NCBI RefSeq assembly: GCF_024055595.1
Contig: NZ_JAMXOF010000002.1
Location: 806,001 to 870,000, forward strand
Source of the DNA: Mucilaginibacter aurantiaciroseus
GTDB taxonomy: Bacteria > Bacteroidota > Bacteroidia > Sphingobacteriales > Sphingobacteriaceae
Direction: 5' to 3'
DNA length: 64,000 nt
Position 1 is the stretch's first letter, and every line of letters begins with the position of its first letter. The notes below the pieces were generated by a model. The model saw only the letters and a program-made list of their open reading frames with translations. It ran no database searches and was not told the DNA's origin. The position numbers and the translations under genes were made by a program. Shown piece after piece: positions 1-64,000 of the stretch.

Positions 1-523
1 GCAGGCCTGCGCCTTTATTCATTAGGCGGTCGTGCAGGTCGCCGGCCGTTTCAGTACCGTTTAGGGTCACTTTTTCGGTGAAAAGGATGTCGCCGGTATC
101 AATATCATGTTTTAAAAAGAAGGTGGTAACACCGCTTTCCTTTTCGCCGTTAATGATAGCCCAGTTGATAGGGGCGGCTCCGCGGTATTGCGGCAGCAAA
201 GAGGCATGTAGGTTAATAGTGCCTTTTGGCGGCATATTCCAAACAACTTCAGGTAACATCCTAAAGGCTACAACCACCTGCAGATCGGCTTTTAACGCCT
301 CCAGTTCGGCCAAAAATTCCGGGTTCTTCAGTTTTTCGGGCTGTATTACTTTTATGCCGTTGGCATCGGCATACTGCTTCACTGCCGATTGATTTACCTT
401 TTGGCCACGACCTGCTGGTTTATCGGGCGCGGTTATCACAGCAACAATATCGCTGCCGGCCTTTATCAAAGCATCAAGCGATGCAACAGCAAATTGAGGG
501 GTACCCATAAATATAATTCTCAT
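1..523 (-). CDS. fmt: Methionyl-tRNA formyltransferase, N-terminal part (cut by window edge)
   Basis: Formylates the amino group of Met-tRNAfMet with 10-formyl-tetrahydrofolate for translation initiation in the cytosol. The visible 174 residues open with MRIIFMGTPQFAV, the usual Fmt N-terminus, and carry the formyltransferase motif NLHASLLPQYRGAAP at about 104-118. Asn104, His106 and Asp142 (in DIDTGD) match the catalytic triad. The start at 523 is the only ATG giving the canonical N-terminus. The C-terminal domain lies beyond position 1. It is followed upstream by namZ on the same strand with a 40-nt gap. Family assignment is secure; only completeness is unknown. Confidence 0.96.
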   Translation of the reverse strand, partial: MRIIFMGTPQFAVASLDALIKAGSDIVAVITAPDKPAGRGQKVNQSAVKQYADANGIKVIQPEKLKNPEFLAELEALKADLQVVVAFRMLPEVVWNMPPKGTINLHASLLPQYRGAAPINWAIINGEKESGVTTFFLKHDIDTGDILFTEKVTLNGTETAGDLHDRLMNKGAGL

Positions 524-563
524 TTGCGCGCTCCTGGTTTTATGTTTTTGAAGATAGATAGCA

Positions 564-1808
564 TTAGTTATACAGTAGGTATTTAGTCCTCATGGCCTTA
601 AACTTACTTAAGCCCGGCTCCCAGCTCTGGCGTATCTCCGCCTCGGTTTTACCTGCTACAATTTGTTTCCTCAACTCATCGGTACCGGCAAGCCTTTTAA
701 AATAGGGTGTAAAAAAATGTGCCTTATCCGGGTATATTTTATACATATCAATTAACCACGCTAAATTAAGTTTTCCGCTGTTGCGAATGGTTTGCATATT
801 GTAATTTTTAAGATCGAGACCGTAGCAAACGCTATCTTGCAGGGGTGGCTTATCGCTCATGCCCGGAATGCTCACGGGTTTAAAGTTAAAGTTGTACTTA
901 TCTTTCAGACATGGGCTACCCACCACCTGAAAGGGGAATAGTGTACCTCGGCCAAGGCTTAGCTTTGTCCCTTCAAAAAAGCAGATATGCGGATATAACA
1001 GTATGGATTGCGCGGTGTTCAAATTTGGCGACGGGTTAACCGGCAGCACATAATCCATAGTACGGGCATAGTTGCCCACTTTTACAATTTTTAGCTTACA
1101 CCTTACTTTGTTTTTTAACCAACCCTGGCCGTTTATCATCTGGGCATATTCGGCAATGGTCATCCCGTGCAGTACCGGGATAGGGTGCATCCCCACGAAG
1201 GAGCGGAACCCGGCAGTGTCCAATATCGGGCCATCCACATAAACGCCGTTAGGGTTTGGCCTGTCCAATACCATCAGCTCGATATTGTTTTCGGCGCAGG
1301 CCTCCATTACATAATGCAGGGTAGATACATAGGTGTAAAACCTGGTGCCTACATCCTGAACGTCAAATATCATTAGGTCGATGCCTTTCAGGTCTTCGGG
1401 GGTTGGTTTAAAATGTTTTCCATAAAGGGATATGGCGGGCAGGCCGGTAACCGCATCTACGGTATTGCCAATCGTAGCGCCATCGCTGGCATTGCCCCTA
1501 AAACCATGCTCGGGGCCGTAGATCTTTTTAATATCCACGCCAAGTTTTAGCAAGCTATCTACCAATGGTTTTTTATTTGTACCAATGATGGATGTTTGGT
1601 TGATGAGCACCCCTATTTTGCGGCCTTTAAGATATGGCAGGTATAGGTCCAACCTGTCGGCAGCGGGTTGTATGGGTGCTGTTGTTTTTTTTACCACCAC
1701 CGTTTTAATGGTTTTGGTTGATGCTTTTGGTGCTTGCGCAAAGTCGTCGCATTTTAAAAATAGCAGGCTTAATGCAATTATGGCTGTGTACAGTTTAATA
1801 CCGGTCAT
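564..1808 (-). CDS. namZ: Exo-beta-N-acetylmuramidase NamZ family (DUF1343)
   Basis: NamZ-family enzymes release N-acetylmuramic acid from the non-reducing end of peptidoglycan fragments during wall turnover. The 414-residue protein starts with a hydrophobic export segment (residues 5-19), then a low-complexity Lys/Thr linker. The DUF1343 domain contains YGPEHGFRG (near 98), FDVQDVGTRFYTY (near 149) and LDRPNPNGVYVDGP (near 182). Its length fits the family. A Cys after the hydrophobic segment (FLKC) is not a good lipobox, so periplasmic secretion is more likely than lipidation. A -7 element lies just upstream (1827-1834). Activity on MurNAc is inferred from the family. Confidence 0.92.
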   Translation of the reverse strand: MTGIKLYTAIIALSLLFLKCDDFAQAPKASTKTIKTVVVKKTTAPIQPAADRLDLYLPYLKGRKIGVLINQTSIIGTNKKPLVDSLLKLGVDIKKIYGPEHGFRGNASDGATIGNTVDAVTGLPAISLYGKHFKPTPEDLKGIDLMIFDVQDVGTRFYTYVSTLHYVMEACAENNIELMVLDRPNPNGVYVDGPILDTAGFRSFVGMHPIPVLHGMTIAEYAQMINGQGWLKNKVRCKLKIVKVGNYARTMDYVLPVNPSPNLNTAQSILLYPHICFFEGTKLSLGRGTLFPFQVVGSPCLKDKYNFNFKPVSIPGMSDKPPLQDSVCYGLDLKNYNMQTIRNSGKLNLAWLIDMYKIYPDKAHFFTPYFKRLAGTDELRKQIVAGKTEAEIRQSWEPGLSKFKAMRTKYLLYN

Positions 1809-1826
1809 GAGTTTTTGGTGTTAAAG

Positions 1827-1834
1827 CAAATTTA
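1827..1834 (-). promoter_or_regulatory. Bacteroidota -7 element TAAATTTG upstream of namZ
   Basis: On the minus strand TAAATTTG matches the Bacteroidota -7 consensus TAnnTTTG and sits 18 nt before the namZ ATG. No clear TTTG -33 box is seen at the usual distance. Assignment is by consensus match only. Confidence 0.45.
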
Positions 1835-1895
1835 AAAGCAGTATGTTTAAGTGTAAAAACGCATCTTTGCGAAGGTACAAAAAATCATTTCAGCA

Positions 1896-3116
1896 TTGAA
1901 TTTCGCCGGATTTATATCAAGTCGTATTACGTTTAAGAGTAAGCGTACTTTCTCTAAATTAATTGTCCGCATAGCCATTATTGGCATTATGCTGGGCCTT
2001 GGCGTAATGATACTTTCGCTGGCCGTTATCCGCGGGTTTAAACAAGAGATCCGCCAAAAGGTTAGAGGCTTTGCCGGAGATATCCAAATTGTACGGACAG
2101 ATAACAATACCTCTTTCGACCGTGCATCGTTTACCGACAGTGCCGCTGTGGTTAAAAATATAAAGTCGGTTAGCCAGGTAGAGGCTTTATATCCATATGC
2201 TACCAAGCCCGGCATCATCAAAGCAAATAACGAAATTGAGGGCGTGGTGCTAAAAGGGGTAGACAAAACCTACAACTGGGATTACGTTAAAAAGATGCTG
2301 GTTGCCGGCACGGTTATTCAGTATTCGGATACTGCCGCGGTGCAAACCCAGATCATGATATCGCAGCTTACCGCTAATCGCTTACGGTTAAAAACCGGGG
2401 ATGATGTGATGATGTATTTTGTGCAGGAACCTCTGCGTAAACGCAAGCTTAAAATTGTAGGCATATTTAGTATAGGGGTTGATGAAGTGGACAAAACCTT
2501 TGTAATTGGCGACCTTACCCTAATTAAGCGCCTTAACGATTGGAGCCACGGTGAAATAGGTGGCTATGAGGTACGTATTGCTGATTTTAACAAGATCATC
2601 TCTACCGCAAATAATATTGATGATAAGCTGCCTATCAAGCTAAAATCATACACTGTTTTACAGAACTACCCCACCATTTTTGGCTGGCTGGATATGCTGG
2701 ATGTAAATATTATAGTGATGCTGGTGCTGATGATAGCTGTCGCGGTCATCAATATGATCTCGGCACTGCTCATAATGATACTGGAGCGCACCTCCATGAT
2801 AGGTATTTTTAAAGCCATGGGGGCCGGTAACTGGATGATCCAAAAGATATTTTTGTACAATGCCACCTATCTGATAGGGGTAGGCCTGGTATTGGGTAAT
2901 GCTTTGGGTTTGGGTGTAGGATACTTTCAGCAGCAAACAAATTTCTTCAAACTTGACCAGGCATCATATTACATGGCTTTTGTGCCCATAAGATTTATAT
3001 GGGCAGATGTTTTATGGGTAAATGCAGGTACGTTAATAGTATGCCTTTTGGTGCTCATCGTGCCATCTATGCTGGTTACGCGGATACAACCTGTAAAGGC
3101 CATTAGGTTTAAATAG
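1896..3116 (+). CDS. LolC/LolE-like ABC transporter permease (FtsX/MacB family)
   Basis: Inner-membrane permease of the lipoprotein-releasing type. The 406-residue protein has one transmembrane helix near residues 25-47, a large periplasmic domain (about 50-265), then three helices near 268-295, 315-345 and 370-398, the LolC/E arrangement. Sequence after the first helix (RGFKQEIRQKVRGFAGDIQI) is typical of LolE. No ATG is available in frame near the start; TTG at 1896 gives LNFAGFISSR, the expected N-terminus. A weak -7 match (CATCTTTG, 1863-1870) lies upstream. The LolD-type ATPase is not adjacent, as is often so in Bacteroidota. Lipoprotein transport is inferred from the family. Confidence 0.88.
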   Translation: MNFAGFISSRITFKSKRTFSKLIVRIAIIGIMLGLGVMILSLAVIRGFKQEIRQKVRGFAGDIQIVRTDNNTSFDRASFTDSAAVVKNIKSVSQVEALYPYATKPGIIKANNEIEGVVLKGVDKTYNWDYVKKMLVAGTVIQYSDTAAVQTQIMISQLTANRLRLKTGDDVMMYFVQEPLRKRKLKIVGIFSIGVDEVDKTFVIGDLTLIKRLNDWSHGEIGGYEVRIADFNKIISTANNIDDKLPIKLKSYTVLQNYPTIFGWLDMLDVNIIVMLVLMIAVAVINMISALLIMILERTSMIGIFKAMGAGNWMIQKIFLYNATYLIGVGLVLGNALGLGVGYFQQQTNFFKLDQASYYMAFVPIRFIWADVLWVNAGTLIVCLLVLIVPSMLVTRIQPVKAIRFK

Positions 3117-3118
3117 GA

Positions 3119-4063
3119 TCATAACCAGGCTACTTTTTGTTCGGACCGATGATCTGCACCAATAATATCTTTGTAAAGAGCAGGCCTGCGGGCTTTCATG
3201 TATCTATAACCGCCGGCTTTTATTAACTTATCGGGCGATATTTCTGCAATAACAATTTCATTTCCTAATGATCGGCATTCGGCCATAACTTCGCCGTAAG
3301 GGTCTAAGATCATCGAACATCCGTTTTTTAGCTGGTCGTCATCCATGCCTATAGGGTTAGAAAACACAGCATAAATGGCATTGTCGTAAGCGCGTGCAGG
3401 CAGCCATTTCATTAACCATTGCCTGCCCTTTGGCCCGTCAAATTCATTTCTTAGCATTTCCCTGTTCGTTTCTTTATCCAACCAAAGCGAAGCATCAACA
3501 AAGCCTGCGCCCGGCCTTGGCGATGGCGTACACATGGTTACATGCGGCATAAAAATCACCTCGGCACCCAGCAGGGTGGTGGCTCTAACATTTTCTATTA
3601 CATTGTTATCATAACAGATCAGGATGCCAAATGTCCAACCATACAGATCAAATACGGTATACGAATTGCCAGGCAAAATATTGGGGTTAATAAACGGATG
3701 TAGCTTCCTATGGTTAGCGATCATCCCGGTTTTATCTACAAAAACCTGGGCCTTATATAAATTGTTGTTCTCATCTTTTTCAAATAACCCGGCCAGTATG
3801 GCAATATTATGTTCATTTGCGATGGCTTTTAGTGCATTAATGCTTGGCCCCTGCGGTAAAACCTCTGCCAAAGCAAGCATCTGTTCTTTAGATAGCCCCC
3901 TTGCAAAACTGTATCCGGTTACAGAACATTCGTGAAAAGCGATAACGTGCGCCCCTTGCCGGGCAGCATCTGCAGCCAATCGCCTTATTATACTTAAATT
4001 ATAAGTTTTATCGCCGTTTTTATTTTCAAACTGAGCCGTCGCTATTTTTAGGTTCTCTTTCAT
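3119..4063 (-). CDS. Nitrilase-superfamily carbon-nitrogen hydrolase
   Basis: Cytosolic amidase-type hydrolase of 314 residues. The Glu-Lys-Cys triad is visible: Glu45 in FHECSVTGY, Lys120 in NHRKLHP and Cys150 in ILICYDNN. ATG at 4063 starts the conserved first strand (MKENLKIATAQF); an upstream extension in the same frame has no family similarity. The stop lies 3 nt from the stop of the convergent permease gene. An AraC-family regulator lies 71 nt upstream on the same strand and could control it. The substrate (an aliphatic amide, N-carbamoyl compound or nitrile) cannot be told from the sequence. Confidence 0.9.
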   Translation of the reverse strand: MKENLKIATAQFENKNGDKTYNLSIIRRLAADAARQGAHVIAFHECSVTGYSFARGLSKEQMLALAEVLPQGPSINALKAIANEHNIAILAGLFEKDENNNLYKAQVFVDKTGMIANHRKLHPFINPNILPGNSYTVFDLYGWTFGILICYDNNVIENVRATTLLGAEVIFMPHVTMCTPSPRPGAGFVDASLWLDKETNREMLRNEFDGPKGRQWLMKWLPARAYDNAIYAVFSNPIGMDDDQLKNGCSMILDPYGEVMAECRSLGNEIVIAEISPDKLIKAGGYRYMKARRPALYKDIIGADHRSEQKVAWL

Positions 4064-4134
4064 GATGTTTGTTTTTAACAAAAGTATCTTGCCCAATAAC
4101 TTATGCATTGTAAATAACCGACAATCTTTTTTTA

Positions 4135-4941
4135 CTAAACCTGCATAAAATTGATCACCGACGGATTGAATTTTGCCTTGTATTGCAGAGGTGTTAAACC
4201 GGTATTTATTTTAAAACACTTGTTTAAATGTGCCTGGTCGTAAAAGCCATAGCTGTAAATAATATCGTTAATAGCTTTATCGGAGGGGCTATTTTGAAGT
4301 GATTTTAAAAAGAACTGGAATCGGATAATATCCACAAATTTTTTGGGCGATGTACCGATGTCGTGTTTAAATTTACGTTCCAGCTGCCGCTCGGTAATGA
4401 GTAACGCTTTCGTAAGGTACTGTATTTGCACCATACCACGTTTTTGGTAAATTATATCTACAGCTTGTTTAACATAGCTATCAACCCGGCTAACAGCGGT
4501 TAACTGTTTTAACAGAAAACTTTCTATCAGTGAAATTAATTTTGGCAAAACGGACGAGCTTAAAAGTTGATCTTCAAGATCTGCGGCATCTTGTTTAAAA
4601 ACATCAGTAAGTTTTACAATAGTGTTATTCAGCTCGGATGCAGCCAGCCCCAATAGTGAGTTAATACCATATGGCTGAAGTACAACAATCAGCATAGATA
4701 GATCGCCGTTAAGTATGATGTTATTGTAATGGGTGATCTGCCCGTAAATAAAACTTTTTGGCTGTAACTGTGTAGCTAAATTTAAATTGTTTACCTGGCT
4801 CAAAGGTGTATTAAGGTGGAAAACAATGCCGGGGTTGCCGTCAGAGAAAAACCGGTAAAAAGATTGATCGCTATAAGCTGTATTAACAAACAAATAATGC
4901 TTAACTACAGATCGTAACTCGTATGATGGTGGTAGTTGCAT
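4135..4941 (-). CDS. AraC-family transcriptional regulator with DUF6597-like N-terminus
   Basis: DNA-binding regulator of 268 residues. The C-terminal ~100 residues hold the double helix-turn-helix, including ERQLERKFKHDIGTSPKKF and the end motif YGFYDQAHLNKCFKINTG, followed by TPLQYK. The N-terminal ~150 residues begin MQLPPSYELRSVVKHY and resemble the small beta-rich sensor domain often found in Bacteroidota AraC proteins. It is immediately upstream of, and co-directional with, the nitrilase-family gene, so it probably regulates itself and that gene. Ligand unknown. Confidence 0.88.
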   Translation of the reverse strand: MQLPPSYELRSVVKHYLFVNTAYSDQSFYRFFSDGNPGIVFHLNTPLSQVNNLNLATQLQPKSFIYGQITHYNNIILNGDLSMLIVVLQPYGINSLLGLAASELNNTIVKLTDVFKQDAADLEDQLLSSSVLPKLISLIESFLLKQLTAVSRVDSYVKQAVDIIYQKRGMVQIQYLTKALLITERQLERKFKHDIGTSPKKFVDIIRFQFFLKSLQNSPSDKAINDIIYSYGFYDQAHLNKCFKINTGLTPLQYKAKFNPSVINFMQV

Positions 4942-5007
4942 TTAGCCGGGCTTGTTTTACAAACATAAGCATGATGGTCTGATTTTAAAACGTTTAAGAT
5001 GTGATTT

Positions 5008-6423
5008 TTATTTCTTCTGCGTTCTAAAGCTAAACTTTAGGTTTACGCCACCTGCGCCAAAGCGTATATCTTGCGCGCCTAAGCCACTAAGCGGGTATTT
5101 AACAAATGGCTCTATAACCAACCTGTTGCTGCCTACGGGATAACCTACACCAAATGAGAAGTTCAATGTTTTAGCGAAATAAAAGCTGTTGAAACTGTTA
5201 TGTGAGGTTTGCTCTTCGGGCGCGGCGTTTGCTGCAAAACCCGCGCCGCCACTGTAGCCATAGCGGTAAGTGTAAGTTTCGTTAATGAACGTGCCCGAAC
5301 TTAAACCTGCCGATATGTAAGCATCCGTTTTTTGAGGATTAAACTCATATTTGATGTTAATAGGAATATCTAACCCTACCAGGCGGGCATTGTAATTTTT
5401 AAATACCGGTAAAACAGCTGTGGTGCTAAAAAGGCTTTCGGACCTTAACGCAGGGGCGGCATCGGCCAGCGCGCTGGCCGCTTGCGGTGCCTGTGTATTA
5501 TAACTTAACGAATTTTGCGCAATGGATACGCCGGTAGATAGTTTAAGGTTTTTACTCAGCCTAAAATCCGACGTTATACCCGCGCCGGCGTTAACCTGGT
5601 TGGTGCTGCCCTCGGCATAGTTAAAATAAGTAGCGGCATATATGCTAAAGTTCACCTTTTTCATGGGTTGCTTATCGGCCTGTTTATTGGTTTTAGTGGT
5701 TCGGTTCAGCCTGTCGTTTTCAAACATAGCAGCCATTGATCTTACAGGTGCTTGTTGATTAGCCAAACTATTAGTCGAGTTATCCGCAGCAGCCGGCAAA
5801 ACTTTATTTCCGACAGGTAGGTTATTATTTGCCAGTTGCGGTTGGTTAGCAATGTTATTGATGTTTTTTTGGCTATCAATAACAGGCCTTGCGTTATTAT
5901 TTACGACCGGGTTTGTTTGCGCTATGATAATGGATTGAACTCCATTTAAAACAGGCTGCTGACCCACAATTGTACTTGTATTTTGACTTGCGTGATTGTT
6001 ACCGGTATTGTCAGCAGACGACGCGCCACGGGTACGATCTACATAGGTAGGGATAATAATATTATTGTTAAATACAGGTGCAGGGTTATTATTGGCAATA
6101 GAAGATTCTGTTTTATCAGGGGCGATAGTATTATTAATTGCCGCAGTGTCTTTTATAACAGGCTGTTGCTGTTGTTTTATAGGCTTAACCGCCATGTTAT
6201 TTACAGGGGTGCCGTTGTTATTGTACCATGCTAAAATAATTACAAAAACCAAAATTACGGCCGCAGCACTGCTCCACCAAAGCCAGGCAGCTCTATTGTA
6301 CTTTTCTTCGGCGGGGAATTTTTTTCTCAACTGCTCCCAACCATGCTCAGCGCCGTGGTGTTCGTAGTTATCAAACACCTTCCTGATGTGGTTGCTTAGT
6401 TTTTTATCAAACTGCTCATCCAT
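5008..6423 (-). CDS. Anchored protein with C-terminal outer-membrane beta-barrel, paired with ECF sigma factor
   Basis: The 471-residue protein has three parts. Residues 1-45 are a charged, soluble N-terminus (MDEQFDKKLSNHIRKVF); 46-67 form one transmembrane helix; about 70-240 are Asn/Gln/Pro-rich low-complexity linker. About 250-471 form an alternating beta-barrel ending in KFSFRTQKK. Its ATG overlaps the end of the sigma-factor gene by 8 nt, suggesting translational coupling. By analogy with anti-sigma factors the cytoplasmic N-terminus could hold the sigma factor, while the linker spans the periplasm to a barrel. That role is inference; no ZAS-type zinc motif is present. Confidence 0.78.
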   Translation of the reverse strand: MDEQFDKKLSNHIRKVFDNYEHHGAEHGWEQLRKKFPAEEKYNRAAWLWWSSAAAVILVFVIILAWYNNNGTPVNNMAVKPIKQQQQPVIKDTAAINNTIAPDKTESSIANNNPAPVFNNNIIIPTYVDRTRGASSADNTGNNHASQNTSTIVGQQPVLNGVQSIIIAQTNPVVNNNARPVIDSQKNINNIANQPQLANNNLPVGNKVLPAAADNSTNSLANQQAPVRSMAAMFENDRLNRTTKTNKQADKQPMKKVNFSIYAATYFNYAEGSTNQVNAGAGITSDFRLSKNLKLSTGVSIAQNSLSYNTQAPQAASALADAAPALRSESLFSTTAVLPVFKNYNARLVGLDIPINIKYEFNPQKTDAYISAGLSSGTFINETYTYRYGYSGGAGFAANAAPEEQTSHNSFNSFYFAKTLNFSFGVGYPVGSNRLVIEPFVKYPLSGLGAQDIRFGAGGVNLKFSFRTQKK

Positions 6424-6970
6424 GGTTTTGTGTTTCGGTTGTTAACAGCTGCCTTAATTTATCTTTAGCCCTGCTTAAATAAACCCTTGACGAGCTTGCC
6501 GGCAAATTCAATATTTTGCCTATCTCATCGTGGTTATAGCCATCTATTTCGTACATGTTAAAAATGGTAAGCTGTATCTGCGGTAATTGCTTCATCAGCT
6601 TTAAAATATCCTGTGCGTTTAAAGTATCTATAGCAGTAGCGTTGCTGCCAACGTTATAGGCGTCTTCAATATCTAAGTTAGCTTGGTGTTTAATCTCTTT
6701 TCGGCGCCTGTCAATAGCGGTATTTACTACAATTGTACGCAACCATGCCCTAAAAGGTTTATCGGCATTATAGGTGCCGATATTATTAAAAACTTTTATA
6801 AACCCGTCATTCACAACTTCTAAAGCATCATCCTGGTTAAGGCTGTAACGCATACTTACACCCATAGCATAGCCATAAAACTGTTTATACAGTAACTCCT
6901 GATGTTTTATGCTTCCAGATTTACATTTACTGACTATTTCATCTTCAGTAATGCCGTGAAGTACATGCAT
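6416..6970 (-). CDS. ECF-type RNA polymerase sigma factor
   Basis: Alternative sigma factor of 184 residues, typical ECF length. Region 2 includes YKQFYGYAMGVSMRY and DALEVVNDGFIKVF with PFRAWLRTIVVNTAID (about 74-89). Region 4 includes LPQIQLTIFNMYEIDGYNHD and the recognition helix GKILNLPASSSRVYLSRA. It is the first gene of a two-gene operon with the barrel protein that overlaps its 3' end. Targets are unknown; autoregulation is common for such pairs. Confidence 0.93.
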   Translation of the reverse strand: MHVLHGITEDEIVSKCKSGSIKHQELLYKQFYGYAMGVSMRYSLNQDDALEVVNDGFIKVFNNIGTYNADKPFRAWLRTIVVNTAIDRRRKEIKHQANLDIEDAYNVGSNATAIDTLNAQDILKLMKQLPQIQLTIFNMYEIDGYNHDEIGKILNLPASSSRVYLSRAKDKLRQLLTTETQNHG

Positions 6971-7058
6971 TAATTGTAATACTGCTTAGTTGAATATTTA
7001 CAATACGCCTCAAAACACGAAACGCTACAATAACAACCAATTTTAAAAAATTAATGCT

Positions 7059-7484
7059 TTAATTGGTCTTTTTAAGATCGTATTGTAAACTTAAGCTGTC
7101 GCCGCTGTTAAATACCATTTGCAAATTTGTACCGTTGTATACAAAAAGATAATCGCCTTGCAGGTGTCTTTTATTGTATTTACCAACTACAAAGGTACTA
7201 TCCACAAACCGGATGCCGTTGCCCGCAATGCCGTAACGGCCTTTGCTGCCTGCATGCACTTTAATGGTATCGCCCAAAACTTTAAAACCTACGCCGGGTG
7301 TTAAAATCAGTTGAATAGTGGCTTTGGTGGTATCAATTTTTGTAACATTGGGTAATTTTCTTAAAAGCCTGAATTCGCCGGAAAAGGTGCCTTCGGGATT
7401 AGGAATAGGTACCGAGTTATCGTTGTTAAAACAACCTGTAGCAAGTATCAGTAGCGTTGGTAAAAAATAAATTAATCTTCTCAT
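7059..7484 (-). CDS. Small lipoprotein of unknown function
   Basis: The 141-residue product starting at ATG 7484 has a lipoprotein signal peptide: MRRLIYFLPTLLILATGC, with the lipobox LATGC placing the lipidated Cys at residue 18. The mature part is short, beta-rich (alternating hydrophobics, SGEFRLLRKL, SKGRYGIAGNG) and has no motif I recognise. An in-frame upstream ATG at 7517 would add 11 residues and spoil the signal peptide. Probably outer-membrane anchored. No clear operon partner. Confidence 0.72.
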   Translation of the reverse strand: MRRLIYFLPTLLILATGCFNNDNSVPIPNPEGTFSGEFRLLRKLPNVTKIDTTKATIQLILTPGVGFKVLGDTIKVHAGSKGRYGIAGNGIRFVDSTFVVGKYNKRHLQGDYLFVYNGTNLQMVFNSGDSLSLQYDLKKTN

Positions 7485-7549
7485 CTTGTTCGGGTTTATA
7501 CCTATCAATACGTACAAAATACTGAAACGCTACAGGCAGGCAATAATTA

Positions 7550-8353
7550 TTAAACTTTTTTGGCCTCGTTCCAAAATACATCCATTTCGGCAAGGTTCAT
7601 GTCTTTCAGTTGTTTGCCATGTTCTTCGGCTTTACTTTCCAGGTACTGGAAACGTTTAATAAACTTCCGGTTTGTTTTCTCCAAAGCATCCTCGGGGTTT
7701 ATACCTATAAAGCGCGCGTAATTGATCAGCGAAAACAGCAGGTCGCCAAATTCGCCTTCGGCTTTATCATGGTCTATGTCCTTTTCTTCGGCCACATTAT
7801 ACTCATCTTTAAACTCCTGTAGTTCTTCTTCTACCTTGGCCCAAACCTGGTCCTTGCTATCCCAGTCGAACCCAACACCGCGGGCTTTCTCTTGTATGCG
7901 CGATGCTTTTACCAATGCTGGTAATGATGCAGGCACACCACCCAACACAGATTTATTACCTTCTTTCAGCTTTATCTGTTCCCAGTTGCGTTTTACATCT
8001 TCCTCGCAGCTTACAACGGTATCACTGTAGATATGCGGATGGCGGTTTATCAGTTTATCGCAAATGCCGTTTAGTACGCCGGTGATGTTAAAGCTTTCGG
8101 TTTCTGATGCGATGCGCGCGTAAAAAACCAGGTGCAGCATAATATCGCCAAGTTCTTTTTTGATCTCGTCGGTATCGCCGCTCAGGATGGCGTCAGATAG
8201 TTCGTAAGTTTCTTCGATGGTTAAATGGCGAAGGCTTTCCAGTGTTTGCTTTTTATCCCAGGGACAGTTGATCCGCAGGTCGTCCATAATGGTAAGCAAG
8301 CGGTCAAACGCCGCAGATGGGGTATATGCGGTAATAGGGGCAGTAATTGGCAT
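7550..8353 (-). CDS. mazG: Nucleoside triphosphate pyrophosphohydrolase MazG
   Basis: Hydrolyses NTPs and dNTPs to the monophosphates and PPi, a house-cleaning activity. The 267-residue length fits the two-domain MazG. Domain 1 has NCPWDKKQTLESLRHLTIEE with the metal-binding EExxE pattern and a second acidic motif ELGDIMLHLVFYARIA. Domain 2 has KVEEELQEFKDEY and GEFGDLLFSLINYARFIG. It starts at ATG 8353 with a -7 element (8372-8379) upstream. Assignment is secure. Confidence 0.95.
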   Translation of the reverse strand: MPITAPITAYTPSAAFDRLLTIMDDLRINCPWDKKQTLESLRHLTIEETYELSDAILSGDTDEIKKELGDIMLHLVFYARIASETESFNITGVLNGICDKLINRHPHIYSDTVVSCEEDVKRNWEQIKLKEGNKSVLGGVPASLPALVKASRIQEKARGVGFDWDSKDQVWAKVEEELQEFKDEYNVAEEKDIDHDKAEGEFGDLLFSLINYARFIGINPEDALEKTNRKFIKRFQYLESKAEEHGKQLKDMNLAEMDVFWNEAKKV

Positions 8354-8371
8354 TTTGTTAAATTAGATGAT

Positions 8372-8379
8372 CAAAGATA
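8372..8379 (-). promoter_or_regulatory. -7 element TATCTTTG upstream of mazG
   Basis: Minus-strand TATCTTTG matches TAnnTTTG and lies 18 nt before the mazG start codon. Consensus match only. Confidence 0.5.
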
Positions 8380-8471
8380 AGGTATTCGGTTTTAGTAGCA
8401 GTGGCCGTTGCAGGAGCAGTTTAATATTTGAAGTAGTAACGGCAGCATTTATTACTGCTACAGCTATTGCA

Positions 8472-9173
8472 CTATAAACTTTTAACAGCGCGCAGCATCT
8501 CCCGCTTACCCGGTGCGCCGGGTGCTTTCTGCACTTTTAAACCCAGTGCTTTTACAGCGCGTTTTAGGTTGCCGGTGATAGCATAGGTTACAAACACACC
8601 GCCAGGTTTTAAAAACTGCAGGGTATGGGCAATGGCCTCGTCGCTCCACATTTCGGGTTGATAGGTGGCCGCAAAAGCATCAAAGTAAATAACGTCAAAT
8701 TTTTGTGCCGATGTAAAATCTTGAAGCGTAGATGCCGCTACATGAAGATCGACATAACCATTCATTTTAACAGTTGCGGATAATGAGCCCTTACAGCGCT
8801 CTAAAAAACTTTCCCAAGTAGAAGAGGCTACATATTGATCATAGCCGGTCTGGCTGATCATTTCGTTGGTGAGAGGGTAGGCCTCAATGCCGGTGTATTG
8901 CAATTTTATTTGCTGCATTGTGCAAAAATCGGCAGTAAGCAAAAAGTTTAGCCCGGTACCGAAACCTACTTCCAGTACAGAAACTTCGGTATTGCCAATG
9001 CCGGTGTTCGCCAAAAAATATTCCAACCCCGAATGTAAAAACACATGCCTGCTCTCCTGCAAGGCCCCGTGGTGCGAATGGTAGTTTTCACCAACCCGAG
9101 CGTTGTAAATGGTATTTGAACCATCGGCAGTAGGTACTATTTGCAGATGGGAAGGATTGGTGTTTTCTGTCAT
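8472..9173 (-). CDS. mnmD: tRNA 5-methylaminomethyl-2-thiouridine methyltransferase MnmD
   Basis: SAM-dependent enzyme for the last step of mnm5s2U34 formation in the tRNA wobble position. The 233-residue protein has only the methyltransferase half (DUF752); the FAD oxidase half of bifunctional MnmC is absent, as usual in this phylum. Motif I is VLEVGFGTGLNFLLT (near 63-77); the family signature is IYFDAFAATYQPEMWSDEA (near 160-178), followed by GGVFVTYAITG. Start ATG 9173 is preceded by a -7 element. The MnmC2 type is clear from the signature. Confidence 0.93.
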   Translation of the reverse strand: MTENTNPSHLQIVPTADGSNTIYNARVGENYHSHHGALQESRHVFLHSGLEYFLANTGIGNTEVSVLEVGFGTGLNFLLTADFCTMQQIKLQYTGIEAYPLTNEMISQTGYDQYVASSTWESFLERCKGSLSATVKMNGYVDLHVAASTLQDFTSAQKFDVIYFDAFAATYQPEMWSDEAIAHTLQFLKPGGVFVTYAITGNLKRAVKALGLKVQKAPGAPGKREMLRAVKSL

Positions 9174-9184
9174 AGTTAGCGGGA

Positions 9185-9192
9185 CAAATTTA
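9185..9192 (-). promoter_or_regulatory. -7 element TAAATTTG upstream of mnmD
   Basis: Minus-strand TAAATTTG fits TAnnTTTG and is 11 nt upstream of the mnmD ATG, predicting a leader of only a few nucleotides. Confidence 0.5.
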
Positions 9193-9250
9193 GGGAAAAT
9201 AACTTACCCTGGGTCGCCGCATAATTTACTCACCCCGACATTATCACGTT

Positions 9251-9290
9251 CGTCGACCCTCTCTGCTTCACAAAGAGGGTGGTCGTGCGA
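9251..9290. repeat. Palindromic intergenic repeat (CCCTCT/AGAGGG core)
   Basis: An imperfect palindrome with arms GACCCTCT and AGAGGGTGGTC around the loop CTGCTTCACAA. It sits in the 258-nt gap between mnmD and the next minus-strand gene. It looks like a dispersed intergenic element and has no coding potential. Confidence 0.55.
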
Positions 9291-9339
9291 AGCAAATATG
9301 TGATGAGTAGAATGGGTATAATAAAATCCTGTCTAACTT

Positions 9340-9366
9340 AAAAGCGCCTCGGTAAAAAGGGGCTTT
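9340..9366 (-). terminator. Probable intrinsic terminator of the gene at 9432-9764
   Basis: Arms AAAGCGCCT and AGGGGCTTT pair with one mismatch around an 8-nt loop. On the minus strand the hairpin is followed by a short T run (TTTT). It lies 66 nt beyond the stop of the minus-strand gene. The U tract is weak. Confidence 0.5.
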
Positions 9367-9431
9367 AATTACAAACTATTCTATTATTCTATAAACATTC
9401 AATGTTAAAGCAAATTAATCTTTAATCTCCG

Positions 9432-9764
9432 CTACGCTGTCATCGCCAGTAGTCGGTTCAGTTGGTTACAATAATCGGGTAGGGTAATGTGGCCCTGGTC
9501 GTATTCTTTCACCAGTTCGTCCAGTTGTTTTTCAACTATGGCACGGTCAACCTTTTGCTCGGCGCAGGCAACTTTTAGCGACTGCACTTTTTGCTGTGCC
9601 GATTTACGCATGTACATTGGCTGTACATCTTTTGACTGCATTAATATCTTATCAAGTTTTTTACGGTTTTGCTTATCGAATTTTAGTATCAAATACACCA
9701 AAACAGATCCTATTACGAGGAAGTAAAAAAAGTTAGCTGTAGAAGTAGTAAACAGTTCGTTCAT
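9432..9764 (-). CDS. Single-pass membrane protein of unknown function
   Basis: The 110-residue product has one N-terminal transmembrane helix (about 11-28), then a basic, helical cytoplasmic part. Its tail LDELVKEYDQGHITLPDYC resembles the short helical-hairpin (SHOCT-like) tail found on many small membrane proteins; this is an impression. It is monocistronic, flanked by a terminator downstream. No function can be assigned. Confidence 0.65.
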   Translation of the reverse strand: MNELFTTSTANFFYFLVIGSVLVYLILKFDKQNRKKLDKILMQSKDVQPMYMRKSAQQKVQSLKVACAEQKVDRAIVEKQLDELVKEYDQGHITLPDYCNQLNRLLAMTA

Positions 9765-9960
9765 ATAAATTATTCGTCTTCGTTATTAATCTCTCGTTTT
9801 CAATTTATAGTGGTGTGCTTCGGTTTTAATTATTACGCATATTCTTTTAAATTGGTTGCGTGTTTTTTAAAAAATTAATAAACAACTTACTGGAAGTGTT
9901 TAATATTTAATTATTTAGAAAATTTGGTTGCAGGATATTATCTGCGTGTTAGGTTTTATA

Positions 9961-9968
9961 TACCTTTG
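9961..9968 (+). promoter_or_regulatory. -7 element TACCTTTG four nt before the amidase start
   Basis: TACCTTTG fits the Bacteroidota -7 consensus and ends only 4 nt before ATG 9973. If it works as usual, transcription starts at or next to the start codon, predicting a leaderless mRNA. Confidence 0.55.
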
Positions 9969-9972
9969 CGGC

Positions 9973-10809
9973 ATGTTATCCAGGCACTTAAAAGTTACCC
10001 TATACAGTTCTGTTTTTTTTATGTTGATGCTGGCTGCATTGCCGGCAGTATCACAAACCAAACGCAAGGCCAGGGCCGAAGCTGCAAAAGAGGGTGCCCC
10101 CGAACATTCATTCAAGTTTAAAACCATCGTTATAGACCCCGGCCATGGCGGTAAAGACCCCGGCGCGCACGGCGCTTACTCCAACGAGAAAACCATAGCG
10201 CTAAGCATCGGCAAAAAATTGAAAGTGGCTATCAATAATGCCATCAGCGGTGTAAACGTGATCATGACGCGCAGCACCGATAAATTTATTGAACTGCACA
10301 GGCGCGCCAACATCGCTAATGAGAATAACGCCAACCTTTTTATTTCGATTCACTGCAACTCATCGCCCGAGCGGGTAAGCCCTAACCGCGGCGTGCTGCT
10401 GTTAGTTTATGGTTTCCACCGCAAAGGCGAGCAATTAGAAGCCCTGCGCGAGAACGCTTCCATATTTATAGAGAAGGATTATAAGAAAAAATACAACGGC
10501 TACGGCGATGATGCCGCGCTTAACGCCATTGTATTGGCTGCGTTTCAGCAACGTTACCGCAAGCAAAGCGTGCAGTTTGGTAACCTGCTAAACCACCAAC
10601 TTAAAGTGAATAACGGCCGCAAAAGCCTCGGTGTACGCGAGCAGGGTGTGCTTGTACTACAGCAAAGCAGCATGCCCGGCATGCTGCTGGAAACTGGTTT
10701 CATCAACAACCCAACCGACGAAAAATACCTGAATTCCGAAAAAGGGCAAAATGATATTGTACAATCTATTTTGGTTGCTATAAAGAAATATAAAGAGAGT
10801 TTTGAGTAA
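9973..10809 (+). CDS. N-acetylmuramoyl-L-alanine amidase (Amidase_3, AmiC-like)
   Basis: Zinc enzyme cleaving the MurNAc-L-Ala bond of peptidoglycan in the periplasm during cell separation. The 278-residue protein has a signal peptide (MLSRHLKVTLYSSVFF... to PAVSQ, residues 1-28). The catalytic domain shows zinc ligands in VIDPGHGGKDPGAHG, the Glu of SNEKTIALS, His in LFISIHCNS, and the catalytic Glu in MLLETGFINNPTDE. ATG 9973 is preferred: 10021 would remove the basic n-region, and 9928 lies upstream of the promoter. It is not adjacent to other division genes. Confidence 0.93.
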   Translation: MLSRHLKVTLYSSVFFMLMLAALPAVSQTKRKARAEAAKEGAPEHSFKFKTIVIDPGHGGKDPGAHGAYSNEKTIALSIGKKLKVAINNAISGVNVIMTRSTDKFIELHRRANIANENNANLFISIHCNSSPERVSPNRGVLLLVYGFHRKGEQLEALRENASIFIEKDYKKKYNGYGDDAALNAIVLAAFQQRYRKQSVQFGNLLNHQLKVNNGRKSLGVREQGVLVLQQSSMPGMLLETGFINNPTDEKYLNSEKGQNDIVQSILVAIKKYKESFE

Positions 10810-10868
10810 ATGACCTTTACAGGTATAAAATTTGCTGTTAAATTATGATACCTTAAACTAAAGCCATT

Positions 10869-11972
10869 ATGAAAACCAAAAGACTATCCCGCAGAGATTT
10901 TATCCTCAACAGTACTATTGGCGCAAGCGCGTTGCTGCTTGGCCCGGCTCTTTCTGCGCTTGCCTTAACTAAACCCGATAAACGGCTGGGTATTGCCTTG
11001 GTAGGTTTGGGTGGTTACAGCAGCGGGCAACTGGCCCCGGCGTTGCAGCATACTAAAAACTGTTACCTGGCGGGTATAGTTACCGGCACGCCTGCCAAAG
11101 CCAAAAGCTGGGCGGCAAAATATAGTATCCCGCAAAAGAACATTTACAATTACCAAAATTTCGATAACATTGCCCGTAACCCGGATATTGATATTATCTA
11201 TGTAGTGCTGCCGGTTTCGATGCATAAAGAGTACACCATCCGTGCGGCACGAGCGGGCAAGCATGTAATATGCGAAAAACCTATGGCCCTTAATGCTGCT
11301 GAGTGCCGCGAAATGATAGCCGCCTGCAAAAAGGCAAACCGTCTGCTGTCAATAGGTTACCGCTTGCATTTCGAGCCGCACACGCTGGAGGTAATGCGCC
11401 TTGGGCAAAAACAGGTATTTGGCAAAGTAACCAAAATTGATACCGGGAATGGCTTTACCTACAACGGCGACCCCAACGCCTGGCGACTTAAAAAGGCTAT
11501 GGCGGGTGGTGGCGGTTTAATGGATATGGGTATCTACGCCATACAGGGTGCGCGTTATACGCTGGGGCAGGAACCAATTGCCGTTAAGGCCACCCAGCAA
11601 AAAACCAGGCCGCAGCTTTTTAAAGAGGTTGACGAGACCGTTTTTTGGGAATTAAAATTCGCCGGAGGACAAAAAGTTACGGGCAAAAGCAGTTATAATA
11701 ATGATTGGAGTTACCTGCAGGTTGAAGCCGAAAAAGGGAATTTTGAATTGCAGCCCGCCTACGGGTATAATGGTTTAAACGGCAAAGTAAACGGTAAACC
11801 CATGCATATCCCTAATATTATACAACAAGCTGCCCAGATGGACGATTTTGCCACCTGCGTACAGCTTAAAAAGCAAAGCCGCGTTTCCGGCGAAGAAGGT
11901 TTAATGGATATGAAGGTTGTTGATGCTATTTATCGTAGTTTAGATAGTGGCCAATGGGTGAATATTGTTTAA
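10869..11972 (+). CDS. Tat-exported Gfo/Idh/MocA family oxidoreductase
   Basis: NAD(P)-dependent sugar oxidoreductase family, 367 residues. The N-terminus has a Tat motif (LSRRDFI, residues 6-12) followed by a hydrophobic stretch, so it is probably exported folded with its cofactor. The Rossmann motif is LGIALVGLGGYSSG (near 40) and the family motif VICEKPMALNAAE (near 133) supplies the conserved Lys. Similarity is to glucose-fructose oxidoreductase-like proteins. It follows the amidase by 59 nt on the same strand; whether they share a transcript is unclear. Substrate unknown. Confidence 0.92.
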   Translation: MKTKRLSRRDFILNSTIGASALLLGPALSALALTKPDKRLGIALVGLGGYSSGQLAPALQHTKNCYLAGIVTGTPAKAKSWAAKYSIPQKNIYNYQNFDNIARNPDIDIIYVVLPVSMHKEYTIRAARAGKHVICEKPMALNAAECREMIAACKKANRLLSIGYRLHFEPHTLEVMRLGQKQVFGKVTKIDTGNGFTYNGDPNAWRLKKAMAGGGGLMDMGIYAIQGARYTLGQEPIAVKATQQKTRPQLFKEVDETVFWELKFAGGQKVTGKSSYNNDWSYLQVEAEKGNFELQPAYGYNGLNGKVNGKPMHIPNIIQQAAQMDDFATCVQLKKQSRVSGEEGLMDMKVVDAIYRSLDSGQWVNIV

Positions 11973-12234
11973 TGCCCAAGCCTGAACGACATCCCTAGAA
12001 AGAACCCGCCAAAGCTATAATTTAGGGGCGCGTAATATTTAGGGCGAAGTTTATTTATCCCCTTGCCAAAATTAGTAGTGCCGTACCCGAGGTAAACGCA
12101 ACAAAGTTATATTTGGAATCGAGGAAGTTAACTGATGGTGTTATGTCCCTAACGCCAATCACAAACCCGCTTTTCGCTTTAGAAATTTGAATAAAAAATA
12201 AATTAATAAATAAGGTTAGGAAGATGGTACGCAT
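11969..12234 (-). pseudogene. Frameshifted remnant of a small outer-membrane barrel protein
   Basis: On the minus strand ATG 12234 opens a frame with a signal peptide (MRTIFLTLFINLFF...) and a beta-like stretch (SGFVIGVRDITPSVNF), ending at a stop after about 59 codons. In the next frame, starting near VYLGYGTTNFGKG, the sequence continues to NYSFGGFFLGMSFRLGH and stops at 11969-11971. That ending, an aromatic/Gly strand with terminal amphipathic residues, is typical of outer-membrane barrels. One missing base would join the halves into about 88 residues. It overlaps the end of the convergent oxidoreductase gene by 4 nt. It fills most of the 358-nt gap. Confidence 0.6.
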
Positions 12235-12330
12235 ACAAATGCATGTAATAGGTTAGACAGATATAATCACCTAAAACGAAAGGTAAATGAAAGCTATACG
12301 ATTACTATATTTACCTCATTAAAACAACCC

Positions 12331-13143
12331 ATGTACCTAAAACGAATAATATTAATGGCGCTGATACCACAACTGATAGCCGCGTTTAGCTTCGCGCAAA
12401 AAGTGCCATATGGTAAAAATGCCGCTGTGGGTAAGTATTACGATGTGCGCGGTATAAAGCTTTATGTGGAGGAATACGGCAGCGGTGAACCTTTGCTGAT
12501 GATACACGGTAATGGTGGCGATATGAGTGCCTTTAGCGAGAATGTGCCTTGCTTTGCCAAGAAGTACAGTGTGATTTTGGTGGATAGCCGTTCGCAAGGT
12601 AAGTCAGTAGATACTAACCCATTCATCACCTTTGAGCAAATGGCCGATGATTTTGCCGAATTACTACATGTACTGCATATTAGCAAAGCGTATGTATTAG
12701 GCTGGAGCGATGGTGGTATTAGTGCTATTTTAATGGCCGTGCGCCACCCGGATAAGGTAATAAAGTTCGCATCCACAGGGGCTAACGTTACGCCAGACGC
12801 ATCCAGCTATGCCGACCCTAATGGCTGGCCGGGTTCCAAAAATTATTACGAGCAAAACAAGAATAGGAAATGGCGCACCGCCAAAGAAAGAAATGCCTGG
12901 AAAATGTTTATGCTGGATTGGGAACAACCCAATATTAAACTAACCGAACTGCATAGAATTAAATGCCCCGCGCTAATTATAGCCGGCGATCATGATGTGA
13001 TAGCAGATAAACATACCCGCCTTATCCAGGCCAATATCCCAGGCTCGCAGTTGTGGATCGTAAAGGATTCGGGCCATGGTACATTGATAGAACATGCTGA
13101 TACGTTCAATAAAAAAGTCGACGCGTTTTTTCAGCATAAATAG
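12331..13143 (+). CDS. Secreted alpha/beta hydrolase
   Basis: Alpha/beta-hydrolase fold protein of 270 residues with an N-terminal signal peptide ending near SFAQ (20-23). The nucleophile elbow is GWSDGG (Ser126), the acid is Asp222 in AGDHDVIA, and the His is 249 in DSGHGTLIEH. The oxyanion region is MIHGNGGDMSAF. The start at 12331 keeps a basic residue in the signal n-region; ATG 12355 would not. A TATATTTA near-match to the -7 element lies upstream. Probably an esterase or lipase-like periplasmic hydrolase; substrate unknown. Confidence 0.88.
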   Translation: MYLKRIILMALIPQLIAAFSFAQKVPYGKNAAVGKYYDVRGIKLYVEEYGSGEPLLMIHGNGGDMSAFSENVPCFAKKYSVILVDSRSQGKSVDTNPFITFEQMADDFAELLHVLHISKAYVLGWSDGGISAILMAVRHPDKVIKFASTGANVTPDASSYADPNGWPGSKNYYEQNKNRKWRTAKERNAWKMFMLDWEQPNIKLTELHRIKCPALIIAGDHDVIADKHTRLIQANIPGSQLWIVKDSGHGTLIEHADTFNKKVDAFFQHK

Positions 13144-13213
13144 GCCTTGGTCATTTCCCATTCAAAAAAGATGTTTAAACACCTTTTTTATTATCCCATA
13201 TCAAACCTTTATC

Positions 13214-13221
13214 TATATTTG
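13214..13221 (+). promoter_or_regulatory. -7 element TATATTTG upstream of the YceI gene
   Basis: TATATTTG exactly fits TAnnTTTG and lies 35 nt before the ATG at 13257. Confidence 0.55.
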
Positions 13222-13256
13222 ACTTATTAAAATATCAAACTGAAAAAATTTAAACC

Positions 13257-13829
13257 ATGAAAAAAATCTTAACCTTTGCTGCTACTGCATTATTTATGCA
13301 AACCGCATTTGCCCAAAGCACCTGGAAAGCTGACAAAGCACACTCACACGTTAAATTTACCATCACCCACCTTGCAGTATCTGATGTTGACGGTACATTT
13401 AAAGATTTCGACGCAAGCATCGTTGCTGCAAAACCTGATTTTAGCGATGCTAAATACACATTCTCTGCAAACGCGGCATCTGTAAGTACTGATAATGACA
13501 ACCGCGACGGTCATTTGAAATCTCCAGACTTTTTTGATGTTGCTAAATTCCCGAAATTAAATTTTGAGAGCACAAGCGTTAAAGCTGCAGGTACAAACAA
13601 ATACAAAGTAACCGGTAATTTAACTTTACACGGTGTTACCAAACCGGCTGTTTTAGATGTTGTTTACCGTGGTACCATCACCAACCCAATGACTAAAGGC
13701 CCTGACGCCGGTTTCAAAATTACAGGTACAATCAAACGTTCTGATTTTGGTTTCGGTGCTAAATATGGCTCACCAATGCTTAGCGACGAAGTTGAACTTA
13801 ACGCAAGCGGCGAATTCTTGAAACAATAA
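13257..13829 (+). CDS. YceI family protein
   Basis: Periplasmic lipocalin-like protein of the YceI family; relatives bind isoprenoid chains. The 190-residue protein has a signal peptide (MKKILTFAATALFMQTAFAQ), then the YceI start STWKADKAHSHVKFTITHL. The signature segments DGHLKSPDFFDVAKFP and NLTLHGVTKPAVLDV and the ending SDEVELNASGEF are all present. It has its own promoter (13214) and a strong terminator (13849), so is likely a monocistronic unit. The family is secure; ligand and role are not known here. Confidence 0.95.
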   Translation: MKKILTFAATALFMQTAFAQSTWKADKAHSHVKFTITHLAVSDVDGTFKDFDASIVAAKPDFSDAKYTFSANAASVSTDNDNRDGHLKSPDFFDVAKFPKLNFESTSVKAAGTNKYKVTGNLTLHGVTKPAVLDVVYRGTITNPMTKGPDAGFKITGTIKRSDFGFGAKYGSPMLSDEVELNASGEFLKQ

Positions 13830-13848
13830 TTCTCCCCTAAATAAATTG

Positions 13849-13884
13849 AAAAGGCGGCTTTCACTATTGAAAGCCGCCTTTTTT
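13849..13884. terminator. Bidirectional intrinsic terminator
   Basis: Perfect 14-bp arms AAAAGGCGGCTTTC and GAAAGCCGCCTTTT around ACTATT, followed by T residues on the plus strand and by a T run on the minus strand. It lies between the convergent YceI and DUF2147 genes and probably serves both. Confidence 0.88.
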
Positions 13885-13899
13885 ATGGGGTGAAATTTT

Positions 13900-14376
13900 T
13901 TAGATGCGTTTAAACGTAAGCGTTTTGCCAATAAATTTGTAGTGCCAGTACCCTTTTACTTTAAGCGCGCCCTCTTTATCAATATAGGCAGATGAGTTCC
14001 ATAATTTGCCATGCTTTGCATCATATATCATTCCATCTTCCCAACTGTTGGTTTGCTGGTTGTAGGTAAGTTTCTCCAGCACATTCATGCCTAAAAGTTT
14101 GCGGGTACGCAGGGTAGGGTCGGGGTTTTTCTCGTCTGTCCAGTAATCAAGCTCTCTGCTATCGTCGTGGTCATCAAACCACACAATTTTTGCTTTAAAT
14201 TCCATGCCGTCTTTATAAACCTGCACTATTAACCTGTCGTCATCAAGTTTCCATTTACCGCAAACTTTCTCAGCAGCTGCCGCAGATGTTACTGGTATTT
14301 TTACAACAGGTGTATGGTAATTTGTACTACCAACAAGCATTAAAGCCACAAAACTACACAAAAACACATTTGCCAT
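13900..14376 (-). CDS. DUF2147 domain secreted protein (copy 1)
   Basis: The 158-residue product has a signal peptide (about 1-20) and a DUF2147 core: VCGKWKLDDDRLIVQVYKDG, FKAKIVWFDDHDD, RKLLGMNVLEKLTYN, WEDGMIYDAKHGKLWNSSA and VKGYWHYKFIGKTLTFKRI. The domain is a small beta-barrel of unknown function, probably periplasmic. A close paralogue follows at 14457-14912 on the same strand, so this is a tandem duplication with the same order of motifs. Confidence 0.85.
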   Translation of the reverse strand: MANVFLCSFVALMLVGSTNYHTPVVKIPVTSAAAAEKVCGKWKLDDDRLIVQVYKDGMEFKAKIVWFDDHDDSRELDYWTDEKNPDPTLRTRKLLGMNVLEKLTYNQQTNSWEDGMIYDAKHGKLWNSSAYIDKEGALKVKGYWHYKFIGKTLTFKRI

Positions 14377-14456
14377 ATTGGTGTCAATTTAACAACACAA
14401 TATAGGCAATAGTAATGCCAACTTTACAAATTATTTTTCAGAATAATTAAACAAAT

Positions 14457-14912
14457 TTATAGTATCCTGTTAAAAGTCATGGTTTTACCTAAGAACTTTA
14501 TTTTCCAGTAACCTTTTACTTTTAATAAACCTGTTTTGTCGATACCGGCGGCAGCACTCCAGTATTTACCGCTTTGTACTTCGTAGATCTTGCCGCCTTC
14601 CCATGAGTTTGACGATGCATCATATTTTAGGTCCTCTACCACATTAAGCCCAAGTACCTTACGATTGCGCAGGGCGGAGTTGGGGTTTTTAATATCGGTA
14701 ATGGTTTCCATGGGTTTGGTTTTGGAAACCCCGCCGCTAAACCAGATGATTTTTGCTTTAAAAGTATTTTTGTATGGATAAACCTCAACCGTTAAGTTTT
14801 TTTCGCTGGATTGCCATTTGCCGCAGATGAGATTGGCTTTGGCGGCCTCATCGGGGTTGATGGTTTTAAAAGAACAAAGAACGGTTAACAGTAAAATAAA
14901 AACGTAGCGCAT
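14457..14912 (-). CDS. DUF2147 domain secreted protein (copy 2)
   Basis: The 151-residue product has a signal peptide (MRYVFILLLTVLCSFKTI) and DUF2147 motifs ICGKWQSSEKNLTVEVYPY, RKVLGLNVVEDLKYD, WEGGKIYEVQSGKYWSAAA and VKGYWKIKFLGKTMTFNRI. It is clearly paralogous to the gene at 13900-14376, lying upstream of it on the same strand with an 80-nt gap. Function unknown; location periplasmic by signal peptide. Confidence 0.85.
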   Translation of the reverse strand: MRYVFILLLTVLCSFKTINPDEAAKANLICGKWQSSEKNLTVEVYPYKNTFKAKIIWFSGGVSKTKPMETITDIKNPNSALRNRKVLGLNVVEDLKYDASSNSWEGGKIYEVQSGKYWSAAAGIDKTGLLKVKGYWKIKFLGKTMTFNRIL

Positions 14913-15042
14913 AAGGGGATTTAACTGCTATTTTAAATAGCTTTAACAATAACGCATAAATACGTAATTGTTTGCAATGCCCCAACGAAAACGTAATAGT
15001 TGAATTATTGAAGGCTAAAAGCTGCATCTGCCATGTAGTTTA

Positions 15043-15050
15043 TATATTTG
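15043..15050 (+). promoter_or_regulatory. -7 element TATATTTG upstream of the GH3 gene
   Basis: Exact TAnnTTTG match 32 nt before ATG 15083; no clear -33 TTTG box. Confidence 0.55.
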
Positions 15051-15082
15051 AGATGTAAACCAATAATTACTTTTCTACCAGT

Positions 15083-17479
15083 ATGAAAAAACTGCCACTG
15101 CTGCTTCCTTTGCTTGGGCTTGCCTTGTCTGCATCGGCACAACAAAAAAATATATACCACAAGGGCTGGGTCGATTTTAATAAGAACGGCCGCATGGATG
15201 TATTCGAAGACCCGTCCCAAAACATCGAGAAACGCGTTAACGATCTGTTAAGCCAGATGACCGTAGAGGAGAAAACCTGCCAAATGGCTACCCTTTATGG
15301 CTACAAGCGTGTGCTAAAAGACGAAATGCCCACCGCTAATTGGAAGAACGAGATTTGGAAGGACGGCATCGCCAATATCGACGAAGAGCTAAATAACCTT
15401 ACCTCCAAAACCGACGATGCGCCTACACAATATTCGTATCCCTTTAGCAAGCATGCATTGGCTATAAACACCGTGCAAAAGTGGTTTGTAGAAGAAACCC
15501 GCATGGGCATCCCGGTCGATTTTACCAACGAGGGAATCCACGGCCTAAATCACGACCGTGCTACCCCGCTGCCGGCACCAATAGGCATTGGCAGCACCTG
15601 GGATAAAGCTTTAGTTAGGCGAGCCGGCCAAACCGTAGGCCGGGAGGCAAAAGCCCTTGGCTATACCAATGTTTATGCGCCGATACTTGACCCCGCCCGC
15701 GACCAGCGCTGGGGCCGTGTGGTAGAATGTTATGGCGAAAACCCCTTCCTGATCGCCGAAATGGGCAAGCAAATGGTACTGGGCATCCAGGAAGAGGGCG
15801 TGGCATCAACCCTGAAACATTATGCCGTTTACAGCGTTCCCAAAGGCGGCCGTGACGGTAGCGCCCGTACCGATCCGCATGTTGCCCCGCGCGAGATGCA
15901 CCAGATCTATCTTTACCCGTTTCGCAGGGTGATACAGGAAGCACACCCGATGGGGGTGATGAGCAGCTACAATGATTGGGATGGCGTACCCGTTACCGGT
16001 AGTTATTATTTCCTGACGGAATTGCTTCGCCAAAAGTTTGGTTTCCAGGGATATGTGGTGAGCGATAGTGAGGCGGTAGAGTTCCTGTTCTCGAAACATA
16101 AAGTAGCCATTAATTATAAAGAAGCCGTGAGGCAGGCGGTAGAGGCCGGGCTTAATGTGCGTACCAATTTCACCCCGCCTCAAACTTTTATTTTACCCCT
16201 GCGCGAGCTGATCAAAGAGAACAAGATCTCGATGAAGGTAATTGACTCCCGCGTAGCGGATGTTTTGCGGGTAAAGTTCCGTTTGGGTTTGTTTGACAGC
16301 CCTTATGTTAAAGACCCAAAAGCGGCCGACAAACTGGTACACACCGCTGCCGATGCCGAAATGAGCCTGAAAATGAACCGCGAAAGCATGGTGCTTTTAA
16401 AGAACGAAAACAACCTGTTGCCTCTTGATAAAAGCAAATACAAAAATATACTGGTGACTGGCCCGCTGGCGGTAGAGAGCAATTATACCATTAGCAGATA
16501 TGGCCCGTCGCATAATAAGATCATCAGCGTGCTGGAAGGCGTTAAAAACTATGTAGGCACCGCCGGCAAAGTAAGTTACACCAAAGGCTGCGATATGGTG
16601 GATGCCACCTGGCCGGAGAGCGAGATCATCGAAACGCCGCTAACCGCGCAAGAACAGGCCGGTATCGATTCGGCTGTGGCGCAGGCAAAGCTAAGTGACG
16701 TAATTATAGCCGTTGTGGGCGAGGATATCGATAGGGTGGGCGAAAGCCTGTCGCGTACCGGGTTAAACCTGCCGGGCCGCCAATTAAAGCTAATCCAGGC
16801 TTTGCAGGCTACGGGTAAGCCTGTTGTTATGGTGATGATAAACGGGCAGCCGCTCACCATCAACTGGGAAAATAAATATGTGCCCGCCATTTTAGAGGCG
16901 TGGTTCCCCAGCGTACAAAGCGGGCAGGTAATTGCCGAAACCTTATTTGGCGATAATAATCCCGGCGGAAAACTGCCTATTACGTTCCCTAAGAGTACCG
17001 GTCAGCTGGAGTTTAATTTTCCGTTCAAACCAAATTCGCAAGCGGGCCAAGGCGGCCAAAATAGCTGGGGGCATACCAGCGTGAATGGTGCGTTGTACCC
17101 GTTTGGCTACGGCTTAAGTTATACCAAATTTGAATACAGCAACCTTACTGTATCGCCCGAAAAAGGGCAGTCGCAAGGCGATGTAACCGTTACGGTAGAT
17201 GTAACCAATACCGGCCAGCGCAAAGGTGACGATGTGGTGCAGCTATACCTGAAAGACGACATCAGTACCGTTACCACCTACGAATACGACCTGCGCGGCT
17301 TCGACCGTGTAACCCTTAACCCCAGCGAAAAGAAAACCGTAACTTTTACCCTGCACCCAGATGACCTGGCCCTGCTGGACAAAAACATGAACTGGACGGT
17401 TGAGCCCGGCACCTTCCAGGTTTGGATAGGCACATCATCGCAGGATATTAAGCTGAAGAAGAGTTTTACGGTAGAGTAG
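15083..17479 (+). CDS. Glycoside hydrolase family 3 beta-glycosidase
   Basis: Secreted retaining glycosidase (beta-glucosidase or beta-xylosidase type), 798 residues. A signal peptide (MKKLPLLLPLLGLALSASAQ) precedes the GH3 N-terminal barrel with GIHGLNHDRATPLPAPIG, GENPFLIAEMGKQM and the nucleophile Asp328 in GYVVSDSEAVEFL. The second domain includes MVLLKNENNLLPLD. A fibronectin III-like C-terminus begins near YPFGYGLSYTKFEYS (about 672-686) and ends the protein. No SusC/D genes are nearby, so it is not in an obvious polysaccharide utilization locus. A ROK-type sugar regulator follows 760 nt downstream. Linkage specificity cannot be told by eye. Confidence 0.93.
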   Translation: MKKLPLLLPLLGLALSASAQQKNIYHKGWVDFNKNGRMDVFEDPSQNIEKRVNDLLSQMTVEEKTCQMATLYGYKRVLKDEMPTANWKNEIWKDGIANIDEELNNLTSKTDDAPTQYSYPFSKHALAINTVQKWFVEETRMGIPVDFTNEGIHGLNHDRATPLPAPIGIGSTWDKALVRRAGQTVGREAKALGYTNVYAPILDPARDQRWGRVVECYGENPFLIAEMGKQMVLGIQEEGVASTLKHYAVYSVPKGGRDGSARTDPHVAPREMHQIYLYPFRRVIQEAHPMGVMSSYNDWDGVPVTGSYYFLTELLRQKFGFQGYVVSDSEAVEFLFSKHKVAINYKEAVRQAVEAGLNVRTNFTPPQTFILPLRELIKENKISMKVIDSRVADVLRVKFRLGLFDSPYVKDPKAADKLVHTAADAEMSLKMNRESMVLLKNENNLLPLDKSKYKNILVTGPLAVESNYTISRYGPSHNKIISVLEGVKNYVGTAGKVSYTKGCDMVDATWPESEIIETPLTAQEQAGIDSAVAQAKLSDVIIAVVGEDIDRVGESLSRTGLNLPGRQLKLIQALQATGKPVVMVMINGQPLTINWENKYVPAILEAWFPSVQSGQVIAETLFGDNNPGGKLPITFPKSTGQLEFNFPFKPNSQAGQGGQNSWGHTSVNGALYPFGYGLSYTKFEYSNLTVSPEKGQSQGDVTVTVDVTNTGQRKGDDVVQLYLKDDISTVTTYEYDLRGFDRVTLNPSEKKTVTFTLHPDDLALLDKNMNWTVEPGTFQVWIGTSSQDIKLKKSFTVE

Positions 17480-17513
17480 GGATGAATTTGGGATAGAGAA
17501 CGCCCATTCAGGT

Positions 17514-17583
17514 GTCCACGCTTATAATTATTTAAGCGTGGACGATTAAATAATTGTTGCTTCAAGCGGATGACGCTTGAAGC
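17514..17583. repeat. Two tandem perfect hairpins between GH3 and GNAT genes
   Basis: Hairpin 1 (17514-17543) has 11-bp arms GTCCACGCTTA/TAAGCGTGGAC. Hairpin 2 (17559-17583) has 10-bp arms GCTTCAAGCG/CGCTTGAAGC with a 5-nt loop. Neither is followed by a T run, so they are poor intrinsic terminators. They may be repeat elements or transcript-end structures. Confidence 0.6.
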
Positions 17584-17599
17584 GGCGGGTGTCATTACA

Positions 17600-17607
17600 T
17601 ATATTTG
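17600..17607 (+). promoter_or_regulatory. -7 element TATATTTG upstream of the GNAT gene
   Basis: Exact TAnnTTTG match, 5 nt before ATG 17613 and 47 nt before ATG 17655. Depending on the true start the mRNA is leaderless or has a leader of about 42 nt. Confidence 0.5.
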
Positions 17608-17654
17608 CTATCATGCCAAAACGTTTCGACTGGACACCATCTGCTTATTCAACT

Positions 17655-18116
17655 ATGGAAAACATTATCACCCGCCGGGCTACCGTGGCTGATATGGACA
17701 CGCTGCTTCAATTTGAGCAGGGCGTGATCAGCTCCGAGCGGCCGTTCGACCCAACTTTAAAGGAGGGGCATATTAACTATTATGATCTTAACGAGCTTAT
17801 CATCGCCCCACATATCCAACTTGTAGTTGCCGAACTTAACGGCGAGATTATCGGCAGCGGCTACGCCCGGATCGAAACTTCTAAGATCTACCTGCAACAT
17901 CCGCAGCATGCCTACCTGGGTTTTATGTATGTGTTGCCCCAGCACCGTGGCAAGGGCATAAATAAATTGGTTATTAATGCGCTAAAGGAATGGTCGGTGC
18001 AGCAAGGGATAACCGAATTTAGATTGGAGGTGTATTTCGGGAACGTGGCTGCTATTAAGGCTTACGAAAAAGTAGGTTTTAACAGCCACATGATAGAGAT
18101 GCGCATGGGGCTTTAG
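17655..18116 (+). CDS. GNAT family N-acetyltransferase
   Basis: Acetyl-CoA-dependent acetyltransferase of 153 residues. The acetyl-CoA binding motif A is LGFMYVLPQHRGKGINKLV, followed by EFRLEVYFGNVAAIKAYEKV and GF. ATG 17655 starts directly at the domain (MENIITRRATVADMD); ATG 17613 would add 14 residues and would be leaderless relative to the -7 element at 17600. It follows two hairpins after the GH3 gene. Substrate unknown. Confidence 0.85.
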   Translation: MENIITRRATVADMDTLLQFEQGVISSERPFDPTLKEGHINYYDLNELIIAPHIQLVVAELNGEIIGSGYARIETSKIYLQHPQHAYLGFMYVLPQHRGKGINKLVINALKEWSVQQGITEFRLEVYFGNVAAIKAYEKVGFNSHMIEMRMGL

Positions 18117-18240
18117 GACATTTGCCTACAACAATAATTAAAATTTTAAAAAGTTTAGTAACTTATTGTAGTTTCGTGCTTTATTTATAAATTTATAGCC
18201 GAATACAAACCTAAACTATTTAAAGGCAAGCATATACCGA

Positions 18241-19440
18241 ATGGAAATTAAGAGTAATGGCGTAAAAAGCGGATGGTTAAAAAATATGATCATTAAGCGG
18301 CTGTATTTTGATAAGGCAATGTCGTGTGCCGCGTTAAGCCAGCTTTTTGACAAGAGCATCCCCTCAATAGCGAAAGCAATAAACGAACTTATAAAAGAAG
18401 GTTTTGTGGTAGAGCAAGGCTTCGCCCCTTCAAGTGGTGGCCGCAGGCCGTTGATGTACGCCATCAACACCAACGCCATGTTTATATTGGCGGTGGCTAT
18501 GGATCAGTTGTCTGCCCGCATCCAACTGATCGACCTGAATAATAACCCGGTTGCCGAAATGGCTACGGTGGAGTTGAAACTCCACAATAATGATAATGCC
18601 CTTGCTGAACTGATTAGCCACCTGAATAATTATGTGGAAGAAAGCGGCATCTCTAAAAAGAAAATTGCCGGTATTGGCATTGGCATGCCGGGCTTTATCA
18701 ACGCTGTAGAGGGCATCAACTACACCTACCTTGATGCCGGGGGCGAGAGCCTGAGTAAATACATCACCAAAGAAATAGGCATTACCACCTATATTGATAA
18801 CGATAGCAGCCTTATTGCCCTTGCCGAACAAAAGTTTGGCATTGCCCGCTCGCAGCAAGAAGTAATGGTGATAAACCTGGGCTGGGGTATAGGCTTAGGG
18901 ATGATCATTGATGGTAAGATCTTCCGCGGCTATAATGGCTTCGCGGGTGAGTTGAGCCACATCCCGCTTTCAGACAATGGCGCACTTTGCTTGTGCGGTA
19001 AACGTGGTTGTTTAGAGGCCGAAGCATCTATGCTGGTAGTTGCTGAAAAAGCCGAAGAAGGCATTAAAAAAGGCCGTATAACCAGCCTTAAACCACATAA
19101 CGGCCAGTCTAAATTAATGGGCGAGGACCTGATGGAGGCCGCTAACCAGGGCGACCAGTTTGCTATAGAATTGTTGACAGATGCAGGTTACAAAATTGGC
19201 AAGGCGCTGGCTATACTGATTCATATCATGAACCCGGCAAACATCGTGTTAAGTGGCCGCGGTGCAAAAGTTGGCAAGATTCTAATGGCGCCCATACAAC
19301 AGGCCCTGCATAAATATTGTATCCCCCGCCTCTCCTCAGGCACCGAATTATTAATATCTTCATTAGGTTTCGACGCCGAACTTATTGGCGCTGCCGTATT
19401 AGTGATGGAGAACTTTGATAAAGAAGAGCAGGCGAGGTAA
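18241..19440 (+). CDS. ROK family transcriptional regulator (NagC/XylR type)
   Basis: The 399-residue protein has an N-terminal winged helix-turn-helix (about 12-68, with CAALSQLFDKSIPSIAKAIN) and a C-terminal ROK sugar-kinase-like domain. The ROK zinc motif is CLCGKRGCLEAEAS (near 250), preceded by GFAGELSHIPL. Known relatives bind a sugar or amino sugar and release DNA. It is 124 nt after the GNAT gene and downstream of the GH3 gene, which makes carbohydrate control plausible. The effector is not inferable. Confidence 0.9.
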   Translation: MEIKSNGVKSGWLKNMIIKRLYFDKAMSCAALSQLFDKSIPSIAKAINELIKEGFVVEQGFAPSSGGRRPLMYAINTNAMFILAVAMDQLSARIQLIDLNNNPVAEMATVELKLHNNDNALAELISHLNNYVEESGISKKKIAGIGIGMPGFINAVEGINYTYLDAGGESLSKYITKEIGITTYIDNDSSLIALAEQKFGIARSQQEVMVINLGWGIGLGMIIDGKIFRGYNGFAGELSHIPLSDNGALCLCGKRGCLEAEASMLVVAEKAEEGIKKGRITSLKPHNGQSKLMGEDLMEAANQGDQFAIELLTDAGYKIGKALAILIHIMNPANIVLSGRGAKVGKILMAPIQQALHKYCIPRLSSGTELLISSLGFDAELIGAAVLVMENFDKEEQAR

Positions 19441-19461
19441 TAAAAAATAAGTTTACAGCCT

Positions 19462-20112
19462 ATGAAAATACTTTTGCTGGGTGCTACAGGCCGAACAGGC
19501 ATACTTATTTTAGAGCAACTCATTCAACGTGGGCACAGTGTGAACATACTGGTAAGAGATAGGCGAAAAGTGAAGTTGGATTCTGAGGCAGTTAATGTTT
19601 TTGAGGGTTCTACACTTGATATAAACCTACTTGGCACAGCAATGAAAGGCTGCTGTGCAGTTATAAGTGCCCTTAATATATCGCGCAAAAATGATTTTCC
19701 ATGGTCTGCATTACGCACGCCACCTAACCTGCTATCGGCTACCATGAAAAATGTTATTAAGCTTCTCGGTCAGTTTGAAATAAAGCGTGTTATTATAATT
19801 TCAGCCTGGGGAGTAAACGAAACCCGAAAAGATATACCGGCATGGTTTAGGTTGATAATTGACAATAGTAATATTGCACCTGCATATACAGATCATGCCT
19901 TACAAGAGGCCACGCTTGCCGCAACCGACCTTTATTGGACGGCTATCAGGCCGGTAGTCTTAACCAATTTTAGCACAAAAAAGGTTAAAGTAAGCATCGG
20001 CAATAAGCCTAAACCTGGTTTGTTGATAAGTAGAAAGAGTGTTGCCACCTTTGCTGTTGACATCCTGGAACAAGCGGAATTTATAGGATTATCGCCTGTT
20101 ATCTTTAATTGA
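19462..20112 (+). CDS. NAD(P)H-binding atypical SDR (NmrA-like)
   Basis: The 216-residue protein starts MKILLLGATGRTG, a Rossmann motif GATGRTG at residues 7-13 that binds NAD(P)H, and continues with DVxxGS-like spacing (NVFEGSTLDINLLGTAM) and VIIISAWGVNETRK. This matches atypical short-chain dehydrogenases related to flavin reductase BLVRB and NmrA. It begins 21 nt after the ROK gene, so co-transcription is plausible. Substrate unknown. Confidence 0.85.
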   Translation: MKILLLGATGRTGILILEQLIQRGHSVNILVRDRRKVKLDSEAVNVFEGSTLDINLLGTAMKGCCAVISALNISRKNDFPWSALRTPPNLLSATMKNVIKLLGQFEIKRVIIISAWGVNETRKDIPAWFRLIIDNSNIAPAYTDHALQEATLAATDLYWTAIRPVVLTNFSTKKVKVSIGNKPKPGLLISRKSVATFAVDILEQAEFIGLSPVIFN

Positions 20113-20237
20113 AATTACCTATTTCGTATTATAATGCTTTACTCGGGTATGCACTAATGCCACGTGATTCCACACCCAACATTCTCTTTAAAAACTGTTT
20201 TGTTATCTTGCCATGGCATAACCAATAAATAAACATC

Positions 20238-20816
20238 ATGAACCCAAAAGTTGATTTTTATTTTAATAAGGACAAAAAATGGCAACCCGAGGTAAATAAA
20301 CTGCGGTCGATCATGCTGGATTGCGGGCTTACCGAGGAGTTGAAATGGGGCTGCCCGTGCTACACCTACCGGGATGATAACATTGTACTGATCCACGATT
20401 TTAAGGAATACTGCGCGCTGCTATTTTTTAAAGGCGTTTTGCTGAACGATACCCACGGGATCCTGATTCAACAAACGGAGAATGTACAAGCTGCGCGACA
20501 GATCAGGTTCACCGGTCTTGAACAAATTGTTGAGCAGGAAGCTATTATAAAAACCTATGTTTTTGAAGCCATTGAAGTGGAGAAAGCCGGGCTACATGTA
20601 GAAATGAAAAAGACGGCCGACTTTATCTTTGCCGAAGAATTTCAAACCAAACTGGACGGTAGTGATGAATTACGGAAAGCTTTTGAAGCTTTAACACCCG
20701 GCAGGCAAAAAGCCTATTTGCTGCATTTTGCGGCACCCAAGCAAGCCAAAACCCGCGAGGCAAGGGTAGATAAATGCATCCCGCAAATTATGAATGGTAA
20801 AGGCTTGAACGATTAG
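20238..20816 (+). CDS. YdeI/OmpD-associated family protein (DUF1801 plus OmdA)
   Basis: The 192-residue protein has an N-terminal DUF1801 domain (ELKWGCPCYTYRDDNIVLIH, LLFFKGVLLNDTHGIL) and a C-terminal OmdA-type helical domain (FQTKLDGSDELRKAFEALTP, RQKAYLLHF). It ends in an arrangement like TREARVDKCIPQI, typical of the YdeI family. Relatives have been linked to cationic-peptide resistance in Bacillus; the molecular role is not established. Monocistronic. Confidence 0.87.
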   Translation: MNPKVDFYFNKDKKWQPEVNKLRSIMLDCGLTEELKWGCPCYTYRDDNIVLIHDFKEYCALLFFKGVLLNDTHGILIQQTENVQAARQIRFTGLEQIVEQEAIIKTYVFEAIEVEKAGLHVEMKKTADFIFAEEFQTKLDGSDELRKAFEALTPGRQKAYLLHFAAPKQAKTREARVDKCIPQIMNGKGLND

Positions 20817-20830
20817 TTAGATGGTGTTTA

Positions 20831-21067
20831 TCAAGATACGATGTCGCCGTATTTATCCAGGTGTGTTTGGCAATTTCGGCAGGTTGTGCCACCCCATAAA
20901 AATTGCTTGCCGCTTTTGGGTACACGCACAACAGGCTGTAGGGTTTGGCATACCGGGCAGTTTACACGGTTTAAATTAATGCCCCATTTAGATTTGTTCC
21001 TGCCGGCCCTTCTAACCCAGATAACAAGGCCAACTACAACAATAGCGTAAATAACAAGTTTAATCAT
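20831..21067 (-). CDS. Small membrane-anchored zinc-ribbon protein
   Basis: The 78-residue product has an N-terminal transmembrane helix (about 3-18) and a CxxC...CxxC zinc ribbon, Cys37/Cys40 in NCPVC and Cys63/Cys66 in TCRNC. It is convergent with the YdeI-family gene, 14 nt apart. Function unknown. The regular spacing of four cysteines supports a real gene. Confidence 0.7.
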   Translation of the reverse strand: MIKLVIYAIVVVGLVIWVRRAGRNKSKWGINLNRVNCPVCQTLQPVVRVPKSGKQFLWGGTTCRNCQTHLDKYGDIVS

Positions 21068-21142
21068 TTTTGGATTTCTACTGTATTAAAGATATGAAAT
21101 ATATCGTAACGTTTGTTTTGTCAAAATCAGTTTGGTTTTTGC

Positions 21143-21787
21143 TTAAAACAGCTGTTTTAACTCATCAAAGTTGTTAATGGTAGCAACCTGCCCGTTTTCC
21201 ACTACACCAAAACCGTACGATGCAAATATGAAAGGTACGCCCGCTTTGCTTGCGGCTTCGTAATCGCCCATGGTATCGCCCACATAAACTGGTTTTTTAA
21301 GGTTGTGGTCTATAACAATATCACTTATGTTATCTGCCTTGGGGTTGCCCTTGGTGCCGTAGCATTGGTGCGCCAAAAAATAGGAGTGCATGTTATGCAG
21401 ATCAAGAAAGAGTTCGATATATCCGCTTTGGCAGTTGCTTACAATGTAAAGCTTGTAATTTTTGCCCAGGTAGGTAAGCGTATCAGCAAGATTTGGGTAC
21501 AGCGTGCCACCTTGTTTGTGCAGGATCTCCAGCTCACTAACCGAGCAAAGCTGCTTAACTTCCTCCCGCTGTTCGTGGCTTAAAAACGGAAACAGTTTTT
21601 CGAAGATCTTATCATAGGTCATCCCGGTGATGGAACGAACCCGCTCGCGGGTCATTACCTCGTTAGCCATATAGGGCGCCTGGTTAAGGGCTGCCTGCCA
21701 TGCGCCGGTTATGGTATCGGTACTATCCCAAAGGGTGCCGTCAAGATCAAATATGATGCTGTCGTATGTGTTTTTTAAGCTATCCAT
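21143..21787 (-). CDS. HAD superfamily phosphatase (phosphoglycolate phosphatase-like)
   Basis: The 214-residue protein shows all HAD motifs: Asp14/Asp16 in IIFDLDGTLWDS, motif II YIVSNCQSG, motif III Lys in GTKGNPKA and motif IV VYVGDTMGDYEA. The helical cap between motifs I and II places it in the PGMB/Gph group. A perfect 18-bp palindrome (21143-21160) covers its stop codon. A -7 element lies at 21805-21812. A paralogue is at 42592-43224. Substrate unknown. Confidence 0.9.
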   Translation of the reverse strand: MDSLKNTYDSIIFDLDGTLWDSTDTITGAWQAALNQAPYMANEVMTRERVRSITGMTYDKIFEKLFPFLSHEQREEVKQLCSVSELEILHKQGGTLYPNLADTLTYLGKNYKLYIVSNCQSGYIELFLDLHNMHSYFLAHQCYGTKGNPKADNISDIVIDHNLKKPVYVGDTMGDYEAASKAGVPFIFASYGFGVVENGQVATINNFDELKQLF

Positions 21788-21804
21788 TGCTGCGTTTTGT
21801 GCCG

Positions 21805-21812
21805 CAAAAGTA
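21805..21812 (-). promoter_or_regulatory. -7 element TACTTTTG upstream of the HAD gene
   Basis: Minus-strand TACTTTTG fits TAnnTTTG and lies 17 nt before ATG 21787. Confidence 0.5.
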
Positions 21813-21848
21813 GCAGATTATTTTTAGCGGACAGTCGCAAAAATGTAA

Positions 21849-22001
21849 TTAGTAAATGGGGAACTCACCAATACCAAAAATGATAGACATGATTGGAACG
21901 GCTAAAAGGAAAAATACCCTCGCCTGTTCTACCTTGTCAGATTCGCCTTTTACAAATACGTGGTTAATGTCGGTTAATATAGTGTTGATCGCGTTTTTCA
22001 T
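21849..22001 (-). CDS. 50-residue small membrane protein
   Basis: A complete 51-codon frame (ATG 22001, stop 21849-21851) starting MKNAINTILTDINHVFVKG. The charged N-terminal half is helical (ESDKVEQARV) and the C-terminal half is one hydrophobic segment ending GIGEFPIY. The codon use resembles the neighbours and no overlapping gene competes. It is upstream of and co-directional with the HAD gene. Function unknown; possibly a small regulatory membrane protein. Confidence 0.5.
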   Translation of the reverse strand: MKNAINTILTDINHVFVKGESDKVEQARVFFLLAVPIMSIIFGIGEFPIY

Positions 22002-22119
22002 GGTAAACAGTGTTAATTGTGATTGCTGTAATTATGACTATGCGAGGGGAGGTAGGGTTTAATTGGGAAGTAAAAAATTAAAAGATGAAAGAAAGAGCGG
22101 AAAGCGGGGTAATGGTTGA

Positions 22120-22305
22120 ACCTTTAGTCACGCAGAGAGGTCTTCGAGAAGCTCAGAATAACAAAAAAAAATTTCATTTCGAACGAGGTACGAGGAGAAC
22201 CGACCGAAAGTAGCTCATCGTAGATAAATTTTGTTATACCTGCAAAGTTCGCTCATCGTATCTAACAAGATTTCTCACTATCGTTTAAAATGACATCGGA
22301 TAAAA
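22120..22305. repeat. Degenerate intergenic repeat region
   Basis: The stretch between the 50-residue ORF and the next gene holds fragments of a dispersed element, including CTCATCGTA occurring twice (near 22207 and 22252) and AAGATTTCTCACTATCG. No ORF of note is present. The pattern resembles other intergenic repeats in this window. Confidence 0.4.
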
Positions 22306-22312
22306 GATTTAC

Positions 22313-22516
22313 CTACCCATTCTCGTACAATACCGTATTATGGATATTCCAATCCTCAATATCTATCAAGCCCGGTTGGGTTTGATAGTGTAAATCATCA
22401 GCGGGGCATTTAACTACATATTCGCTCTTGCCAATAAGGGTTATAATAGGGCGTTCGCCGCATTGTTTACAGGGTTTGCAATAAATAGATTTGGGTATTG
22501 TAACATAGCCCTTCAT
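22313..22516 (-). CDS. Small zinc-ribbon-like protein
   Basis: The 67-residue product has Cys13, Cys16 and Cys19 (YCKPCKQCGERP) and Cys37 (VVKCPADD), enough for a small metal site, then an acidic tail. It is preceded by a purine-rich stretch (GGAG in AACGGAGG on the plus strand is on the wrong side, so the RBS is unclear). Function unknown. The Cys pattern argues for a genuine protein. Confidence 0.6.
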   Translation of the reverse strand: MKGYVTIPKSIYCKPCKQCGERPIITLIGKSEYVVKCPADDLHYQTQPGLIDIEDWNIHNTVLYENG

Positions 22517-22597
22517 ATATAATAAACGGAGGTTTTATTCCTTAAAGTTGTGAAATTAGTATTTTTTTTTATTCCTGTAAAAACTTATTTGAGGTTG

Positions 22598-23059
22598 TTA
22601 TTTGGCGTCGTTTATTTCTATCCAATAACCATCAGGGTCCTGGATGTAAACTTGCGATACGCCATCCACACGGTGCTCTACCTGGCTGGCAACACCTTTC
22701 CAGTTGCTGTAGGTGATCTTTTTTTCTTTAAGCGTGATAATAAATTTGGTGATAGATGGCACGCTGAAACAAATATGATCGCCAATAAGTTTTGGCGCGG
22801 TTGAGCAATTGCCCTGTATAATGTGCATAGCAACGTTAGGCGCAATGTTATACCAGGTGTGTACGGTATCTTTAAACGGGTTGGGAATTATTTTAAGGCC
22901 TAAAACAGAGGTGTAAAAGGCATTGCTTTTTTTAAGATCGGCAGAGCATAGGGCGGCGTGGTTAAACACAGCTTGTGCATTGCTTGTAAGTGGGGCGCTT
23001 AGCAAAAGCATTGCAGCTATTTTAAAGGCACGGTTTTTTATTTGGGTGTAGTTTAACAT
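22598..23059 (-). CDS. Secreted VOC (glyoxalase/bleomycin resistance) family protein
   Basis: The 153-residue protein starts with a signal peptide (about 1-28, ending SNAQA). The VOC fold then shows FNHAALCSADLKKSNAFYTS at the first betaalphabetabetabeta module and VYIQDPDGYWIEINDAK at its end, with metal-ligand-like His and Glu. Export is unusual for this family but occurs in Bacteroidota. Substrate unknown; it could be a dioxygenase or lyase-like enzyme. Confidence 0.85.
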   Translation of the reverse strand: MLNYTQIKNRAFKIAAMLLLSAPLTSNAQAVFNHAALCSADLKKSNAFYTSVLGLKIIPNPFKDTVHTWYNIAPNVAMHIIQGNCSTAPKLIGDHICFSVPSITKFIITLKEKKITYSNWKGVASQVEHRVDGVSQVYIQDPDGYWIEINDAK

Positions 23060-23193
23060 ATTTAGGGATTGTTAACAGGTGATAAATATACACCTTATGT
23101 AATACTAAATTAATGTTTGCTGATATTTAATTGTAAAAACAACAGCTAAACTTTTGCATTGGTTCGTATATTTATTTTATCAATATATACCCT

Positions 23194-23847
23194 ATGAACA
23201 CCCAACCTGTAAATAGTAAAGCCATAACTACCTGGAGCGCGATTTTAGCATTGCTTACCTGGTTTGCTATAGGGCTGCAGTTCTACTTATCTATAAACGC
23301 CTATATGGCAAAAGGCCGCACATTAGGTGGGGCAGTGGTTGAGTTTTTTAGCTTTTTTACGATAGAAAGCAATATACTGGTGGCATTTGGCCTCACGGCG
23401 GTGGCATTAGGCGGGTTTAATAAAGGGTTTTTCTCGCGGGCAAGCGTACTTACGGCTACGGCGGTTTATATCACTATTGTTTGCCTGGTTTACAACTTAG
23501 TATTACGCAGCGGCTACAACCCGCAAGGGTGGGATAGGGTGGTGAACGAGCTTTTACATGCTATTTGCCCGCCGCTATTTATATTGTTTTGGCTGGTATG
23601 TGTGCCTAAACAGGGCATCACCTATAAAGGCGCGTTGCCATGGTTATGGTTCCCGTTTTTTTATATGGTTTATGTGCTGGTACGGGGTGCCATCTACTGG
23701 ATTTATCCATATTTTTTTATGAACGCTACCATTTTTGGTTACCCGCGCGTTGCCTTAAACTGCCTGATGCTGATGGTAGTTTTCCTGGCCTTTGATATGC
23801 TGTTCGTTTGGCTGGCAAAGCTGATGGCTAAACACAGGGCTGCATAG
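23194..23847 (+). CDS. Pr6Pr family integral membrane protein
   Basis: The 217-residue protein has six predicted transmembrane segments (about 15-35, 50-70, 80-105, 118-138, 150-172, 185-208). The sequence FFSFFTIESNILVAFGL, followed by LLHAICPPLFILFW, is characteristic of the Pr6Pr group (FAR-17a/AIG1-like). No enzymatic residues can be assigned with confidence. It stands alone; the region downstream holds a gene remnant. Function unknown. Confidence 0.82.
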   Translation: MNTQPVNSKAITTWSAILALLTWFAIGLQFYLSINAYMAKGRTLGGAVVEFFSFFTIESNILVAFGLTAVALGGFNKGFFSRASVLTATAVYITIVCLVYNLVLRSGYNPQGWDRVVNELLHAICPPLFILFWLVCVPKQGITYKGALPWLWFPFFYMVYVLVRGAIYWIYPYFFMNATIFGYPRVALNCLMLMVVFLAFDMLFVWLAKLMAKHRAA

Positions 23848-23992
23848 CCTATCGCTCAAAAAACTTCTTCATTCATCAGAAACTTGCTTTGTATTAACTT
23901 AGTGATACTGCCTGCCGTGAATTAAACTTTGCATTGCCGCTGTAGTTTAACTTATAACAAACACGATTTAGCATATTAAAAACATAGAAATT

Positions 23993-24152
23993 ATGAAAAA
24001 GGAAATAGTGAGATTGTTAGCGTTATTAATATTACCGCCGCCCGGTGGTTGTTTGCCAAGTATATGTACGCCAGGCTTACCGCCGCACCGTGGTGGTGAA
24101 CCGGCCTTATTACTACCGCGCATATACCAGGCGTGTAGTGGTTAGGCATTAA
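23993..24152 (+). pseudogene. Remnant of a Tyr/Arg/Val-rich small secreted protein
   Basis: ATG 23993 begins MKKEIVRLLALLI and reads to a stop at 24143-24145 as a Pro/Leu/Gly sequence. One frame over, without its own start, the DNA encodes a Tyr/Arg/Val-rich stretch (YYRRPVVVCQVYVRQAYRR, then VVVNRPYYYRAYTRR) ending at 24150-24152. That composition closely resembles the protein at 33540-33884 (YYSRPVVYRSRYYSRPVYR). The best reading is a signal segment joined by a frameshift to a Tyr/Arg-rich body. It could also be a real ~50-residue peptide. Confidence 0.45.
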
Positions 24153-24168
24153 TCATAAAATAATTAAG

Positions 24169-24196
24169 CCCTCCTGAATTTTCAAGGGGGATTTTT
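24169..24196 (+). terminator. Probable intrinsic terminator
   Basis: Arms CCCTCCTGAA and TTCAAGGGGG pair with one G-U and one mismatch around two T, followed by ATTTTT. It lies just after the Tyr/Arg-rich remnant. Confidence 0.55.
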
Positions 24197-24288
24197 ATGT
24201 GCTATAACCAAACAAAATTGGCTGTCAATGTTTTTTACATCCTAATTACCTTTCCTTTTCTATATTGCATGCCAAACAAATATTTTAA

Positions 24289-25554
24289 ATGCACAGAGAC
24301 GGTTTCCTTAAAGTTTTCCTGGTTATATCGGCCATTACTTTGTTGATGGATTGGTACGTTTTTAACGGACTGCGTACCCTTACCGCCGACTGGCAGAGCC
24401 GCCCGGTACGGCTTATCCTCATCTGGGGTTTCCTGCTGATATCTGTTGGGGTAACCGTAGTGTTTTTGGCAGGCTTAAATAGCCTGAGTAGTGCTAAAGG
24501 GATGACCCCCTTCCACGAGTGGATGCTAAGCTTGTTTCTTACCTTTTTTATAACCAAACTGGTATTTGTAATAGTATTATCACTGGGGGACCTGGGCCGA
24601 TTTATAACCGGGATTGTACACGCCGTTACTAAGGATGGCAAAACGGGCGAGTTCGTATTTCCATCACGTCGTAAATTCATCAGTGAGATAGCTATCCTGC
24701 TGGCCGCTATCCCGTTTACCGCGTTCTTTTACGCCATGCTGCGCGGCAAGTACGATTATAAGGTACACCGCCAAACCATATTTTACGATGAGTTGCCCGA
24801 AGCTTTTGACGGCTTTACCATCACTCAGTTATCTGATATCCATTCCGGTAGTTTTGATAACGTAAAAGCCTTGCAGCGCGGTATCGACCTGGCTAAAGCC
24901 CAAAAATCTGACCTGTTCGTTTTTACCGGCGATTTGGTAAACAATGCCGCCTGGGAAATTGAACAATATATAGACCGTTTTGGTGCGATAAAAGCGCCTT
25001 TCGGCCAGTTCTCAATATTGGGCAACCATGATTATGGCGACTACATTGCATGGGAGAGTGAGCAAGCCAAGCACGATAACCTTGCCAAACTAAAACAACA
25101 CCACGCCGAATTAGGCTACCGTTTACTACTTGATGAGAACGTAGTGCTTGAAAAAGGGGGACAAAAAATTGCCCTTGTCGGGGTAGAGAACTGGGGCGAA
25201 GGCTTCGTGCAAAAGGGCGACCTTGACCGTGCCCTTAAAGGCGCTGATTTGAACGCCTTTAAGATCTTATTATCTCACGACCCCACTCACTGGGAAAAGA
25301 AAGTACGCTACCACCCGGTGGATGTACATTTAACCTTATCTGGCCATACCCATGGTGCGCAATTTGGTATAGAAGCCGCCGGCCTGAAATGGAGCCCGGT
25401 TAAATACCGTTACCTGGATTGGGCAGGCCTTATCAATAACAAAAACCGCTACCTGTACGTGAACCGTGGTTTCGGCTTCCTGGCATTCTCGGGCCGCCTC
25501 GGTATTTGGCCGGAAATTACAGTTATAACTTTGAAGAAGAAGCGTTCCGTTTAG
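24289..25554 (+). CDS. Membrane-anchored metallophosphoesterase
   Basis: The 421-residue protein has four N-terminal transmembrane segments (about 7-25, 38-60, 75-100, 127-147) and a C-terminal calcineurin-like phosphoesterase domain. The dinuclear metal motifs are LSDIHSG (near 185), FTGDLVN (near 209), GNHDYGDY (near 243) and SGHTHGAQF (near 350). Relatives include YaeI-type enzymes and UDP-diacylglucosamine hydrolases. The catalytic domain orientation (cytoplasmic or periplasmic) is not certain. Substrate unknown. Confidence 0.9.
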   Translation: MHRDGFLKVFLVISAITLLMDWYVFNGLRTLTADWQSRPVRLILIWGFLLISVGVTVVFLAGLNSLSSAKGMTPFHEWMLSLFLTFFITKLVFVIVLSLGDLGRFITGIVHAVTKDGKTGEFVFPSRRKFISEIAILLAAIPFTAFFYAMLRGKYDYKVHRQTIFYDELPEAFDGFTITQLSDIHSGSFDNVKALQRGIDLAKAQKSDLFVFTGDLVNNAAWEIEQYIDRFGAIKAPFGQFSILGNHDYGDYIAWESEQAKHDNLAKLKQHHAELGYRLLLDENVVLEKGGQKIALVGVENWGEGFVQKGDLDRALKGADLNAFKILLSHDPTHWEKKVRYHPVDVHLTLSGHTHGAQFGIEAAGLKWSPVKYRYLDWAGLINNKNRYLYVNRGFGFLAFSGRLGIWPEITVITLKKKRSV

Positions 25555-25580
25555 TGATTGGTAAGTAGTTTCACTTCACC

Positions 25581-25660
25581 CGCGTGTCATTCCGAGGTAT
25601 GAAGCAATCTCTTTGCTATACAGAGCGGCTCTGCCTATGTAGAGATTGCTTCGTAACTCG
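25581..25660. repeat. Palindromic dispersed repeat, family A
   Basis: Perfect 12-bp arms GAAGCAATCTCT (25601-25612) and AGAGATTGCTTC (25641-25652) enclose an inner palindrome GAGCGGCTCTG (25623-25633). The same inner core and similar arms recur at 40931-41006. It lies in the convergent gap between the phosphoesterase and ABC genes and can form a long hairpin. Confidence 0.8.
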
Positions 25661-25712
25661 CAAATACGGACTTTTTTTAATCTTGTCTCTTACCCCTAAA
25701 AGTCCTGCTTCT

Positions 25713-26726
25713 TTAATTCAACCACTTCCCAAACTCGTAAAACTTTTTAATGCTGATGCCCACCTTGCTGCCAACGGGATGTTTGCGGCGGGCGTAATTG
25801 ATAACGCGGAGGCTAACCTCCTCGCGTTCGATGATGAGTTCTTCGAAAAAGCCTTTGAAGAGCACCTGCTTTATCACCCATTTTGGCCCCATGCCTAATG
25901 CGGTTATGGTGATATGCTCGGAATATATGACCACCGTACCACGTTTGGATTTGATACCGCAAACTTTTGCCTGTGCTGTGGTTAGTTCGCTGCAGCTGAC
26001 TAAAATTTTGGCAGTATAAAGTAATTTAGGGTCGTGATAAAGCGTTTCGGGGGCGCCATATTCTACAATTTCGCCCTCTTTTATTACGATGAGTTCATCT
26101 GCCATCGAGAGCAATTCCGCAGGGTCATGCGATACAAGGATCACGGTAACGCCCCATTCTTTTACGATCTGGCGGATATCGTGCTGCAGGCTTTCGCGGT
26201 AGGCAGCATCAACCTGGTTAAAGGGCTCGTCCAGCATCAGCACTTCCGGGCGGTTGATGAGGGCTTTGGCGATGGTGACCCGTTGCTTTTCGCCGCCGCT
26301 TAGTTTACCAAAGGGCTGGTCGCGCAGTTCGTATATACCCAGCAAGTTTAGCGCCTGGGTGGTTTTTTGGATCTTGTAATTGGCATCCTCGGTAGGCAGG
26401 CCACGGCCCACGTTTTCCCACACGTTGGCGCCTATGTCCATATCGGTATTATCCTGGCTTACCATGGTAATGGCAACCTGCGCGGCCGTGAAATTGGCCG
26501 TACGTACGGGCAGGGGCTGGCCATGGAAGAACACATCGCCCGAATCGGGTTTCATAGCGCCGGATAACAGTTTAAGCAGGCTGGTTTTACCGCTGCCGCT
26601 TTCGCCCACAATGGCGGTAATTTTACCTTTAGGTATAAAAACGGTGATATTATTAACCCCGGAAGATTTATCGCCAAAAAAGTTTTTGGTAACCGATATG
26701 GTTTCCAGTATCAGATCGTCGTTCAT
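25713..26726 (-). CDS. ABC transporter ATP-binding protein with C-terminal TOBE-like extension
   Basis: The 337-residue ATPase has Walker A GESGSGKT (41-48), Q-loop MVSQDN, signature LSGGEKQR (near 143), Walker B VLMLDEP and the switch His in VILVSHDPAE. The C-terminal ~100 residues (TAQAKVCGIKSKRGTVV onward) look like the beta-rich regulatory domain of PotA/FbpC-type importers. No permease or binding protein is adjacent, so its partner is unknown. Sulfate, iron or polyamine transport are possibilities from the family only. Confidence 0.88.
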   Translation of the reverse strand: MNDDLILETISVTKNFFGDKSSGVNNITVFIPKGKITAIVGESGSGKTSLLKLLSGAMKPDSGDVFFHGQPLPVRTANFTAAQVAITMVSQDNTDMDIGANVWENVGRGLPTEDANYKIQKTTQALNLLGIYELRDQPFGKLSGGEKQRVTIAKALINRPEVLMLDEPFNQVDAAYRESLQHDIRQIVKEWGVTVILVSHDPAELLSMADELIVIKEGEIVEYGAPETLYHDPKLLYTAKILVSCSELTTAQAKVCGIKSKRGTVVIYSEHITITALGMGPKWVIKQVLFKGFFEELIIEREEVSLRVINYARRKHPVGSKVGISIKKFYEFGKWLN

Positions 26727-26904
26727 TATTATTCTCGGGCGTATGATTGTTAACTTTTTTCAAACCTAATCTATAAAACGGTATCAGCCAAAAAAAAGTG
26801 GAAATCAAAAATCCTTGTTGATACGATGGGTACAATAGTATAGTAATTTCCAACTTCGCAAACAATTCGCCCTAAACCGGCATTCACATATAAAATCTAT
26901 CATC

Positions 26905-27117
26905 ATGAATAAAATCATCGGAATAGTACTTATTGTTATTGGCGCGGCAATGTTGATCTGGACGGGCTTTACTTACACCAAAAAAGAAAAAATTGTAGAT
27001 GCCGGGCCTATCCAAATCTCGGCCGACAGGCAAAAAACCGTTAACTGGCCTCCATACATGGGCGGGATATTGTTAGTAGGCGGGATTGTTATTGTGGCCA
27101 CTTCTAAAAAAGCCTAA
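26905..27117 (+). CDS. Small membrane protein with two transmembrane helices
   Basis: The 70-residue product begins MNKIIGIVLIVIGAAMLI, a first helix (about 4-22), then a polar loop with DAGPIQISADRQ, and a second helix (about 50-66). It resembles small DUF3185-like membrane proteins of Bacteroidota. Function unknown. Nothing nearby suggests an operon. Confidence 0.65.
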   Translation: MNKIIGIVLIVIGAAMLIWTGFTYTKKEKIVDAGPIQISADRQKTVNWPPYMGGILLVGGIVIVATSKKA

Positions 27118-27144
27118 ACCTGCCGTATATTAGCGGTAATGGAA

Positions 27145-27295
27145 CCAAACATTTGTCGAAGAATTAAGGCTACGCTAAAAAAATTGTCATGCTAAACGTA
27201 TTGAAACATCTATTCGCCGCTATGCAAATCGTTTGTGCAAAGTTCGCTAAAAATTCCTTCGCTATCGCTTGGGGTGACAGGATACAGTTTAATGA
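27145..27295. repeat. Dispersed repeat, family B (degenerate copy)
   Basis: TTGTCATGCTAAACGTATTG matches, with a few changes, the better copy at 60150-60232 (TGTTATGCTGAACGTAGTGA). The gap 27118-27430 also holds an imperfect 26-bp palindrome at 27387-27412 centred on CCGGCCGG. No gene is seen in the gap. Confidence 0.5.
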
Positions 27296-27430
27296 TAAAT
27301 AAAAGACTGCCATCCCGGTTTGTTAGCTACCAAACCAGGCTCCACACCGTAAATATTAACCTGTCACAGCCGTATTTAGTGTGAGATGCCCTCCTCCGGC
27401 CGGTGGAAGGCACGACAGTTATCTTCAATA

Positions 27431-27790
27431 TTATATCAGCCTGCCATTCTCGATAGCATCCTGCAAAACAGCGACTTTAAATTTTGGCTTGTAGCAATAA
27501 CCCGCCATTTTTTTAACCCACGGGCGCTGGTAATCAAACACCGATTTAAGCATCCGCACCCTTGCCGACCCTTTTGGGTAGCCATATTTGTACCAGCTAA
27601 ATTTTGAATTGTCGATGTTGAAATGTTCGGCAAACTCTGCCAGGAAAAGGTCTATTTCTATATCGTAAATATCAAGGTCGAGGTCTACACTGGTGTTGGG
27701 GTGCAGCTGCGAGGTATCAAACCGGCTTAACTTGTACCGGTTACAGTAGTTGATGATAAAATCTTTTAACTGTGGTTGAATTTGGTCCAT
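27431..27790 (-). CDS. DUF1493 family protein
   Basis: The 119-residue protein contains SVDLDLDIYDIEIDLFLAEF, an acyl-carrier-protein-like helix surrounding a conserved Asp-rich stretch, as in the DUF1493 family. The C-terminal half is basic (WVKKMAGYCYKPKFKVAVL). Relatives are small cytosolic proteins of unknown role. It stands alone between an intergenic repeat region and the histidine kinase. Confidence 0.75.
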   Translation of the reverse strand: MDQIQPQLKDFIINYCNRYKLSRFDTSQLHPNTSVDLDLDIYDIEIDLFLAEFAEHFNIDNSKFSWYKYGYPKGSARVRMLKSVFDYQRPWVKKMAGYCYKPKFKVAVLQDAIENGRLI

Positions 27791-27979
27791 AAAATCCCTT
27801 AATAGTTATCTAAAGGACACTGCTTTTTGGCCGGCGTTGCATGTTAAAAATAAAAAAAATCGATTAAAAAAAACACGGTAGGATTTTTGGCCATATCTTA
27901 CATCAATAAAGAGTTGATTAATTGGTTGTGCTATAAAATTCTTAAAAGTTACTTTCCTATATTTACGGTATAACATTAA

Positions 27980-30016
27980 ATGCGATTTAACCAGATGTTA
28001 GAAACAACAAAGCCACCTGCAGAGATATTAAAGGCACTGGAAACAGCGCCAAACATTTACCTGGTATTATCTCCCGGTCTGTACATCCTTACCGCCAGCG
28101 ATCTTTATTTAAAGGCAACTAAAAGCACCCGCAAAGCTATAGTTGGTAAACATATTTTTGAAGCCTTTCCCGCTAATCCCGATCTGCCGGATGCTGATGG
28201 CGTGCAAAATATAAATGCATCGCTGCAGGAAGTATTGCGTACCAAAAAGCCGCATTACATGCGCATACAAAGGTATGATGTGCCTGATATAAGCAACCCC
28301 GGCAAATTTATACAGCGATACTGGGACCCAAGCCACACGCCGGTGTTGGACGATAGCGGCAATATTTCTTACATTATACAGCTTGCGGCTAACGTTACCG
28401 ATAAGGTCCTTACCGAACAGGCCCTTGAAAAAAGCCGCTTGCAGGAGCAGGAATCATTAGCGCATGTAAAGGAACTTAACGAAGCCCTGGTTTCTGCCAA
28501 TAATCAACTACGGCAAACACAGGGCAACCTGCACATTTTAAATGCCGGGCTGGAAGAAATAGTGCACAGCCGCACAAAAGAACTGGCTATTAGCGAGGCT
28601 AAGTTTAAATCGTTGATCATGCAAAACCCCATAGCCATGCAGGTTTACCGGGGCGATGACATGACCTTCGAAATAAACAACGATGCCATGCTGCAGTTTT
28701 TGGGTAAAACGGCCGAAATTAATGGTAAAACCCTGTTTGAAGGTGTGCCCGAAATTATGGGCCAGCCCATAGTAGATAGCCTGTACCATGTTTACCATAC
28801 TGGCGAACAGCTGGATATCACAGCAATGCCTGTAATGATACACCGTAACGGGCACGATGAACACGGCTATTATAATGTAAGCTACAGGGCGTTGTATTAT
28901 GATAGTAAAATTACCGGTGTGTTGGGGATAGCGATAGATGTTACCGCCCAGGTTATTGCCCGCCAGGCGCTGGAGGAAAGTGAAGAAAAACTTAAAGTTG
29001 CCATTGCGACCGGCAGGATGGGTACCTGGAGTATCGAATTGGATACGAAGCAGATAACGATGTCTGATTTTGTGAAGGACCTGTTGGGTATCCCTGCGGA
29101 TGAACCGGCTACGGTGGAAAAGATAATGCAGGCCATTGACCTGGAATACCATAGCGACATCAACAATGCGCTAAAAGATGCTGCCGATAACCATCAGGCA
29201 TGCGATATTGAATATGCCATCCGGAACTTACAAACTAACGAACAAAAATGGGTGCGGGCTACCGGTAGGGTATTCCCGGGGTTGTACGGAAAGTCGGCCC
29301 AGTTTACGGGGATGTTTATAGATATTACCGAGCAGAAGAAGGACGAACAGCGAAAGAATGACTTTATAGGTATGGTAAGCCACGAATTAAAAACACCGCT
29401 TACATCACTTAAGGCATACCTGCAGGTTTTAGAAATTAAGGCGCAAAAAAACGATGATACGTTTGTGATGAATGCCCTTGGTAAATCTAACAACCAGGTA
29501 AATAAAATGACCACCATGATCAATGGTTTCCTGAATGTTTCGCGCCTGGAATCTGGCAAGATCCATATCAGCATACAGCGCTTTGATATGGCCGGCCTTT
29601 TTAAAGAGGTTGAAGATGAATCGATAGCAACCATTGCCAACCACAAGGTAGTATTTTCCCCCGTCGACGAGTTATTTGTAAATGCCGACCGCGATAAAAT
29701 AGGACAGGTTATTAACAACCTGATCAGTAATGCGGTAAAATATTCGCCCCAGGGTAGTACTATCCATGTAGCGTGCCAAGTGGCGGATAAATGCGCCCGA
29801 GTATGCGTTAAAGATGAAGGGATGGGGATCTCGGCAAAGGATATAGATAAATTATTTGATCGCTACTACCGGGTAAATAACAATACCAATATTTCTGGTT
29901 TTGGTATTGGCCTTTACCTGAGCGCCGAAATTATAAACCGCCACAAAGGCAAAATTTGGGCGAAAAGCGAAATTGGCAAAGGGTCTACGTTTTGCTTCAG
30001 TATCCCCTTTAATTAA
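27980..30016 (+). CDS. PAS-domain sensor histidine kinase
   Basis: The 678-residue soluble kinase lacks transmembrane segments. It carries a PAS domain at about 20-135, a coiled-coil stretch (about 140-200), PAS 2 (200-325) and PAS 3 (330-455) with GMFIDITEQKKDEQRKNDF leading to the HisKA helix. The phosphorylated His is near 468 (MVSHELKTPLTSLKAY). HATPase motifs are NLISNAVKYS (near 580), KDEGMGISAKD and GFGIGLYLSAEI. ATG 27995 is an alternative start. No response regulator is adjacent (orphan kinase). It resembles the kinase at 37849-40473. Confidence 0.92.
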   Translation: MRFNQMLETTKPPAEILKALETAPNIYLVLSPGLYILTASDLYLKATKSTRKAIVGKHIFEAFPANPDLPDADGVQNINASLQEVLRTKKPHYMRIQRYDVPDISNPGKFIQRYWDPSHTPVLDDSGNISYIIQLAANVTDKVLTEQALEKSRLQEQESLAHVKELNEALVSANNQLRQTQGNLHILNAGLEEIVHSRTKELAISEAKFKSLIMQNPIAMQVYRGDDMTFEINNDAMLQFLGKTAEINGKTLFEGVPEIMGQPIVDSLYHVYHTGEQLDITAMPVMIHRNGHDEHGYYNVSYRALYYDSKITGVLGIAIDVTAQVIARQALEESEEKLKVAIATGRMGTWSIELDTKQITMSDFVKDLLGIPADEPATVEKIMQAIDLEYHSDINNALKDAADNHQACDIEYAIRNLQTNEQKWVRATGRVFPGLYGKSAQFTGMFIDITEQKKDEQRKNDFIGMVSHELKTPLTSLKAYLQVLEIKAQKNDDTFVMNALGKSNNQVNKMTTMINGFLNVSRLESGKIHISIQRFDMAGLFKEVEDESIATIANHKVVFSPVDELFVNADRDKIGQVINNLISNAVKYSPQGSTIHVACQVADKCARVCVKDEGMGISAKDIDKLFDRYYRVNNNTNISGFGIGLYLSAEIINRHKGKIWAKSEIGKGSTFCFSIPFN

Positions 30017-30031
30017 GATACGTCTTTATAG

Positions 30032-30541
30032 TTAAACCAGCTTCTCCAACTTATACATTTCTACAGGCTGCCTCAAAATGCCGTTCCGCTCGGTAATATT
30101 CAGCGGGATAATTTCGCCGGTTTTGGCGTAGCCGCGGCGTTCGTACCATTCCAGCAGCTCGGTGCGGGTGGTAATAACCGTCATGGTGATGATGTGGTAA
30201 TTGATGCTTCGTGCATAATCTTCAGCAGTTTCTAAAAGTTTGCGGCCAAGCCCGCCGGCTTGCAGGGTAGGCGATACGGTAAGCATGCCAAGGTAAAGGT
30301 TGTCGCTACGTTTTTGCAGGTAAACACAGCCTGTTATTTGGTTGTCCTCATTCGTGTTTTTTAGGATGATGGCTTTCGGGTCGTCCATCTGCTCAATTAA
30401 GCCGTCTGCGTCTATGCGCTGCCCATCTATCAGGTTAGCCTCGGTGGTCCAGCCTTTTTTGGAAGTTTCGCCACGGTAGGCCGAATTTATCAACACAACA
30501 AGTTCGGGAACATCAATAAGGGTAGCAGGAGTAATAGCCAT
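30032..30541 (-). CDS. GNAT family N-acetyltransferase
   Basis: The 169-residue protein starts MAITPATLIDVPELVVLINS and has the acetyl-CoA motif LGMLTVSPTLQAGGLGRKLL and TRTELLEWYERRGYAKTGE. It is convergent with the histidine kinase. The start codon follows TAGATTTG by 4 nt (30546-30553). This group is common in Bacteroidota; substrate unknown. Confidence 0.88.
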   Translation of the reverse strand: MAITPATLIDVPELVVLINSAYRGETSKKGWTTEANLIDGQRIDADGLIEQMDDPKAIILKNTNEDNQITGCVYLQKRSDNLYLGMLTVSPTLQAGGLGRKLLETAEDYARSINYHIITMTVITTRTELLEWYERRGYAKTGEIIPLNITERNGILRQPVEMYKLEKLV

Positions 30542-30545
30542 GCGG

Positions 30546-30553
30546 CAAATCTA
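30546..30553 (-). promoter_or_regulatory. -7 element TAGATTTG four nt before the GNAT start
   Basis: Minus-strand TAGATTTG fits TAnnTTTG and ends 4 nt before ATG 30541, predicting a leaderless or near-leaderless mRNA. Confidence 0.5.
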
Positions 30554-30645
30554 TTAAATCGAAACAAAAAAAAGTGACATGGTGAGATTGTCAAACCATA
30601 TTTGGAAGTATAGGTCTTCGATAGGCTCAAACTGATAAGCGTATT

Positions 30646-30981
30646 TTACAAATTCCGGTAATCTTCCCGCACGGGGCTAAACACATCTATCAACCGGCAA
30701 TCGGTAATAGCCAGGCCGCTGTGCCTTACGTTTGACGGGATCACCGCAAACATGCCGTTATCCAAAACCTGCACCTCGCCATCAACCGTAAGCTGAAACT
30801 GCCCCTCCAGCACTAAAGACATTTGCTCGTGCACATGCTGATGATCGGGCACGCTATTGCCTGCCTTTACCTCTATAAAATTGATCGTATTGTTGGCAGT
30901 ATGGATGAGTTTTGAGAAAAAGCCCGGGGCGATTTCTTTAGTGTCGATATCAGTAAATTGGCGAAAGTAAGTGGTATTCAT
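30646..30981 (-). CDS. Single-domain cupin protein
   Basis: The 111-residue protein is one cupin barrel. The metal motifs are DHQHVHEQMSLVLEGQF (near 61-77; His residues and Glu present) and the second motif IPSNVRHSGLA (near 90). Unusual for signalling but common as stress- or metabolism-related proteins. It is 104 nt upstream of the GNAT gene on the same strand. Ligand unknown. Confidence 0.88.
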   Translation of the reverse strand: MNTTYFRQFTDIDTKEIAPGFFSKLIHTANNTINFIEVKAGNSVPDHQHVHEQMSLVLEGQFQLTVDGEVQVLDNGMFAVIPSNVRHSGLAITDCRLIDVFSPVREDYRNL

Positions 30982-31059
30982 AGGTGGTAAAATACAAAAA
31001 AGTGGTAAGTAAAAGAGAAGAAAAATATTTCAATCAGTAAAATCCTACAAATCCCGGTA

Positions 31060-32145
31060 TTATCCAACTATATACTTGCTCACGGGCAAGTACGATAATA
31101 TCTTGATGCCGAGATACGTCACCAAAAACGTGCTGATTGCCAGAACCGGTATCACCAACACCACATCGTGCAGCCAATTGTTAATGATGGGGAATAGCGG
31201 CACCAGCACTAAAATATGCGCAAGGTACATGCCATAAGTAAGCCCGGATACTTTAGCCATGAAGGTTTCTATCGGGGCACTTTTAAAGCTGATAACGCGA
31301 AATATCAGGAACATACCCGTTGCCATCATAGCCACGTTGATGGTTGGGAATGCCCATGACAACTCCAGTTCGGGTAAATCTTTAGCGAATGGCAACTGGT
31401 GGTCAAATACCACGTGGGTGATGATGTAGCCTATAACCAGTAACACTGCCCCAACTGCAAAGCCACCCCATTTAGAGATAGTAACATGCCCCTTAATGTA
31501 ATTGCCAAGTAGCAGGTAGCCGATGTAGCCCGAAAAATAATACCCGCTATGGTATTTGTTCCAGAAGCACTCGCCCCAAACTTCGGGTGTGATGGTTTTG
31601 ATGTAGGGGAAGCACAAGGTAATAACCCATATCAGCAAAAAGAATTGTTTAAACCGCTTGGATGCCGTTTGTACCCACGGCGAAAATATGGGGATGAACA
31701 GGTACACGCCAATAAACATATATACAAACCACAAATGCCCTGCGCTTGGCGCAAAGTTAATGGGAATCATGAACAGATCGTGCCACATCTGGTCGGGTTT
31801 GGTATTGCCCATCAGGAAGGGTATTATGGCGTACATCACGCTCCAAAACAAAAAGGGGATAAGCAGGCGGCTAAACCTGCGCTTGTAAAACTGGCTGCCG
31901 GTTTCTTTTATAGGCAACAGCAAATAGCCCGAGATCATCACAAACAATGGCACGCACGACCTCATAAAACTGCCGTAATTGTTTACCCAAACATGGTTGT
32001 CGCGCACAATACTACTATTGTCGCCGATGTAAAAAAACTCGCCCGAGTGTACCAGGAGCACCATAAAGCAGGCAAAAATTCTTAATACGTTAAGGTAGGC
32101 AGTTGGGCTACTTTTAAAAACGGCAGGGGCTTGTATGGTGGGCAT
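31060..32145 (-). CDS. Acyltransferase family 3 (OafA/WecH-like) membrane protein
   Basis: The 361-residue protein has about ten transmembrane segments. The conserved N-terminal motif ILRIFACFMVLLVHSGEFF holds the catalytic-type His, and CVPLFVMISGYLLLP follows. This matches the O-acetyltransferase family that modifies cell-surface glycans with acetyl groups. No glycan cluster is beside it. Acceptor unknown. Confidence 0.9.
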   Translation of the reverse strand: MPTIQAPAVFKSSPTAYLNVLRIFACFMVLLVHSGEFFYIGDNSSIVRDNHVWVNNYGSFMRSCVPLFVMISGYLLLPIKETGSQFYKRRFSRLLIPFLFWSVMYAIIPFLMGNTKPDQMWHDLFMIPINFAPSAGHLWFVYMFIGVYLFIPIFSPWVQTASKRFKQFFLLIWVITLCFPYIKTITPEVWGECFWNKYHSGYYFSGYIGYLLLGNYIKGHVTISKWGGFAVGAVLLVIGYIITHVVFDHQLPFAKDLPELELSWAFPTINVAMMATGMFLIFRVISFKSAPIETFMAKVSGLTYGMYLAHILVLVPLFPIINNWLHDVVLVIPVLAISTFLVTYLGIKILSYLPVSKYIVG

Positions 32146-32250
32146 AGTTTATTGTATGGCGGCCTAATTTATATAAAACACGTGTAATTATGTACATATG
32201 TTAAAACTTAGCCCCAATTTAGGCGTTTTACAAATACATCGTATTTAGCT

Positions 32251-33147
32251 ATGGCATTTATTGATTATTATAAGATCCTGGGCATCAGCAAAACCGCTAC
32301 TGATAAAGAGATCAAGAGCGCGTACCGCAAAATGGCCCGCAAGCACCACCCCGACCTTAACCCTAACAACGCCGAGGCCGAAAAACAATTTAAGGAAGTT
32401 AATGAGGCCAACGAGGTATTAAGCGACCCTGAAAAACGGAAAAAGTATGACAAATATGGCGAGAACTGGCAGCACAGCGAGGCCTATGAACAGCAATCTA
32501 GGCAGCAAAGCCGGCAGCGTAACCCTGGCGGCGGCGGTGGCTTTGATTTCGGCGGTGGCGGCGGCGATTTCTCCGGGTTCTTTAATTCGATGTTTGGCGG
32601 CGGCCCTCCAGGGGGAGGTGGCGGCAGGCAGCAGGCTCGTTATCGCGGGCAGGATATGAATGCCAGCCTGAGCCTGGATCTGCGCGAGATCCTGGAAAGT
32701 AAAAAGCAAACCATTACCGTTAATGGCAAAAATATCCGGCTTACCATTCCTGCGGGGATTGCCGACGGCCAAACTATAAAAATTGCAGGGCATGGCGGCG
32801 CAGGCAGCAATGGCGCACCAGCCGGCGACCTTTACCTTAAGTTCAACATCCCCGAGGATGCCGAGTTTAAACGGGTAGGTAGTGATTTGTACTGTAACAT
32901 CAACCTTGACCTGTACACAGCCGTATTAGGGGGTGAAATTACCGCCGATACCCTAACGGGCAAAGTGAAGCTAAAAGTGGCACCCGGTACGCAAATAGGC
33001 AATAAGGTGAAGCTTAAAGGTAAGGGCGTACCTGTTTATAAAAATGAAGGCCAGTTTGGCGACTTGTACCTTACTTACAACGTGCAACTGCCAACCAACC
33101 TAACCGATAAGCAAAAAGAGTTATTTGAAGAACTGGCTAAATCATAA
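32251..33147 (+). CDS. cbpA: DnaJ-type co-chaperone CbpA
   Basis: The 298-residue protein starts with a J-domain (residues 4-70, HPD at 33-35) followed by a Gly-rich region (90-125), then two C-terminal substrate-binding domains (RGQDMNASLSLDLREILESK, IKIAGHGGAG, LKLKGKGVPVYKNEGQFGDL). There is no zinc-finger domain, distinguishing CbpA from DnaJ. It stimulates DnaK ATPase. The CbpM gene follows 5 nt after its stop, which is the standard partner arrangement. Confidence 0.93.
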   Translation: MAFIDYYKILGISKTATDKEIKSAYRKMARKHHPDLNPNNAEAEKQFKEVNEANEVLSDPEKRKKYDKYGENWQHSEAYEQQSRQQSRQRNPGGGGGFDFGGGGGDFSGFFNSMFGGGPPGGGGGRQQARYRGQDMNASLSLDLREILESKKQTITVNGKNIRLTIPAGIADGQTIKIAGHGGAGSNGAPAGDLYLKFNIPEDAEFKRVGSDLYCNINLDLYTAVLGGEITADTLTGKVKLKVAPGTQIGNKVKLKGKGVPVYKNEGQFGDLYLTYNVQLPTNLTDKQKELFEELAKS

Positions 33148-33152
33148 ACCAT

Positions 33153-33446
33153 ATGAGGACCGAAAATTTAATAACCGTAAACGATTTTTGTGTGTACCAC
33201 AATGTGGAATATACATTTGTAGACTATTTGGCTGACGCAGGGATGGTTAAAGTGACCACCGTTAATCAAACCAATTGCATCCCGCTGGACGAGATCCAAA
33301 AGTTAGAACAGCTGGTGCGCCTGCATAACGAGTTAGAAATTAACGAACCGGGCATTGCAACCATAAATAATTTGTTGCAAAAGTTGGAAGATATGGAACA
33401 GGAAATGAGCGTTTTACGCAGTAAACTGCGCCTTTACGAAGGGTAA
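33153..33446 (+). CDS. cbpM: Chaperone modulator CbpM
   Basis: CbpM inhibits the co-chaperone activity of CbpA. The 97-residue protein starts with a MerR-like N-terminus (LITVNDFCVYHNVEYTFVDY) and ends in a helical coiled region (NNLLQKLEDMEQEMSVLR). It begins 5 nt after cbpA, so the two are translated from one mRNA. Assignment depends partly on this context. Confidence 0.88.
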   Translation: MRTENLITVNDFCVYHNVEYTFVDYLADAGMVKVTTVNQTNCIPLDEIQKLEQLVRLHNELEINEPGIATINNLLQKLEDMEQEMSVLRSKLRLYEG

Positions 33447-33539
33447 CCGTTAAAAAAGAGTAGATTTTTATTAAACCATGGTACAATTATGGTGTCATAC
33501 CTGTAAACGAAACAATAATTGTGTATAAAATTCACTACC

Positions 33540-33884
33540 ATGAAAACACTTAAAATTTCAATATTGGCATTAGCATTAACTCTTGGCGCACAGCTTGCAA
33601 AAGCACAGGTAAGGGTAGGCATAGGCATCAATTTGGGCACACCGGTACGTTATATAGAACGACCGGTAGTTTACGATGATTACGACGAACCCATAGTTTA
33701 CGAACGCCCGGTTGTTTACAATAGATATTACAGCCGCCCGGTGGTTTACCGCAGCCGTTATTACAGCCGCCCGGTCTACCGCAACGTAGTTTACCGCGGC
33801 GACTACGGTTATAACAAAGGTCACGGTGGTGGTAATGGCTGGGGGCGCGGACATGGCGGTGGCAGAGGCCACGGCAAGCACTAA
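33540..33884 (+). CDS. Tyr/Arg-rich small secreted protein
   Basis: The 114-residue product starting at ATG 33540 has a signal peptide (MKTLKISILALALTLGAQ, ending near KAQ). The mature part contains repeats of the type YYSRPVVYR and RYYSRPVYR, a DDYDEP acidic patch, and a Gly/His-rich C-terminus (KGHGGGNGWGRGHGGG). Such low-complexity exported proteins are common in Bacteroidota, with unknown role. A terminator follows. A similar sequence is found in the remnant at 23993-24152. Confidence 0.78.
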   Translation: MKTLKISILALALTLGAQLAKAQVRVGIGINLGTPVRYIERPVVYDDYDEPIVYERPVVYNRYYSRPVVYRSRYYSRPVYRNVVYRGDYGYNKGHGGGNGWGRGHGGGRGHGKH

Positions 33885-33905
33885 GCTTAAAAAGATATAA
33901 TTTAT

Positions 33906-33936
33906 AAAGCCTTTCGGTAACGAGGGGCTTTTTTTT
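33906..33936 (+). terminator. Intrinsic terminator after the Tyr/Arg-rich gene
   Basis: 11-bp arms AAAGCCTTTCG and CGAGGGGCTTT (two G-U pairs) with loop GTAA, followed by a run of T. Strong terminator. A half-copy of repeat family A (CGCAATGACGCGAG) follows at about 33974-33987. Confidence 0.88.
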
Positions 33937-34001
33937 AATGGTTTATCTTCAACCCGTTATTGCTTCGTATTTCGCAATGACGCGAGTATAAGGCGGGGTT
34001 A

Positions 34002-34778
34002 TTACTGCTTTTTTAAAAAACCATTTAAAGCAGCCTGAGTAAACTCAGACAACACCAACTCACCGCTAATGGCGGCGCGTTCTATCAAAAGCTTATCCCA
34101 ATCTTCGGTGCCCTCCCAAAGGATCTGTTTGAGGCCTATGAGGGCTTTAGGGTGGTAGGAGGCAAGCCGTTGGGTTAAGAGGGATAATGCTTCGTCTAAT
34201 ACTTTAGTGTTGGCGTAAACTTCGTTATATAAACCCTTTTCCATAGCCCATTGCGCCGATTGAAAATCTACCGCTCGGATGGTTAACTGCGAAAATGCCG
34301 GTAAGCCTATTTTACGGATAACGGCGGGGGATATCACAAACGGGCCAATGCCTATAGCCAGTTCGCTTAATTTTATGGAGGCAGCTTCGGTAGCCAAACA
34401 ATAATCGGCAGCGGCGGCAAGGCCTACGCCACCACCCACGGCTTTGCCCTGTACACGGGCTATGATGATCTTGGGCGATTTGCGGCAGGCGTTGATCACA
34501 TTGGCAAATCCTGAAAAAAATTTGGCACCTGCTTCTTTATCTTTTATCTGCAGCAGTTCGTCAAAACTGGCGCCCGCGCAAAAGGTGCGTTCGCCGGCGC
34601 TTTGCAATACAATTATTTTAGTTTGCGGGTCGGCGCTTGCCTGGTTTATTTTGTCGGTTAGTTCCTGCAGTAAAAGCGCAGGGAGTGAGTTTTGAGCGGG
34701 ATGGTAAAAGCCAATGGTGGTTATGCCATTGGCGGCAATATTGCTAATTACGTTTCCGTTAGTGCTATCGGTTATCAT
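34002..34778 (-). CDS. Enoyl-CoA hydratase/isomerase family protein
   Basis: Crotonase-fold enzyme of 258 residues. The oxyanion-hole motifs are FCAGASFDELL and VQGKAVGGGVGLAAAADY, with LSELAIGIGPFVISP following. ATG 34778 is chosen because an upstream in-frame ATG (34811) adds a poorly matching N-terminus. Probably acts in fatty-acid, aromatic or branched-chain CoA catabolism; the substrate is not inferable. No fatty-acid degradation genes adjoin. Confidence 0.88.
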   Translation of the reverse strand: MITDSTNGNVISNIAANGITTIGFYHPAQNSLPALLLQELTDKINQASADPQTKIIVLQSAGERTFCAGASFDELLQIKDKEAGAKFFSGFANVINACRKSPKIIIARVQGKAVGGGVGLAAAADYCLATEAASIKLSELAIGIGPFVISPAVIRKIGLPAFSQLTIRAVDFQSAQWAMEKGLYNEVYANTKVLDEALSLLTQRLASYHPKALIGLKQILWEGTEDWDKLLIERAAISGELVLSEFTQAALNGFLKKQ

Positions 34779-34888
34779 TCGGCTGATATAAATACGTGGT
34801 AATATCCGCAATTTTAACGAACCTGCAAATTATAGGCAATAAACAAATAGCTAAGGCCCTAAGCCAGTGGTAATTCAAAATAAAATAT

Positions 34889-35091
34889 TTATCCCTTGCA
34901 CGGTTCGCTATATACACCCATGCTACCATTATGGTTGGTAATGATCTCGTGCGAAATATACAAGCCCATACCCAGGCCGCTGGTTATGTTCTTTTTATCT
35001 TCTACCGGGTAAAATCGCTCAAAAATACGGCTGCTTTGGTCTTTAGGCAGGCCGATGCCGTTATCGGTTACAGACACACTTTACCGTAGCT
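34889..35091 (-). pseudogene. Remnant of a sensor histidine kinase (HATPase C-terminus)
   Basis: About 63 residues carry the HATPase G1 box VTDNGIGLPKDQSS, FERFYPVEDKK and the G2 box SGLGMGLYISHEIITNHNG. No HisKA, N-box or sensory region exists upstream; in the same frame a stop appears just before the fragment. It looks like the truncated end of a PAS-type kinase similar to the kinase at 37849. It adjoins the metallo-beta-lactamase remnant. Confidence 0.75.
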
Positions 35092-35139
35092 TCTAACGAG
35101 AACGCATAGGTCGGTAATAATAATACACAATGCGGTGCC

Positions 35140-35693
35140 GCTATCCAGTTCAAAAGCGCTTCCCTTTTTGCGGATATGTCTTATCCCCGGCCACGGTAAA
35201 TGGCAGGAAAATACCCGGCTTTTATTATTAGCCAACTTTTCTGGTGTCTACCGTTGTTCTTTACCTGCAAGTGTAAAATCCGTGTCGAAAGTTACTCCCC
35301 ATTCGGGATGTTCCAATAATAAGGCATGGTTATGTGAAATATCACCCATATAAATCAGGTCACCTCCGCTATTACTAAATTTACTTAAGGTATTACCGGG
35401 GGTGCGGCCTTTCAAAACCTCCACCATAAACAAATCAAATAAGGTGTCACCATCCTCGAAGAATTTAAGTCTGTCTTTTATCACCCCGAGAAATTTTGCA
35501 GCGTAACCGCCAGCTGGAAGTTGCATCACCCTGGCTTTTGCTCATATCAGGTTTTGTACCTGTCCAAAAATCGTATTCGGCCTGTATTCTTCTAATGCGG
35601 TACTGTGCCCAAGGTTTCCGCTATCGCTGCAAATGGTAGGGCCATGGTTGCGGCTGCTACTCCCGCACCTATGATGGCATCTCGTCTTTTCAT
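35140..35693 (-). pseudogene. Decayed metallo-beta-lactamase-fold hydrolase
   Basis: The pieces occur in order in different frames. ATG 35693 opens a Tat-like signal (MKRRDAIIGAGVAAATMALP). After a stop, another frame has QAEYDFWTGTKPDMSKSQ; then 35248-35529 encodes VIKDRLKFFEDGDTLF, KGRTPGNTLSKFSNSGGDLI, YMGDISHNHALLLEHPEWGV, and near 35170 a frame gives IRKKGSAFELDSG. The N-terminal third with HxHxDH is missing, so it has both a deletion and frameshifts. In intact relatives the last part precedes the C-terminus. Confidence 0.72.
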
Positions 35694-35860
35694 TTTAGTG
35701 ATATTTTTATTAAAACTAATCTTCACTTGCCGGTAAGGCAAGTAGGTGCTTTTTAGCGCCCTACTTACCAACACCATAGTTAAACTGATTATTAGGTATA
35801 TAAAAAGAGAAATAAGCTCCTTCATCAAAAAGATCTATTTTCTTTTTACCCTGCAATATT

Positions 35861-36877
35861 TTATTTATAGCTTATGCAAATTTTGCCATAGTGGGAAGAC
35901 TGTTCAATCTTGGTTAGTGCTTCCTTTACTTTCGCAAATTCAAATATGCCTCCGATGACCGGGTGTAAATTGGCGGTTTCAATTGCTTTATTCATCCTTA
36001 CAAACATTTCTTTTGAGCCTACGTTTATACCTTGCAACTTTATTTGCTTGGACATAATCTTTGCTGTATCCAAATTTCCCTTCAATCCGTTAATTAAACC
36101 TATTATCGAGATAGTTCCATCCAAAGCAATGGCATCGATGGATTTATTAATATTGTCGCCTCCCACTACTTCGACAATGTGATCTACACCTTTGCCATTG
36201 GTAATATTCGATACCTCATCCTGCCAGTTTTGAAGATGCTTATAGTTAATCAAATGCTGTACGCCCATTTGCCTGGCCATTTGCAGCTTGTCATCGCTCC
36301 CGGATAGTAGGATTACTTTTGCACCTGCCATTAATGCAAATTGAGTTGAAAATAAAGAAACACCTCCGGTTCCCTGGATAAGAACAGTATTGCCTGGCTG
36401 TATCTTACCCTTTTCCATTAAAGAATGCCAGGCAGTAAGTGCGGCGCAGGGTAGTGTGGCAGCCTCTTCATCGGTAAGAAATGCCGGGACTGTTACGACC
36501 TCGTTTTCATTCAAAACAACATATTCCTGTAGCAGGCCGTCTCTGACCCTCCCTCCCAAAGGATTAACTAGCTTTTCCATGGTCATTGGGCCATCTATCC
36601 AGTTTGGGAAAAAAAGCCCGGCAACCCGGTCGTTTAAATTTACTGCCGTTACGTTTTCCCCGACTTCAATAATGGTTCCGACACCATCAGAAACTGGTAT
36701 CCTTCCAATAGGGGGCCTCCAGTCTGCTATTCCTTTAACTACCAAAAGATCCCTGTAATTCAAAGACACAGCATTGATTTTAATTAAAACTTGATTTGCC
36801 AAAATTATCGGCCGATCTGTTTCAACCAAGCTTAAACTTGCAACGCTATATTCTTTTGTAATTTGATAAGTTTTCAT
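35861..36877 (-). CDS. MDR-family NAD(P)-dependent dehydrogenase (quinone oxidoreductase-like)
   Basis: The 338-residue protein is a medium-chain dehydrogenase/reductase. The N-terminal catalytic domain includes INAVSLNYRDLLVVKGI and DGVGTIIEVGENVTAV. The cofactor domain has QGTGGVSLFSTQFALMAGAK (near 168). The zinc-binding cysteines of true alcohol dehydrogenases are absent, pointing to the zinc-free quinone-oxidoreductase branch. It is divergent from an HxlR regulator (37033) that probably controls it. Substrate unknown, possibly a quinone or enal. Confidence 0.9.
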   Translation of the reverse strand: MKTYQITKEYSVASLSLVETDRPIILANQVLIKINAVSLNYRDLLVVKGIADWRPPIGRIPVSDGVGTIIEVGENVTAVNLNDRVAGLFFPNWIDGPMTMEKLVNPLGGRVRDGLLQEYVVLNENEVVTVPAFLTDEEAATLPCAALTAWHSLMEKGKIQPGNTVLIQGTGGVSLFSTQFALMAGAKVILLSGSDDKLQMARQMGVQHLINYKHLQNWQDEVSNITNGKGVDHIVEVVGGDNINKSIDAIALDGTISIIGLINGLKGNLDTAKIMSKQIKLQGINVGSKEMFVRMNKAIETANLHPVIGGIFEFAKVKEALTKIEQSSHYGKICISYK

Positions 36878-36951
36878 ACTCTAATGATTTGCCGTTTTAA
36901 AAAAGCTGACATAATTGGAGTTATATGCCTGTGATTAAAAATTATTCCCTT

Positions 36952-36970
36952 ATTTGTAAAGACAAATGTA
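36952..36970. promoter_or_regulatory. Candidate HxlR operator overlapping the dehydrogenase promoter
   Basis: The dyad ATTTGT-AAAG-ACAAAT (36952-36967) lies in the divergent gap. On the minus strand it overlaps TACATTTG (36963-36970), a TAnnTTTG -7 element for the dehydrogenase. Position and symmetry fit a repressor site; binding is inferred. Confidence 0.4.
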
Positions 36971-37032
36971 TCTGTAAAATAAGCTTGGGTACCATGTTTT
37001 GCCCATTATGAGTTACTAATAAAAATGTGAGT

Positions 37033-37413
37033 ATGAGCCAAAAAAAAATCAATTCAACAAACACTTTAAATGAGTTTTATCTTGAAGAACGATGCACCTT
37101 AAATAAGGTATTAAAAATTGTCGGGAAAAGGTGGGTTTCAGAAATCCTGCTATTAATAAAACAGGATGTTTCACGGTTTTCAAACTTAAAAGAATGTTTA
37201 AATGGAATTTCGGATAACGTACTTTCATCTGTATTAAACGAGTTAGTTAATAGTAAATTAATTGAAAAAGAAATATTAAAACAGATACCCCTACGAGTTG
37301 AATATCGAATTACGGAAAGTGGACTGGAACTGACGGATATAATGCATCAACTGTGTGCCTGGGGTAAAGTGCATATACCTTACGTAACTCGTATGAAGCC
37401 TGGTTTTAATTAA
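37033..37413 (+). CDS. HxlR family winged-helix regulator
   Basis: The 126-residue protein has the HxlR pattern: an N-terminal Cys (ERCTLNKVLKIVGKRWVSEI), an HTH helix FSNLKECLNGISDNVLSSVL and the wing PLRVEYRITESGLELTDI. The Cys before the winged helix can sense quinones or other electrophiles in some relatives. ATG 37033 is used; GTG 37027 is 2 codons upstream. It is divergent from the MDR dehydrogenase with 155 nt between, a standard regulator-target layout. Confidence 0.9.
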   Translation: MSQKKINSTNTLNEFYLEERCTLNKVLKIVGKRWVSEILLLIKQDVSRFSNLKECLNGISDNVLSSVLNELVNSKLIEKEILKQIPLRVEYRITESGLELTDIMHQLCAWGKVHIPYVTRMKPGFN

Positions 37414-37583
37414 GGAGAAGCGTTACCTTTTTAAGGTATTTACCCTAAAAAAACTAGAACATTAGTTTTGGATAAATCCGGTAAGCTTAGAGGATAAGAC
37501 AAAGTTTCGGGCAAACTACACTAAGTGAGTTTTCTAATAAGCTTGTTTTCAAACGTTTTAATAATGAATGGTTTAAGACCATA

Positions 37584-37769
37584 TTAGCTCTGCAACACAT
37601 ACATAAACGGCATTCTTGGCCGCCAGTCTTTCATATTTTCAAAGCCAAACAGGCCGTTCACCTGTTGATGTTCCAGTGTATAATTTATCTATTCCGCAAT
37701 GGTGAAAAATTAATACCGCTACGTGAAAATTATGATCGTGGATTAGCTATAATGGAACAAAAAAATTAA
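37584..37769. pseudogene. Possible coding remnants on both strands
   Basis: Within the 435-nt gap 37414-37848, minus-strand 37584-37683 reads VNGLFGFENMKDWRPRMPF ending in a stop, and plus-strand 37668-37769 opens with ATG and reads IYLFRNGEKLIPLREN. Both look protein-like but neither is long enough to be a gene. The families were not recognised. The rest of the gap has no other visible feature. Confidence 0.3.
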
Positions 37770-37848
37770 TATTGTATAACATTGCCCGGCAAACCTTTTT
37801 AGCCGATACCTGCTTGGCCTATTTAAAACTGTTTTTTATACATTAAAA

Positions 37849-40473
37849 ATGGAAAACAACGCTGACCAGAACGTGCAAACCGAAAATATTTTTAAGCTCA
37901 TTGTAGAGCAATCGCCATCACCCGTAGGGCTGTATGTGGGGAAAGGTATGACCATCACCCTCGCTAACGATGCCATATTAAAGGTATGGGATAAGGACAG
38001 AACTGTAATTGGCAAAACCTTTCGCCAGGCCCTGCCCGAACTGGAGGGACAACCCTTCTTCGACATTCTCGACAAAGTTTACACCACCGGTATTGCATAC
38101 GAAGCTAAAGCTGAGCGGGTAGACTTGCTATCTGGCGGGCAGCTTAAAACTTTTTACTTCAACTTTATATATCAGCCGCTAAAAAACGAAAAGGGCGAAG
38201 TATTTGGCATATTAAATACAGCCAATGATGTTACCGAACTGGTCCTCACCCGTAAAAAACTGGCCGAGAATGAGGAACGGGTGCGTTTCGCGCTCGGGTC
38301 GGCACAGCTGGGTACCTGGGATATGGACCCGGTTAACGAATTGGTTACCTGGGATGAACGCTGCAACCAACTACATGGTTATGCCAGCAGCGAGGTTTTG
38401 GCATACAACGATGTGCTAAAGAGCATCCACCCGGAAGACCGCGCCACTATAGAACGAAAAGTTAATAAAGCGCTTGATTGTAAAGGAGACGGTAATTACG
38501 ATTGCGAATTTAGGACCGTTAGTGCAATTGATAAGCAGGTACGGTGGCTGCGTGGCAAAGGTAAGGCCTATTTTGATGCCGAAGGTAAGTGCACCCGTTT
38601 TGCAGGTACCGTGCTTGACATTAGTGCCGAGATCCGTGATAAAGAAGAACAACAGCGGCTGATAACACTGATAGATAATACATCCGACTTTATTAGCCTG
38701 AGCGATAATGACGGTAATGTTACTTATGTAAACGCCGTTGGCCGTAAAATGGTTGGTTTGGAGGATGGTGATAAGCTGCCCCATAACTCGGAATTTATTA
38801 TGCCGGGCGAACTGGATAAGCTAAAAAACAATATCAATGTAGCTTTAACCAAACAAGGTAAATGGAACGGCGAGGTGCTGTACCGCAATTTTAAAACAGG
38901 CGAGGCTATCCCGGTTCATGGTACGTCGATGTTTATATACGATACTAACGGTAACGCCCGGGGCCTTGCTACCATAGCCCGCGATCTTCGGGGAGAAATA
39001 GCAAGCAAACAGGCTCTTATTGATAGCGAACACCTGCTGCAAAATATTACCAGTGCATCGCCTACAGCCTTATGGATGTCTGACGACCATGGCAATATTA
39101 CTTATGCCAACAAAACCTGGACCGACTGGACAGGCCAATCTAACGAAGAAGTTTTAGGCAGAGGATGGCTGAAATGTATTTTAGATGAAGACCGCGACCG
39201 CGCCGCCGAAAAATTCCTCGAAGATTTAAAAGCGCAATGCTCTTACGAGGTTGATTTTAGGATTAAGCATAAGGATGGCAGCGTGCGCTGTTGTATCGCC
39301 ACGGGCAACCCGCAATATAATATTAATGGTGTTTTTAGGGGATACATTGGTGCCTGTACCGATGTTACCGAGAAAACCATTACCGATATTGAACTACAGT
39401 TAAAGAACAGCGAGCTTAACGACCAGATAAAGCAGTTTGAGTTTGTGACCGATTTTATGCCCGTGCAATTATGGACGGCCAAACCAAACGGCGAACTGGA
39501 TTATGTGAACCAGCAAACCCTCGATTTCTTCGGCTTGCCAATGGAAGAGATTATTGGTGATAAATGGGCGAATAATTTACACCCGGACGACCGCGACGGC
39601 TGCATTGCAGCATGGATGGAAGCCCTGACGAGTTTAAGCCTTTATCAATACGAGTTTAGGTTACTGGATAAGAACGGCGACTATAAATGGCACCTGGTGC
39701 GCGCTTTACCGTTTAGTTTAGATGGCGAAATTGTGCGCTGGTTTGGTACCAATACAGATATTGACGAGCAAAAACAAATGCAGCGCCAAAAAGACGATTT
39801 TTTGGGTATTGCCAGCCACGAATTAAAAACCCCCGTTACAAGTATAAAAGCCTATGCGCAGGTACTTGGCGCCATGCTAAGTAAAGAAGGCGAGGAGAAA
39901 AAAGCCGCCATGGTAATGAAGATGGACGCCCAGCTAAACCGCCTCACCAACCTTATTGGCGACCTGCTGGATGTTACCAAAATAAACTCCGGTAGGATCC
40001 TGTTCAATAAAACCTGGTTCGATTTTAACCAGGTGATACAGGAGAACGTGCAGGATATGCAACATACCACCCACAAACACACCCTGGTGATGGATTTTAA
40101 GGACGCCGGTGAGATCTATTCTGACACAGAACGCATAGGGCAGGTAATTACTAACCTTATTACCAACGCCATTAAATACTCGCCGCAAAGCAACCTTATT
40201 ATCATCAGTACCGAGCGGGATGACAAAATGGTAACTGTTAGCGTGGAGGATTTTGGTATTGGCATACCCGATGATAAGAAAGAGCTCGTGTTTGAACAGT
40301 TCTACAGGGTAAGCGGGAGCAAGCAACATACTTTCCCCGGTTTGGGGTTAGGATTGTACATCTCCAATGAGATAATAACACGCGAAGGCGGCAGGATGTG
40401 GGTAAACAGCACAGAAGGAAAAGGGTCTACTTTTTGCTTCTCGTTACCTGTTGATATAAATGAAACGAAATAA
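37849..40473 (+). CDS. Multi-PAS sensor histidine kinase
   Basis: The 874-residue soluble kinase has about five PAS/PAC modules (near 12-125, 137-262, 262-385, 393-515, 527-645), with repeated ends such as FAGTVLDISAEIRDKE. HisKA has the phospho-acceptor His near 657 (IASHELKTPVTSIKAYAQ). HATPase boxes are NLITNAIKYS, VEDFGIGIPDDKK and GLGLGLYISNEIITREGG. No transmembrane helix. A receiver-only response regulator follows 64 nt downstream, so it is likely the partner. The signal is unknown; redox, light or metabolites are possible for PAS. Confidence 0.93.
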   Translation: MENNADQNVQTENIFKLIVEQSPSPVGLYVGKGMTITLANDAILKVWDKDRTVIGKTFRQALPELEGQPFFDILDKVYTTGIAYEAKAERVDLLSGGQLKTFYFNFIYQPLKNEKGEVFGILNTANDVTELVLTRKKLAENEERVRFALGSAQLGTWDMDPVNELVTWDERCNQLHGYASSEVLAYNDVLKSIHPEDRATIERKVNKALDCKGDGNYDCEFRTVSAIDKQVRWLRGKGKAYFDAEGKCTRFAGTVLDISAEIRDKEEQQRLITLIDNTSDFISLSDNDGNVTYVNAVGRKMVGLEDGDKLPHNSEFIMPGELDKLKNNINVALTKQGKWNGEVLYRNFKTGEAIPVHGTSMFIYDTNGNARGLATIARDLRGEIASKQALIDSEHLLQNITSASPTALWMSDDHGNITYANKTWTDWTGQSNEEVLGRGWLKCILDEDRDRAAEKFLEDLKAQCSYEVDFRIKHKDGSVRCCIATGNPQYNINGVFRGYIGACTDVTEKTITDIELQLKNSELNDQIKQFEFVTDFMPVQLWTAKPNGELDYVNQQTLDFFGLPMEEIIGDKWANNLHPDDRDGCIAAWMEALTSLSLYQYEFRLLDKNGDYKWHLVRALPFSLDGEIVRWFGTNTDIDEQKQMQRQKDDFLGIASHELKTPVTSIKAYAQVLGAMLSKEGEEKKAAMVMKMDAQLNRLTNLIGDLLDVTKINSGRILFNKTWFDFNQVIQENVQDMQHTTHKHTLVMDFKDAGEIYSDTERIGQVITNLITNAIKYSPQSNLIIISTERDDKMVTVSVEDFGIGIPDDKKELVFEQFYRVSGSKQHTFPGLGLGLYISNEIITREGGRMWVNSTEGKGSTFCFSLPVDINETK

Positions 40474-40537
40474 TTATTTAATAACAAGTTAAAAGCGCGA
40501 GCAGTTTTGGATTCAAAATTGCGCAGATATAAGCCAG

Positions 40538-40894
40538 ATGCCCAAAAAGATAATGATAGCCGATGACGACCCGGGGATAGTGGACGCGATAGAGATGATG
40601 CTCGAGTTTGAGGGCTACAGCGTAACAACTACCGTTGATGGTGCCACCGTGCTTGATATGAAAGAAGAACTGCCCGACCTGTTGCTGCTAGACATTTGGA
40701 TGAGCGGAGAGGACGGCCGCGACATTTGCCGCAAACTAAAATCAGAAACCCTTACTAAAAATATACCGGTCATCATAATCTCTGCCAGCCGAGACATTGC
40801 CTCATCGGCCATGGCCGCCGGTGCCGACGATTTCCTGGCCAAGCCATTTGAGATGGATGTACTGCTACAGAAAATAGAAAAGCTAACCCATTAA
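40538..40894 (+). CDS. Single-domain response regulator (CheY-like)
   Basis: The 118-residue receiver has acidic Asp10/Asp11 (IADDDPGI), the phospho-acceptor Asp52 (LLLLDIWMSGEDGRD), Ser in IIISASRD and the conserved Lys in LAKPFEMDV. No output domain is present, so it acts by protein interaction or relay. It is 64 nt downstream of the PAS kinase, the obvious partner. Its stop codon lies in the terminator loop. Confidence 0.92.
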   Translation: MPKKIMIADDDPGIVDAIEMMLEFEGYSVTTTVDGATVLDMKEELPDLLLLDIWMSGEDGRDICRKLKSETLTKNIPVIIISASRDIASSAMAAGADDFLAKPFEMDVLLQKIEKLTH

Positions 40895-40908
40895 GGTTAG
40901 CTTTTTTT
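40879..40908 (+). terminator. Intrinsic terminator with the stop codon in its loop
   Basis: 10-bp arms AAAGCTAACC and GGTTAGCTTT enclose CATTAA, which contains the response regulator's last codon and stop; a T run follows. Strong terminator. Confidence 0.9.
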
Positions 40909-40930
40909 ATGGAATAATATTAAAAAAGCA

Positions 40931-41006
40931 CGTCATTGCGAGGCACGAATCAATCTCTTTGGTACGAGCGGCTCTGTAAGTCGGGGATTGCTTCGTACCA
41001 ATGACG
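40931..41006. repeat. Palindromic dispersed repeat, family A
   Basis: Outer arms CGTCATTG and CAATGACG, inner arms with AATCAATCTCT and GGGATTGCTTC, and the core GAGCGGCTCTG (40966-40976) shared exactly with the copy at 25581-25660. It lies between the response-regulator terminator and the convergent DUF983 gene. Confidence 0.8.
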
Positions 41007-41018
41007 CGTGAGGTATGC

Positions 41019-41489
41019 TTAATCCTGCTTTTTAAAATCTTCGCCGTTAGTTAACGGGCGTTGGGAGGGCGCTTTGTACTTATCCTCACTTCTCCAAGCC
41101 TCGTAATTTAGCCCCGGCGTAAGCCAGTACAACAACGCCACTCTTGAGTACCTATAATTAAACGGAGATAACAAAAATATCACACCCAACAATACCCCAA
41201 CATATACCCAGGGAGAATTAGAGCCTGTTAACATGTGCAGGCCTACCGCAAAGGTTACCATTTCGGCAACATTAAAGGCGTAGCTTACAAACATGGCTAC
41301 GTACCAGTACCCAGGTTCGCGCTCGTAGTGCAGGCCACAGTGCGAGCATCGCTCGTGCATTTTTTGGCCTCCAAAACTGTAGGTAGGTGTACTGTAAATA
41401 TCGCCACGGCGGCAGCGAGGGCATTTGGCCTTTATAAATGCTTCTAAAACGTGTACCTCTTTGTCGGGTTTTATATCAGATGGTGTCAT
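41019..41489 (-). CDS. DUF983 membrane protein with N-terminal zinc ribbon
   Basis: The 156-residue protein starts at ATG 41489. Near the N-terminus are CPRCRRGDIY and CSHCGLHYEREPGYWY, a four-Cys ribbon, followed by two to three transmembrane helices (about 62-82, 88-110). DUF983 proteins occur beside cytochrome oxidase genes in other taxa; here no such genes are close. It begins 4 nt after the AraC gene's stop, so they form one operon. Confidence 0.85.
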   Translation of the reverse strand: MTPSDIKPDKEVHVLEAFIKAKCPRCRRGDIYSTPTYSFGGQKMHERCSHCGLHYEREPGYWYVAMFVSYAFNVAEMVTFAVGLHMLTGSNSPWVYVGVLLGVIFLLSPFNYRYSRVALLYWLTPGLNYEAWRSEDKYKAPSQRPLTNGEDFKKQD

Positions 41490-41493
41490 TGAG

Positions 41494-42360
41494 CTATGGG
41501 GTTTTGCGGAAATCCTCGGGGGTAAGTCCGTTATGTTTTTTAAAAAATTTGGTAAAGTAGGAGTTATCGGCAAAGTTAAGTTTGGCGGCTATTTCGGTAA
41601 TGTTGAGGTCGAGGTTTATAAGCAATCTTTTGGCCTCCAGTATCACGCGGTTGCGAATCACTTCGCCTGCCGAGATCCCCAGCATATCGTTACACAACGC
41701 ATTTAAATGGTTAGGGGTGATGTACAACAAGGCGGCATAATCTTTTGGTAAACGCAGGGTGGCGAAGTTTTTATCCGTTAACTTCCTGAAGCTTTGCAGC
41801 AAGGTGTAGTTATAAGTGGGTGCAGTACTTTGGCTGCTATGCGCGCTTTGCCTTGCCACTAAAATAAACAATTGCAGCATCAGCGTGCGGATCATATCCA
41901 TCCCCATGCGGCTAATTTCGCTGCTCTCTTGTATCAATTGCTCAAACAGGGCTACTGTCTGCTGGTGTACTTCGGGTTTCAGGTTTATTACTTCATCGTC
42001 TACATTGCCGGTAAAAAATGGCAGGCTTTCCAAATAATCGGGCCGTAATAAAAATGACTGGAAAAACTCTGCCGAAAAATTGATAATGTAGCCATCAACC
42101 GGGCCCTCAAAATCCCAGCGGTGTACCTGGCCGGGCACCATAAAGTAAATTTGATAAGGCTTAACCGGGAAGCCGGTGAAATCAATAAAATGGCTGCCGG
42201 CGCCTTCGGTAAATAATACCACGTGGTAAAAGGTATGCTTATGCGGCAGGCTCAGGTTCTGATGTTTTTGCAGATATGGCGCAAACCGGCTCATAAGCAG
42301 GTCGTTGTGCTGATGATCAGCTAACGAACATATATCATAAACAGGGAACACCTTTTTCAT
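41494..42360 (-). CDS. AraC-family regulator with cupin sensor domain
   Basis: The 288-residue protein has an N-terminal cupin-type arabinose-binding-like domain (LPHKHTFYHVVLFTEGAG, VPGQVHRWDFEG) and a C-terminal AraC HTH (LRLPKDYAALLYITPNHLNA, then FADNSYFTKFFKKHNGLTPE). ATG 42360 follows TATCTTTG by 4 nt (42365-42372), so the mRNA may be leaderless. The DUF983 gene is next in the operon. Ligand unknown. Confidence 0.9.
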   Translation of the reverse strand: MKKVFPVYDICSLADHQHNDLLMSRFAPYLQKHQNLSLPHKHTFYHVVLFTEGAGSHFIDFTGFPVKPYQIYFMVPGQVHRWDFEGPVDGYIINFSAEFFQSFLLRPDYLESLPFFTGNVDDEVINLKPEVHQQTVALFEQLIQESSEISRMGMDMIRTLMLQLFILVARQSAHSSQSTAPTYNYTLLQSFRKLTDKNFATLRLPKDYAALLYITPNHLNALCNDMLGISAGEVIRNRVILEAKRLLINLDLNITEIAAKLNFADNSYFTKFFKKHNGLTPEDFRKTP

Positions 42361-42364
42361 GCTA

Positions 42365-42372
42365 CAAAGATA
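42365..42372 (-). promoter_or_regulatory. -7 element TATCTTTG four nt before the AraC start
   Basis: Minus-strand TATCTTTG fits TAnnTTTG and ends 4 nt before ATG 42360, a leaderless-type arrangement. Confidence 0.5.
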
Positions 42373-42445
42373 CTTAACTATTACCTTGGGCGATGGTGTT
42401 GGATGTGGTTGTTGTGGTGTTTTTTACTGATTGTGATAACAATCA

Positions 42446-42542
42446 CTTTTTTACCACAAAGGAAAAAACATGAAACCACAAAGCACACAGAGAAAAGCTT
42501 TGTGCCTTTTGTGAAAAAACTTCGTGTCCTTTGTTGTTAATC
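42446..42542. repeat. Inverted intergenic repeat with CACAAAG/CTTTGTG motifs
   Basis: ACCACAAAGG and CCACAAAGCACA in one half are mirrored by GCTTTGTGCC and GTGTCCTTTG in the other, giving a long imperfect hairpin. A related, more degenerate copy (CTGTGTTTTTTGTGC) is at about 52383-52440. A dispersed, non-coding element. Confidence 0.6.
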
Positions 42543-42591
42543 ATCGCAAATAGATAATCTTTATTAATTTCACCATCTCTAACAAAACAAA

Positions 42592-43224
42592 ATGCAAAAG
42601 CCCGATAGCCTTATTTTTGATATGGACGGTACCCTTTGGGATGCCGTTGACACATACGCCCACTCCTGGAATGTTGTTTTCGCCGAACTGGGAATTGACA
42701 AAACCATCACCCGCGATGTTTTGGCCGGGATGGTGGGTATGGAAGGCAAAAAGGTGATAGAGATATTGATGCCAGAGTTTGACCACGATAAACGCATTGA
42801 AATTTACGGATTAGTGAATGGCCGCCGCCACAACCTGATCGCAGAAAAAGGCGGTATTTTATACGATGGTGTTAAGGACGGCCTGAAGCTGCTTGCCGAA
42901 AAGTACCCGCTGTTTATATTGAGTAACTGTGCTAAGGGTATCATTCGCCAGTTTATTGACTGGGCAGGGATTGACGACCTGATTAAAGACGAGCTGGCCC
43001 ACGGTGTAAACTTTATGCCCAAAAACCACAACATAAAATTGCTGATGGATAAACACGGATTGAAGACCTCTGTATACGTTGGCGATACCGAAGGCGACGG
43101 CCAGCAAAGCCGCCTGGCAGGCATTCCATTTGTGTTTGTAAGCTACGGTTTTGGTACAACGGAGGATTACGACCTGAAATTCGACGATTTTACATCGCTG
43201 GTTAACTATTTTATAAATTTATAA
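42592..43224 (+). CDS. HAD superfamily phosphatase (phosphoglycolate phosphatase-like)
   Basis: The 210-residue protein has HAD motif I Asp10/Asp12 (LIFDMDGTLWDAVDT), motif II FILSNCAKG, and motif IV VYVGDTEGDGQQSRLAG. It is paralogous to the HAD at 21143-21787 (shared DGTLWD, YIVSN/FILSN, GDTxGD). Motif III is less clear but a Lys lies in PKNHN. The start follows an intergenic repeat; no promoter match was found. Confidence 0.88.
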   Translation: MQKPDSLIFDMDGTLWDAVDTYAHSWNVVFAELGIDKTITRDVLAGMVGMEGKKVIEILMPEFDHDKRIEIYGLVNGRRHNLIAEKGGILYDGVKDGLKLLAEKYPLFILSNCAKGIIRQFIDWAGIDDLIKDELAHGVNFMPKNHNIKLLMDKHGLKTSVYVGDTEGDGQQSRLAGIPFVFVSYGFGTTEDYDLKFDDFTSLVNYFINL

Positions 43225-43262
43225 GCTGCCAATATGTTAGCTTTATATCAAATTTAAATATC

Positions 43263-43643
43263 ATGAAAGGTCGCGTTTTAACAATTATATTTTTGGTTTT
43301 TGCAGTGGTAATTACCGGCGTGGTTTACTACCGCTATTATTTTGTTTTTGGCGAAGGCACCAAGGCCGGCACCATGAATTATTTTGTGAAAAAAGGCTAT
43401 ATGTTTAAAACCTACGAAGGCCGGTTGATCCAAAGCGGTATCCGTAGCCAAACACAGGGTAATATCTCTTCAAACGAATTTATGTTTTCGGTAACCGACG
43501 ATAAAGTTGCTGATAAACTTAACCACAGCGCTGGCGCCATGCTGGAACTTCATTACAAAGAATATTTGCACACGCTGCCATGGCACGGGGTAAGTAATTT
43601 TGTGGTTGATAGTGTGATGTCGGCAACGCCTACTGCACCGTAA
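43263..43643 (+). CDS. Single-pass membrane protein, conserved hypothetical
   Basis: The 126-residue product has an N-terminal transmembrane helix (about 5-25) and a periplasmic domain with MNYFVKKGYMFKTYEGRL and ELHYKEYLHTLPWHG. I recognise it only as a conserved Bacteroidota protein of unknown function (sometimes misnamed 6-phosphogluconate dehydrogenase). It begins 38 nt after the HAD gene and could be co-transcribed. Confidence 0.75.
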   Translation: MKGRVLTIIFLVFAVVITGVVYYRYYFVFGEGTKAGTMNYFVKKGYMFKTYEGRLIQSGIRSQTQGNISSNEFMFSVTDDKVADKLNHSAGAMLELHYKEYLHTLPWHGVSNFVVDSVMSATPTAP

Positions 43644-43706
43644 GCAGATACGTGTTTAATCCAATCCGTTATCGCTTCGTGCCTTGCAATAACGCTTCTT
43701 TTATTT

Positions 43707-44027
43707 CTAAAACAACGGATCTGCCTTCCCTGAGTTTTGCGTGATGATCTTGCTTAAATTATACTGCCTTTCCGCTTCATCATCACCTTTAATACGGCCC
43801 TTGTTAAACAACCCTTCCAATACCTCTCGGGTTTGTTGCAAGTGGGTAGCTTTGTCCGTTTGGGGTTCAAACTCATCCATTTTGGCAGCTACTTGCGGGG
43901 CGGTGGCGTATTCTAAGTGAGCCAGGGCAAATACCACGTTATCCTGCAAAGAAGCGCCTGCATCGTACTTATGTGGTACGTGCAGGGGCTTGTAAACTTT
44001 TAAAAAATCCTGATCGGGGCTATCCAT
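43707..44027 (-). CDS. Small soluble protein of unknown function
   Basis: The 106-residue product is acidic and helical with no signal or membrane segment. It includes VVFALAHLEYATAPQVAAKM, which has a winged-helix-like look, and EVLEGLFNKGRIKGD. It lies 2 nt after the PA2169-type gene's stop, so they are one operon. Function unknown; a stress-related role is possible by association. Confidence 0.7.
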   Translation of the reverse strand: MDSPDQDFLKVYKPLHVPHKYDAGASLQDNVVFALAHLEYATAPQVAAKMDEFEPQTDKATHLQQTREVLEGLFNKGRIKGDDEAERQYNLSKIITQNSGKADPLF

Positions 44028-44029
44028 AA

Positions 44030-44506
44030 TTAAGTTACTTGTTTATAGGTATCGCGAAGGGCTTTAATGGCATCATGCGCTATTTTTAAACCATTTAAGT
44101 GGTTGGTAAGCAGGGTAGATACTTTAGCATCCTCCCATATCAGTTCTTTATCATCTAAAGCTTTACGGTAAGCAGCTTTGGCAACATCTTCGCCAAATTC
44201 ACAGTCGGATAATATCGAGTAGTTATCTTTTTTGGCAAATGCTGATTTCATATCTATCCATGCATGATGCACTTTCCCCGAAAGGGTTGTACCATCTGTA
44301 GGTGAGCCCCCCAACAAGTGAATGTAATCGTTAAGCTCGTTGACGGAGCCACGGCTTTGATCTATATAGCCCTCAAAAATCAATTTTAACGAGGCATCTT
44401 CTAATCCATCAACGGCTTTTTCATAGCCTTCAACGCGGTCGTTATTTATTTTGATCAAATCGTTCAGTGCGCCAATCTGGTGTTGTATGTGTTGTAATGT
44501 CCCCAT
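44030..44506 (-). CDS. PA2169 family four-helix-bundle protein (DUF2383)
   Basis: The 158-residue protein is helical and matches the PA2169/DUF2383 family: LNDLIKINNDRVEGYEKAVD, DQSRGSVNELNDYIHLLGG and EFGEDVAKAAYRKALDDKEL. Members have ferritin-like bundles with acidic residues and are often stress-induced. It is first in an operon with the 106-residue gene. Metal binding is plausible from the family, unproven here. Confidence 0.83.
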   Translation of the reverse strand: MGTLQHIQHQIGALNDLIKINNDRVEGYEKAVDGLEDASLKLIFEGYIDQSRGSVNELNDYIHLLGGSPTDGTTLSGKVHHAWIDMKSAFAKKDNYSILSDCEFGEDVAKAAYRKALDDKELIWEDAKVSTLLTNHLNGLKIAHDAIKALRDTYKQVT

Positions 44507-44652
44507 GTTAGTATCTGTTTATACTTTCTGAACATATTGTGGAAGTTAAATGTTTTAAGTTTGTAGAAAATTTAAGCTTAATATTCAATCACGTCATTGG
44601 GAGCGATAACATTGTTTTTTGGCTCACCTTTGAAGAAGGCCGGGTGCGGCCT

Positions 44653-45429
44653 CTACTCATACAACTTCTGCTCCTCTGTATAATAAGTCTTCCGCGATTT
44701 TTCATCGATGAGGATGGGCGCACCTTTGGGGCTGTGTTTTTTCTTAGCGTTGTGGATCAGCATAAAATCTCGGATCTCGCCGGCAATAATATCGGGGTTG
44801 GCTTTGATGATTTCCTTTTCGGCATTCTTCAGCACTTCGTGGATGGATCTTACCAGGTCTTTAACCTTATCGGCAGGGATCTTGTTACTAACCGAGAAAG
44901 GCGAAATGCGGGCATCCCACAGGATCTCATCGGCGTAGGCGTTACCAATGCCGCGGATTATCTTTTGATCAAGCAATACGGTTTTAACGTTGGTTTTCTT
45001 TTTGCCGATAATGCCTTTCAGGTAATCCAATCCGGCATTTTCAGATAATGCATCCGGCGCGTCTTTAGCTTCGGGGTTAAGGGTGGGGGCGGCAATACCT
45101 TGAAAATCTGTTAGCACCAAGCCGGTGTCATCAGTAAATAAAAGTTCGATGATGGGGTATTTGTTATCGTTTTCGCCTTCAAACAAAAATAGTTTGCCGT
45201 GCAGCATCAGGTGCAGGCCAAGCACATCGCCCTTGCTAAATTTAAAGAACAGCTCCTTACCATCGCGGTAAACCGACGATAGCTTTTGGCCATGCAGGGT
45301 GTTCTGCAGTTCTTTATGGGTAACGTTTAGCTTCGGCGCTTTATGTATGGTAACTTCCTTTACGGTTTTGCCGTTCAGTTTTTTATCGAGGTTATGGCTG
45401 AAGACTTGCAGATCGGGTAGTTCGGGCAT
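44653..45429 (-). CDS. Fpg/Nei-family DNA glycosylase lacking zinc-finger cysteines
   Basis: DNA repair glycosylase/AP lyase, 258 residues. It starts MPELPDLQVF: after Met removal Pro2 is the catalytic amine and Glu3 is conserved. H2TH motifs include KIIRGIGNAYADEILWDARI (near 158-177), and Lys in GKELFFKF. The usual C-terminal finger has CxxC pairs; here HNAKKKHSPKGAPILIDEK followed by RKTYYTEEQKLYE has no Cys, so it is zinc-less, as in NEIL1-type enzymes. ATG 45429 gives the essential N-terminus; an in-frame upstream ATG (45483) would bury Pro2. Confidence 0.9.
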   Translation of the reverse strand: MPELPDLQVFSHNLDKKLNGKTVKEVTIHKAPKLNVTHKELQNTLHGQKLSSVYRDGKELFFKFSKGDVLGLHLMLHGKLFLFEGENDNKYPIIELLFTDDTGLVLTDFQGIAAPTLNPEAKDAPDALSENAGLDYLKGIIGKKKTNVKTVLLDQKIIRGIGNAYADEILWDARISPFSVSNKIPADKVKDLVRSIHEVLKNAEKEIIKANPDIIAGEIRDFMLIHNAKKKHSPKGAPILIDEKSRKTYYTEEQKLYE

Positions 45430-45559
45430 GGTTTTGAGTATTATTGGTATGCTAATGTAAAAGCTTAATGGTATATAAAACAATAGCCTTTATTAAAAGT
45501 TGTAAACTAAATCTATAATAATAACGTAATTGTTATAGAAGATTTAATAACCACGTAAA

Positions 45560-46618
45560 ATGCCACATATAGCAGCAGTTTCTAAAATTGACCTTCCTGA
45601 TAAAACCAACCAGCAGGACGTAAAGGCCCAGGCGCGCGAAATGTTCAGTAAAGATTTCCCGCAGGCCGACCGGCTGATGCCGGCGTTTGACAATACAGGC
45701 ATTTTAACCCGTAATTTTGTAAAACCACTGAGTTATTATGCGGAAACCACCACTTTTAAAGAGCGTAACGACGAGTACATCCGGTTATCATTACAATATT
45801 CGGTACAAGCGGTTGAGGGCGTAATAACTAAAGCAGGTATTGATAAAGACGATATTACGGATATTATCTTCATCTCTACCACCGGCCTTGCAACACCAAG
45901 TATCGATGCGCTCATCATTAACCAAATGCACTTAAACCCGCATATAAACCGAACGCCGGTTTGGGGATTAGGATGCGCAGGCGGCGTGTCTGGCATGGCA
46001 AAAGCTAATTTGGCAGCAAAGGCAAATCCGGATGCGGTTGTGCTTTTGGTAGCGGTTGAATTATGTTCGCTCACGCTCATCAAAAGCGATTATAGTAAGA
46101 GCAATTTCATAGGGTCGAGTTTATTTTCAGATGGTATAGTGGCCTGCATCATCAAAGGCGATAATCACAAACAACCAAAACAACTGCTTAGCATAAAAGC
46201 AGCCAGCAGCAAGCTATATTATGATTCGCTTGATGTAATGGGCTGGGATTTTAGGGAAGATGGTTTTAAGGTGGTATTTTCCAAAGATATCCCGACATTC
46301 ATCCACACCAACATCAGCCAGGATATTGAAGATTTCCTGGAGAAGCAAGGGCTTAAGCTGAGCGATATTAAGAATTTTATCTTCCATCCCGGTGGTAAAA
46401 AAGTGTTGGATGCTTACGTAGATGCCTTGCAGATAGAAGGCGATTTTTTAAAGAATACCCGCGAGGTGATGAATGACAACGGCAACATGAGCAGCGTTAC
46501 CGTACTATACGTGCTGGAAAAATTTGTAGCAACCGGCTTTGCCGATGGCTACGGCCTGATGCTGGCTATGGGCCCCGGCTTTAGCAGCGAGATGGTGTTA
46601 CTGGATATGAAAAACTAA
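45560..46618 (+). CDS. Type III polyketide synthase
   Basis: Chalcone/stilbene synthase-like homodimeric enzyme condensing malonyl-CoA onto a fatty acyl or other starter. The 352-residue protein has the Cys-His-Asn triad: Cys139 (GLGCAGGVSG), His276 (FIFHPGGKKVLDAY) and Asn309 (DNGNMSSVTVLY). The end MLAMGPGFSSEM matches the GPG loop of the family. An ICMT-family methyltransferase starts 4 nt after its stop, as in alkylpyrone and alkylresorcinol operons. Product (alkylpyrone, alkylresorcinol) is inferred. Confidence 0.93.
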   Translation: MPHIAAVSKIDLPDKTNQQDVKAQAREMFSKDFPQADRLMPAFDNTGILTRNFVKPLSYYAETTTFKERNDEYIRLSLQYSVQAVEGVITKAGIDKDDITDIIFISTTGLATPSIDALIINQMHLNPHINRTPVWGLGCAGGVSGMAKANLAAKANPDAVVLLVAVELCSLTLIKSDYSKSNFIGSSLFSDGIVACIIKGDNHKQPKQLLSIKAASSKLYYDSLDVMGWDFREDGFKVVFSKDIPTFIHTNISQDIEDFLEKQGLKLSDIKNFIFHPGGKKVLDAYVDALQIEGDFLKNTREVMNDNGNMSSVTVLYVLEKFVATGFADGYGLMLAMGPGFSSEMVLLDMKN

Positions 46619-46622
46619 ACCG

Positions 46623-47114
46623 ATGATATTTATTGTATTTATCCTGTTCCTGATCTTTCAGCGCCTTGCCGAGCTTTACGTTTCTTCCAAAAACGAGAAA
46701 TGGCTTTTAAAGAACGGTGCTGTAGAGTATGGGAAAGAGCATTACCCGTTTATGGTTACCATGCATACGCTGTTTATCATTGCTGTTATTGCCGAATACA
46801 TGTGGCGGGATAATACCGTGGTAAGTTACCCGCTCATTGTGTTGTTTTTTGTGCTGATCGTGATCAAAACCATCGTAATATCTACCCTCGGCCATTACTG
46901 GAATACCAAGATCTATAAAGTTCCCGGCACACGCCCTGTTGCCACGGGTATCTATAAATACATTAAGCACCCCAACTATATTATTGTGATACTGGAGATA
47001 GCAATTATCCCGCTGGCCTTTGGTTTATATTATACGGCAGTGGTATTTACTTTGCTGAATACCGCCATGCTTTATGTACGCATTAAAAAGGAGAACAAGG
47101 TTTTGGCGATGTGA
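46623..47114 (+). CDS. Isoprenylcysteine carboxyl methyltransferase-family membrane methyltransferase
   Basis: The 163-residue protein has four to five transmembrane segments and the ICMT/PEMT motif: GTRPVATGIYKYIKHPNYI (near 100-118) with SAM-binding residues. It forms an operon with the type III PKS 4 nt upstream. In Bacillus BpsA/BpsB and related pairs such enzymes O-methylate alkylpyrones, so the same role is inferred. A terminator follows. Confidence 0.9.
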   Translation: MIFIVFILFLIFQRLAELYVSSKNEKWLLKNGAVEYGKEHYPFMVTMHTLFIIAVIAEYMWRDNTVVSYPLIVLFFVLIVIKTIVISTLGHYWNTKIYKVPGTRPVATGIYKYIKHPNYIIVILEIAIIPLAFGLYYTAVVFTLLNTAMLYVRIKKENKVLAM

Positions 47115-47169
47115 TGGTATGTTTCGTTTATTAAAATAGTTTAACCACCACAAAATTTTTGATCTGTTT

Positions 47170-47301
47170 GTGTATCAAAGCAGTAACGCGGCTATCCAAA
47201 TCAAACACAAACTAAAACTGATCATCGCAGTAGCAGCAACTGTTATGCTATCTGCTTTTACCATCGCCACAACATCTAAAAAAGCCCTGCTGATACTATG
47301 A
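47170..47301 (+). CDS. Possible 43-residue signal-like peptide
   Basis: A frame from GTG 47170 to TGA 47299-47301 encodes IKHKLKLIIAVAATVMLSAF and TIATTSKKALL, a basic start plus hydrophobic helix like a signal peptide or small membrane peptide. Its last codons lie in the terminator stem. No ATG starts this frame upstream of the hydrophobic segment, so it could also be a remnant. Confidence 0.35.
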   Translation: MYQSSNAAIQIKHKLKLIIAVAATVMLSAFTIATTSKKALLIL

Positions 47302-47318
47302 TCAGCAGGGCTTTTGCT
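47281..47318. terminator. Intrinsic terminator, probably bidirectional
   Basis: 14-bp arms AAAGCCCTGCTGAT and ATCAGCAGGGCTTT with a 6-nt loop, then TTTGCTTT on the plus strand and a T run on the minus strand. Between the PKS operon and the convergent DUF2723 gene. Confidence 0.87.
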
Positions 47319-47331
47319 TTAGCATTGAAGC

Positions 47332-50300
47332 CTACTGCTGGCCTAACAGCGCTGAAAACTTGGTTTCGTAATCTTTTAATTGTGCATCCAGCTTGTTGCC
47401 AACTGCGGTTTGTTTGGCGGTTTTGGCGTACTCGCTCATGCCGTTTAAAACCTGCATGCCAATTTGTACATCGCGGCTGTTTACTCGGTTGGCGTTGTCT
47501 TTTAGCAGGTAGTAGTTATAATCCAACTGGTCAACCAAAAACTTATCTACGTTGGCTACAAATTTGTTGCCCAGCCTGGCATCACCTAACTGGTAAGCTA
47601 ACTGCGCCAGGAACATTTTACGGGCGGTAACATCTATGTACGGGTACAGGTCTTCCGGTAATTCGTCATCGCACTTGTGCAAAACTTTTAGTGCCATATC
47701 CGGTTGGCCTTCTTTTATCAGGTTTTGGGCGAGGTCTAAAAAGGTGGTTAGCATTACGGGGTAAAACATATTGGTCGACTCATGGTCTAAATACTTAGCC
47801 GTTTTAAATTTGCCGAATTTAAACTTGTTCATCACGTTATCGTACATCACCAAACTGTTGGTTTTGCTCAGCTGATCTTTATTGGCAGTATCGGCTTTAA
47901 GTGGCAGTAAACGGTACGTGAAGCCCTCTTTATACAAGTATGGCTGTAAGCCTATCAGGTTGCTGTTACCAATGGTGGTGGTAAAACAGATAGGCCTTTT
48001 CCAATCGTTATGGGCCAAAATATCAAGCAGGGCAAGGTTATCTTTAGTTACATAGTTGGAAGTATATTTCCACTCCATGGTGGTAGCTAACCGGCTTTTT
48101 TGCCCGGGCGTTATCACCTTGTTCTTCATCACATCATCGGGGTTGATAGTTAGTTTGAAGCTTTTTGTAGGCAGGTAATTAGCGCTCTCGCCGGCCTGGT
48201 TCTGGCCTTGCACGTTCTTATCGTCGCTTGTCAGGAAATCAAATACCTCTTTAAGTTCAACCGGGCCGTTGATCTTGCCATCGCTAAAATAGATCACGTC
48301 CCTAACGCCATCCTTATATTTATCAAAAGGCATGGTAATAGGCAATGGCTCGGAGTTGTTCATTTTCCTCTGCATCTGGCGGATGTACCAGTCGCCGCTA
48401 AACAGGCTCAGGTTCACAATGCGTACATCCGGGCGGATGCCTTCCACTTCCTGGTCGTACCAAAGCGAATAGGTATCGTTATCACCATAGGTGAACAAAA
48501 TAGCGTTTGGCGGGCACGAGATGAGGTAGTTATACGCCATATCGTGCGCGGTCATCTTGGTAGAGCGGTCGTGGCCAGGCCATTCTTTAAAGGCCATTAG
48601 CACCGGCGCTGCCAGTAAACAAATGCCCGTAGCAATATACGCTGCTGTGCGGGCATTAACCTTGCGGCTTATCCCGTCTGCAATGGCAATAACGCCAAGG
48701 CCTATCCAAATGGCAAACGCGTAGAACGAACCTACGTACGAATAATCCCTTTCGCGGGGCTGTACACTGGGCTGGTTCACATAAAGCACTACTGCTAATC
48801 CTGTAAAGAACCACAGCAGGGCAATGATCAATGCGTCTTTCTTTTTACGTTCGAAATGGTAGATCATCCCTATCACACCCAAAATAAACGGCAGGGCGTA
48901 AAGCGGGGTGTAAGTAGGGCTATCCACTATATACTTTGGTAAATGCCTGCCTCCGTCTAAGATCCCGCTGGTCCAGTTACCGTCAATGCTTTCGGTGCTT
49001 TGTTGGCCATCCTGGTCGTTATAGCGGCCAACGTAGTTCCACAAAAAGTAGCGGAAGTACATCTGGTAAACCTGCCAGCTGGCCATCCATTTAACATTAT
49101 CGGCAAAGGTTGGTTTTTCGCTTTCGGGCAGTTGCAGCCAGCCACGGTAAAACTGCACGTCGCTTGGGTCGGTGCTGTACATACGCGGCAAAAGGGTGGT
49201 ATGGTCGTAATCGTAGGTTGACCGTTTACCGGCAATTTCATATTTGGTGGCACCCTTGCGGTAAATGGTGCTGCCTTCGTGCTGGTCGGTGATCTGGGCG
49301 TCAAAGTAAGGGCCGCTTAATAGCGGGTTTTCGCCGTATTGGATGCGGTTTAAGTACCCGTAAAGGGTGAAGGCATTATCCGGGTGCGAATTATTTAAAT
49401 TAGTATTTGCCGTTGCCCTGATAGGGATATAAGCGAATGAACCATAACCAAAATAAATGAACGCGATACACAAAAATATTAGGTTAAGTACCGGCTTGTT
49501 TTTACGGATGCTGTACATAATGCCGAAAACAATGGCGGCGATAAGCAACACGAAAAAGAACAATGCGCCGCTGCCAAAACCAAGGCCAAGCGTGTTCACA
49601 AAAAACAGATCGAAAAACGCGGCGAATTTAATAGTATAGCCCCTGATGCCGTACTGTACAAAACCAAGTATGGCTATACTTACCAAAAAAGCGATAATGG
49701 CGCTTTTGGCAGTCACGTTTTTATACCTGCGGAAGTAATATACCAGCGCGATAGCCGGGATAGTAAGCAAGTTTAACAGGTGGATGCCTATAGAAAGCCC
49801 CATTACGTAGGCGATAAAAATGATCCATTTATCGGCACCGGGTTCATCTGCATGGGCATCCCATTTCAATATCGCCCAAAAAACAACAGCAATACAAAGC
49901 TGTGATAACGCGAACACGATGGTTTCTACCGCCGAAAACCAAAATGTATCGGTGTAGGTAAAGGCCAGCGCACCCACAAGGCCCGCGCCCATAATAACGG
50001 TGGTTTGTGCGTCGCCGAAAGACTTTTCGCGCCCGGTAAACATTTTTTTAGCTATAGCGGTTATGGTCCAAAACAGAAACATTACCGAAGCCCCGCTGGC
50101 AATGGCCGACCCCATATTGGTAAAGTAGGGCACTTTGGTATTATCGCCCAGGGATAATAACGAGAAAACCTTGCCCAGCATGGCAAATAAAGGGTAGCCC
50201 GGCTGGTGCGATACCTGCAGCCTGTATGCGCACGAAATAAATTCGCCACAATCCCAAAAACTTACTGATGGCTCTAATGTTAAGATGTAGGTTGCTGAAG

Positions 50301-50352
50301 CGATAACAAAGCAAAGCCAGCCAAAAAGGTTATTAATTTTATTGTATTGCAT
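47332..50352 (-). CDS. DUF2723 large membrane protein (GT117/O-mannosyltransferase-like)
   Basis: The 1006-residue protein has an N-terminal multi-helix domain (about 12 transmembrane segments to residue ~600) with ILTLEPSVSFWDCGEFISCA and HQPGYPLFAMLGKVFSLL, the DUF2723 signature. Its acidic loop (WDCGEF) resembles that of PMT-type GT-C glycosyltransferases. The C-terminal ~350 residues are soluble and TPR-like. Members are near-universal in Bacteroidota, and glycosylation of exported proteins is a plausible role. Length is typical. Promoter near-match GATATTTG lies upstream. Confidence 0.9.
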   Translation of the reverse strand: MQYNKINNLFGWLCFVIASATYILTLEPSVSFWDCGEFISCAYRLQVSHQPGYPLFAMLGKVFSLLSLGDNTKVPYFTNMGSAIASGASVMFLFWTITAIAKKMFTGREKSFGDAQTTVIMGAGLVGALAFTYTDTFWFSAVETIVFALSQLCIAVVFWAILKWDAHADEPGADKWIIFIAYVMGLSIGIHLLNLLTIPAIALVYYFRRYKNVTAKSAIIAFLVSIAILGFVQYGIRGYTIKFAAFFDLFFVNTLGLGFGSGALFFFVLLIAAIVFGIMYSIRKNKPVLNLIFLCIAFIYFGYGSFAYIPIRATANTNLNNSHPDNAFTLYGYLNRIQYGENPLLSGPYFDAQITDQHEGSTIYRKGATKYEIAGKRSTYDYDHTTLLPRMYSTDPSDVQFYRGWLQLPESEKPTFADNVKWMASWQVYQMYFRYFLWNYVGRYNDQDGQQSTESIDGNWTSGILDGGRHLPKYIVDSPTYTPLYALPFILGVIGMIYHFERKKKDALIIALLWFFTGLAVVLYVNQPSVQPRERDYSYVGSFYAFAIWIGLGVIAIADGISRKVNARTAAYIATGICLLAAPVLMAFKEWPGHDRSTKMTAHDMAYNYLISCPPNAILFTYGDNDTYSLWYDQEVEGIRPDVRIVNLSLFSGDWYIRQMQRKMNNSEPLPITMPFDKYKDGVRDVIYFSDGKINGPVELKEVFDFLTSDDKNVQGQNQAGESANYLPTKSFKLTINPDDVMKNKVITPGQKSRLATTMEWKYTSNYVTKDNLALLDILAHNDWKRPICFTTTIGNSNLIGLQPYLYKEGFTYRLLPLKADTANKDQLSKTNSLVMYDNVMNKFKFGKFKTAKYLDHESTNMFYPVMLTTFLDLAQNLIKEGQPDMALKVLHKCDDELPEDLYPYIDVTARKMFLAQLAYQLGDARLGNKFVANVDKFLVDQLDYNYYLLKDNANRVNSRDVQIGMQVLNGMSEYAKTAKQTAVGNKLDAQLKDYETKFSALLGQQ

Positions 50353-50486
50353 CCTTAAACGGGTATAGTTAAGCGCGGCAAATATCAGTATTTTTTGTAG
50401 CTTGACAGATATATAATATAGCTAAGCTTATAAATTTAACAGAAATTAACGCTTTGGCTACACCCAATGCTCTACAAAGGAGAGGA

Positions 50487-50545
50487 CTTTTAAAAATTTA
50501 CAAAACCCTTTCCTTTGGTGAGGGCAGGGTGAGGCTAATTTAATA
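50487..50545. repeat. Intergenic repeat fragment (AGGGCAGGGTGAGG type)
   Basis: The stretch with CCCTTTCCTTTGGTGAGGGC and AGGGTGAGGC resembles a dispersed, non-coding element often seen in Bacteroidota genomes. It occupies the divergent gap between DUF2723 and the RemB-like gene, with no ORF. Confidence 0.4.
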
Positions 50546-50593
50546 ATGCCTTAAATTTTAATGTTACAATAAATAACACTTATTTTGTTGCGT

Positions 50594-52246
50594 ATGCAAA
50601 AAAACTATACAAGGCTGGCGGGTAAAGTTTCTTTACTGTTGTGCATCATTATGTTATCCGTTACGGTAATTAAGGCCCAATCTGTTTACCTGCCGCAATC
50701 TTATCAGTTTTATCAAAAGTTTAATGCCGATGTTTATTCGAAAGGCAGCAGTATGCATACTGCCCTGCGCCCTTTTTTAATTGACAGCACACTGCAAGGC
50801 CGTTACGATCAACTGATGAATGTTGGGGTTGACAGCAGCCGCAAAAACTGGTTCCTGCGCAAATTATTTAACGAACACCTGATAGCTGTAAAAGCCAGAG
50901 ATTTTACTTTTTACGGCGACATCCTTTTAGAAAACACCTTCGGGCACGATTTTAATGACAAAACTACCACACCTGTAAACTTTAAGCCCATAGGTTTTGG
51001 GCCAAATTCAAGGATCGGCTTAAACACCCGTGGTTTCCAATTTGGCGGTACAGTGGGTACAAAATTCTCGTTCTACACCAGCGCTTATGAGAACCAGGCG
51101 GCCTTCCCTAATTATTTTACCGATTACGTAAAACAAATAAGCTTTATCCCGGGCCAGGCATACGACCGCTTACCGGCAAAAAGCTACCGCGATTATTCGT
51201 ATGCTACCGCTATACTGTCATACACCCCATCTAAATACCTCAACTTTACCCTTGGGCAGGATAAAACCTTTATTGGCGATGGTTACCGGTCGATATTACT
51301 GTCGGACAATACGGCCCCGGCCCCCTTGTTACGCGTTACAGCCAATGTTGGTAACGTACAGTACATGATCATGTGGACATATATGCAAGACCATAACCTG
51401 CCCAAGTTTGATACCTTCGGCAACAACCGCCGCAAATGGGGCTTGTTCCATTATTTAGATTGGAACGTTAACAAGAGCCTGTCGCTGGGTTTCTTTAACG
51501 CTTACATAGCGCCGGAGGCAGATGCCAAAGGCAACCGCCGCGGTTTTGATGTTAACTTTATTAACCCTATCCTTTTTTCGAGCAGTTTAGGCCCCTCATC
51601 GCAGCCGGGTAATGCCTTAGTTGGGTTTACCGGTAAGTATAAGATATTTGATAAGACCGCCATTTATGGCCAGTTCCTTATCGACAGGTTTAAGGGCGAT
51701 AACTTTTTCAAAAGCAACAATACCGATAACACCAACGGCTTCCAGTTGGGTATCCGCGGGGCGGATCTTGCAGGCGTAAAGGATTTAAATTACCTGTTGG
51801 AGTACAACACCGTTAAACCATATACCTATTCAAACACAAACGCTTTAAGTGCATATACTTATTACAGCCAGCCACTGGGCGATCCGTTTGGGGCTAACTT
51901 TAGGGAGCTTACAGGCATCATGAACTACAGCGCGGGCAGGTTCGATTTTCAGGGCCAGCTGATGTACGCCAAATATGGCCTGGATGCCGCGGGGGATAAC
52001 AATGGTAAGGATGTTACCAAACCATACGCGCCAACCCTTACCACCAATACGGTAGGCCAGGGCATTGGCACCAACCTGTATTATGCCGAGGGCACAGTAT
52101 CATTTATGGTAAACCCCAAATACAATATGCGCCTGGAACTTAACGGTATCTATCGCAGAGAATCAAACACCCTGGCAACCAAAAACGCTACCATTATTTC
52201 CTTCGGATTGAGAAGCAGCTTCAGGAACCTGTATCACGATTTTTAG
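50594..52246 (+). CDS. RemB-like outer-membrane protein (Wzi/capsule assembly family)
   Basis: The 550-residue protein begins with a signal peptide (about 1-29, ending KAQ) and is beta-rich, ending in a C-terminal strand (SFGLRSSFRNLYHDF). Segments such as LNFTLGQDKTFIGDGYRSIL and WNVNKSLSLGFFNAYIAPEA match the RemB/Wzi-type barrels of Bacteroidota. In Flavobacterium, RemB contributes to gliding motility; here that role is not implied because no gliding genes are visible. ATG 50594 gives the shortest start with a signal peptide. Confidence 0.85.
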   Translation: MQKNYTRLAGKVSLLLCIIMLSVTVIKAQSVYLPQSYQFYQKFNADVYSKGSSMHTALRPFLIDSTLQGRYDQLMNVGVDSSRKNWFLRKLFNEHLIAVKARDFTFYGDILLENTFGHDFNDKTTTPVNFKPIGFGPNSRIGLNTRGFQFGGTVGTKFSFYTSAYENQAAFPNYFTDYVKQISFIPGQAYDRLPAKSYRDYSYATAILSYTPSKYLNFTLGQDKTFIGDGYRSILLSDNTAPAPLLRVTANVGNVQYMIMWTYMQDHNLPKFDTFGNNRRKWGLFHYLDWNVNKSLSLGFFNAYIAPEADAKGNRRGFDVNFINPILFSSSLGPSSQPGNALVGFTGKYKIFDKTAIYGQFLIDRFKGDNFFKSNNTDNTNGFQLGIRGADLAGVKDLNYLLEYNTVKPYTYSNTNALSAYTYYSQPLGDPFGANFRELTGIMNYSAGRFDFQGQLMYAKYGLDAAGDNNGKDVTKPYAPTLTTNTVGQGIGTNLYYAEGTVSFMVNPKYNMRLELNGIYRRESNTLATKNATIISFGLRSSFRNLYHDF

Positions 52247-52445
52247 ACCTTGCGGTTGGGTTAACCTTCGTCCACGCAGGGTCTTCTGAAAGAGACCCTG
52301 CGCACGTATGCAAGGCATCGCAGGGTCCACGATGTGAGCCCCTGCGGCGACATGAATTTCTCATCTGTCGAAATAATATGCCTCTGTGTTTTTTGTGCTT
52401 TTTTCCTATGTGTACTCTGTGGTTAAATTCTGAGGCTAAAACTCC

Positions 52446-52453
52446 TATCTTTG
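52446..52453 (+). promoter_or_regulatory. -7 element TATCTTTG upstream of DUF2130 gene
   Basis: TATCTTTG fits TAnnTTTG and lies 16 nt before ATG 52470. A degenerate copy of the CACAAAG-type repeat precedes it (52383-52440). Confidence 0.55.
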
Positions 52454-52469
52454 ATCTACAATAATTATT

Positions 52470-53720
52470 ATGGCTACAGAAGTTAAGTGCCCAAGCTGCG
52501 GACATGGTTTCCCTATTGAGGAAGTTATGGCCGAGGAATATAAGCAGCAGCTAAGGCTGAAGATGCAGGATTATACCCGCCAAAAAGAAGAAGAGTTCCA
52601 AAAAAAAGAGGCGGATTTTACCAGTCGCGAGAAAAAGCAGCACGAGGCTTTTGAAGAACGCCTTGCCGGCGAAAAAAAAGCCCTGCAATTAACGTTGGAA
52701 GAAAATCTGCGCAAATCCATCGCATCCGATTTTGAGAACCAGCTGCTGATGCTACAAAATTCTGTAAACGCCAGTGCAGGAAAATTGAAAGAATCGCGCC
52801 AAAAGGAACTGGAGTTTTTACAGCGCGAGCAATCCCTCAAACAAAAAGAAGAAGAACTTGAGTTAGCTATTGAACGTAAACTGCAAGAACAACGTGCACA
52901 GGTTTCTGAACAAGTACGTAAACAGGAAGCCGAGAGATATGCCTCTAAAGATACCCAGCATCTGTTACAAATGAAAGAAATGGAGATGAAGCTGGAAGAT
53001 CAAAAACGCATGGTAGACGAAATGAAACGTAAGGCCGAACAGGGCTCGATGCAGCTACAGGGCGAGGTGCAGGAACTGATCCTGGAAGAGCAGTTGCGCA
53101 GCTATTTTCCGTTTGATGTAATTAGCGAGGTAGGCAAAGGCGTACGCGGGGCAGATTGTGTGCAAACCGTGCGTAACCAGTTTGGGCAGGAGTGTGGCCG
53201 TATTATTTACGAAAGTAAACGCACCACCGCTTTCGGCGGCGATTGGATAGATAAGCTTAAAAAAGATATGCGCGCGCAAGGCGTTGATGTTGCCGTTATA
53301 GTAACCCAATGCTACCCAAAAGGTATGGATTGCTTCGGCGAAAAGGATGGCGTTTGGATTTGTAGCTTTGACGAAGTTAAGGCCGTATCTTACATCTTGC
53401 GCGATGGGGTTATTAAGCTGGCTAACATGGCCAAAGCCCAGGATAACAAAGGCGACAAAATGCATTTATTGTATGATTACCTAACCAGCAGCGAATTTTC
53501 CGAGCAATGGAAGGCTATCCGTGAGGGGTATATGAGCATGCGGCTATCCATCGTTAAAGAACGTGACGCGATGGAACGCCTATGGAAATCTCGCGAGAAG
53601 CAATTGGATAAAGTGTTACTAAACGCCGCTGGTATTAAAGGAAATATAGAAGGTATTGCCGGTAACGATGTGATTCGCCTAAGCCTTGACGACGACGACG
53701 AACCCTTATTGTTAGATTAG
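52470..53720 (+). CDS. DUF2130 protein: zinc ribbon, coiled coil and PD-(D/E)xK-like domain
   Basis: The 416-residue protein begins with a short zinc-ribbon half (VKCPSCGHGFPIEE, Cys7/Cys10), then a highly charged coiled coil (about 30-200). The conserved C-terminal domain has VGKGVRGADCVQTVRNQFG (Asp229) and RIIYESKRT (Glu248, Lys250), spaced like a PD-(D/E)xK nuclease core, then DVAVIVTQCYPKGMDCFG. Relatives (RmuC, DUF2130) are predicted nucleases. The function is not established experimentally. It stands alone with its own promoter. Confidence 0.85.
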   Translation: MATEVKCPSCGHGFPIEEVMAEEYKQQLRLKMQDYTRQKEEEFQKKEADFTSREKKQHEAFEERLAGEKKALQLTLEENLRKSIASDFENQLLMLQNSVNASAGKLKESRQKELEFLQREQSLKQKEEELELAIERKLQEQRAQVSEQVRKQEAERYASKDTQHLLQMKEMEMKLEDQKRMVDEMKRKAEQGSMQLQGEVQELILEEQLRSYFPFDVISEVGKGVRGADCVQTVRNQFGQECGRIIYESKRTTAFGGDWIDKLKKDMRAQGVDVAVIVTQCYPKGMDCFGEKDGVWICSFDEVKAVSYILRDGVIKLANMAKAQDNKGDKMHLLYDYLTSSEFSEQWKAIREGYMSMRLSIVKERDAMERLWKSREKQLDKVLLNAAGIKGNIEGIAGNDVIRLSLDDDDEPLLLD

Positions 53721-53906
53721 TACTTATACAACCATTAAGAATGTTAATACACCTATCTAAACTTTTATATGTAATATAATGGCTTAATTGCTACTCAGCC
53801 GTTATACTTCCCGGTTCTAATTTTCGTACCGCCAAGTTTTAGTATTTCTCTGTAATGATCAAAATTTTACTGGCCTAAAACCAAAATGTGTTGCGTAATG
53901 GCACCA

Positions 53907-54381
53907 GGTATCTTCTTTAAAAGAAGCGGATATGGAGTAATTGCCGAAGCCAGCAACGATTAATAAGCCCTGTAACTGATAAAAGATGGCAACAAGCCCG
54001 ATATTGTGCTAACTGCCATCAATATGCCCCAAATGAGCGGTATCCAACTGTTATCCGCGTTAAACAAACTTATCCCACAGTAAAAGTTGTCATACTGTCT
54101 ATATTAGATCAGAACAAATTCATTATTCTGCAAGCTTTTAAGGCGGGGGCCATCGGCTATGTACTAAAAAGTGCGAACGCCGATAAACTGATCTTTGCCC
54201 TGCGCCGCTTGTGTAATACCCATGAGCGCTACATTTATATCGAGCATGCCCTTAAACTACCGGATAAACTCATCCGTGTGCCCGAAAATAGTTTTGAGGA
54301 GGAGGCTGCTGATATCGAGATCTCTAAACGCGAGGGCGAAGTGCTTACCCTAATCTCCGAAGGTTACACAAACCAGGCCTG
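53907..54381 (+). pseudogene. Decayed response regulator (NarL/FixJ-type)
   Basis: Readable segments in shifted frames: YGVIAEASND, then DIVLTAINMPQMSGIQLLSA, then TVKVVILSILDQNKFIIL, AFKAGAIGYVLKSANADKL and ISKREGEVLTLISEGYTNQA. The phospho-site Asp is replaced by Ala in the aligned LTAIN (intact: LTDIN). It ends in a stop before the HTH would be complete; further coding-like DNA (VIANKIEVLGLVPVAV) follows to 54507. At least three disruptions. The 1.26-kb gap 53721-54981 has otherwise only repeats, a terminator and AT-rich DNA. Confidence 0.75.
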
Positions 54382-54581
54382 ACGGTTTTTGTTGAAGGGA
54401 AGATTTAAACAACATCATATTTTGATGAGCAGCGAATAAAGCGCTACAACCTGGAAGTTATTGCCAACAAAATTGAAGTGCTTGGCCTTGTACCGGTAGC
54501 GGTTTAAGAAATAAGATTTATTTCATTTTATAATGAGCGAGTTTATTACAACCAACAAGCCCAACCTTAAAAAAAAAAAGG

Positions 54582-54613
54582 AAAAAAAAGCCGGGCTGGA
54601 CCGGCTTTTTTTT
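54582..54613. terminator. Strong intrinsic terminator-like hairpin
   Basis: Arms AAAAAAAAGCCGG and CCGGCTTTTTTTT around GCTGGA. It can terminate in either direction. It lies between the response-regulator remnant and the AT-rich region. Confidence 0.8.
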
Positions 54614-54935
54614 GTCTAAATTTATCTCTTTATAGTGGGTTAGCAGAACCATAATTGGCGTTTTAAAGGCGAAAAAAAGGCGAAAAAAAGCGCAAAAATA
54701 AGGTGTCCCATTCCGTCTCATTCAGAAAAAAGTGGGACAACCCTTTAAATTTATAAATATCTTATAATCAATTAATTATATTTTATACTGACTATTTATC
54801 ATAGTAAGTCAAATTTTCATATTATTGATTATCAATTGCTTGTATATTTTTCTCTTTTGTATATAATTTAGTGGGACACTTGGATTGAATAGACCACGAA
54901 TTGATCATACTTCCGTTGTTAACATAAACCAAAAA
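54614..54935. other. AT-rich region with repeated GGGACA boxes
   Basis: The stretch has tandem GGCGAAAAAAA (54668-54690), TGTCCCA at 54704, and TGGGACA at 54733 and 54872 (the first inverted to the other two). Between the last two lies ~130 nt of very AT-rich DNA. No ORF is supported. Such boxes could be binding arms for a recombinase or regulator; this is inference. Confidence 0.45.
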
Positions 54936-54939
54936 GCAT

Positions 54940-54947
54940 TACTTTTG
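54940..54947 (+). promoter_or_regulatory. -7 element TACTTTTG upstream of the M20 hydrolase
   Basis: TACTTTTG fits TAnnTTTG 34 nt before ATG 54982; a TTG at 54916-54918 sits 21 nt upstream, about where a -33 box is expected. Confidence 0.55.
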
Positions 54948-54981
54948 CCGTTCACAATCTGTGTAAACATCCGCAACATAT

Positions 54982-56046
54982 ATGGCCGATAAAACAACAC
55001 TGTCGCAACTGGCATTACAGCTGTTGCAGCAACTCATCTCTATACAATCATTCAGTAAAGAAGAAGACCGCACCGCCGACTTAATAGACCAGGTTTTGCA
55101 GCAGCACGGTGTTAAAACACATCGTAAACTCAATAATATCTGGGCTTGGAACAGGCATTTTGATGAGCGTAAACCAACTATCCTGCTCAACTCGCACCAC
55201 GATACCGTAAAACCAAATAGCGGCTACACCCGCGACCCATACGACGCCAAGATAGAAGACGGTAAATTATTCGGCCTTGGCAGTAACGATGCCGGCGGTT
55301 GCCTGGTGTCGCTTATAGCCGTATTTCTTTATTATCACGACCAGGAGAACCTTAAATATAACTTTTGCTTAGCCACCACTGCAGAAGAAGAGATCTCGGG
55401 TGTAAACGGCTTAGAACTCGTTATCCCCGATCTTGGCAAACTGGACTTTGGTATAGTAGGCGAACCCACGCTAATGAACCTTGCCATTGCCGAACGCGGC
55501 CTGATGGTACTGGATTGCACCGCCTTTGGCAAAGCCGGCCACGCCGCCCGCGAAGAAGGAGACAACGCTATTTACAAAGCACTGGCCGATATTGAATGGT
55601 TCCGCAACTATAAGTTCCAGAAAGAATCGGAAGTTTTTGGGCCGATAAAAATGTCGGTTACCATCATCAACGCAGGTTCGCAGCATAACGTAGTGCCTGC
55701 TACTTGTACCTTTACAGTGGATGTTAGGGTAACGGATGCCTACAAAAATGAGGAAGTCCTTGAGATCATCCGCCGGCATGTAAGCTGCGAAGTAAAACCG
55801 CGCAGCATTCGCCTAAAACCATCGTCTATAGATAAAAACCACCCATTTGTACAGGCAGGCATATTTTTAGGCCGTAACACCTATGGCTCACCAACCACAT
55901 CAGACCAATCATTGCTGGATATCTCCTCCATAAAAATTGGCCCCGGTGATTCCGCCCGTTCGCACATGGCCGATGAGTTTATTTATGTGGAGGAAATAGG
56001 CGAGGGGATAGAGTTGTATATAGAGATGCTATCGAAGATTGTTTAG
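54982..56046 (+). CDS. argE: M20-family deacylase, likely N-acyl-ornithine deacetylase of arginine synthesis
   Basis: Zinc-dependent amidohydrolase of 354 residues. The metal ligands are in LNSHHDTVKP (near 72-81), GSNDAGGCL (Asp), and the Glu pair in ATTAEEEISGV; a later His is near the C-terminus (SHMADEF). It fits the ArgE/DapE/ACY1 family. The argH gene follows 274 nt downstream, supporting ornithine deacylation as in Bacteroidota arginine pathways. The acyl group (acetyl or succinyl) cannot be told by eye. Confidence 0.85.
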   Translation: MADKTTLSQLALQLLQQLISIQSFSKEEDRTADLIDQVLQQHGVKTHRKLNNIWAWNRHFDERKPTILLNSHHDTVKPNSGYTRDPYDAKIEDGKLFGLGSNDAGGCLVSLIAVFLYYHDQENLKYNFCLATTAEEEISGVNGLELVIPDLGKLDFGIVGEPTLMNLAIAERGLMVLDCTAFGKAGHAAREEGDNAIYKALADIEWFRNYKFQKESEVFGPIKMSVTIINAGSQHNVVPATCTFTVDVRVTDAYKNEEVLEIIRRHVSCEVKPRSIRLKPSSIDKNHPFVQAGIFLGRNTYGSPTTSDQSLLDISSIKIGPGDSARSHMADEFIYVEEIGEGIELYIEMLSKIV

Positions 56047-56054
56047 AAAGTAAT

Positions 56055-56165
56055 TACCTCCCTTGGGAGGGTTAGGGAGGGGTTTTTGCGCGAGTTCGGC
56101 AGCGAAACCCCTTCCTGGTATTACACAATCCATCGTACCCCTCCCAAGGAGAGAATTGAAAACCT
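56055..56165. repeat. Long intergenic hairpin repeat between argE and argH
   Basis: CTCCCTTGGGAGGGTTAGG and GGGGTTTTTGCG are mirrored by GCGAAACCCC and ACCCCTCCCAAGGAGAG, giving a long imperfect hairpin. After it, TTTGTCATCCTGAGTATCGC (56170-56189) resembles repeat family B. No ORF. It may act between the two arg genes, but argH has its own promoter. Confidence 0.6.
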
Positions 56166-56308
56166 GCTTTGTCATCCTGAGTATCGCGAAGGATCTAATG
56201 TACGCCATGCATGTTGGTGATTATATGCTTCAAATCGTTCGGCATAACAAATCCAATAAATCATTTAAATCTGTGTAATCCCGGTTCAAGACAAAACGCA
56301 TTTAATTC

Positions 56309-56316
56309 TATATTTG
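56309..56316 (+). promoter_or_regulatory. -7 element TATATTTG four nt before argH
   Basis: Exact TAnnTTTG match ending 4 nt before ATG 56321, whose start is fixed by the conserved ArgH N-terminus. The clearest leaderless candidate in the window. Confidence 0.6.
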
Positions 56317-56320
56317 CAAC

Positions 56321-57655
56321 ATGAGCAAGCTTTGGCAAAAAACCACTAACGTTAATAAGCTGGTAGAAAATTTTACCGTTGGCCGCGACCGCGAGCTGGA
56401 CAGGCAAATGGCCGCTTTTGATGTTCTTGGCTCGCTTGCCCATACCAAAATGCTCGAATCTATAGGTTTAATGGATGCCGCCGACCTAACGCTGGTACAG
56501 CAGGAACTGAAAGCCATTTACACCGAAATAGGGAATAATAATTTCGAGATCGAGCCTGATGTGGAGGACGTACATTCGCAAGTAGAAATGCTGCTTACCC
56601 GCCGCATTGGCGAGGCCGGCAAAAAGATCCACAGCGGGCGCTCCCGTAACGACCAGGTTCTGGTGGATCTAAAACTATTCTTTCGCCACCAGCTACAAAC
56701 GGTAGTTACTGAAACTGATACGCTTTTCCGCCAGTTAATTCAACTGAGCGAACAACATAAAGATGTGCTTTTGCCGGGCTATACGCATCTGCAGGTGGCT
56801 ATGCCATCATCTTTCGGGTTGTGGTTTGGTGCTTACGCCGAGGGTTTAGTTGATGACCTGGAAATGGTTTTAGCCGCCTGGAAGATCACCAATAAAAATC
56901 CTTTGGGTTCGGCCGCGGGCTATGGGTCTTCGTTCCCTTTGAACAGGACGATGACCACCAACCTGCTTGGTTTCGAAAGCCTGAACCATAACGTAGTTTA
57001 CGCCCAAATGGGCCGTGGCAAAACCGAGCGTGTTATTGCGCAGGCATTATCATCCATAGCGGCAACCTTAGCCAAAATGGCGATGGATCAATGTTTATAC
57101 CTGAGCCAAAACTTCGCGTTTGTAAGCTATCCCGAAAACCTGACCACCGGCAGCAGCATTATGCCACACAAAAAAAACCCGGACGTTTGGGAGATCATGC
57201 GGGGTAAATGTAACCGCCTGCAAGCCCTGCCAAATGATGTAGCGCTGATGACCACTAATCTGCCATCGGGTTACCACCGGGAGCTGCAGTTACTGAAAGA
57301 ATTGCTGTTCCCGGCGTTTACAGACCTGATAGACTGCCTGCAAATGGCAACCTTTATGCTGCAAAATATCAGCGTAAACAAAAATATACTCGACGATCCA
57401 AAATACACCTACCTGTTTAGTGTGGAGGAAGTAAACAAATCGGTACTGAATGGCACACCGTTTCGCGATGCCTATAAACAAATAGGGCTGGATATCGAGG
57501 CCGGAAACTTTAACCCCGAAAAAACTGTTAACCATACCCACGAAGGCAGTATAGGTAACCTGCAAAACGAAGAGATTACCAAGGCCATGGATAAAATGGT
57601 CAGCAGTTTCGGCTTTAAAAAGGTTGAGAAAGCAATAAGCTGGTTGGTGAAATAA
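56321..57655 (+). CDS. argH: Argininosuccinate lyase
   Basis: Cleaves argininosuccinate to arginine and fumarate. The 444-residue protein has the superfamily signature GSSIMPHKKNPD (near 280-291), the serine loop; HSGRSRNDQVLVDLKLF (near 108-124); and PGYTHLQVAMPSSFG. Start MSKLWQKTT is typical. YwbE follows 5 nt after the stop. Its promoter is at 56309-56316 with no leader. Location cytosolic. Secure. Confidence 0.96.
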   Translation: MSKLWQKTTNVNKLVENFTVGRDRELDRQMAAFDVLGSLAHTKMLESIGLMDAADLTLVQQELKAIYTEIGNNNFEIEPDVEDVHSQVEMLLTRRIGEAGKKIHSGRSRNDQVLVDLKLFFRHQLQTVVTETDTLFRQLIQLSEQHKDVLLPGYTHLQVAMPSSFGLWFGAYAEGLVDDLEMVLAAWKITNKNPLGSAAGYGSSFPLNRTMTTNLLGFESLNHNVVYAQMGRGKTERVIAQALSSIAATLAKMAMDQCLYLSQNFAFVSYPENLTTGSSIMPHKKNPDVWEIMRGKCNRLQALPNDVALMTTNLPSGYHRELQLLKELLFPAFTDLIDCLQMATFMLQNISVNKNILDDPKYTYLFSVEEVNKSVLNGTPFRDAYKQIGLDIEAGNFNPEKTVNHTHEGSIGNLQNEEITKAMDKMVSSFGFKKVEKAISWLVK

Positions 57656-57660
57656 TTATT

Positions 57661-57861
57661 ATGAACGGACAAAATAGAGCAGATATATATCCCGGACTTG
57701 AAGTACACATCATCCTAAAAAATGACCAGCGCAGCGGCAAGCTTACGCGCGGCGTGGTGAAGGACCTGTTAACCAGCTCAGCTTACCACTCCCGCGGCAT
57801 AAAAGTACGCCTGGAAGACGGGCAAGTGGGCCGTGTTGCGGAAATTGTTGAAGAGGATTAA
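57661..57861 (+). CDS. YwbE family protein
   Basis: The 66-residue product matches the YwbE family: VHIILKNDQRSGKLTRGVVK, LLTSSAYHSRGIKVRLEDG and VGRVAEI. This is a small basic beta-rich protein conserved across bacteria with unknown function. It starts 5 nt after argH and is probably co-transcribed. Confidence 0.9.
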   Translation: MNGQNRADIYPGLEVHIILKNDQRSGKLTRGVVKDLLTSSAYHSRGIKVRLEDGQVGRVAEIVEED

Positions 57862-57986
57862 GGATTCGCAACATATGAATCATAGTTAATGGTTCATATT
57901 AAGAAGCAGTGACTATAAACCATGAACTAACCGCATCTACCATGATCAATGAACCATCAACCATGAACCTGAAATAACCATTACTA

Positions 57987-58676
57987 ATGGAGCCAGTAAC
58001 CGAACCCAAAAAGAATTTTCTGCTTCGCATTGACGCGCATTATAGGCTGTATATATCATTGCTGATAGGAGCGGTCACGTTCTTATTTGTGAGGCATAAC
58101 CCATCGGCGCCGGCAGTTACGTTAATTACCTGGATAGCCGTTGCGGCCAGTATTATTGTGCTGGACTGGATAACCATTTTGTGGGCCCACCCAAAAGATA
58201 TTCGCAAAATTGCCAATTTAGAAGATAGCAGCCGTTTTATGATCTTTTTGTTTGTAATGGTAGCGTCACTGGTAAGCCTGATAGCTATTTTACTGCTGTT
58301 AAAATCAACCAAAAACCAATCGAACGATGCAGTTGCGGGTTATATTATTTTAGCAATGTCGGCGGTTATTGTTTCCTGGTGGCTGGTACATACAGTTTTT
58401 ACCATGCGTTACGCGCACTTATACTATAACAAAGCAGATGGTAAACCCACCCCAATAGGCGGACTTGAATTTCCCGGCGACGAAAAAGAACCGGATTATT
58501 TAGACTTTATATATTTCTCCTTCGTGATAGGGATGACCTTCCAGGTATCAGATGTCGAGATATCCTCCAAACAAATTCGCCGGCTGGTGTGGGCACACGG
58601 CTTGATATCTTTCGCATTTAATACGGCTATTGTAGCGTTAAGCATTAATGTGATATCGGGATTGGTATCAAAATAG
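57987..58676 (+). CDS. DUF1345 integral membrane protein
   Basis: The 229-residue protein has about six transmembrane helices (near 20-35, 42-62, 85-110, 118-140, 178-195, 205-228) and the DUF1345 segment EPDYLDFIYFSFVIGMTFQV. Function unknown. The gap before it (57862-57986) is low-complexity DNA with repeated AACCAT/ATGAAC words and no ORF. Confidence 0.87.
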   Translation: MEPVTEPKKNFLLRIDAHYRLYISLLIGAVTFLFVRHNPSAPAVTLITWIAVAASIIVLDWITILWAHPKDIRKIANLEDSSRFMIFLFVMVASLVSLIAILLLLKSTKNQSNDAVAGYIILAMSAVIVSWWLVHTVFTMRYAHLYYNKADGKPTPIGGLEFPGDEKEPDYLDFIYFSFVIGMTFQVSDVEISSKQIRRLVWAHGLISFAFNTAIVALSINVISGLVSK

Positions 58677-58755
58677 CAGCCCCACCCAAGCCTCCCCGGA
58701 AGGGAAGGCTTAATAAAGTGCTAAGAAGTCTCCCCAACCGGGGAGATTATTCACG
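58677..58755. repeat. Intergenic repeat with CCTCCCC/GGGGAG arms
   Basis: CCACCCAAGCCTCCCCGGAA with GGAAGGCTT and, further on, CTCCCCAACCGGGGAG form inverted GC-rich repeats. The element sits in the convergent gap between DUF1345 and MFS genes, and resembles other dispersed sequences in this window. Confidence 0.55.
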
Positions 58756-58803
58756 AAGTGTGTTTTATGGTGTTCATGAGGGCTACGCCGTTTAGAGGAG
58801 GTT

Positions 58804-60108
58804 TTACTCTTCTATCTTCGAATGCTTCTTCGTATCGTTCATCGTACTGTACACCACCAGTGACACCAAAATACAACCGGTTACATACCAGTAAAACCAG
58901 TTCTCGTGGCCATGCTCCTTAAAGCTAAGGGCAATATACTCGGCAGAGCCTCCGAAGATGGACACCGCAATAGCGTAAGGGAAACCAACTCCCAAAGCAC
59001 GAATATGCGCCGGGAAAAGTTCTGCCTTTACTACCGCGTTAATTGCTGTGTAGTTACTTACAACAAGCAGCGCGAACATGATCAGCCCGAAGGCTACCCA
59101 AAAGTTATGCGTTGCACTTAAATAAGTGAATATAGGGATAGTGGTTAGCGTGCCTAAAACCCCAAATGCGGTAAGCATCGGCTTGCGGCCAATCCTGTCT
59201 GACACCAAACCGTATAAAGGCTGTATCAGCATAAAAACAAAAAGCGTAAGGCTGGATATTAGCGTAGCTTCGTTTTTGCTGAAACCGTTGGTGTTCACCA
59301 AAAACTTTTGCATGTAGGTAGTAAACGTGTAGAATGCCACCGTGCCGCCCATGGTAAGGCCAATAACCGTTAATACAGCCTTTGGGTGTTCTGCCAATGC
59401 ACGAAGCGAACCACGGGCATGCTTGCTCACGCTATCTGCTTTTTTATTAAGGGTGACAGATTCCTGCAAACTGCGCCTTAAGTACATGACAATAATGGCC
59501 AGCATAGCACCAATGGCAAAAGGTACGCGCCACCCCCAGGAGTGTAGTTGCTCTTCGGTAAGGAATACGCGTTGTAATAGTATCAGCACCCCAAGCGCAA
59601 CCAATTGCCCCATAATTAACGTTACATATTGAAAACTGGAGTAAAAGCCACGGTCTTTTTTGGTAGCCATTTCGCTGAGGTAAGCAGCGCTGGTGCCATA
59701 CTCGCCGCCAACGCTCAGTCCCTGTATTATGCGTGCCAGTACTAACAAGATAGGGGCTGCAATGCCAATGTGTTTATAGCTTGGCGTTATAGCAATAATT
59801 AACGACCCCGCACTCATCAGCAAAACCGAAAAGGTTAGCGCCTTTTTACGCCCATGCTTATCGGCGTAAGTCCCCATTAACCAGCCACCAATAGGCCTCA
59901 TTAAAAAGCCGATGGCAAAAATGCCGGCGGTATTTAAAAGCTGCGCGGTTAAATCGCCCTTTGGGAAAAATGAGCTTGCAAAGTACAGCGAGAATGCCGA
60001 ATAAACATACCAATCGTACCATTCCACCAAATTCCCCAATGAGCCACCTACGATTGACCAAACGCGGCTTTGGGTAGTTATTGAGTCAGGAATGGTAGTG
60101 GTGTTCAT
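58804..60108 (-). CDS. MFS transporter, metabolite:H+ symporter (MHS) family
   Basis: The 434-residue protein has 12 predicted transmembrane helices. The MHS/MFS motifs are GSLGNLVEWYDWYVYSAF (near 17-34), RPIGGWLMGTYADKHGRKKA (near 76-95) and RIIQGLSVGGEYGTSAAYL (near 135-153). It is like proline/betaine or alpha-ketoglutarate importers ProP and KgtP. The solute is unknown. No catabolic partner adjoins it. Confidence 0.9.
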   Translation of the reverse strand: MNTTTIPDSITTQSRVWSIVGGSLGNLVEWYDWYVYSAFSLYFASSFFPKGDLTAQLLNTAGIFAIGFLMRPIGGWLMGTYADKHGRKKALTFSVLLMSAGSLIIAITPSYKHIGIAAPILLVLARIIQGLSVGGEYGTSAAYLSEMATKKDRGFYSSFQYVTLIMGQLVALGVLILLQRVFLTEEQLHSWGWRVPFAIGAMLAIIVMYLRRSLQESVTLNKKADSVSKHARGSLRALAEHPKAVLTVIGLTMGGTVAFYTFTTYMQKFLVNTNGFSKNEATLISSLTLFVFMLIQPLYGLVSDRIGRKPMLTAFGVLGTLTTIPIFTYLSATHNFWVAFGLIMFALLVVSNYTAINAVVKAELFPAHIRALGVGFPYAIAVSIFGGSAEYIALSFKEHGHENWFYWYVTGCILVSLVVYSTMNDTKKHSKIEE

Positions 60109-60149
60109 ATTGTATAGTTTGAAGAGGCAATATAATTAATAAATCCCTT

Positions 60150-60232
60150 TTGTTATGCTGAACGTAGTGAAGCATCTAATCGCTTATATGCATAATGCAA
60201 ACAGATCCTTCACTACGTTTAAGATGACAAGT
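60150..60232. repeat. Palindromic dispersed repeat, family B
   Basis: 12-bp arms AACGTAGTGAAG (60161-60172) and CTTCACTACGTT (60208-60219) form a hairpin. Flanks TTGTTATGCTG and AAGATGACAAG extend it. A degenerate relative lies at 27145-27295. It lies before the DUF2851 gene and should not be read as its N-terminus. Confidence 0.8.
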
Positions 60233-60277
60233 TTAAATTGGATTGGTAAGGTTCAGACAAAATCCTTATCTTCCCTC

Positions 60278-61564
60278 ATGCTTTTCACCGAAGATTTTTT
60301 GCATTACATCTGGAAGTTCCGGCTGTTCGACAGGCTCAACCTGCGCACAACCGGTGGCGAAGAACTGGAAGTGTATTCTGTAGGGATGCATAACAGCCAT
60401 GCCGGGGCAGATTTCCAGAACGCTCGCATCCGTGTGGGCGAAACTACCTGGGCCGGGAATGCGGAACTGCATATTTCATCGTCTGACTGGCATAAACATG
60501 GGCATACTACCGATAACGCTTACGACAATGTGATCCTGCACGTGGTTTACCGTGACGACCAGCCGCTGATCCGTACAGATGGTAAACCTGTGCCAACCCT
60601 GGAGTTGAAAGACCGCATCTCGCCCGAGTTGTATAATCGCTACCATAACCTCGTTTTTGGCAACCAGCAAATTATTCCTTGCGAAGGCTCTATCGCCACA
60701 GTAGATGGTCTCACGATGCAAAACTGGCTGACAAGAATTTTGGTGGAGCGATTGGAAAAACGATCGGAAGCAGTAATTGCGGCGTTAGCACTTAACCGGG
60801 GCGATTGGGAAGAAACTTTTTACCAGTTCCTTTCTGCTAACTTTGGCTTTAAAACCAATGCCCTCCCGTTCGAGCTGATGGCGAAATCGTTGCCTCAAAG
60901 CATCCTGGCCAAAAATAAAAATAACGCCATGCAGATAGAGGCGCTGATCTTCGGGCAAGCAGGTTTCCTAACTGTTTACCTGCAAGACGATTATCCCCTC
61001 AGCCTAAAAAAAGAGTACGACTACCTCGCCAAAAAATATAGCCTGCAACCCATCGAAAACCACCTGTGGAAATTCCTGCGAATGCGGCCACAAAACTTCC
61101 CAACCGTAAGGTTGGCGCAATTTGCTGCGCTGGTGGTACAATCAAATCATTTGTTCTCTAAAATATTGGAGATTCGCGAGGTGAAAGATTTGCGTGAACT
61201 ATTCAGCAATATTAAAATAAACGATTACTGGGAAACGCATTACCGGTTCGATAAAGAATCGAAGCCAGCGGGCAAAACTTTGGGCCAAGGATCGGTGGAT
61301 ACTATATTGCTCAATACAGTAGTGCTGTTCTTGTTCAGCTACGGTCGGCATATGAAATTGCAGCACTTTGTAAGCCGTGCATTAAAATTGTTGGAGAATA
61401 TCCCGGCAGAACATAATACTATTACGGCAGATTTTGCTACCTTAGGTGTAGATATTAAAACCGCGTTTGAGTCGCAGGCCCTGTTGGAGCTAAAAAATAA
61501 TTATTGCGACTATAAGAAATGCCTGCAATGCGGCGTTGGTATTAAAATATTAAAACCCAACTGA
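60278..61564 (+). CDS. DUF2851 family protein
   Basis: The 428-residue protein starts at ATG 60278 (MLFTEDFLHYIWKFRLFD), the conserved N-terminus of the family. Further N-terminal sequence in the same frame is repeat DNA. The family motifs are HNSHAGADFQNARIRVGET, WAGNAELHISSSDWHKHGH and VVYRDDQP. The end has CDYKKCLQCGVGIKIL, a small Cys pair. Cytosolic, function unknown; conserved in Bacteroidota. Confidence 0.88.
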   Translation: MLFTEDFLHYIWKFRLFDRLNLRTTGGEELEVYSVGMHNSHAGADFQNARIRVGETTWAGNAELHISSSDWHKHGHTTDNAYDNVILHVVYRDDQPLIRTDGKPVPTLELKDRISPELYNRYHNLVFGNQQIIPCEGSIATVDGLTMQNWLTRILVERLEKRSEAVIAALALNRGDWEETFYQFLSANFGFKTNALPFELMAKSLPQSILAKNKNNAMQIEALIFGQAGFLTVYLQDDYPLSLKKEYDYLAKKYSLQPIENHLWKFLRMRPQNFPTVRLAQFAALVVQSNHLFSKILEIREVKDLRELFSNIKINDYWETHYRFDKESKPAGKTLGQGSVDTILLNTVVLFLFSYGRHMKLQHFVSRALKLLENIPAEHNTITADFATLGVDIKTAFESQALLELKNNYCDYKKCLQCGVGIKILKPN

Positions 61565-61565
61565 T

Positions 61566-61787
61566 ATGTTACAACGGATTATCACCTTTTTTGAGCGCTA
61601 CTCCTTTGGGGTATGTACCTACCTGGGCGAGCGTTTTAATATTTCTATCGCTAAAATCAGGTTATTCTTTATTTACTCTTCATTTCTCGCAGTTGGTTTC
61701 CCGCTGATATTTTACTTCTTCGCCGGTATCGTGCTGGATTTCCGCAACTACGTTAAACGCAGCAGGACACGTGCTGTAGATATGTAA
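61566..61787 (+). CDS. PspC-domain membrane protein
   Basis: The 73-residue protein has one PspC-like domain: YSFGVCTYLGERFNISIAKI with RLFFIYSSF and a hydrophobic helix (about 30-57). PspC domains function in envelope-stress signalling in other phyla. It begins 1 nt after the DUF2851 stop, so translation is probably coupled. Confidence 0.78.
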   Translation: MLQRIITFFERYSFGVCTYLGERFNISIAKIRLFFIYSSFLAVGFPLIFYFFAGIVLDFRNYVKRSRTRAVDM

Positions 61788-61863
61788 TCGAAACACTCGC
61801 GCAAGTTTAGCGCGGCATAACTTGTGTGAAAATATATTGCAAGCTTTCAGTTTGCGCCAGTAA

Positions 61864-62781
61864 TTAATCAAACAACCCTTTTTCTTTACCAATAAACTGC
61901 GGGCGGTGAATTTTCAGATCAAGCTTTTTATTTAGCTTATCTATCACATAATCACATAACTCGGGTGAGTAGCGTTCATCGTGCTGGTGCATAAAAAACC
62001 ATACGGATTGTAGGCCTTGGGCTTTCCAATCGGCAATGCGGTCAACCCATTCATCACAGCGGGCGTAGTCGGTGGGGTGCAGGCCGTTGCCCACAAAGCG
62101 GATGAAGGCATGTGGGGTAGGCAGCATCATGTGTAAGCAATCGCGGCGGCCGGTAGCGTCTGTGAGTATCGATCCAATATTCAGTCGCTTAAACAGGCTA
62201 AAAACCACGTTAAGGTTTTCGGGCACGGCAAACCAATCTTTGTGCCTTAGTTCTACATAAACAGGTACATCTGTTGGGAGCTGTTCCAGGTAAGCGGTAA
62301 GCTCGGGCAGGCTTTTGGGCGTAAAGTTATCGCTCAGCTGCAAAAACAGTGGGCCCAGTTTATCGCCGAAGGCCAAAATACCCTCGTAATAAGTCGTAGT
62401 AATTTCTTCAGCGTTTTTTAACCTGCGGATGTGGCTGATGCTTTGCGAAAACTTTGGGCAAAATTTAAAGTTAGGGTTGGTATCAGCTTTTTGCTTCCAT
62501 TTGTCAATGATATCCGGGCCGTAAACCTGGTAAAATGTAGCGTTCAGTTCAATACAGTCGAAATGCTTTACGTATTCATCCAGGAAGTTAGCATCCTTAG
62601 TTTTTGGCGGATAGATCTGGCCCACCCATTCCTTACGGCCCCATTTGGCGCAGCCTACGTGTACCTGCAGGGGTTGGCCGTTATCGGCAGCGGCAAGCGT
62701 TTCGCGGGTAAAGGCAGGGTCGGGTGGTAGGGTGAAATCTACCAGGGGCAATTCATGTTCGGTAACGCGGCCAAATTCCAT
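61864..62781 (-). CDS. DUF72 family protein (YecE-like)
   Basis: The 305-residue protein has the DUF72 TIM-barrel start QVHVGCAKWGRKEWVGQIYP, then CIELNATFYQVYGPDIIDKW, FKFCPKFSQSISHIRRLKN and VYVELRHKDWFAVPEN. This is a conserved family with no proven enzymatic role, often near nucleic-acid genes. It stands alone. The 284-nt gap after it has no ORF. Confidence 0.9.
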   Translation of the reverse strand: MEFGRVTEHELPLVDFTLPPDPAFTRETLAAADNGQPLQVHVGCAKWGRKEWVGQIYPPKTKDANFLDEYVKHFDCIELNATFYQVYGPDIIDKWKQKADTNPNFKFCPKFSQSISHIRRLKNAEEITTTYYEGILAFGDKLGPLFLQLSDNFTPKSLPELTAYLEQLPTDVPVYVELRHKDWFAVPENLNVVFSLFKRLNIGSILTDATGRRDCLHMMLPTPHAFIRFVGNGLHPTDYARCDEWVDRIADWKAQGLQSVWFFMHQHDERYSPELCDYVIDKLNKKLDLKIHRPQFIGKEKGLFD

Positions 62782-63065
62782 ATTAATAATTTAGGGTAGT
62801 AATATAAGCTATTAATACAATCGCCATAAAAATTGGTTTACAAAAAAGGATGGCCCGATCAAAACCATCTTCTTTTTATTTATTAAAGCGATAAAAATTA
62901 CTCACCACTCAACTTCTTTCAAAAAGTCGGCAAAGATCTCGTGCCTTCGGGTAAATTTTTTTGGAGGAAGTGAGTGGGTATTTGTTAACGATTTCTACAA
63001 ACTTTTAATCAAATTATTGCTGTCAAGTCGACTTTTGAATCGTTATTAACGAATAAGCTATCCCA

Positions 63066-63535
63066 TTAATTTACGTAAATTTCAGAAAAAGCATAACGTT
63101 TATTTTTAAGAGCTATAACTTCACAGCCTCCTGTACCACCTAAAAAAACAGCAACTTTTTTCTTGAAGGTTCTTATTTGTTTTTTCTAATGTATAATCTT
63201 CGTTAAAGTCTTGTTGCTCTAATATTTCAATCTTTTTATTTTTTTTATAACTCGCATCTTCAAAGTAATATTGTTCATCTATAATTCCTGTTTCTAAAGG
63301 GTTTTTTACGATCATAACGCCATTTGCGGGCACTTTTAAAATATATCTGCCATCTTTTTCCGGGATTTTTATTCCGTATGGCTCACCATAAATAATAATG
63401 ATCTTTCCGCGAAAGCTATTAGGTATCAAAAAAGTAGCTGGCTTTACATGATGTGTGCCGAAATATATCAAAGCATAAAAACCCGGCAACTATAATATTA
63501 CAGGGAGAAATGTAAATTTTTGCTTTGTTAATCAT
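63066..63535 (-). pseudogene. DUF6843-like small protein with two frameshifts
   Basis: ATG 63535 begins MINKAKIYISPCNIIVAG. A shift near GGGTTTTTA moves to ALIYFGTHHVKPATF and LIPNSFRGKIIIIYGEPYG, matching the DUF6843 pattern. A second shift near the AAGAAAAAAG run leads to KVAVFLGGTGGCEVIALKN and a stop at 63066-63068. Without the shifts it would be about 155 residues. The upstream ORF stop overlaps its ATG (ATGA), which supports a once-functional translational pair. Sequencing error at homopolymers is possible. Confidence 0.6.
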
Positions 63536-63698
63536 TTAGCTGTCGAAGACCATGAAAAATATAGGCCTGTGAAAAATATTAGCGGTGTTCCAAATATCCA
63601 CCAGTAGGGCATAAGGCAAATTAAATAATCAAGTATGATTAAAATGACACCGGCTAAAAATTTAAGGTCTTTTTTTTGTAAGTAGAACTTTCCATCAT
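63532..63698 (-). pseudogene. Small membrane protein disrupted at an A8 run
   Basis: ATG 63698 starts MMESSTYKKK and ends early, but restoring one A in the A8 run (63670-63677) gives YKKKDLKFLAGVILIILDYL and a hydrophobic tail ending SWSSTAK with a stop at 63532-63534. The stop overlaps the next gene's ATG as ATGA. That overlap argues that the full frame was real. Likely one missing base at a homopolymer or a genuine frameshift. Confidence 0.55.
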
Positions 63699-64000
63699 CT
63701 ACGCAAACAAATCTTTCCTAAACTTGGGTGCAAGCCTTTTCTTCGATGCCTGCTCGTATGCATATGCCAGCTTGATCAGTTCTCCTTCAGCCCAGGCGGG
63801 ACCCACAAAGGATAGGCCAATGGGCAGGTCGTGCCAGGCACCCATGGGCACGGTAACGTGCGGGTATCCGGCCATAGCGGCAGGGCCGGAGAACGAGAAG
63901 CCATTATCATAATCGCCATTGATCAGGTCGATACAAACCGAGAAGCCGTTTGTGGGCGCGATCAGAGCATCCAGTTTGTTTTCTTTCAATAAGCCGTCAA
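63699..64000 (-). CDS. Amidase family protein, C-terminal part (cut by window edge)
   Basis: About 100 C-terminal residues visible: DALIAPTNGFSVCIDLINGD, GYPHVTVPMGAWHDLPIGLS and FVGPAWAEGELIKLAYAYEQ, the C-terminal pattern of amidase-signature enzymes. The catalytic Ser-cisSer-Lys region lies beyond position 64000. It is the first gene of a run with the two damaged small genes, on the same strand. The substrate is unknown. Confidence 0.88.
   Translation of the reverse strand, partial: DGLLKENKLDALIAPTNGFSVCIDLINGDYDNGFSFSGPAAMAGYPHVTVPMGAWHDLPIGLSFVGPAWAEGELIKLAYAYEQASKKRLAPKFRKDLFA

Follow-up and report, generated by a model that had tools for sequence, protein, structure and literature searches.

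The window, a stretch of 64,000 nucleotides covering positions 806001-870000 of contig C2 in the 3.93 Mb genome of Mucilaginibacter aurantiaciroseus (G000), carries five genes whose ATG is closely preceded by a candidate -7 promoter box of the form TAnnTTTG: argH, an amidase gene, two GNAT acetyltransferase genes and a gene for an AraC-family regulator (Table 1). The preliminary description had placed the box 4 nt before the ATG in four of these and 5 nt before it in the second GNAT gene, and on direct reading all coordinates and spacings proved exact. All five sites match TAnnTTTG, and 4/5 match TAHHTTTG, the form of the motif in Flavobacterium johnsoniae. The box of the first GNAT gene, TAGATTTG, is atypical in having G at its third position, where F. 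johnsoniae promoters almost never have it according to the portion of that report cited here (PMC6847099). Scans of the window for Rfam families (at gathering score) and for tRNA or tmRNA genes found none.

Table 1. Start-proximal boxes and their genes in the window, together with the argH loci of other genomes that carry an interposed gene
Feature	Coordinates	Strand	Remarks
argH -7 box, TATATTTG	56309..56316	+	then CAAC-ATG, ATG 56321; spacing 4 nt
argH, argininosuccinate lyase	56321..57655	+	PF00206 Lyase_1; predicted leaderless
Amidase -7 box, TACCTTTG	9961..9968	+	then CGGC-ATG, ATG 9973; spacing 4 nt
N-acetylmuramoyl-L-alanine amidase gene	9973..10809	+	PF01520 Amidase_3
First GNAT -7 box, TAGATTTG	30546..30553	-	then CCGC-ATG, ATG 30541; spacing 4 nt
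First GNAT acetyltransferase gene	30032..30541	-	PF13673 + PF00583
AraC -7 box, TATCTTTG	42365..42372	-	then TAGC-ATG, ATG 42360; spacing 4 nt
AraC-family regulator gene	41494..42360	-	PF12833 + PF02311
Second GNAT -7 box, TATATTTG	17600..17607	+	then CTATC-ATG, ATG 17613; spacing 5 nt
Second GNAT acetyltransferase gene	17613..18116	+	PF00583
Interposed gene in L022, L024, L025, L027, L033, L044, L054, L058 and L061	directly upstream of argH (9597-9947 in L025)		

Distances this short are meaningful only if the start codons are correctly placed, and one explanation of the sites is that the true starts lie elsewhere, behind ordinary leaders, with the box-to-ATG distance arising as an annotation artefact. 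For argH, whose start had been described as fixed by homology, that description is borne out: the protein aligns from residue 1 in 65/68 loci of the genus set, the window ArgH and its counterpart in Mucilaginibacter terrigena share 96% identity, and the five codons between the upstream in-frame stop and the ATG hold no ATG, GTG or TTG. A search for upstream in-frame ATG, GTG or TTG codons likewise found none for the AraC gene or the first GNAT gene, and among the best 30 of 54 AraC matches all 30 align from residue 1, with ATG there in 29. The start is less firmly set in the two remaining genes, which both have an upstream in-frame TTG (at 9928 for the amidase, at 17577 for the second GNAT gene), whose ATGs were both bypassed by a simple gene caller, and of which the amidase has many homologues that align only from residue 27-46 on (best 30 of 87 matches). 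In another genome, a box lies 6 nt before the start of a protein beginning MCGIVGYIG, which by eye looks like GlmS; the Cys that follows Met1 in GlmS is catalytic. Taking these cases together with the reappearance of the same short distances in other genomes (below), we regard misplaced starts as a very improbable account of the sites.

TAnnTTTG is also short enough for the five sites to be coincidences picked from the background, and over the window the box does occur at chance frequency (82 matches vs 76.6 +/- 8.4 expected). We therefore turn to its distribution relative to start codons in the rest of the genome, using 60 other 20-kb stretches drawn from C1 and C2, two of the nine contigs, and amounting to about 30% of the genome. 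These stretches and the window gave 931 called genes (2 with less than 100 nt upstream); the counts use the 872 that lie outside the window and have at least 100 nt of upstream sequence. Starts were set by a simple codon-usage gene caller blind to the box; because this caller passed over the ATGs of the amidase and second GNAT genes and so recovered only 3/5 window cases at their described starts, the totals below may be underestimates.

Among these 872 genes, TAnnTTTG occurs 7, 6, 7, 2 and 6 times at 4, 5, 6, 7 and 8 nt before the start, compared with a far-upstream mean of 1.23 per position; a further 2 boxes lie at 0-3 nt, 7 at 9-14 nt and 57 at 15-28 nt. The 28 boxes at 4-8 nt contrast with a mean of 3.9 and a maximum of 9 in 200 dinucleotide shuffles of the last 40 nt, and with an expectation of 2.1 derived from 5,441 in-frame internal ATGs. 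Related motifs showed no such behaviour: at 4-8 nt, 0, 2 and 2 of the 872 genes have GAnnTTTG, AAnnTTTG and ATnnTTTG, respectively, which is no enrichment; no peak appears there in the same genes for TTnnATTG, TAnnTTGT, the reverse complement or the reversed box, and CAnnTTTG is not enriched near starts in this genome. The shuffles, the internal ATGs and the control motifs thereby refute chance for the class, and, given also the conservation and replication described below, it retains almost no probability as a general account, although single genes, the second GNAT gene above all, could be coincidental. The genome-wide count proposed in the preliminary description, enrichment of the box at start-proximal distance, thus came out positive on about 30% of the genome. 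A fixed spacing of exactly 4 nt did not survive: an early sample of 350 genes, window included, had pointed to it with 7 boxes at 4 nt and none at 3, 5 or 6 nt, and the fixed distance was dropped for a range of 4-8 nt once more genes were counted.

A cruder count over the whole genome, which includes ATGs that are not starts, gave 319 matches to TAnnTTTG-N4-6-ATG vs 216 to TAnnTTTG-N10-12-ATG, with reversed-pattern controls of 269 and 239, respectively. The excess at N4-6 is thus about 100 by the N10-12 yardstick and about 50 by the reversed-pattern control.

The same arrangement recurs in other genomes of the phylum. Pooling samples of ten of them with those of G000 (1,646 genes), we found 8 boxes at 0-3 nt, 64 at 4-8 nt (26 at exactly 4 nt), 10 at 9-14 nt and 87 at 15-28 nt, with a sharp lower edge at 4 nt, as predicted if transcription starts 4-5 nt after the box. 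Around 68 argH loci, in a count that leaves out argH itself and gives each set of orthologues a weight of one, the highest values are again at 4 nt (4.6) and 5 nt (2.2), and all remaining positions below 15 nt stay at or below 1.0. The gap at 9-14 nt is less clean in these neighbourhoods, as the unweighted counts for 974 genes are 4 at 0-3 nt, 25 at 4-8 nt, 21 at 9-14 nt and 66 at 15-28 nt. Of the pooled 4-nt cases, 4/26 begin with GTG, which would be an unusual start for a leaderless gene. In two called genes of L020, at L020:6843 and L020:11964 (minus strand), a GTG start likewise follows the box at 4 nt, and one of the two resembles the phosphoglycerate mutase GpmI by eye.

Across 148 phylum genomes, matches at N4-6 outnumber those at N10-12 in 119, by a rough measure in which ATGs that are not starts are also counted. 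The ratio is 1.33 in the window's own family (6 genomes) and reaches 3.37 in family f22 (8 genomes of another class), while several families show little or no excess, among them f14 (1.01, 13 genomes) and f21 (1.08, 18 genomes); in some genomes, such as G108 and G182, the reversed-pattern control is higher than the N4-6 count. The start-proximal box class is thus widespread in the phylum and, given the ratios near 1 in some families, not universal. Family f22, comprising G086, G118, G144, G158, G162, G170, G192 and G199, has 772 N4-6 vs 229 N10-12 matches, and 414 called genes from five of its genomes have 5 boxes at 0-3 nt, 19 at 4-8 nt, none at 9-14 nt and 13 at 15-30 nt (5 vs 7 in G118 alone). 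The FMO protein of Chlorobi (PF02327) had no match in 12 genomes, 8 of them from f22, a result of little weight because the controls of that search gave no match either.

We also followed individual members of the class across orthologous loci. For argH, 67 of 80 loci were counted, leaving out L062, which has only 29 nt upstream, and L088-L093 and L095-L100, which lie outside the genus set; 61 of the 67 are titled Mucilaginibacter, many being metagenome bins, and six (L054, L056, L063, L066, L080 and L084) are titled by phylum or family only. In 51/67 of these Mucilaginibacter and close-kin loci, xAnnTTTG is followed by 3-5 nt and the ATG, with exactly 4 nt in 47, and M. terrigena argH likewise has its box 4 nt before the ATG. 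In right-anchored columns of 47 loci, the mean frequency of the top base is 0.87 over -12 to -1 vs 0.35 over -60 to -31, indicating that box and spacing were kept as the remainder drifted. The first base of the box is C, not T, in 32 of the 51 (22 CATATTTG, 9 CATCTTTG and 1 CACTTTTG among loci L021-L087 and L094), with spacing unchanged or nearly so.

For three of the other genes we examined the best 30 of 54 (AraC), 87 (amidase) and 45 (first GNAT) matches, own locus included. TAnnTTTG lies at 4-7 nt in all 30 AraC loci of these best 30 of 54. Among the best 30 of 87 amidase homologues, the box is at 4 nt in 10 and at 27 nt in 1; 17 have no box within 60 nt, and 2 have no usable ATG. Of the best 30 of 45 first-GNAT homologues, 10 have it at 4-7 nt, 13 at 15-25 nt and 1 at 36 nt; 6 have none within 60 nt, and in no homologue does it lie at 8-14 nt. 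Separately, the AraC loci L189-L218 (best 30 of 54) share an upstream block within 85 nt of the start, with CAGTAAA in 26/30, GTAAA in 30/30 and two or more copies of TACCA, CACCA or TGCCA in 29/30; in the window, this block lies at about 42400-42435 on the minus strand, before the promoter, and is perhaps an autoregulatory site.

Such conservation could in principle reflect translation rather than transcription, with TTTG near the ATG acting as a translation-initiation signal, and the nearly invariant argH block TTTGCANY-ATG, with its fixed spacing, speaks for such a signal. The AraC and GNAT families speak against it: the AraC box drifts between 4 and 7 nt among the best 30 of 54 matches, and the GNAT box, in the best 30 of 45, sits either at 4-7 nt or at 15-25 nt, skipping 8-14 nt. 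The TA of the box also matters, as the GA-, AA- and AT-led variants are unenriched, and the sites share their upstream anatomy with promoters of leadered genes. In the zone 5-7 nt before the box, A/T content peaks at 84-88% at start-proximal sites (n=32, window included) and at 79-87% at leadered ones (n=91), compared with only 46-57% before 392 boxes in coding sequence of the same genome. If the box occupies -12 to -5, the peak is centred near -18 relative to +1; a weaker A/T zone at -28 reaches 66-78% at start-proximal and 74-77% at leadered sites vs 51-62% at coding boxes. A role of the motif in translation initiation, in place of a promoter box, is on this evidence very improbable.

Neither the 32 start-proximal nor the 91 leadered sites of this genome are enriched for TTTG or TTG at -33. 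This missing signal is not decisive, since in the cited portion of the F. johnsoniae report the promoters show an A/T-rich zone at about -18 and a weaker one at about -28, with a -33 motif that is much less evident (PMC6847099).

Initiation typically occurs with a pyrimidine at -1 and a purine at +1. A pyrimidine precedes the ATG in 10/10 of the 4-nt cases of this genome (7 of them outside the window) and in 51/51 argH loci with the box (C in 43, T in 8). In the pooled genomes the bias is modest, at 21/26 vs 63% expected (p = 0.04).

Collectively, these results make it highly probable that the sites are sigma-A promoters of leaderless or near-leaderless mRNAs, with 4-8 nt between the box and the start codon that follows it. 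The leaderless-promoter reading offered in the preliminary description thus holds up, with support from enrichment, conservation among orthologues and counts over the phylum (not in every family), once its 4-nt distance is widened to this range; the phenomenon was already known in Bacteroidota, and the class is not a new kind of promoter. RNA polymerase carrying the housekeeping sigma factor would use TAnnTTTG and start 4-5 nt after the box, with the mRNA beginning at the A of the ATG or up to about four nt before it and a predicted leader of 0-4 nt. We strongly infer that transcription starts at or near the start codon, whereas for the exact +1 we infer the position from published flavobacterial data, and how the predicted leaderless mRNAs would be translated is similarly by analogy. 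In F. johnsoniae, 4 or 5 nt separate the box from the predicted +1, according to the cited part of the report (PMC6847099). Genes with a 4-nt spacing need the shorter of these values, because 4 nt puts +1 at the A of the ATG and 5 nt puts it inside the ATG; for argH, box position and a 4-nt spacing give a predicted +1 at 56321, the A of the ATG. Leaderless mRNAs are generally read directly from their 5'-terminal AUG, and here too the ribosome would presumably recognise that AUG directly, with no leader. Any of these genes may also be transcribed into a leadered mRNA from a further promoter upstream.

The box is missing in 16/67 argH loci. On a quick argH tree of 72 rows, with box labels set by pattern, 10 changes of the label are required, and well supported branches make at least 9 of these unavoidable; from these changes, the leaderless argH start seems to have been lost several times. 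In 9 of the 16 boxless loci, argH is separated from the M20 peptidase gene by a gene with a common C-terminal sequence; its copy in L025, for which this was tested, belongs to PF05635 (23S_rRNA_IVP, 23S rRNA-intervening sequence protein). The interposed gene is flanked by inverted ATCGTAAATC-type repeats in 9/9 loci, with direct units within 70 nt of the argH ATG in 9/9 and inverted units about 420-590 nt upstream, and the right end abuts or nearly abuts the ATG; L032 has the repeats without the gene. The arrangement resembles a small mobile element, about 0.45-0.6 kb long, that may have replaced the leaderless promoter in several lineages. M. aquariorum is among the species with this element. 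One literature search for a PF05635 element bounded by inverted repeats returned no matching report.

Judging by the sparse zone at 9-14 nt in the pooled genes and in the GNAT family, leaders of about 5-10 nt seem to be disfavoured. As a tentative and on balance doubtful extension, leader length might be two-valued, at either 0-4 nt or about 11-24 nt, with lengths between selected against and orthologues jumping from one to the other; leaderless placement would be commoner in some lineages (such as f22), and at argH the small element, with its 23S-rRNA-IVP gene between inverted end repeats, would supply an A-rich leader, independently in several lineages, as a natural switch from leaderless to leadered expression. 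The sparse zone is a testable statement about how much leader the Bacteroidota ribosome needs. The argH and AraC regulator genes provide concrete conserved leaderless candidates in a phylum where Shine-Dalgarno pairing is rare, as stated in the cited part of PMC10783764, and a rule based on sequence only, a box 4-8 nt before the start codon, can flag such genes and aid the setting of start codons in Bacteroidota.

Compared with known systems, these promoters resemble the Bacteroidota sigma-A (sigma-ABfr) type, as far as its cited descriptions go, in their TAnnTTTG/TAHHTTTG box, A/T zones at -18 and, more weakly, -28, and lack of a clear -33 signal. Unlike usual sigma-A (sigma-ABfr) promoters, they have the box so near the start codon that the predicted leader is 0-4 nt; off-consensus for that sigma factor are the G in one window box and the C in most argH boxes of the genus. 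In F. johnsoniae, leaders longer than 10 nt make up 87% of those with a probable promoter in the cited text (PMC6847099). A literature search for leaderless mRNA in Mucilaginibacter returned gut-microbiota work only. In the cited parts of the respective reports, Flavobacterium psychrophilum has its box at -12 to -5, and 5.5% of its mRNAs from 890 CDSs whose starts were mapped are leaderless (PMC9723704), and about 3.7% of Bacteroides thetaiotaomicron 5' UTRs are shorter than 10 nt (PMC7366714). The 28/872 genes (3.2%, background not subtracted) with a box at 4-8 nt here are of the same order as both figures, with the caveat that the bases differ. Because leaderless mRNAs thus already make up a few per cent in published data for Flavobacterium and Bacteroides, the window genes represent further cases of a known phenomenon. 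As described in the cited material, the F. psychrophilum leaderless and B. thetaiotaomicron short-leader mRNAs are likewise a minority class with a similar promoter. Those classes were mapped by transcript ends, unlike the present one, which is drawn from sequence.

More distantly, leaderless genes of Actinobacteria and Deinococcus-Thermus can be recognised by a -10-type element located some 10 nt upstream of their start codons, and the in-silico survey that describes them, which searched for TANNNT-like signals, flagged only 1/37 Bacteroidetes/Chlorobi genomes, with 2.4% of its genes, in the part cited here (PMC3160421). Like those TA-led genes as described there, the present ones have a promoter element that would mark leaderless genes, although the Bacteroidota box differs. 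Beyond what the F. psychrophilum and B. thetaiotaomicron classes offer, our analysis shows individual members conserved across a genus and a scarcity of boxes at 9-14 nt.
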